Made by a program: the position numbers and the translations under genes. 24,374 nucleotides of DNA, taken from contig NZ_JOIX01000103.1 in the NCBI RefSeq assembly GCF_000720175.1, positions 1 to 24,374 on the forward strand, read 5' to 3'. Under the pieces are notes generated by a model, which was not told where the DNA came from, searched no databases, and saw nothing but the letters and a program-made list of their open reading frames with translations. The stretch's first letter is position 1. Each line of letters starts with the position of its first letter. Positions 1 through 24,374 of the stretch are shown in pieces. Origin of the DNA: Streptomyces sp. NRRL S-337 (GTDB lineage Bacteria > Actinomycetota > Actinomycetes > Streptomycetales > Streptomycetaceae).

Positions 1-5
1 CCGTT

Positions 6-56
6 GGGGGAGGGGGAAGAGGTGGGTGGGGGTGGGCGTTGGGGGTGTAAGGGGGG
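6..56 (+). other. G-tract array with G-quadruplex potential
   Basis: Seven runs of three or more G occur within 51 bases (6-10, 12-16, 24-26, 28-32, 34-36, 41-45, 51-56), separated by loops of 1 to 7 bases. This fits the generic G-quadruplex pattern on the + strand. It lies in non-coding sequence at the window edge, downstream of the leftward nucleotidyltransferase gene. The rest of 1-163 shows no gene and only weak inverted repeats. Whether the tract folds or affects transcription is not known from sequence alone. Confidence 0.5.
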
Positions 57-163
57 CTGCGGACCCGTAGGGGTGGGTCGAACAGATCCCGTAAGGGTCG
101 CGAGGGCCCCCTGCGGGCCACAACCGGACACGCGGGCGGAGCTATTCCCGCTGACCAGCGACG

Positions 164-922
164 TCAGGTGTACGCGGCACGACGCGCGCCCCCACTCAGC
201 CGCACACTCCCCCAACGGGAGGGGACGGGCCGGAGGGGCCTTGTTCGTGGACGTAAAGCGAAGAAGTCCGTCACCCGGGCCCGGTCCGGTTCGGGTGGGA
301 GGGGGGAGCCGGACACCGCTGCGTCGGCCTCCTCGGTCAGGTGGGCCATCCGTCGTTCGACCGTCTCCCAGGTCACCTCGCCCCGCCGGACCGCGAGCAG
401 CTCGGTGCGGTCGTCGCCGACGTCCAGCGTGAGCGCGCCCGTACGCAGCAGATCGCGGGCGCTCGCCAGCAGGTGCAGCAGATGCATGGCGTGCTTCCAG
501 CGCGGCGCCCCGTGGCGTCGGAGATCCGCCCGCAGTTGCTTGAGCTGGCCGGTGGCGTAGCCCGTGAACGTGCGGTGGACCTGGCGGGAGAGGAACGCCG
601 CGCGCAGCGACAGCAGCTCGTGGCCGGTGGCGTCGATGCGCTCCACGAAGGGGGAGTGCAGGCACTCCAGGGCGGTGGGGTTGGCCCGCAGCGCCAGTTG
701 GCAGAAGCGTTCCAGCTCCCAGGAGAACTCCTCCTCGCGCGGCCCCTCCACATGGGTCGGCGGCTTCTCGAAGCCCCAGAACAGGCGGGTGGGGGCGAGA
801 TACACCCCGCGCCGGTCGGTGTCACTGCTCTCGGTCGCCAGCCCGAAGGCCCGCGAGCCCATCACGCAGGCGTAGACGGTGTGCTCGGCGACCAGGGCGT
901 GGTCTGCGGCGGCTGCGGACAT
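164..922 (-). CDS. YcgL/COG3541-type nucleotidyltransferase
   Basis: This 252-residue protein belongs to the DNA polymerase beta-like nucleotidyltransferase superfamily. Residues 22-36 carry the GS motif (G22-S23) followed by D34-x-D36, the expected metal-binding pair. A Glu-rich stretch (about 59-71) follows, and then a helical region typical of the YcgL family. The family is predicted to transfer a nucleotide to an unknown acceptor, and its substrate is not established. The ATG at 922 was chosen because the protein family begins shortly before the GS motif and a leaderless promoter sits immediately upstream. The reading frame stays open to 1498, but that extension runs antisense to aroH and is not credible. 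The gene diverges from aroH. Confidence 0.82.
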   Translation of the reverse strand: MSAAAADHALVAEHTVYACVMGSRAFGLATESSDTDRRGVYLAPTRLFWGFEKPPTHVEGPREEEFSWELERFCQLALRANPTALECLHSPFVERIDATGHELLSLRAAFLSRQVHRTFTGYATGQLKQLRADLRRHGAPRWKHAMHLLHLLASARDLLRTGALTLDVGDDRTELLAVRRGEVTWETVERRMAHLTEEADAAVSGSPLPPEPDRARVTDFFALRPRTRPLRPVPSRWGSVRLSGGARRAAYT

Positions 923-929
923 GGCGGCG

Positions 930-958
930 ATTGTCGCTGGTGGGAGGGGGAATGTCAC
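930..958 (-). promoter_or_regulatory. Candidate leaderless promoter of the nucleotidyltransferase gene
   Basis: Read on the minus strand, GTGACA (953-958, -35-like) and GACAAT (930-935, -10-like) are separated by 17 bp. The -10 hexamer ends exactly 7 nt before the ATG at 922, which would place transcription start on the A of the start codon. No Shine-Dalgarno sequence is visible upstream of this ATG, consistent with a leaderless mRNA. This is inferred from spacing only. Confidence 0.55.
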
Positions 959-1126
959 CAGGTTTGCGGCGGACGGCCGGGACCGGGCCGGTGCGTTCCG
1001 GCCGGGGCCGGCGCGGGGCCGGGCGGGCGGACGGCCGTCGCGTACGCGATGTCGGTGCGGCTGGTTACGCTGAGCAGTGAAGCGCACGGATGTGTGGCGC
1101 GCTCGAGGACGCAGGGGAGCAGTGAC

Positions 1127-1489
1127 GTGGCGGTACGAGCGGTCCGCGGGGCCGTCCAGCTGGAGCGGGACGACGCGGAGCATATGCAGGAGCAGGTCGG
1201 TGGGCTGCTCACCGCCATCCTGGAGCGCAACGGACTGCTCGCGGACGACCTGATCAGCGTGTGGTTCACGGCCACCCCGGACCTGCACAGCGATTTCCCG
1301 GCCGCCGCCGCCCGCGCCCTGGGCATCACGGACGTCCCGCTGATCTGCGCCGAGGAACTGGACGTCGACGGCGCCATGGAGCGCGTGGTGCGGGTGCTCG
1401 CCCATGTGGAGACCGAGCTGTCGAAGGCCAAGATCGCCCACGTCTACCTCGGCGCCGCCGGGGCGCTGCGAAAGGACATCGCGCAGTGA
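1127..1489 (+). CDS. aroH: Chorismate mutase, AroH type
   Basis: This 120-residue protein has the length and sequence of the monofunctional AroH-class (Bacillus-type, pseudo-alpha/beta-barrel) chorismate mutase, which converts chorismate to prephenate in the cytoplasm. Recognisable parts are the N-terminal VRAVRGAVQLERDD segment, the central LISVWFTATPDLHSDFPA stretch and the C-terminal HVYLGAAGALRKDI segment, which holds the family's conserved Arg and Tyr near the active site. The GTG start at 1127 is preceded by GGGGAG at 1114-1119, 7 nt upstream. The stop overlaps the GTG of tyrA by 4 nt, so the two are translationally coupled. That fits: the next gene consumes the product. Confidence 0.92.
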   Translation: MAVRAVRGAVQLERDDAEHMQEQVGGLLTAILERNGLLADDLISVWFTATPDLHSDFPAAAARALGITDVPLICAEELDVDGAMERVVRVLAHVETELSKAKIAHVYLGAAGALRKDIAQ

Positions 1490-2571
1490 GGACCGCACTC
1501 GTCATCGGAACCGGCCTGATCGGCACCTCGGCCGCGCTCGCCCTCGGCGCGCGCGGTGTGCAGGTCTATCTGGAGGACCACGACCAGGCCCAGGCCCTGA
1601 CCGCCGCTGCGCTCGGCGCGGGCACCGCCGAGGCGCCCCCGGGGCCGGTCGATCTGGCCGTGGTGGCCGTGCCGCCGGCCCATGTGGCGTCGGCGCTCGC
1701 CGATGCCATACGGCGAGGGGTGGCCCGCGGGTACATCGACGTGGCCAGCGTCAAGGGCGGCCCGCGCCGTGAGCTGGAGGCGATGGGCTGCGACCTGAGC
1801 GCCTACCTGGGCACGCACCCGATGGCCGGCAAGGAGCGCTCCGGGCCGCTGGCCGCCACCGCCGACCTCTTCGAGGGCCGCCCCTGGGTGCTCACCCCGG
1901 CCCCCGGCGGCGACACCGAGGTGCTCAACCTCGCCCTGGAGCTGGTCGCGCTCTGCCGGGCTGTCCCGGTCGTGATGGACGCGGACGCCCACGACCGCGC
2001 CGTCGCCCTGGTCTCGCACACCCCCCAGCTGCTCTCCAGCCTGGTCGCCGCCCGTCTCAAGGGCGCCGACGAGACCGCCGTCCGGCTCTGTGGCCAGGGC
2101 ATCCGGGACGTGACCCGGATCGCGGCCTCCGACCCGGCGATGTGGATCGACATCCTCTCCGCGAACCCGGGCCCGGTCGCGGACGTGCTCGCCGAGATCG
2201 CCGCCGACCTGGACGAGACCGTCCGGTCCCTGCGCTCCCTGGAGTCCGCCGACGAGGAGAAGCGCGGCGGCGGCGCCAGCGGCATCGAGGACGTCCTGCG
2301 GCGCGGCAACGCCGGCCGCGAGCGGGTCCCCGGCAAGCACGGCGCCGCCCCGGCCGCGTACGAGATCGTCGCCGTGTACATCGGCGACCAGCCCGGCGAG
2401 CTGGCCCGGATCTTCGCCGACGCCGGCCGTGCCGGGGTCAACATCGAGGACGTCCGCATCGAGCACGCCACCGGTCAGCAGGCCGGTTTCATCCAGCTGA
2501 TGGTCGAGCCGAAGGCGGTCCCGGTGCTGACCGCGGAGCTGCGGGAGCGGGGCTGGTCCATCCGGCAGTGA
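1486..2571 (+). CDS. tyrA: Prephenate dehydrogenase with C-terminal ACT domain
   Basis: This 361-residue enzyme oxidatively decarboxylates prephenate to 4-hydroxyphenylpyruvate in tyrosine synthesis. Residues 8-13 form the Rossmann GTGLIG nucleotide-binding loop. The THPMAGKE block (about 110-117, H111) and SHTPQ block (177-181, H178) are the conserved dehydrogenase histidine motifs. Residues from about 292 to the end form an ACT domain (IGDQPGELARIFADAG), the usual site of allosteric tyrosine sensing. The GTG start at 1486 overlaps the aroH stop (GTGA). Feedback control by tyrosine is expected from the family and is not shown by the sequence. Confidence 0.94.
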   Translation: MRTALVIGTGLIGTSAALALGARGVQVYLEDHDQAQALTAAALGAGTAEAPPGPVDLAVVAVPPAHVASALADAIRRGVARGYIDVASVKGGPRRELEAMGCDLSAYLGTHPMAGKERSGPLAATADLFEGRPWVLTPAPGGDTEVLNLALELVALCRAVPVVMDADAHDRAVALVSHTPQLLSSLVAARLKGADETAVRLCGQGIRDVTRIAASDPAMWIDILSANPGPVADVLAEIAADLDETVRSLRSLESADEEKRGGGASGIEDVLRRGNAGRERVPGKHGAAPAAYEIVAVYIGDQPGELARIFADAGRAGVNIEDVRIEHATGQQAGFIQLMVEPKAVPVLTAELRERGWSIRQ

Positions 2572-2692
2572 CATCCCGGGTCCGCCCGCCCGGGACGCGG
2601 TGGACGGTGCCGTCCGGGTGAGCCAGTAACCTTGGGCGAGGCCCTCATGGCCCTTGGACCCCGCCCCGTGTACCAGAAAGGTGTTCGTCACC

Positions 2693-3412
2693 GTGGAAAC
2701 CGCCGCCCGGACCGCCCCGGCTGCAGTGATTGTCGCCATCGACGGCCCCGCAGGCACGGGCAAGTCCAGCACGTCCAAGGCCGTCGCCGCCAAGCTGGGC
2801 CTCGGCTACCTCGACACCGGCGCCCAGTACCGCGCGATCACGTGGTGGATGCTCAACAACGGCATCGATGTGAACGACGCCACGGCGGTGGCCGACGCCG
2901 CCGCCAAGCCCGCGATCGTCTCCGGTACGGACCCGGCCGCCCCGACCATCACGGTCGACGGCCTGGACGCCGCGGGCCCGATCCGCACCCAGGAGGTCAC
3001 CGCCGCGGTCAGCGCCGTCAGCGCGGTCCCCGAGGTGCGGGCCCTGATCACCGACCTGCAGCGCTCCATCGCCACCGCGGCTCCGAACGGCATCGTCGTC
3101 GAGGGCCGCGACATCGGCAGCACGGTCCTTCCCGACGCCGACCTCAAGGTCTTCCTCACCGCCTCGCCCGAGGCCCGGGCGGCCCGCCGCAGCGGCGAGC
3201 TCAAGGGCAAGGAGGCCGCGGACCTGGCGGCCACCCGCGAGGCGCTGATCAAGCGGGACACCGCCGACTCCTCCCGTAAGACCTCGCCGCTGGCCAAGGC
3301 GGACGACGCGGTCGAGGTGGACACCACCGAGCTCACCCTCGACCAGGTCATCGAGTGCGTGGTCACCCTCATCGAGGGCGCCAGCGCCGAAAAGGCGGGA
3401 CTCGCCCGGTGA
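2693..3412 (+). CDS. cmk: Cytidylate kinase
   Basis: This 239-residue protein phosphorylates CMP and dCMP using ATP. The P-loop GPAGTGKS is at residues 18-25. GYLDTGAQYRAITWWML follows as the nucleotide-binding block, then VVEGRDIGSTVLPDADLKVFLTA, the GRDIG motif typical of Cmk. The GTG at 2693 was chosen because it gives the short N-terminus seen in Streptomyces homologues and has AAAGG at 2677-2681. An in-frame TTG at 2654 and GTG at 2681 would add 13 or 4 residues. The stop overlaps the following acyltransferase GTG by 4 nt. Confidence 0.94.
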   Translation: METAARTAPAAVIVAIDGPAGTGKSSTSKAVAAKLGLGYLDTGAQYRAITWWMLNNGIDVNDATAVADAAAKPAIVSGTDPAAPTITVDGLDAAGPIRTQEVTAAVSAVSAVPEVRALITDLQRSIATAAPNGIVVEGRDIGSTVLPDADLKVFLTASPEARAARRSGELKGKEAADLAATREALIKRDTADSSRKTSPLAKADDAVEVDTTELTLDQVIECVVTLIEGASAEKAGLAR

Positions 3413-4110
3413 CCGACACGGGGGCACCGAGCGCTACCGGCGCCGGGGCCGGGGCCGGGCAGGCGTCCGGAGTCCCGAGCGCCTCCGGTGCCGCGGTCGG
3501 CCGGCGGATCGGCATCGGCCTGATGTACGGCCTGTGGCGGCCGCGGGTGCTGGGCGCCTGGCGGGTGCCGTCCACCGGCCCGGTGATCCTCGCCGTCAAC
3601 CACTCGCACGGCATCGACGGCCCGATGCTGATGGGCACCGCGCCGCGGCCGGTGCACTTCCTGATCAAGAAGGAAGCCTTCGTCGGCCCGCTGGACCCGT
3701 TCCTGCGGGGCATCGGGCAGCTGAAGGTGGACCGCAGCACCGCCGACCGCAAGGCGATCACCGACGCGCTCGCGGTGCTGGCGCACGGCGGAGTGCTGGG
3801 GATCTTCCCCGAGGGCACCCGCGGCGCGGGCGACTTCGCGTCGCTGCGGGCGGGCCTGGCGTACTTCGCGGTGCGCTCCGGCGCCCCCGTCGTGCCGGTC
3901 GCCGTGCTCGGCGGCGCGGAGCGCCGCAGCCGGCTGACACCGGCCGTGCCGCGGCTGCGCAGCCGCGTCGACGTCGTCTTCGGCGACGCCTTCGAGGCGG
4001 GTGACGGCAGCGGCCGGCGCACCCGTAAGGCGCTCGACGAGGCGACCGTACGGATCCAGGAGCGGCTGACCGCCCACCTGGCAGCGGCCAGGCGCCTGAC
4101 CGGGCGCTGA
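3409..4110 (+). CDS. PlsC-like 1-acylglycerol-3-phosphate acyltransferase
   Basis: This 233-residue protein is a lysophosphatidic-acid-type acyltransferase, expected to add a second acyl chain to glycerophospholipid precursors at the inner membrane face. The catalytic H-x4-D motif is NHSHGID (H65, D70). The phosphate-binding FPEGTR motif is at 133-138, followed by VVPVAVLGG, a typical later block. An Ala/Gly-rich tail of about 27 residues precedes the domain. It starts on a GTG overlapping the cmk stop, giving tight cmk-plsC coupling. Exact acceptor specificity cannot be read from sequence, so PlsC is a family assignment. Confidence 0.88.
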   Translation: MTDTGAPSATGAGAGAGQASGVPSASGAAVGRRIGIGLMYGLWRPRVLGAWRVPSTGPVILAVNHSHGIDGPMLMGTAPRPVHFLIKKEAFVGPLDPFLRGIGQLKVDRSTADRKAITDALAVLAHGGVLGIFPEGTRGAGDFASLRAGLAYFAVRSGAPVVPVAVLGGAERRSRLTPAVPRLRSRVDVVFGDAFEAGDGSGRRTRKALDEATVRIQERLTAHLAAARRLTGR

Positions 4111-4124
4111 CCGAAACTTGAGTA

Positions 4125-4148
4125 GTGGGCCGCGGACGAGCGGCCCAC
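4125..4148 (+). other. Perfect hairpin between plsC-like gene and der
   Basis: A 9-bp perfect inverted repeat (GTGGGCCGC at 4125-4133, GCGGCCCAC at 4140-4148) with a 6-nt loop occupies much of the 69-nt gap before der. There is no T-tract. It may attenuate or stabilise the transcript between the two genes. Confidence 0.4.
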
Positions 4149-4179
4149 CGATCACGATGATGAACGAGGAACGGACTTC

Positions 4180-5640
4180 ATGAACGACCAGATCCCCACC
4201 GGCGACGAGCACGGTGCGCTTGGCGACGCCGAGTACGCGGAGTTCATGGAGCTCGCCGCGCAGGAGGGCTTCGACCTTGAGGAGGTCGAGGGCGACATCG
4301 CCGCGGCCGGCCACGGCCCGCTGCCCGTCCTCGCCGTCATCGGCCGCCCCAATGTCGGTAAGTCGACACTGGTGAACCGCATCATCGGCCGCCGCGAGGC
4401 GGTCGTCGAGGACAAGCCGGGCGTCACCCGCGACCGGGTCACCTACGAGGCGGACTGGAACGGCCGCCGCTTCAAGGTCGTCGACACCGGCGGCTGGGAG
4501 CAGGACGTCCTCGGCATCGACGCGTCCGTGGCGATGCAGGCCGAGTTCGCCATCGAGGCCGCCGACGCGGTGGTCTTCGTCGTCGACGCCAAGGTCGGCG
4601 CGACCGACACCGACGAGGCCGTCGTCAAGCTGCTGCGCCGCGCCGGCAAGCCGGTCGTGCTGGTCGCCAACAAGGTCGACGGCCCGTCCGGCGAGGCCGA
4701 CGCCGCCATGCTGTGGTCGCTGGGCCTCGGCGAGCCGCACCCGGTCTCCGCGCTGCACGGCCGGGGCACCGGCGACATGCTCGACGCGGCGCTGGAGGCA
4801 CTGCCCGAGGCGCCCGCGCAGACCTTCGGCCAGACCGTCGGCGGGCCGCGCCGGGTCGCGTTGATCGGCCGCCCGAACGTCGGTAAGTCCTCGCTGCTGA
4901 ACAAGGTCGCCGGCGAGGAGCGGGTGGTCGTCAACGAACTGGCCGGCACCACCCGCGACCCGGTCGACGAGCTGATCCAACTCGGCGGCAAAACCTGGAA
5001 GTTCGTGGACACCGCCGGTATCCGCCGCCGGGTGCACCTCCAGGAAGGCGCGGACTACTACGCCTCGCTGCGCACCGCCGCGGCCGTGGAGAAGGCCGAG
5101 GTCGCGGTCGTGCTGATCGACGCGGGCGAGTCCATCAGCGTCCAGGACCAGCGGATCATCACGATGGCCGTGGAGGCCGGCCGGGCCCTGGTCATCGCCT
5201 ACAACAAGTGGGACAACCTCGACGAGGAGCGCCGTTTCTACCTGGAGCGGGAGATCGAGCGGGACCTCGTCCAGGTCCCGTGGGCGATGCGGGTGAACGT
5301 CTCCGCGCGCACCGGCCGCCACATGGAGAAGCTGGTCCCGGCCATCGAGACCGCGCTGGCCGGCTGGGAGACCCGTATCCCCACCGGCCGGCTGAACGCC
5401 TTCCTCGGCGAGATCGTCGCCTCCCACCCGCACCCGATCCGCGGTGGCAAGCAGCCCCGCATCCTCTTCGGCACCCAGGCCGGCACCAAGCCGCCCCGCT
5501 TCGTCCTCTTCGCCTCCGGCTTCCTGGAGGCCGGCTATCGCCGCTTCATCGAGCGTCGCCTGCGCGAGGAGTTCGGTTTTGACGGCACCCCGATCCACAT
5601 CTCGGTGCGGGTCCGGGAGAAGCGCAGCAAGAAGAAGTAG
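4180..5640 (+). CDS. der: Ribosome-assembly GTPase Der (EngA)
   Basis: This 486-residue GTPase has two tandem G domains, the hallmark of Der, which acts in 50S subunit maturation. The first P-loop GRPNVGKS is at 55-62, with a DTGGWE switch and NKVD specificity motif. The second GRPNVGKS is at 230-237, followed by a DTAG switch and NKWD. The C-terminal KH-like domain fills roughly 390-486 and ends in a Lys-rich tail. About 48 acidic residues precede the first G domain, an extension I associate with actinobacterial Der. The ATG at 4180 has GAGGA at 4166-4170. Confidence 0.96.
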
Positions 5641-5665
5641 CGGCGATTGCGGGTGCCCCGGGGCC

Positions 5666-6034
5666 TCAGGAGTGGCGGGGGTGGGCGTCCCGGGGGCTCG
5701 GGGGGAGAGCCGGGAGGTGGCTGCGGGCGTGGTACGGCTGGCGGCCGACGACCTCCCAGTGGCCCGTGGACGCCGTCGTACGGCCCCAATTCCCGGTGCC
5801 GCCCAGCACTTCCGAGATCTCCGGCTCGTCCGTGCGGTCCCCGGGCAGCGCCCGGAAGGAGCGGCGGTACTCGGCGTACAGCGCGTCGTAGATCGGCGTG
5901 GCGGAACCACGGTCGGTCGGGCGCGTCGTCCCGTGCTCGTGCGACGGGCGCATGCCGGGGATCGGGTGGGCGTACGGGGCGCGGGAGGAGGGGTCGTATG
6001 CGTGCACGTATGTGCCAACGACCCCGATGGCCAC
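5666..6034 (-). CDS. Conserved hypothetical small protein, hydrophilic
   Basis: This 122-residue protein has no recognised domain, signal peptide or membrane segment. Its centre is rich in Pro, His, Thr and Arg and contains a coherent block (PIPGMRPSHEHGTTRPTDRG, then an Ala-Tyr-Arg helix YDALYAEYRRSFRALPGD). I associate this block with a conserved Streptomyces protein next to der. The C-terminus is Gly/Pro-rich. Convergent with der, it lies 28 nt beyond the terminator hairpin of the gene upstream of it, so it probably has its own promoter. The GTG at 6034 lacks a clear ribosome binding site, and an in-frame GTG at 6007 is an alternative. Function unknown. Confidence 0.6.
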   Translation of the reverse strand: MAIGVVGTYVHAYDPSSRAPYAHPIPGMRPSHEHGTTRPTDRGSATPIYDALYAEYRRSFRALPGDRTDEPEISEVLGGTGNWGRTTASTGHWEVVGRQPYHARSHLPALPPSPRDAHPRHS

Positions 6035-6062
6035 GGGATGCGGCCTGTGCGCGGAAATGGCT

Positions 6063-6110
6063 GATCGCGGGGGCAGGACCGGCCGAAACGACGGTCCTGC
6101 CCCCGCGATC
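6063..6110 (-). terminator. Perfect 19-bp terminator hairpin
   Basis: GATCGCGGGGGCAGGACCG (6063-6081) is followed by a 10-nt loop and its exact reverse complement (6092-6110). It begins 15 nt past the stop of the leftward gene ending at 6125, the place expected for that gene's terminator. No U-tract follows, as is common in streptomycetes. Confidence 0.8.
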
Positions 6111-6124
6111 GGGTGCCGGGTCGG

Positions 6125-6931
6125 TCAGGTGCCGGCCAGCGGCATGGCCGCGGCGACCAGCTTGCCCTGTGCGGCGGCCTGCTCCAGCGCCTGCCGCATG
6201 AGGTCCTCGCGCGGCTGGTGACCGATGGTGCCCGCGGGCGCGGCGTACATCAGCACGGTCTGGGCCTTGTTGGCCGCGGTGCGCCAGCCGTCCGACACGG
6301 CCAGCGGCTGATGGGCCTGCCACCAGGCGGCCTGGCTGCCGCCGCTGCCCGGCTGCAGCACGGCGTGCAGCTTGCCCATCGCCAGCAGGGCGGACCAGCC
6401 CGGGATGACGGCGGGCAGCTTGTTCATGTCCGAGACCGGCTGGAAGCCCTGCTCCAGGAGCAGCGGCAGGAAGTCGTCGTCCAGGCTGACCGAGCCGGGG
6501 CGGGCGATCGGGCCGTCCGGTTCGACGACCAGGGCCGGGCGCAGATCGTCCTCGACGAGCACCAGCCCACAGGTGATCCCGAGGGTGGCCTGGCGTTCAC
6601 TCGTGGGGATCGGAGTGGCCGACGCGGCCTGCGCTCCGGGGTTGGGGGCGGCGTCCTCTCCGGTGATGGAGCGCACGGCTCCCTGGAGCTGCTCCTCCGA
6701 TACCGGGACGACCTGCGAGGGGATGCAGGTGGCATGGGCGAAGGCGAGCACCGCGGTTTCCTCGCCCACGAACAGGACGGTGCTGGTGCGCTCCTGCTCG
6801 CTGTCTCCGGGGGTCCGGCAGGAGGTGCAGTCGTAGCTGCCGGGGGCGTCGCCACCGGCCAGCAGGCGGTCGGCTTCTTCGTCGCCGATCTCGGCGCGAA
6901 CGTCGTCGCTGACGTCGAGCATGCGCGGCAC
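6125..6931 (-). CDS. Conserved actinobacterial protein of unknown function
   Basis: This 268-residue soluble protein begins with an acidic helical segment (MLDVSDDVRAEIGDEEADRLL), then a CxxC pair (YDCTSCRTPGD, about 34-44) that could bind metal or form a disulfide. A mixed alpha/beta body follows. The second half reads like a degenerate binding domain (LGITCGLVLVEDDLRPALVVEP and FLPLLLEQGFQPV). There is no signal peptide or membrane helix. I do not recognise the family. The GTG at 6931 was chosen because GAGGAG lies 6 nt upstream; an ATG at 6922 is an alternative. It diverges from the Rpf gene and is followed by a strong hairpin. Confidence 0.75.
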   Translation of the reverse strand: MPRMLDVSDDVRAEIGDEEADRLLAGGDAPGSYDCTSCRTPGDSEQERTSTVLFVGEETAVLAFAHATCIPSQVVPVSEEQLQGAVRSITGEDAAPNPGAQAASATPIPTSERQATLGITCGLVLVEDDLRPALVVEPDGPIARPGSVSLDDDFLPLLLEQGFQPVSDMNKLPAVIPGWSALLAMGKLHAVLQPGSGGSQAAWWQAHQPLAVSDGWRTAANKAQTVLMYAAPAGTIGHQPREDLMRQALEQAAAQGKLVAAAMPLAGT

Positions 6932-6993
6932 GGGTGGCTCCTCGATCTCTGTGCGTCTGCCGGGCGGTCTCCCGGCTCGTACAAGGACAACGG

Positions 6994-7014
6994 GTGACCT
7001 GCGGCAGGGGTCAC
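6994..7014. promoter_or_regulatory. Inverted repeat in divergent promoter region
   Basis: GTGACC (6994-6999) and GGTCAC (7009-7014) form a perfect 6-bp inverted repeat separated by 9 bp. It lies between the divergent unknown gene (start 6931) and the Rpf gene (start 7216). The spacing does not match the Crp-type TGTGA-N6-TCACA site. It may be an operator for an unidentified regulator. Confidence 0.3.
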
Positions 7015-7092
7015 GCGACGACGGGAACAGAATCGAACCATTCCCCGCACAGAGGAGAACTACGGAAAGTCACCCGTTGGGCGATCACGTAG

Positions 7093-8441
<1,349 letters not shown>

Positions 8442-8935
8442 CGGTACCTCCTCGGCGGCCCGGCACCTCCCCCGGTGCGGGCCGGACCGTCGCGGTTCGG
8501 CTGCTCCCCCGTTCGAGCAGACGAAGTGCCCCACCGTGCCCCGGCGTCGGACGCCGGGCGCCGCAACGGCCCCGTACAGGCTTCCGGTTGGGGCGGGGCC
8601 CCGGCAAGGCGGAACCCGGGCCGGATCCGGACAGAATCCGGGGGCGGCCGCGGCGGAGAATGACCGACACGCGGGGGGCGGAGTGCGGCCCTCCGCCGCC
8701 GCCACGCCGTACTGCGGCAACGGGACGGGGGCCGACGGGATTTGTGGGGGCGAGGTTCCGTGCCGCCGCTACCGATGGCCTAACTCTTTCGGTACATCTT
8801 GGCGAAAGCGCCCAACCCGGAACCAGCTTGTGCGGTCTTCGCGTTCAGAAAAGGGATGCCTTGCGCGGGGGAGGGGTGCGCGCGGCGACCGCAGGGAGAG
8901 CGGGACGACCGGAAGACCATGGGGACACAGGGACG
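8442..8935. other. Intergenic region between small secreted protein and glycosyltransferase
   Basis: No convincing gene is present here. It must carry the promoters of the leftward small secreted protein gene and the rightward glycosyltransferase gene. An AT-richer stretch at about 8775-8860 is the likeliest promoter site, but I could not assign clear -35/-10 hexamers. Open frames crossing this stretch have poor coding bias. Confidence 0.5.
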
Positions 8936-10195
8936 ATGCACATCTCATTCCTGATTCACAACGCCTACGGCATCGGGGGGACGATCCGTACGACGTGCAC
9001 GCTGGCGCGTACCCTCGCCGAGCAGCACGACGTCGAGATCGTGTCCGCCCTGCGCCACCGTGACACTCCCGTCTTCGACCCCGGACCGCGGGTCGCGCTG
9101 CGGCACCTCGTCGACCTCAGGGAGTCCGGCCCCCACTACGACGGCGGCGACCCGGCGCACGCCCGGCCCGCCAAGGTCTTCCCGGCCGCGGAGCGCCGCT
9201 ACGACCAGTACAGCGAGCTCACCGACCGGCGAATAGCCCAGCATCTGCGCCGGATCGAGGCCGATGTGGTGGTCGGCACCCGCCCCGGGCTGAACGTACA
9301 CCTCGCCCGGCAGACGCGGCGCGGCCCGGTCCGTATCGGCCAGGAACATCTGACCCTCGACACCCACAGCCGGGCGCTCAAAATGGCGCTGCGCGGGGCC
9401 TATCCGCGGCTGGACGCGGTCACCACCGTCACGGAGGCCGACGCCCGCGCCTACCGCCGCCGGCTGCGGCTGCCGGGCGTCCGCGTCGAGGCGGTGCCCA
9501 ACGGCGTGCCCGCGCCCGCGCTGCCGCCCGCCGACGGCACCGGGAAGGTCGTCGTCGCGGCCGGCCGGCTCGCCCCCGTCAAGCGGTACGACGTCCTGGT
9601 CCGGGCCTTCGCCCGGGTCGTCGCCGAGCGCCCGGACTGGCGGCTGCGGATCTACGGCGGCGGGGCCGAGAAGGCCGCGCTGCGGTCGCTGATCGACGAG
9701 CTCGGGCTGTACAACCACGTCTTCCTGATGGGCCCGGCCCACCCCCTGGAGGCCGAGTGGGCCAAGGGCTCGATCGCCGCGGTCTCCTCCAGCATGGAGG
9801 CGTTCGGCATGACGATCGTCGAGGCCATGCGGTGCGGACTGCCGGTCGTCGCCACGGACTGCCCGCACGGTCCCGGCGAGATCATCAGCGACGGGGTGGA
9901 CGGCCGGCTGGTGCCGGTCGGTGACCCGGAGGCGATGGCCGGCGCGCTGCTGACGCTGATCGGCGACGACGACGCCCGGCGCCGGATGGGCGCCGCCGCC
10001 CTCGCTGCGTCCGCCCGCTTCGACCCGGCCCGGATCGCCGCGCGCCATGAGGCGCTCTTCGGCGAACTGCTGGCGCGCCGACGCGCCAGTTGGCTGCACG
10101 GCGGGCTGCACCGCGCCCGGGGAGCGCTGCTCAGCGGCGCCTACGCGACGAAGGACGCGGCCCGCGCCGCGCTGAGAGGGGTGCGCACGGCATGA
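8936..10195 (+). CDS. GT4-family glycosyltransferase
   Basis: This 419-residue cytoplasmic GT-B glycosyltransferase transfers a sugar from a nucleotide donor. The N-terminal domain begins with HISFLIHNAYGIGGT, a Gly-rich acceptor loop. The C-terminal domain has AAGRLAPVKRYDVLVRAF, the retaining-GT4 nucleotide-sugar block, and the E-x7-E motif in EAFGMTIVE (E288, E296), followed by GLPVVATDCPHGPGEII. The ATG at 8936 has AGGGA just upstream; a longer open frame to 8330 is non-coding. It is coupled by a 4-nt overlap to the next gene. The acceptor is unknown; a wall glycopolymer is plausible from this family's usual roles. Confidence 0.88.
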   Translation: MHISFLIHNAYGIGGTIRTTCTLARTLAEQHDVEIVSALRHRDTPVFDPGPRVALRHLVDLRESGPHYDGGDPAHARPAKVFPAAERRYDQYSELTDRRIAQHLRRIEADVVVGTRPGLNVHLARQTRRGPVRIGQEHLTLDTHSRALKMALRGAYPRLDAVTTVTEADARAYRRRLRLPGVRVEAVPNGVPAPALPPADGTGKVVVAAGRLAPVKRYDVLVRAFARVVAERPDWRLRIYGGGAEKAALRSLIDELGLYNHVFLMGPAHPLEAEWAKGSIAAVSSSMEAFGMTIVEAMRCGLPVVATDCPHGPGEIISDGVDGRLVPVGDPEAMAGALLTLIGDDDARRRMGAAALAASARFDPARIAARHEALFGELLARRRASWLHGGLHRARGALLSGAYATKDAARAALRGVRTA

Positions 10196-11169
10196 CCGCG
10201 TCGCGCCAGTTGACCTGGACCGGAGACGAGACGAAGGAGTCGGCCGCCATCGATCAGGAAGCCACGGCCGGGAGCGGCGGGGCACCCGACGGACGCGAAC
10301 GGCGGGCCGGGCGGCGAAAGCGGGCGGACGGCACGGCCGCGCCCGCCGAGTTGCGGGCCGACTGCATCGCGGACTCCGCGGGCGGCCTCACCTTCGACCT
10401 GACCGCCCCCAAGGACACCGCGCCCGCCTGGAGCGCGGCGCTGGTGCTGCGGCGGCGCGGCGGCGACGGCGCGGACGACGAGGTCCGGCTGCCGCTCGGC
10501 CCGAACGGCGCCGGCCGGCTGCGGGCCGTGCTGCCCAGCACCGTCGCGCTCGCCGAGGGCCGCTGGAACGCCTACGCGGACCTCGGCGACGGCGACGCGC
10601 TGCGGCGCCTGCAGCCCGGCGTCAACGACCTGCGGTCGCTGGTGGACCGCCGTCCGCTGGCCGGCATCGGCCGGCTCGGGGTCCGCATCCCGTACGCGAC
10701 CAAGCTCGGCAACCTCGCGCTGCGCAGCTGGCTGCGCGGGCCGCACGCGGAGGCTGGGGACATCCTCGTCTCGCCGGACGGCATGACGGTCTCCGGGCGG
10801 CTCTACGGTGCCGCCCCGGCCGCCGGTGCCCTGGCCGAGGCGCGTGCCCGGCGCGCTGCCGGCTCCCCGGCGCCGGTCACCGTCCCGCTGACCGTCGACG
10901 GCCCGGAGTTCTGCTTCACGCTGCCCTACGAGGAGCTGGCCGGCCGCTGGGCGCACGGCACCGAGCCCTGGGATCTGTGGCTGCGCCCCGCGGAGGGCGC
11001 CCACCCGGTCCGGATCGCCCGGCTCCTCGACGACGTCGCGGACAAGAAGCAGGTGTTCAACTACCCGGCGCTGCCGGTGCCCGCCGGCGCGGCGCAGCTC
11101 CGCATCGGCCCGTACTACACGCTCGACAACGACCTGGCCGTCCGGGTCGCCGGTCCGGACGCGGGCTGA
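10192..11169 (+). CDS. Uncharacterised partner of the glycosyltransferase
   Basis: This 325-residue protein has no signal peptide, no membrane helix and no motif I recognise. After a charged, low-complexity N-terminus (about 1-55), two segments look like copies of one beta-rich domain. Each has an Arg-rich strand, V-x-LPL or VPLTVDG, a strand ending in an acidic or aromatic LP block, then LAEGRWNAY or LAGRWAHG, and an R-x-L element (about 60-140 and 195-290). Similar genes are sometimes labelled transferase. The start codon overlaps the glycosyltransferase stop (ATGA), so the two products are likely made in equal amounts and may act together. Function unknown. Confidence 0.75.
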   Translation: MTASRQLTWTGDETKESAAIDQEATAGSGGAPDGRERRAGRRKRADGTAAPAELRADCIADSAGGLTFDLTAPKDTAPAWSAALVLRRRGGDGADDEVRLPLGPNGAGRLRAVLPSTVALAEGRWNAYADLGDGDALRRLQPGVNDLRSLVDRRPLAGIGRLGVRIPYATKLGNLALRSWLRGPHAEAGDILVSPDGMTVSGRLYGAAPAAGALAEARARRAAGSPAPVTVPLTVDGPEFCFTLPYEELAGRWAHGTEPWDLWLRPAEGAHPVRIARLLDDVADKKQVFNYPALPVPAGAAQLRIGPYYTLDNDLAVRVAGPDAG

Positions 11170-11194
11170 GCCGGACGCGCATCGGGCCGGAGCC

Positions 11195-11233
11195 GCGGAA
11201 GCCCGGTCGGCAGGACGCCGGCCGGGCTTCCGC
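11195..11233 (+). terminator. Terminator hairpin after the glycosyltransferase operon
   Basis: A 17-bp stem (11195-11211 with 11217-11233, one G-U pair) and a 5-nt AGGAC loop start 26 nt after the stop of the preceding gene. There is no T-tract. Confidence 0.75.
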
Positions 11234-11446
11234 ACGCCCGCCCGCACCCGCCCGCCGGCACCGCCCTGCCCCGCTGCCCGGCCGGGCGATGTGCGGGAAA
11301 TGTGTATGGAGTGTGCTGCGTGCGCCAAATTCCCGGCGGCCGGGAATGGGCGTCCGATAAGGGGGAATCCGGCGCCGGTGGCGGATTAATTTCCGGCCGG
11401 TGTTGCCCGGTGTCCGGAGCGGCGGTGTCCGTTTCGTATCCGATCA

Positions 11447-11473
11447 CGGCGGAATTCCGCCGGTTTTATTTTT
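11447..11473 (+). terminator. Intrinsic terminator with T-tract
   Basis: CGGCGG-AATT-CCGCCG (11447-11462) is followed by GG and TTTTATTTTT (11464-11473). This is a canonical rho-independent layout in the + direction, rare in so GC-rich a genome. No annotated gene ends immediately before it; the nearest rightward stop is at 11169 and already has its own hairpin. Confidence 0.55.
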
Positions 11474-11626
11474 CCACCCGGTTGCGCCGTCACCCGGCGC
11501 GTACGGGTGACGGAAGTTCCGGCAAACGCCACAACACCGGCTGTGACACAAGTGTGACCAATGACGGACCGGGAAGTCACCGGGGTGTGCGCCCGACGGG
11601 CCTTCCGCGGGCCCGGTACGGGCGCC

Positions 11627-11632
11627 TACGGT
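11627..11632 (+). promoter_or_regulatory. Candidate leaderless -10 of the I78 gene
   Basis: TACGGT ends exactly 7 nt before the ATG at 11640. No Shine-Dalgarno sequence is present. A weak TTCCGC lies 18 bp upstream as a possible -35. The pattern fits transcription starting on the A of ATG. Confidence 0.45.
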
Positions 11633-11639
11633 GGCTGTC

Positions 11640-11855
11640 ATGAGTGACGTACCCGACTTTCCGACCAATCCCGAGGACGACGTCCGGACCTATGTCGGTC
11701 TGGAGCAGCAGGACGCCGAGGAGCGGGCCCGGGGGCGCGGCTGGAGCACCGTCCGCGCGCTGCCGCCCGGCACCGTGATCACCATGGAGTACGTCGCCGG
11801 CCGGCTCAACTTCGAGGTCAAGGACGACGTGGTGCACCGCTGCTGGCCGGGCTGA
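11640..11855 (+). CDS. I78-type peptidase inhibitor-like small protein
   Basis: This 71-residue acidic protein resembles the I78 family (fungal elastase-inhibitor AFLEI type). It has an N-terminal helix with AEERARGRGW, then a strand T-V-ITMEYVAGRLNFEV-D, which matches the family's T-x-D/E-Y..RLN signature, and ends in a short hairpin with one Cys. No signal peptide is visible, so the target may be an intracellular or leaderlessly released protease. The ATG at 11640 was chosen because of the leaderless -10 spacing; an in-frame GTG at 11631 lies inside that -10 and is less likely. Inhibitor activity is inferred from family only. Confidence 0.75.
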   Translation: MSDVPDFPTNPEDDVRTYVGLEQQDAEERARGRGWSTVRALPPGTVITMEYVAGRLNFEVKDDVVHRCWPG

Positions 11856-11907
11856 GCACCGGCGCCCCGCCGCACCCGGAACGACCACGGAACGACGGAC
11901 ACAACGA

Positions 11908-11947
11908 CGAAGGCCCCGGCCGCTCGGAGGAGCGGCCGGGGCCTTCG
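11908..11947. terminator. Bidirectional terminator, perfect 18-bp hairpin
   Basis: CGAAGGCCCCGGCCGCTC (11908-11925), loop GGAG, and the exact reverse complement (11930-11947) lie between the convergent I78 gene (stop 11855) and the PAP2 gene (stop 11996). The position serves both genes. Confidence 0.85.
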
Positions 11948-11995
11948 CTGCGGGGTTGGGGTGTGTGCGTACCGGCCCCGCGGCTGGTGGGGCGG

Positions 11996-13033
11996 TCAGC
12001 CGCCGGTGTTGCGGCCGCGCACGGACGTCGGGCCGATCGGGGTCGTGCGCGGGACGCGGTCCGCATGCGGCGGCCGCCGGCTGCCCGCGGGAGTGACCGG
12101 GGTGCGCTCCGACCGGATGGTGTACGGACGCGACGCGTGGTGCGGCCAGCCGTCCGGGCCGCGGGTGGCCGGGCGGCCGCCCGTGGTGGCGCCGATGGTC
12201 TCGCGGACCAGCACCTCGCCGTCCGGGGCGAGGCGCTGCCGGGAGACGCCGGGGGCCAGCGAGCCGGCCGGCAGCGGGCCGCGCAGCGAATCGGGGCGCA
12301 GCCGCAGCCACAGCCGCAGCAGGATGCCCATGAGGCGGTCCTCGACCCAGGTGACGCCGGGCTCCAGCCAGGGCATGGTCAGCAGCACCAGCAGGCCGGC
12401 GGCCCAGCCGAGCAGCACGTCGCTGACCCAGTGGGTGCCGAGGTAGACGGTCGTCATGCCGACGCCCAGCGCGCCCAGCGCGGCGATCACCGACAGCGTG
12501 CGGCGGCGCAGCGGGGTGGTCGCCAGGTAGGCCAGCACGCCCCAGGTGACCACGGCGTTCGCGGTGTGACCCGAGGGGAATATGTCGCCGCCCAGCCACA
12601 TCTCGTTGGCGCCGACCGTCGTCGCGTAGTGCGGACCGAGCCGCCCCATGCCCAGCTTCGCGGCGCCCACCGTGATGTTCAGCAGCAGCAGTGAGGCGCC
12701 GAGCACCAGCAGCGGGTGGAGGTTGCGCTGGCGCCAGCAGCGCCAGCCCAGCCAGGCCGCCACCGCCACCGCGGTCGGGCCGCGCTGGCCGAGCACCACG
12801 AAGTAGTCGAGGAAGGCGTGGATCGCAGGCCATTGCTTGTACGGCCTGAAGAACATGACCTGCCAGTCGAAGGTGACCAGCCAGGAAGTGGTCAGCACTC
12901 CGACCACGATCGCCACGTACACCGCCAGGGTGCCGCCGAACAGCCACAGGCGGGTCCGGGTCATCTGGGGTGGTCGGGCGCGATCGGTCGGGCGCTCCTC
13001 CATCTGGTCGAGCTTCTTCTCATCGGTACGCAC
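11996..13033 (-). CDS. PAP2-superfamily membrane phosphatase-like protein
   Basis: This 345-residue integral membrane protein has about six helices between residues 30 and 220, and a hydrophilic Pro/Arg-rich tail of about 110 residues. PAP2 enzymes dephosphorylate lipid phosphates, undecaprenyl pyrophosphate or similar. The central PSGHT motif (153-157, H156) and the later H201-x3-D205 are present. However, motif 1 reads K126-x6-GP rather than K-x6-RP, and motif 3 has T194-T195 where SR is normal, so both phosphate-contacting arginines appear replaced. The GTG at 13033 lies 7 nt after a TAACGT -10-like element, with no Shine-Dalgarno. Substrate unknown, and activity should not be assumed. Confidence 0.82.
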   Translation of the reverse strand: MRTDEKKLDQMEERPTDRARPPQMTRTRLWLFGGTLAVYVAIVVGVLTTSWLVTFDWQVMFFRPYKQWPAIHAFLDYFVVLGQRGPTAVAVAAWLGWRCWRQRNLHPLLVLGASLLLLNITVGAAKLGMGRLGPHYATTVGANEMWLGGDIFPSGHTANAVVTWGVLAYLATTPLRRRTLSVIAALGALGVGMTTVYLGTHWVSDVLLGWAAGLLVLLTMPWLEPGVTWVEDRLMGILLRLWLRLRPDSLRGPLPAGSLAPGVSRQRLAPDGEVLVRETIGATTGGRPATRGPDGWPHHASRPYTIRSERTPVTPAGSRRPPHADRVPRTTPIGPTSVRGRNTGG

Positions 13034-13040
13034 TCAATCG

Positions 13041-13046
13041 ACGTTA
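13041..13046 (-). promoter_or_regulatory. Candidate leaderless -10 of the PAP2 gene
   Basis: On the minus strand TAACGT ends 7 nt before the GTG start at 13033. A TTGACC hexamer (13068-13073) lies 21 bp upstream, which is longer than ideal for a -35. Confidence 0.45.
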
Positions 13047-13339
13047 CCGCCTGTGATGTAGGTGCTTGGTCAAACTGTGCGCTTTGTAATGACGATGTGA
13101 TGTGGAATGGGTCTCAATCGGGGCTTCGGCGGCGGGATTTGGAAGAGAATTCCGCGGCATTCTCAATCCCTTCCGGACGCCCGCGTGTCGGTCCGTCGAG
13201 CGCCTTATCTGCTTTTCTCCGGAGGAGTTTATCGGCTATTTGCCGGGGCGTTGGGCGGCGTTTCCTCGCCGCCGGGATCGCGGAAGAGGATCATCCGGCT
13301 GCCCGCCGGAAGAAGTTGATCTTTGTGGCCGTGGCCGGA
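13047..13339. other. Low-GC intergenic region upstream of the PAP2 gene
   Basis: This stretch separates two leftward genes. It has lower GC and no convincing coding sequence; an open frame at 13107-13319 (+) has poor codon bias and no visible homology. A 7-bp hairpin GGCGGCG / CGCCGCC (13254-13260, 13267-13273) with loop TTTCCT may terminate the mannosyltransferase transcript. Its PAP2-proximal end carries that gene's candidate promoter. Confidence 0.45.
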
Positions 13340-14533
13340 TCACGGCGGGCCCGAGCCGTTCAGCCAGAACGCCCCGTAGACCGCGGACCCCGCCGCCACC
13401 GCCCCGATGACCAGCCAGGACCAGGCCGGCCGCCACCGGGCCAGCGCCGCCGCCGGCGTCAGCAGCAGCGGGTAGGCCGGCATCATCAGCCGCGGCTTGG
13501 ACCCGAAGTAGCCCTTGGCGGTCAGGGCCATCAGCAGCACCAGCCCGCCGTAGACCGCCAGCGGCAGCGGCTGGCCGCGCCGCACCCCGTGGACGTACAG
13601 CCAGATCACCAGTCCGACGCCGGCCAGCAGCCCGAGACCGGCCACGAAGGACGGGCCGGCGAGCTGCTGCCCGATGAACCCCGCGAACGCGACGCCGCCG
13701 TCGAAGCCGTTGCCCCAGCCGCCCTGGACGTCCAGATAGCCGGTGACCGAGCCCTGCCGGATTCCCACCCATACGAAGTAGCCGCACCAGCCGAGTGGCG
13801 CGAGCAGCACCCCGGCCGCCATGCCGGGGTGGGAGCGGAGCGCCGCGCGCGGCCGTACGCCCGCCGCCCGCTCGCGCCACAGGGTCACCGCCGCGGTGAT
13901 CCACACCGCCGCGACCACCGCCGCGCCCACCGGCCGGGTCAGCCCGGCCAGCGACGCCAGCACTCCCGCCGTCACCCAGCGCCCGGTCAACACGGCGTGC
14001 ACGCCCCAGGCCGCGAGCGCGGTGAACAGCGCCTCCGAGTACGCCATCGACTGCACGATCCCGACCGGCAGCGCGGCCCACAGCGCCGCCAGCGCGATCC
14101 CGGCCCGCGGCCCGTGCAGCCGCTCACCGGTCGCGTACAGCGCCCAGGCCGCGGCCAGCGATGCCGACCAGGCCACCGCCATCCCGGCGTCCGCGGCCGA
14201 CAGCGGCGTGAGCGCCGACAGGCCGCGCTCCAGCCACGGCAGCAGCGGGAAGAACGCCAGGCTGGAGTGCACGTCACCGTTGGCCAGCTGAACGCTGTAG
14301 CCGTAGCCCTGCTCGGCGACCCGGGTGTACCAGAGCGAGTCCCAGCGGGCGGTGAGCAGGGTGTGCCAGTCCTTGCCGTTCGCGGCCGACCAGATGCCCA
14401 GCACCAGCAGCCCGAGCAGCCGGACCGCGGCGTACGCCGCCAGCGCGGGGGCGGCCCGGCGCAGTGCGGCGACCACGGCGGCGCCGTCCCGTGCGGTCCG
14501 GCCGGGAACCGCGGCCGAGGCAAGATCGTTCAT
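13340..14533 (-). CDS. PIG-V-like membrane mannosyltransferase (GT-C fold)
   Basis: This 397-residue polytopic membrane protein has roughly ten hydrophobic segments. The early extracytoplasmic loop contains RWDSLWYTRVAEQGY, a W-D-S-x-WY block typical of the PIG-V-like GT-C family, followed by SSLAFFPLLPWLERGL and a later LTRPVG. These enzymes use polyprenyl-phosphate sugar donors to glycosylate lipids or proteins on the outer membrane face. The ATG at 14533 has no Shine-Dalgarno but has GATAAT ending 7 nt upstream. It shares an intergenic region with the divergent efflux pump gene. The acceptor is unknown. Confidence 0.82.
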   Translation of the reverse strand: MNDLASAAVPGRTARDGAAVVAALRRAAPALAAYAAVRLLGLLVLGIWSAANGKDWHTLLTARWDSLWYTRVAEQGYGYSVQLANGDVHSSLAFFPLLPWLERGLSALTPLSAADAGMAVAWSASLAAAWALYATGERLHGPRAGIALAALWAALPVGIVQSMAYSEALFTALAAWGVHAVLTGRWVTAGVLASLAGLTRPVGAAVVAAVWITAAVTLWRERAAGVRPRAALRSHPGMAAGVLLAPLGWCGYFVWVGIRQGSVTGYLDVQGGWGNGFDGGVAFAGFIGQQLAGPSFVAGLGLLAGVGLVIWLYVHGVRRGQPLPLAVYGGLVLLMALTAKGYFGSKPRLMMPAYPLLLTPAAALARWRPAWSWLVIGAVAAGSAVYGAFWLNGSGPP

Positions 14534-14540
14534 CTGGACG

Positions 14541-14546
14541 ATTATC
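14541..14546 (-). promoter_or_regulatory. Candidate leaderless -10 of the mannosyltransferase gene
   Basis: On the minus strand GATAAT, a near-consensus -10, ends 7 nt before the ATG at 14533. No good -35 is visible at 17-19 bp. Confidence 0.55.
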
Positions 14547-14597
14547 CAGGTCTCCGGAAATGCCGGACGACGGGCGGAGGGGGAACGTCCGGCACTG

Positions 14598-14614
14598 CGA
14601 TGAGCGTCTCATCG
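14598..14614. promoter_or_regulatory. Candidate operator upstream of efflux gene
   Basis: CGATGAG-CGT-CTCATCG is a 17-bp perfect inverted repeat (7-bp arms, 3-bp spacer) in the divergent region between the mannosyltransferase and efflux genes. Its size fits a TetR- or MarR-type operator, and efflux genes are often controlled this way. No regulator gene lies in the window. Confidence 0.4.
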
Positions 14615-14744
14615 TGAGGTGAGCCACGCGGCAGCCTCGGGGACTCGCGTAGTCTGACGTCCTTACTCGCCCGTGCCGCCGGTTCCCCCGGGGCGTTTTT
14701 CGCGCCCTGATCCATGGCCGCGAGAGCATGACTGGAGGTGCTGC

Positions 14745-16394
14745 ATGTCCGGGACGACCACGTCCGGCAAGGGACGGACGGCTGGTGTTCCCCGGCTTCC
14801 AGGCGGCGGTGTGAACCGCTGGACCGTGCTGATCGTGCTCTGCGTGAGCCTGCTCTTCGTCGCGCTGGACACCACGATCCTCTATGTCGCCGTGCCCTCG
14901 GTCACCGAGGACCTGCGGCCGGGACCGGTCGAGCTGCTCTGGATCGTCGACATCTACCCGCTGATCGCGGCCTCGTTGCTGATCCTCTTCGGCACGCTCG
15001 GCGACCGCGTCGGCCGCCGCCGCATCCTCCTGCTCGGTTACGGCCTCTTCGGCCTGGCCTCGGCCGTCGCCGCGCTCGCCCCCAATCCGCAGATCCTGAT
15101 GACGGCGCGCGCCCTGCTCGGCATCGGCGGCGCGATGATCATGCCCGCGACGCTGTCGATCCTCCGGCAGGTCTTCCCCGACCGGCGGGAGCGCGCGGTC
15201 GCCATCGGCGTGTGGAGCGCGGTGGCCGCGGTCGGCGCGGCGGTCGGCCCGGTCCTCGGCGGCTTCCTCGTCGAGAACTTCTGGTGGGGCTCGGTCTTCC
15301 TGATCAACATCCCGATGATGGCCGCGATGCTGCTGATAGGCCGGTGGCTGCTGCCGGAGTCGCGCGGTGAGCGCAACGGCCCCTGGGACGTGATCGGCGC
15401 GATCGTCGCGGCGCTCGGCGTGCTGGGCGTCGTCCTCGGCGTCAAGCGGATCGGCAGCGGCGCGGCCCTCGTCGGACCGACCACGCTGTTGCCCATCGCG
15501 CTCGGCGTCGCCCTGCTGCTGCTCTTCGTACGGCGCCAGCGCCGGCGCACGCACCCGCTGATCGACATGCGGCTGTTCGCCCGGCCGGCGTTCGGCACCT
15601 CCGTCGGCTGCATCGTGCTGGCCATGCTCGCCCTGGTCGGCCTCCAGCTGATCGCCGTCCAGTACCTCCAGCTCGTCCTGGGACTGAGCCCCCTGGAGAC
15701 CGGGCTGCGGATGCTGCCCCTGGTCTTCGCCGCGATGGCGGCCGGCCTCACCGGCTCGAAGCTGCTGCAGGCCCTCGGCCCGCGGGCGATGGTCTCGTTC
15801 GGTTTCGTGCTCACCGCCGCCGCGGTGCTCTGCCTGACCGCGATGACCAGCCACGACCGCCCGTGGCTGCTGTCCGGCGGCTTCGTGCTGCTCGGCTTCG
15901 GCTTCCAGTCCACGCTGTTCGGGGCCTACGAGTCGATGCTCAGCGAGGCCCCGGCCGAGCAGTCCGGCGGCGCCGCGGCCATCGGCGAGACCTCCTACCA
16001 GCTCGGTGCCGGTATCGGCGTCGCGCTGCTCGGCAGCGTCATGAACGCCGCCTACGCCCCCGGCCTGACGCATGTCGACGGCGTTCCCGCGAAGACGTCG
16101 GCGTCCGCCGCGCACTCCCTGGGCGAGGCGTACAAGGTCGCCGCGGGCCTGGGCGAGAGCGCCAAGGAGGCGCTGCGGATCGCGGCCCGCGACTCCTTCG
16201 TCCGCGGGCTGCACATCACCCTCGTCGCCAGCGCCGTGCTGCTGCTGGTCGGTGCGGGCATCGCGCTGCGGCTGCCGCGCCGGGCCGCGGAGTCCACCGA
16301 GCGGGCCGAGGGCGACACCGGCACCGCGGAGGGTGCCCCGGCGGGCGCCGGGCGCGGCACCGGCGAGCCCGCCCCGGCCGGCTCCGGCCGCTGA
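14745..16394 (+). CDS. DHA2-family (14-TM) multidrug MFS transporter
   Basis: This 549-residue membrane protein is a proton-coupled drug exporter of the QacA/SmvA-like DHA2 group. It has motif D-like LDTTILYVAVPS in helix 1, motif A GDRVGRRR (86-93) between helices 2 and 3, and motif C GPVLGGFLVENFWWGSVFLINIP around helix 5. About 14 hydrophobic segments extend to residue 515. The last 35 residues are Gly/Ala/Glu-rich and disordered. The ATG at 14745 has GGAGG at 14734-14738. A candidate operator lies about 130 bp upstream. Drug specificity cannot be read from sequence. Confidence 0.92.
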   Translation: MSGTTTSGKGRTAGVPRLPGGGVNRWTVLIVLCVSLLFVALDTTILYVAVPSVTEDLRPGPVELLWIVDIYPLIAASLLILFGTLGDRVGRRRILLLGYGLFGLASAVAALAPNPQILMTARALLGIGGAMIMPATLSILRQVFPDRRERAVAIGVWSAVAAVGAAVGPVLGGFLVENFWWGSVFLINIPMMAAMLLIGRWLLPESRGERNGPWDVIGAIVAALGVLGVVLGVKRIGSGAALVGPTTLLPIALGVALLLLFVRRQRRRTHPLIDMRLFARPAFGTSVGCIVLAMLALVGLQLIAVQYLQLVLGLSPLETGLRMLPLVFAAMAAGLTGSKLLQALGPRAMVSFGFVLTAAAVLCLTAMTSHDRPWLLSGGFVLLGFGFQSTLFGAYESMLSEAPAEQSGGAAAIGETSYQLGAGIGVALLGSVMNAAYAPGLTHVDGVPAKTSASAAHSLGEAYKVAAGLGESAKEALRIAARDSFVRGLHITLVASAVLLLVGAGIALRLPRRAAESTERAEGDTGTAEGAPAGAGRGTGEPAPAGSGR

Positions 16395-16423
16395 GATCCG
16401 GCGCCCTCTCTCTTTCCGTCCCG

Positions 16424-16451
16424 CCGCGCGGCTTGGGCCCTTGCCGCGCGG
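16424..16451 (+). terminator. Terminator hairpin after efflux gene
   Basis: CCGCGCGGC (16424-16432) pairs perfectly with GCCGCGCGG (16443-16451) around a 10-nt loop, 29 nt past the efflux stop. The loop TTGGGCCCTT is itself palindromic. No T-tract. Confidence 0.6.
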
Positions 16452-16483
16452 CACCGCGGGCCGTACCGTCGGACGCGCTGCAT

Positions 16484-16500
16484 AACTACCACTGCTAGTT
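16484..16500. promoter_or_regulatory. AT-rich inverted repeat before the acyl-CoA dehydrogenase gene
   Basis: AACTA-CCACTGC-TAGTT (5-bp arms, 7-bp spacer) is an island of A/T in GC-rich sequence, 35 nt before the start codon at 16536. It could be an operator overlapping the promoter; TAGTTT (16496-16501) is a possible -10. Confidence 0.4.
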
Positions 16501-16535
16501 TTATTCGCGCGCGCTGCACCCGCCGGAGGCCCGCC

Positions 16536-17768
16536 ATGTCAGCCAAGCCGTCCTCAGCTTCCTCAGCTTCTTCGGGTTCCTCACCTTCTTCGACGGTTCC
16601 GCCGTTCGACCCGGGCGACCCGCTGGGCATCGACGACCTGCTCACCGACGAGGACCGCGCAGTCCGCGGCACCGTCCGCCGGTGGGCCGCCGACCGGGTC
16701 CTGCCGCACATCGCCGAGTGGTACGAGGCGGGCGAACTCCCCGGCATCCGCGAACTGGCCCGGGAACTCGGCTCGATCGGCGCCCTGGGCATGTCCCTGA
16801 CCGGCTACGGCTGCGCCGGCGCCTCCGCCGTCCAGTACGGCCTGGCCTGCCTGGAACTGGAGGCTGCCGACTCGGGCATCCGCTCGCTGGTCTCCGTACA
16901 GGGCTCGCTCGCCATGTACGCCATCTGGCGCTTCGGCTCCGAGGAGCAGAAGCAGCAGTGGCTGCCGGGGATGGCGGCCGGCGAGACCATCGGCTGCTTC
17001 GGCCTCACCGAGCCGGACCACGGCTCCGACCCGGCCGCGATGCGGACGTACGCCAAGAAGGACGGCGACGACTGGGTGCTGACCGGACGCAAGATGTGGA
17101 TCACCAACGGCTCGGTGGCCGGTGTCGCGGTGGTGTGGGCCCGGACCGACGACGGCATCCGCGGCTTCGTCGTACCCACCGACGCCCCGGGCTTCTCGGC
17201 CCCCGAGATCAAGCACAAGTGGTCCCTGCGCGCCTCGGTGACCAGCGAACTCGTCATGGACGAGGTACGGCTGCCGGCCGACGCGGTGCTCCCCGGCGTC
17301 ACCGGTCTGCGCGGCCCCCTCGGCTGCCTGAGCCACGCCCGCTACGGCATCGTCTGGGGCTCCATGGGCGCGGCCCGCGCCAGCTTCGAGGCGGCGCTCG
17401 AGTACGCCCGTACCCGGGAGCAGTTCGGCAAGCCGATCGGTGGCTTCCAGCTGACCCAGGCCAAGCTCGCCGACATGGCCGTCGAACTGCACAAGGGGAT
17501 CCTGCTGGCCCACCACCTGGGGCTGCGGATGGACGCGGGGCGGTTGCGCCCCGAGCAGATCAGCTTCGGCAAGCTGAACAACGTCCGGGAGGCGATCGAG
17601 ATCTGCCGCACGTCCCGGACGATCCTCGGCGCCAACGGGATCTCGCTGGAGTACCCCGTCATGCGGCACGCCACCAACCTCGAATCGGTGCTCACCTACG
17701 AGGGCACCGTCGAGATGCACCAGCTGGTGCTGGGCAAGGCGCTCACCGGGCTGGACGCCTTCCGCTGA
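16536..17768 (+). CDS. Acyl-CoA dehydrogenase, glutaryl-CoA dehydrogenase type
   Basis: This 410-residue FAD enzyme has the full acyl-CoA dehydrogenase fold. The FAD-binding block GCFGLTEPDHGSDP and the C-terminal catalytic Glu in YEGT (E389) are present. The segment E-A-A-D-S-G-I-R-S (E109, R116, S117) aligns with the glutarate-binding residues of human glutaryl-CoA dehydrogenase (Glu87, Arg94, Ser95), supporting glutaryl-CoA as substrate in lysine or tryptophan breakdown. Residues 2-20 are a Ser-rich tail outside the family. The ATG at 16536 has GGAGG at 16525-16529. No partner electron-transfer or CoA-transferase gene is nearby, so the pathway context is not shown. Confidence 0.9.
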   Translation: MSAKPSSASSASSGSSPSSTVPPFDPGDPLGIDDLLTDEDRAVRGTVRRWAADRVLPHIAEWYEAGELPGIRELARELGSIGALGMSLTGYGCAGASAVQYGLACLELEAADSGIRSLVSVQGSLAMYAIWRFGSEEQKQQWLPGMAAGETIGCFGLTEPDHGSDPAAMRTYAKKDGDDWVLTGRKMWITNGSVAGVAVVWARTDDGIRGFVVPTDAPGFSAPEIKHKWSLRASVTSELVMDEVRLPADAVLPGVTGLRGPLGCLSHARYGIVWGSMGAARASFEAALEYARTREQFGKPIGGFQLTQAKLADMAVELHKGILLAHHLGLRMDAGRLRPEQISFGKLNNVREAIEICRTSRTILGANGISLEYPVMRHATNLESVLTYEGTVEMHQLVLGKALTGLDAFR

Positions 17769-17809
17769 GCGGCCCCGCAGGCGCCGGCACCGCCCGGTGA
17801 CCGGCCCTG

Positions 17810-17893
17810 CGCTCAACTCTGGTTGCTGCCATACCCGGGGGTGACCCCCGGGCCCCCGGCCGGAGGGGCCGAGACGTCGCTCAACTCTGGTTG
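17810..17893. repeat. 16-bp direct repeat flanking a hairpin at the 3' end of the SepF-like gene
   Basis: CGCTCAACTCTGGTTG occurs at 17810-17825 and again at 17878-17893, a spacing of 68 bp. The second copy is the last codons and stop of the leftward SepF-like gene. The 52 bp between the copies hold the hairpin at 17834-17852. Confidence 0.75.
17834..17852. terminator. Hairpin between convergent acyl-CoA dehydrogenase and SepF-like genes
   Basis: CCCGGGGG-TGA-CCCCCGGG is an 8-bp perfect stem with a 3-nt loop, placed between the two convergent stops (17768 and 17881). It is the probable shared terminator. Confidence 0.6.
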
Positions 17894-18330
17894 AAGAAGC
17901 CGCCGTTGCGGTGGTCGCGGGTCTCGCCGCTGAGCACCCGGTAGTCGGCGGGGGTGAGCAGGAAGACCCGGGTGGCGACCCGCTCGATCGAACCGCGCAG
18001 GCCGAAGGTGAGGCCAGCCGCGAAGTCCACGACCCGCTTGGCGTCGGCGGACTCCATGGACGTCAGGTTGACGATCACCGGGACGCCCTCCCGGAACAGC
18101 TCGCCGATGCCACGGGCGTCCCGGAAGCTCTCCGGGGTGACCGTGGCGATGCGGGTGCCCTGGTCCTGAGCGGTCTCGTCGGCCACCCGGACCCGGGGGT
18201 CGGTCACCCAGGGGTTGCCACCCGGGCCGGCGGCATCGGGTCCCTCGGCGTAGTCGTCGTCGTAGTAGCGCTCGTCATCATTGTCGTCGACGAGGCCAAG
18301 CCAGGCACTCGCCTTGCGCACCGATCCCAT
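17881..18330 (-). CDS. sflA: SepF-like division protein, probably SflA
   Basis: This 149-residue protein has an N-terminal amphipathic helix ([11 protein letters not shown]) of the kind that anchors SepF to the membrane. An acidic Tyr/Asp-rich linker follows, then a C-terminal SepF (DUF552) domain of about 80 residues: [53 protein letters not shown] and [13 protein letters not shown]. SepF tethers FtsZ rings; streptomycetes also carry shorter paralogues SflA and SflB. Its short length and its place beside the acyl-CoA dehydrogenase and upstream of the der region match SflA from memory. The main sepF would sit with ftsZ, which is not here. The ATG at 18330 has GAGGAGG 5 nt upstream. Confidence 0.85.
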
Positions 18331-18576
18331 TGACGCCTCCTCTCACCCGTGGTCTGCGTGTGTTCCTGCCCCTATCGTCGTCCATCAGGCCGACAGAGTG
18401 CCAAGTGGATAGCGGCCGCACGGGGGGTTCGTGACACATCTGGTGCAAAGGGGGTGGCGCGCCATCAGCTTCCGCGCCCTACAAGGAAACTGACTGTATG
18501 AAGAGCGTAACGATCGGTATGCGATCGAGTGGTGACGTCAAGTGGCCGGTCCGGGCCGGGGCCTGATCCGCCCGGT
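18331..18576. other. Intergenic region between the SepF-like gene and the binding-protein operon
   Basis: No gene is seen. Its left end should hold the sflA promoter; on the minus strand TTGGCA and GATAGG occur, but about 22 bp apart, too far for a clear call. A small palindromic hairpin CGATCG-GTATG-CGATCG (18511-18527) and a weak 6-bp stem (18551-18575) lie just past the stop of the binding-protein gene and may end that transcript. Confidence 0.4.
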
Positions 18577-19530
18577 CTACTTGATCTCCGGCGGGCTGAT
18601 CTGCGACGTCTTGATCGCCGAGGGCCCGGTGCCCCACTTCTTCAGGATCCGCTCGTAGGTGCCGTCCTCCTTCAGATGGTTGACCGCGGCCCGGAAGGCG
18701 GGCGCCAGCGGGGTGCCCTTCTTGAACGCGAAGCCGACGTCGAGCCGTTTGAACTCGTTGAGGAACCGCAGGCCGGGCTGTTGTTCGACGGCGTACCGCA
18801 GCCCGTTGATGGTGCTCATCACCACGTCGCTGCGGCCCTGCTGGAGGGAGATCCACAGCGCGCCCTGCTCGGCGAAGGTCTTGACGTCGTACGGCTTCCT
18901 GCCGGCTTCCGGGCACAGGTGCCGGTTCTGCTCCAGCGTCGCCTCGAAGGTGGTGCCCGCGCCGGTGGCGACGGTCAGTCCGCACAGCTGCTTCAGCGAG
19001 GTGACCTTCTTCAGCGGGCTGTCCTGGCGGGCCGCGAAGCCCTGGCCGTCGTTGACGTACGTGACGAAGTCGAGGGTCCTGCGGCGCTCGTCGGTGACGC
19101 CGAAATTGCCGGTCCCCACGTCGTACTTGCCGCTGTCGAGGGCCGGCAGGATCGCCTCGAAGCTCGCCACCTCGCGGTGGATGCGCAGTCCGAGGGCCTT
19201 GCCGACCGCGTCCGCGAAGTCGATGTCCTGGCCGGCCAGGGTCGTGCCGTCGGGCAGATAGGTGGCGCCGGGCGGGGTGCCGACGGCGGCGGCGAGCGCG
19301 AGGGTGCCGCGCTTGCGGACCTCGGCGGGCAGCAGTTCCGCCGCGGCCGGGTCCTTGGTGACGCCGGAGACCACGTCGGTGGTGGGGATCTTGGCGTGCG
19401 CGGCGGCCGGCCCGGTGGCGCCGGCGGAGTCCGACGGGTCGCCCGAGCCGCAGGCGGTGAGCGCCAGGACCGCGGTGGACAGCAGGGCCGTGGCGCGCAG
19501 TGCGGTGGTGCGGGGCGTGGTGGGGGTCAT
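18577..19530 (-). CDS. Amino-acid-type ABC transporter substrate-binding lipoprotein
   Basis: This 317-residue lipoprotein belongs to the SBP_bac_3 family (polar amino acids and opines). The signal sequence ends in the lipobox LTAC with C27 as the lipidated residue. The mature protein has the two-lobe pattern: RGTLALAAAVGTPPGATYLPDG, GQDIDFADAVGKALGLRIHREV, FEAILPALDSGKYDVGTGNFGVTDERRRTLDF, and a C-terminal helix IKTSQISPPEIK. Two mature Cys probably form a disulfide. It is the third gene of a leftward operon, its ATG overlapping the GNAT stop. Together with the divergent permease (21630) it should form one importer. The ligand is not identifiable from sequence. Confidence 0.9.
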   Translation of the reverse strand: MTPTTPRTTALRATALLSTAVLALTACGSGDPSDSAGATGPAAAHAKIPTTDVVSGVTKDPAAAELLPAEVRKRGTLALAAAVGTPPGATYLPDGTTLAGQDIDFADAVGKALGLRIHREVASFEAILPALDSGKYDVGTGNFGVTDERRRTLDFVTYVNDGQGFAARQDSPLKKVTSLKQLCGLTVATGAGTTFEATLEQNRHLCPEAGRKPYDVKTFAEQGALWISLQQGRSDVVMSTINGLRYAVEQQPGLRFLNEFKRLDVGFAFKKGTPLAPAFRAAVNHLKEDGTYERILKKWGTGPSAIKTSQISPPEIK

Positions 19531-20033
19531 GGGCGCGGGGTCTCCAGGTGCTTCTCGAACGGCAGCGGGCCGATCGACTCCGGGTCGGCGGACAGGTCGA
19601 ACAGCGGCCGGTAGCCCGCGGCGAGGTAGAGGCCCTTGGCCTCGGGCTGGCGCGGGCCGGTGGTCAGGTGGATGCGGGTGTAGCCGCGGGCCGCGGCGTG
19701 CTGCTCCAGGGCCGCGAGGACCTGGCGGCCCAGTCCGCGCCGGCGGTGCGCGGAGTGCGTCCAGATCCTCTTGAGTTCGGCGGTCCGGGCATCGAGGCGG
19801 CGGTACGCGCCGCCGGCCACCGGCTCGCCGTCCGCAAGCAGCAGCAGGAAGGCGCCGCCGGGCGGGGCGAACTCCTCCGCCGGGTACTCCAGGCCGAGGT
19901 CGACCGGCTTGTGGTAGCGCGTGCGGTATTCGTGGGTCAGCTCGTCCAGCAGCGGGCGGGCGAGGGGATCGGTGACGGTGGTGTGCCGCACCGTCAGGTG
20001 ACGGCCCTTCAGGGGACCGGGTGTGGTGGTCAT
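19527..20033 (-). CDS. GNAT-family N-acetyltransferase
   Basis: This 168-residue enzyme has the GNAT acetyl-CoA-binding motif R97-R-R-G100-L-G102 preceded by LKRIWTHSAHR and followed by the helix VLAALEQHAAARGYTRI. A C-terminal strand (GLYLAAGYRPL) completes the fold. It probably acetylates a small amine rather than a ribosomal protein, judging from its neighbours. It lies between the monooxygenase and binding-protein genes with 4-nt ATGA overlaps on both sides, so all three are made together. In Bacillus sulfur-salvage operons (yxe, ytm) a GNAT enzyme N-acetylates the S-substituted cysteine before oxidation, which is the suggested role here by analogy. Confidence 0.85.
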   Translation of the reverse strand: MTTTPGPLKGRHLTVRHTTVTDPLARPLLDELTHEYRTRYHKPVDLGLEYPAEEFAPPGGAFLLLLADGEPVAGGAYRRLDARTAELKRIWTHSAHRRRGLGRQVLAALEQHAAARGYTRIHLTTGPRQPEAKGLYLAAGYRPLFDLSADPESIGPLPFEKHLETPRP

Positions 20034-21118
20034 CGGGCCGCCTCCGCGGCCGGCTCCGTTGCCCCGGCGGGTGCGGGCGAGGGCCAGGGCAGTGGGTCGG
20101 GCAGCTCGTGGCGCAGCGGGGGCAGTACCTCGGCGGCGGCCAGCCGCAGCACCTCGGCCTTGCGGGCGAACGGCAGCCCGGCGCTGTCCACGGAGAAGAA
20201 CTGCAGCGCATGGCCGTAGGCGAGGCGCTGCGACAGGATCTTGTCGACGATCCGCGCGGGCGAACCGACCAGCGCGGGACCGTGGTCGGCGGCCTCGTCC
20301 AGGGTGCGGAACGGGGTGTTGTTGCCCGGCACGTCGCGCGCGGCGACCGCCGTCTCGTAGTACGGCGCGAACTCCCGGCGGGCGGTGCGGTCGTCGGCCG
20401 CCGCGTAGAGGGTGCCGCCCGAGCCGACCAGCGCGGCAGCCGGATCGTGCCCGTGGTCCGCCCAGCGGGCCCGGTAGTGGTCGATCAGCTTGGCGTAATC
20501 GGCCACCGGCTGGATGACGTTGGCCGCGAGGACCGGATCGCCCCAGAGTGCCGCCAGCTCCACCGAACGCTCGCTGGTGGCGCTGCCGTGCCAGATGGTG
20601 GGCGGCCGCCGGAACGGGCGGGGCAGCACCGTGGCGTCCTTCAGCGGCGGCCGGAACCGGCCCGACCAGGTGACGTGCTCCTCGCTCCACAGCCGGCGCA
20701 GCAGTGCGTGGTTCTCCTCCAGCAGTGCGTACTGGTCGTCCGGATCGCGGTGGAAGAGGCGCCAGGGCTCGGGCGCGTTGCCCTTGCCGATGGTCAGCTC
20801 CAGCCGGCCGCCGGAGAGCTGGTCGACGGTTGCGTAGTCCTCCGCGACCCGTACCGGATCGAGGGTGGACAGCACGGTGACGGTGGTGAACAGCCGGATC
20901 CGGTGGGTCCGGGCGGCGATCGCGCCCAGCACCGCGGGCGGCGAGCTGGACAGGAACGGCGCACCGTGCCGCTCCCCGACACCGAAGGCGTCGAACCCCA
21001 ACTCCTCGGCAAGTACCGCGAGTTCGACGACCTCGCGGAGCCGGTCGTGGGGAGACAGGAGGCGCCCGGACAGCGCGTCCGGGACGTTGTCGATCAAAGT
21101 CATGACGCCGAAGCGCAT
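20030..21118 (-). CDS. LLM-class flavin-dependent monooxygenase
   Basis: This 362-residue protein is a luciferase-like (bacterial LLM) flavoprotein, a TIM-barrel enzyme that usually uses reduced FMN and oxygen. The N-terminal FGVMTLIDNVPD, FDAFGVGERHG, IRLFTTVTVLSTLDPVRVAEDYATVDQLSGGR and IWHGSATSERSVELAALWGDPVL blocks follow the family order. It lacks its own flavin reductase gene nearby. The ATG at 21118 has GAAGGG 6 nt upstream. It is the first gene of the leftward operon and lies behind a cysteine-ending leader peptide. By analogy with YxeK it may cleave a C-S bond in an N-acetylated cysteine derivative. Confidence 0.88.
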   Translation of the reverse strand: MRFGVMTLIDNVPDALSGRLLSPHDRLREVVELAVLAEELGFDAFGVGERHGAPFLSSSPPAVLGAIAARTHRIRLFTTVTVLSTLDPVRVAEDYATVDQLSGGRLELTIGKGNAPEPWRLFHRDPDDQYALLEENHALLRRLWSEEHVTWSGRFRPPLKDATVLPRPFRRPPTIWHGSATSERSVELAALWGDPVLAANVIQPVADYAKLIDHYRARWADHGHDPAAALVGSGGTLYAAADDRTARREFAPYYETAVAARDVPGNNTPFRTLDEAADHGPALVGSPARIVDKILSQRLAYGHALQFFSVDSAGLPFARKAEVLRLAAAEVLPPLRHELPDPLPWPSPAPAGATEPAAEAAR

Positions 21119-21363
21119 ACCGCGCCCTTCTGCGAGCGGGACGGAGGGAGGAGGAAGGAAGCACGAAAGGACGAAAGGACGAAAGGAAGGAGGAAAGGAA
21201 GAAGGGCCCCCTGGGGGGAGGGAGGCGTGACGAAGAGGGTGGAGCGAGGGGAGGGGTCGCCGAAGAAGCGGCGTGGCGTGTGAAGGCGCGCGGCGGAAGG
21301 ACGAGAAGAACCGCGGAAGGGGCCCGGCCTTATCGGCGACGGGCCGCAGGGCAGGGGGTCAGC
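21119..21363. other. Leader region between leader peptide and monooxygenase gene
   Basis: This 245-nt region lies between the leader-peptide stop and the LLM gene, so it would be transcribed as 5' UTR. It contains a purine-rich + strand tract, so the transcript itself would be pyrimidine-rich. I could not identify a clean terminator/antiterminator pair by eye. Confidence 0.5.
21163..21186. repeat. Three tandem copies of ACGAAAGG in a purine tract
   Basis: ACGAAAGG occurs three times in tandem (21163-21170, 21171-21178, 21179-21186), inside a nearly all-purine + strand stretch at about 21141-21209. It sits in the 5' UTR region of the leftward operon. Confidence 0.75.
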
Positions 21364-21435
21364 TCAACAGGACGACGACCACACACGACCGAAGTCGATG
21401 TGGTCGCGGGTGACCAGTCGCTGCCATGCGTACAT
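21364..21435 (-). CDS. Putative cysteine-responsive leader peptide
   Basis: This 23-codon ORF (minus strand) contains the core RLVTRDHIDFGRVWSSSC and stops directly after the Cys codon TGT. The pattern L-V-x-R-x-H-I/V-D-x-x-R-V-x-S...C matches the short leader peptides I recall upstream of actinobacterial sulfur-metabolism genes, where ribosome stalling at Cys codons controls the downstream operon. The ATG at 21435 was chosen because a -10-like hexamer ends 7 nt upstream; an ATG at 21456 would make 30 residues. It is followed by the LLM-GNAT-binding-protein operon 245 nt downstream. The match is to a pattern from memory and needs database confirmation. Confidence 0.65.
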   Translation of the reverse strand: MYAWQRLVTRDHIDFGRVWSSSC

Positions 21436-21442
21436 GCCAACA

Positions 21443-21471
21443 AGTGGAACAGGCATCCGTTTCGACGTCAA
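21443..21471 (-). promoter_or_regulatory. Candidate leaderless promoter of leader peptide
   Basis: On the minus strand TTGACG (21466-21471) and TCCACT (21443-21448) are 17 bp apart, and the second hexamer ends 7 nt before the ATG at 21435. The -35 is near consensus and the -10 is weak. The layout fits the leaderless leader peptides described in mycobacteria. Confidence 0.45.
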
Positions 21472-21507
21472 CCACGACGTGATCCATCGCTCACAGTGCG
21501 GACAGCC

Positions 21508-21538
21508 TTGACAACCCGGCGTGTTGACCCCATAGCCT
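21508..21538 (+). promoter_or_regulatory. Candidate promoter of the permease operon
   Basis: A perfect TTGACA (21508-21513) is followed by CATAGCCT; TAGCCT (21533-21538) lies 19 bp away and CATAGC 17 bp away. Transcription would start near 21545, leaving about 85 nt of leader before the permease ATG at 21630. This promoter faces away from the leader-peptide promoter, with about 36 bp between the two -35 elements. Confidence 0.55.
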
Positions 21539-21629
21539 CAAGGGCCGGTCGTGCTGAGGGGCGCGGCCCGCTCGTTCGTGTGAAGGCGCCGGAGCCCGTG
21601 CTCGCTCTCGGCATCCACGGAGCCTTCGC

Positions 21630-22529
21630 ATGCCCTTGGTCGACCCCGTTTCCGACACCCTCGACGCCCCGGCGGCACCCGCCGCGGTGCCCCCCGACAC
21701 CCCCGGCAACCCCGGCTCCCCGGACCCCGCCGCGCTCCGCATCGTGCCGCACCGGCGCACCGGCCGGCGGGCCGCGGCCGCCGTCGTCCTCGTCCTGCTG
21801 GCGCTGGCCCTCGTCTCCGTCGTCCGCAACGACGCCTTCCAATGGGACGTGGTCGCCGACTACTTCCTGACCACCGCCGTCCTGCGCGGCCTGGGGCTGA
21901 CGCTCTGGCTGACCGTGGCCGTCATGGTGCTCGGCTTCGCGCTGGGCACCGTGCTCGCGGCCATGCGGCTGTCGGACAACCCCGTGCTGCGCGGCGTGAG
22001 TTGGGGCTACGTCTGGCTCTTCCGGTCCATGCCGATCCTGGTGCAGCTGCTGTTCTGGTTCAACATCGGGGCGCTCTACCCGACGATCCTCGGCGTGCGG
22101 ACCGTCAACCTGCTCGACCCGGTCGGCGTCGCGGTCATCGGGCTGACCCTGCACGAGGCCGCCTACGCCGCCGAAGTGGTCCGCGGCGGCATCCTGTCGG
22201 TCGACAAGGGGCAGCTGGAGGCCGCCCAGTCGCTGGGGCTGGGCGCCTGGCGGCGGCTGCGCCGGATCGTGCTGCCGCAGGCCATGCGGGCGATCGTGCC
22301 ACCGGCCGGCAACATGCTGATCGGCACCCTCAAGGGCACCTCCATCGTCAGCGTCATCGCCGTCCAGGACCTGCTCTACTCCGTGCAGCTGGTTTACCAC
22401 CGCACCTATCAGGTCATCCCGCTGCTGCTGGTCGCCACCCTCTGGTACGTCATGGTCACCTCCGTGCTCAGCGCCGGGCAGTTCTTCGTCGAGCGGCACT
22501 ACGCCCGCGGTACGGCCGGTGCGCGGTGA
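21630..22529 (+). CDS. Polar amino acid ABC transporter permease
   Basis: This 299-residue inner-membrane subunit belongs to the HisM/GlnP-type family. After a Pro/Ala-rich 45-residue N-terminus it has five to six helices. The EAA loop, contacting the ATPase, is EAAQSLGLGAWRRLRRIVLPQ (E197-A-A), and the SMPILVQLLFW and PPAGNMLIGTLKGTSI blocks are typical. The ATG at 21630 has CGGAG upstream. It overlaps the next gene by 4 nt (GTGA). No ATP-binding subunit lies in the window, so it must be encoded elsewhere. It is paired by location with the divergent binding lipoprotein. Confidence 0.93.
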   Translation: MPLVDPVSDTLDAPAAPAAVPPDTPGNPGSPDPAALRIVPHRRTGRRAAAAVVLVLLALALVSVVRNDAFQWDVVADYFLTTAVLRGLGLTLWLTVAVMVLGFALGTVLAAMRLSDNPVLRGVSWGYVWLFRSMPILVQLLFWFNIGALYPTILGVRTVNLLDPVGVAVIGLTLHEAAYAAEVVRGGILSVDKGQLEAAQSLGLGAWRRLRRIVLPQAMRAIVPPAGNMLIGTLKGTSIVSVIAVQDLLYSVQLVYHRTYQVIPLLLVATLWYVMVTSVLSAGQFFVERHYARGTAGAR

Positions 22530-24358
22530 AGGCCTCGCTCGTCATCGTCGGGGCCGGCCCGCGCGGAACCGGCGTCCTGGAGCGGCTGGCCGCCAACCTC
22601 CCCGCGCTGTACGGCGACCGGCCCCTGGACATCCACCTCGTCGATCCGCACCCGCCCGGCGGCGGCCGCATCTGGCGCCACGACCAGTCCCCGCTGCTGT
22701 GGATGAACTCCATGGCCGAGGACGTCACGATGTTCACCGACGAGACGGTGGAACAGGCCGGCCCGGTGCGGCCGGGCCCCACGCTCGCCGAGTGGGCCGG
22801 GGCCGACGGGCAGGCGTTCCTCAGCCGGCAGCAACAGGGCGCGTATCTGCGCTGGGTGTACGAACGGTCGGTGGCCGCGCTGCCGCCCGCCGTCACCGTC
22901 CACGAGCATCGGGGTACCGCGGTACGGGTCTCCGGCTCGCGCGACGGCCGGCAGCAGGTGTGGCTGGCCGGCCGCCCGGCCCCGCTCCTGGCCGACCTCG
23001 TCGTCCTCACCCTCGGTCACCTCGACGCCGAACTGCCGCCGGAGCAGGCGAAGTTGGCGAAATTCGCGGTCCGGCACGGGCTGACGTACCTGCCGCCCGC
23101 CTTCACCGCCGACAGCGATCTCGGCGCCCTCCGGCCCGGTGAACCGGTGCTGGTGCGCGGTTTCGGGCTGGCCTTCATCGACCTGATGGTGCTGCTGACC
23201 GAGGGCCGCGGCGGCACGTACACCACCGGCCCGGACGGGCGGCTGACCTACCGGCCCTCGGGCCGCGAGCCCGTCCTGCACGTCGGTTCGCGGCGCGGCG
23301 TCCCGTACCACTCCAAGATCGGCTACCCGCCGAGCGGTGAACGGCCGCCGCTGCCCCGGTTCTTCGGGCCCGCCCAGGTGGACGAACTCCTCGCCCGGCC
23401 CGGCGGGATCAGTTTCCGGCGCGACGTCTGGCCGCTGATCGACAAGGAGCTGGGCTTCGCCCACTACCACCGGCTGTTCACCGCGCACGCCGACCGCACC
23501 CGGATGGCCTGGCCCGACTTCGAGGAGAAATACGCCGCCGCCGACCCGGGCAGCGCCGCCCTCCAGGCCCTGGTCGGCGCGGCCGTCCCGGACCCCGCCG
23601 ACCGGCTGGACCTGGCGGCGCTGGACCATCCGCTGGCCGGCCTGCGCCACCCCGACGCCGAGGCGCTGCAGGAGGGGCTGCGCGGCTACATCGAGGCCGA
23701 CCTCGCCCGCCGCCACGACCCCGCGCACAGCCCCGACCTCGCGGTCTTCCTCGCGCTGCTGTCGGTCTACGGCCAGCTGGTCCGGCTCGGCGACCGCGGC
23801 CCCTGGTGGCACGGCTTCTTCAGCTACCTCGCCTCCGGCCCGCCGGGACCGCGGCTGCGCCAGCTGCTCGCGCTCTCCCGGGCCGGTGTGGTGCGCTTCC
23901 TCGGCGCGGACACCACCGTCACCGCCGACCCGCGGCGCGGGCTGTTCCGCGCCGAAAGCCCCAGCGTGCCGGGGGAGTCGGTGACGGCCCGGGCGCTGGT
24001 CGAGGCCCGGCTGCCGGAACCGACCGTGGCGCACACCCGCGACGTCCTGCTCCGCTCCCTGTACGCCGAGGGCGCGGCCGCGACCCCGGCCGGGCTGCTG
24101 GCGGTCGACCCCGCCGACGGCCGGATCCTGGACCGGGCCGGTCTCCCGCACCCGCGCCGCTTCGCCCTCGGCCCGCACACCGACGCCCGGGCCGGCGGCG
24201 CGTTCTCCCGTCCCGGTACCAACGCCCCCGCCTTCCGGCAGAACGACGCCACCGCGCGGGCGCTGCTCACCTTCCTCCGCGACCGGGCCGCCCGGCCCGG
24301 ATCTGCCGGGGTGAGGCGGCGACCGGGGAGCCGTCGTGCCAGGCGAGGTCGGCGGTGA
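22526..24358 (+). CDS. Large FAD/NAD(P)-binding protein (NAD_binding_9-like)
   Basis: This 610-residue flavoprotein begins with the Rossmann loop VIVGAGPRGTG (residues 6-16) and continues HLVDPHPPGGGRIWR and LLWMNSMAEDVTMFTDETV, the signature of the FAD/NAD(P)-binding family known as NAD_binding_9. Family members are mostly uncharacterised and resemble N-hydroxylating or Baeyer-Villiger flavoproteins. The middle has GEPVLVRGFGLAFIDLMVLL. The family-like region ends near FRQNDATARALLTFL. The last 25 or so residues are Arg-rich and look like readthrough into the next gene. The GTG at 22526 overlaps the permease stop, so it belongs to the transport operon and may act on the imported compound. 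Confidence 0.82.
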   Translation: MKASLVIVGAGPRGTGVLERLAANLPALYGDRPLDIHLVDPHPPGGGRIWRHDQSPLLWMNSMAEDVTMFTDETVEQAGPVRPGPTLAEWAGADGQAFLSRQQQGAYLRWVYERSVAALPPAVTVHEHRGTAVRVSGSRDGRQQVWLAGRPAPLLADLVVLTLGHLDAELPPEQAKLAKFAVRHGLTYLPPAFTADSDLGALRPGEPVLVRGFGLAFIDLMVLLTEGRGGTYTTGPDGRLTYRPSGREPVLHVGSRRGVPYHSKIGYPPSGERPPLPRFFGPAQVDELLARPGGISFRRDVWPLIDKELGFAHYHRLFTAHADRTRMAWPDFEEKYAAADPGSAALQALVGAAVPDPADRLDLAALDHPLAGLRHPDAEALQEGLRGYIEADLARRHDPAHSPDLAVFLALLSVYGQLVRLGDRGPWWHGFFSYLASGPPGPRLRQLLALSRAGVVRFLGADTTVTADPRRGLFRAESPSVPGESVTARALVEARLPEPTVAHTRDVLLRSLYAEGAAATPAGLLAVDPADGRILDRAGLPHPRRFALGPHTDARAGGAFSRPGTNAPAFRQNDATARALLTFLRDRAARPGSAGVRRRPGSRRARRGRR

Positions 24359-24374
24359 TCAGGGCGGTGCCGGG
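24267..24374 (-). CDS. Possible partial convergent gene at window edge
   Basis: On the minus strand the last 108 bases read as an open frame whose start lies beyond the window. It contains TALITADLAWHDGSPVAA, which has normal coding character, and stops at 24267-24269. It overlaps the Arg-rich tail of the flavoprotein. I do not recognise the family, and the call depends on sequence outside the window. Confidence 0.35.
   Translation of the reverse strand, partial: PGTALITADLAWHDGSPVAASPRQIRAGRPGRGGR

Follow-up and report, generated by a model that had tools for sequence, protein, structure and literature searches.

A conserved cysteine-terminated leader ORF before a probable sulfur-scavenging operon in Streptomyces, a candidate for cysteine-responsive attenuation

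The window, the 24,374-nucleotide stretch analysed here, is one entire contig of the Streptomyces sp. NRRL S-337 genome, which comprises 9.06 Mb in 227 contigs. A short ORF on its minus strand stands before three genes of the same strand, and two genes run in the opposite direction on the other side. The features of the locus are as follows.

18577 to 19530, minus strand: ABC substrate-binding protein (SBP), family 3 (NCBIfam, below the cut-off)
19527 to 20033, minus strand: GNAT acetyltransferase of 168 amino acids (Pfam, PF00583)
20030 to 21118, minus strand: LLM flavin monooxygenase (PF00296; best NCBIfam match TIGR04036, below the cut-off)
21119 to 21363, minus strand: C-rich, G-poor spacer of 245 nt (C 0.49, G 0.20), a candidate Rho loading region
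21125 to 21131, minus strand: AGAAGGG, Shine-Dalgarno sequence of the monooxygenase gene (from the sequence and the orthologues)
21364 to 21435, minus strand: leader ORF of 23 codons, MYAWQRLVTRDHIDFGRVWSSSC and stop (from its translation, its conservation and a match to NF042936 below the cut-off)
21443 to 21471, minus strand: predicted promoter, TTGACG (21466-21471), 17 nt, TCCACT (21443-21448) (from the sequence and the spacing in relatives)
21630 to 22529, plus strand: divergent ABC permease (best NCBIfam match a cystine permease model, below the cut-off)
22526 to 24358, plus strand: FAD/NAD(P)-binding protein (PF13454)

The initial annotation had described a monooxygenase-acetyltransferase-transport operon downstream of the ORF, and an LLM monooxygenase, a GNAT acetyltransferase and an amino-acid-type SBP were found there. 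A SepF gene lies next beyond the SBP gene on the same strand. All NCBIfam matches other than that to the general permease model TIGR01726 fell below their cut-offs, so the gene names are given by resemblance. Lys/Arg/Orn and cystine types were among the best NCBIfam matches of the SBP, below the cut-off. The closest solved structures by sequence were LLM monooxygenases for the LLM protein and amino-acid binding proteins for the SBP, and such sequence neighbours leave the substrate unfixed. Judged from its gene make-up, the operon is probably a sulfur-scavenging one. The scm, ytn and yha clusters of Bacillus subtilis are partly similar, with an acetyltransferase and a monooxygenase for S-modified cysteines, but they hold a deacetylase gene, whereas none was recognised in the window operon (PMC12757645). 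The excerpted text of that paper does not mention a leader peptide for these clusters.

The coordinates and the peptide given in the initial annotation, a 23-codon ORF with its stop right after a Cys, were exact. The UGA stop directly follows Cys23, which is the only Cys codon of the ORF; the run of several Cys codons seen in the functional class is absent. The promoter-like elements described before it, a -10-like hexamer with TTGACG at 17 bp that ends 7 nt upstream of the ATG (21435), could likewise be read in the sequence, and TCCACT is a weak -10. We collected 38 leaders, with 32 distinct leader DNAs, by a DNA pattern that fixed residues 6-19. In 37 of these, TTGAC started 35-36 nt 5' of the ATG; in the 38th it also stood at 36 and was masked in the tally by a second copy. 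In the tally of the -10 element, the hexamer of most group iii leaders was recorded one base off (CTCAAT for TCAATT), as read by eye. The constant spacing between TTGAC and ATG places the predicted transcription start at or adjoining the leader ATG, and from this promoter geometry the mRNA is predicted to be leaderless.

Conservation was first considered in loci retrieved by their LLM protein, without use of the leader. All seven close orthologous loci (L034-L040), whose LLM proteins are 83-93% identical to that of the window, carried the leader in frame. Among the named loci listed, Streptomyces nigrescens and S. endophytica were nearest by the downstream gene (93% identical). Loss of the ORF from orthologous loci, or equal rates of synonymous and non-synonymous change, had been named in advance as findings against the proposal. 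The ORF was kept, and it showed purifying selection: across the window and the seven orthologues, codons 6-23 had a pN of 0.006 and a pS of 0.121 (pN/pS 0.05), while the ratio in codons 2-5 was 0.95. Synonymous changes exceeded non-synonymous ones in the frame of the leader ORF only, and the two other frames lacked this pattern. Among 322 windows of 18 codons in the LLM gene, none had a pN as low as the leader core. The pS of the LLM codons was 0.21-0.30 versus 0.12 in the leader, a value as low being reached by 2.2% of the 322 windows, so the silent sites of the leader are constrained as well. Judged by this substitution pattern, the ORF is a genuine conserved leader peptide, presumably translated.

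The upstream regions of LLM relatives had been proposed for comparison, and the expectation held for the close relatives but not for the distant ones. When up to 600 nt 5' of each of 96 LLM relatives, the seven orthologues included, were searched with a looser motif, eight matched, namely the seven and L087, and the reversed-segment control gave none in 96. Thus, only one of the 89 more distant relatives had such an ORF within this distance. Some of the remaining loci had a leader-like ORF in another place, as in L041 and L042, where it stood behind the LLM gene, and one further leader, outside the 96, was seen before an LLM relative (L192); these ORFs do not enter the tally. The leader accompanies the head of the sulfur operon and not the LLM gene as such. 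In the 38 pattern-collected leaders, the invariance of residues 6-19 follows from the collecting pattern, which did not bear on the silent sites, on Cys23 or on the seven named orthologues. Since the 38 leaders are related, their codon counts are not independent. In a set collected with a relaxed pattern, D11 was replaced by S or H, and F15 by L.

The initial annotation had pointed to a likeness to leader peptides of actinobacterial sulfur genes. This was borne out by NCBIfam NF042936 (leader_Ms4527A, Cys-rich leader peptide), which matched the window leader with an E-value of 1.4e-4. Residues 7-23 aligned to profile positions 3-19 of 21, including the terminal Cys. The score of 21.4 bits lay below the curated cut-off of 45, and NF042934 (cis_reg_atten, cut-off 27 bits) matched neither the window leader nor four of its subfamily relatives at E-values up to 10. 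The leader of the sulfite reductase gene in the same genome, in contrast, passed NF042934 (33 versus 27 bits). The window leader shares with NF042936 the motif over residues 7-23 with Cys at the end, but has its own core RLVTRDHIDFGRVW, a single Cys and an internal UUCG hairpin. Every one of 150 congeneric genomes had one to nine NF042936 matches at E <= 0.01; none of the 150 had a match above the cut-off, and none of 14 control genomes had a match at E <= 0.01. When the window peptide was the query, 261 of 392 congeneric genomes matched at E <= 0.001. By these profile comparisons, the window leader represents a known kind of leader in a variant not yet catalogued, below the cut-offs of the current curated models.

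Rfam gave no match in the whole window at the gathering score or in 21090-21660 at an E-value of 10, and blastn of the upstream region against plasmids gave none. Among the matches listed by a literature search, no title or abstract opening described a Streptomyces cysteine leader, and the search found no paper naming Ms4527A. Table 4 of the S. lividans reannotation, in the excerpt of PMC8079986, contains eight leaders, none with the window motif; the metL leader contains three Cys.

Further members of the family occur in the same genome. A leader on contig C16, 89% identical over 19 residues, stands before a second monooxygenase, LLM2, which resembles alkanesulfonate and dimethylsulfone monooxygenases with scores below their cut-offs. 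The C22 leader matched the window peptide weakly (E 2.5) but had a better NF042936 score than the window leader and passed NF042934. It precedes a sulfite reductase gene, behind which lie frames with PAPS-reductase-domain and APS-kinase products, in line with the proposed link to sulfur genes. The C28 leader (NF042936 E 2.7e-5) has an internal Cys and precedes a gene for a GST-domain protein.

In other genomes, 30 NF042936 loci were considered. Three of them (L125, L143 and L144) had no leader under the search pattern used. The other 27 gave a downstream gene, picked by a codon-position heuristic, and 23 of the products were scanned after four near-duplicates were left out. They included seven sulfite/nitrite reductases (NIR_SIR), two sulfatases and one LLM protein, together with three 2OG-Fe(II) oxygenases, three ROK proteins, three GST-domain proteins and one protein with a response-regulator domain. 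The wider family is thus sulfur-rich yet not confined to sulfur genes. GST-domain proteins were seen behind wider-family leaders in L138, L140, L142, L226 and C28 of the same genome, and 2OG-Fe(II) oxygenases in L139, L141 and L145. These genes, whose part in sulfur metabolism is not obvious, are candidates for control by cysteine.

The gene behind the leader also varied among its closest relatives. For the 29 best leader matches (L146-L174), the next gene was LLM in three, GNAT-SBP in five, SBP in one, LLM2 in six, FAD in one and SepF in one; 12 had no co-directional relative of these genes behind the leader, one of these loci being incomplete. In five longer loci chosen for having the leader (L187 and L189-L192), it stood before LLM2 in all cases. 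Behind the LLM2 leader, L187 and L192 had GNAT, SBP and permease genes; L191 had GNAT, the permease and a distant SBP; L189 had SBP and permease relatives with no recognised GNAT; and L190 had the permease and a distant SBP. A further LLM relative was present in L189, L190 and L192, with its own leader in L192. L189 additionally held an ABC ATPase, a second SBP, an acyl-CoA-dehydrogenase-like gene and an Rrf2 regulator.

Selection on the leader was also seen where operon genes were lost. In the 12 loci of group ii, the leader had a pN of 0.008 and a pS of 0.154, and in an ungapped comparison its identity was 95%, that of the 60 nt past the stop being 51%. Genes were scored as lost in this group from tblastn searches with the proteins of the window and its relatives, which covered 1.5 kb or, for L184-L186, up to 8 kb; some lineages may have lost them recently. 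The persistence of the leader without operon genes could possibly reflect a function in trans, read-through in antisense or a recent date of the losses.

A gene for a DUF5685 protein often lies convergent to the leader. The protein had 22-33 Cys and a poly-Cys tail in all 11 loci examined, and its gene ended 106-683 nt past an orphan leader in L149, L153, L159-L162, L164-L167 and L169. The leader was convergent in 20 of the 31 loci that had been selected by DUF5685 (L194-L224), with an SBP gene between the two in 12, a remnant in one and none in seven. These counts indicate that the SBP often remains after loss of the LLM and GNAT genes, and that the leader occurs even without the SBP. Antisense control of the Cys-rich DUF5685 gene is weakened as an explanation and is not the favoured one, because DUF5685 also adjoins the leader where it precedes the SBP gene (12 of 20). 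The adjacency looks like old synteny. Within this set, L197 had an additional leader with an extended frame, and in L217 the GNAT and SBP genes were present and the leader lay just beyond the stretch examined.

Three structures were considered in the leader RNA.

21377 to 21405, minus strand: hairpin A within the ORF, a 12-bp stem with a UUCG loop and one bulged base (from folding)
21350 to 21425, minus strand: P0, a possible long-range helix between codons 4-7 and a stretch at and just after the stop (from RNAalifold)
21321 to 21345, minus strand: hairpin B, a GC hairpin GGCCCG...CGGGCC, 18 nt past the leader stop (from comparison of 17 sequences)

Hairpin A consists of GACCACAUCGAC-UUCG-GUCGNGUGUGGUC. 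Its bulged base N falls on the free third position of the Arg17 codon, where all four letters occur. Gly16 was GGT in 37 of the 38 leaders versus 21 of 184 Gly codons in five window genes, and Cys23 was TGT in 38 of 38 versus 0 of 10. When the leader was resampled in its codons 5000 times, 0.7% of the versions reached the observed mean hairpin energy and 16% reached the weakest observed; by this measure, the choice of silent bases favours the hairpin. In 17 further leaders, most with RSH for RDH, the two outer pairs were mostly lost without compensation and ten were kept. In 27 wider-family leaders there was no hairpin excess, a median of 0.635 of the resamples being at least as stable. P0 contains 10 pairs in two helices, with 98.8% of cells paired in each over 17 sequences; the window itself lacks pair 18/74. 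The five outer pairs of hairpin B were present in 17 of 17 sequences, with a variable loop and no U-run. It is possibly a terminator or pause hairpin, and the window showed no terminator recognisable by a U-run. The 17 sequences showed no covariation for P0, A or B, which speaks neither way because the pairs hardly vary.

The spacer is C-rich and G-poor. Its best 78-nt stretch in the window (C 0.59, G 0.14) was matched by one of 832 control windows, taken from positions 1-21000 and thus mostly from coding DNA. Across 11 leader-LLM loci, two of which (L148 and L151) repeat L038 and L040, the spacer was 158-267 nt long with C 0.44-0.53 and G 0.19-0.29, and C minus G in the best 78 nt was 0.32-0.54, reached by at most 1.1% of the 832 control windows. 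Such a rut-like composition does not in itself demonstrate Rho action. The predicted exposure of the ribosome-binding site (RBS) in the window was 0.06 for a free leader and 0.05 for an occupied one, so masking of this site by the leader was unsupported by the modelling. Exposure was little changed in six of the seven orthologues and dropped from 0.43 to 0.17 in L039. This insensitivity in the window favours a transcriptional step. For the C16 copy, with an 80-nt spacer, the predicted exposure rose from 0.27 to 0.51 on occupancy; the same leader may therefore act through transcription here and through translation there.

Taken together, we consider cis-acting, cysteine-responsive attenuation of the operon for sulfur scavenging (LLM, GNAT and SBP) from a leaderless mRNA, probably through Rho, to be the best reading, with a probability of about two in three. 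The mRNA would begin at the ATG of the leader. With ample Cys-tRNA, the ribosome would pass Cys23 and depart at the UGA. The spacer and hairpin B would then be exposed to Rho or to pausing and termination, and transcription would end before the monooxygenase gene. In cysteine shortage, the ribosome would halt at the Cys23 codon and lie over the last part of the leader together with the conserved stretch that follows the stop. This would shield the RNA, and transcription would proceed into the operon. The scheme draws on the ORF itself, the selection on its peptide, the geometry of the promoter, the association with sulfur genes and the C-rich spacer; translation, the cysteine response and Rho are its inferred parts. 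The association with sulfur genes makes cysteine-responsive control by the leader likely, and Rho acting in the spacer would be the likeliest terminating step. Several points stand against this reading. A classical attenuator would be expected to have more than one Cys codon; a number of leaders of the wider family stand before genes without an evident sulfur role (ROK, GST-domain, 2OG-Fe(II) and response-regulator-domain proteins); some loci have no co-directional operon gene behind the leader; neither a U-run terminator nor an Rfam element was recognised; and the helices lack covariation. The initial interpretation as a whole is partly supported.

TnaC is a nascent peptide that arrests the ribosome in response to tryptophan, and the leader might likewise sense cysteine or a related thiol from the exit tunnel, with RLVTRDHIDFGRVWSSSC arresting the ribosome at or near the last Cys or the stop. 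We regard this as unlikely, but conservation of the whole peptide keeps it a candidate. The 17 residues before Cys are kept, although classical attenuators need their regulatory codons alone; the low pN of codons 6-23 (0.006) differs from the ratio near 1 in codons 2-5; the wider family writes a related motif with other codons; and the length, with the stop straight after the last conserved residue, resembles TnaC. However, hairpin A may account for part of the conservation, the terminal Cys equally fits simple tRNA starvation, and the group ii, group iii and C16 leaders extend two residues past the conserved Cys. In a rather improbable extension, the peptide itself would sense cysteine by arrest at the single Cys, and the leader RNA or peptide would also act in trans; the trans role was proposed because the leader is under selection where no co-directional operon gene remains. 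Translational attenuation, in which the leader RNA would hide the downstream RBS until a stalled ribosome releases it, fits the C16 leader, which pairs up to the RBS (z -2.37), where freeing of that site gives the rise in exposure described above. In the excerpt of PMC13236596, cysteine genes of M. smegmatis are likewise said to be regulated by translation attenuation. For the window operon we hold it to be doubtful, since the predicted exposure hardly moves in seven of eight sequences (the window and its orthologues) and drops in L039, and 158-267 nt separate the leader stop from the gene start. A conserved hairpin or DNA element with an incidental ORF would fit the hairpin energy beyond codon-resampled expectation and the low leader pS, but is very improbable, given the synonymous excess in the ORF frame only and the peptide motif without hairpin in the wider family.

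According to excerpts of PMC13236596 and PMC9031893, leader ORFs of M. smegmatis attenuate their genes in response to cysteine, as reported by Canestrari in 2020; this lends weight to such control in the window. The mycobacterial Cys-rich leaderless ORFs, as excerpted from Shell 2015 (PMC4633059), resemble the window in the leaderless start (predicted here), a Cys near the stop and sulfur genes downstream. They have clusters of Cys codons and are reported to act in translation, whereas the window leader has a single Cys and its gene lies 245 nt away. In the excerpt of Seliverstov 2005 (PMC1262725), the Cys leaders of Mycobacterium and P. acnes cys operons and of B. longum cbs have runs of Cys codons, unlike the window; PolyY motifs between leader and gene were proposed as Rho sites, and no conserved terminator hairpin was found. 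Rho was suggested there for the mycobacterial Cys leaders in a prediction called weak, and Streptomyces is absent from the cysteine cases of its section 6.

If cysteine-responsive attenuation is true, a leader overlooked by the curated models flags cysteine-controlled genes in Streptomyces, and S-modified cysteines or related organosulfur compounds would be suggested as substrates of generically named monooxygenase operons. With its hairpin, its one Cys and its persistence beyond the loss of the operon, the leader would offer a compact system for deciding whether such leaders sense tRNA charging or act as nascent peptides.

Several minor observations were made at this locus and in its relatives. 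The sequence GTGTGAAGGCG occurs on the plus strand at 21278-21288, between the leader and the LLM gene, and at 21578-21588 in the permease 5' region, and most close orthologues keep both copies. As a genome-wide operator it was rejected, with nine exact copies versus 17 for the backwards control pattern and thus no enrichment; the other seven genomic copies had no common context by eye. The permease 5' region (about 21530-21630, plus strand), with GTGCTGAGGGGCGCGGCC...GTGTGAAGGCG...CCACGGAGCC, is strongly conserved in orthologues and has no Rfam match; it is possibly an RNA element or operator. A record titled Vibrio cholerae 35D (L045) holds an LLM relative with 54% identity, and is probably a mislabelled or contaminated contig. 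A leader relative with 65% identity (L225) lies on a Streptomyces clavuligerus plasmid (NZ_CP027859.1, about position 968965).
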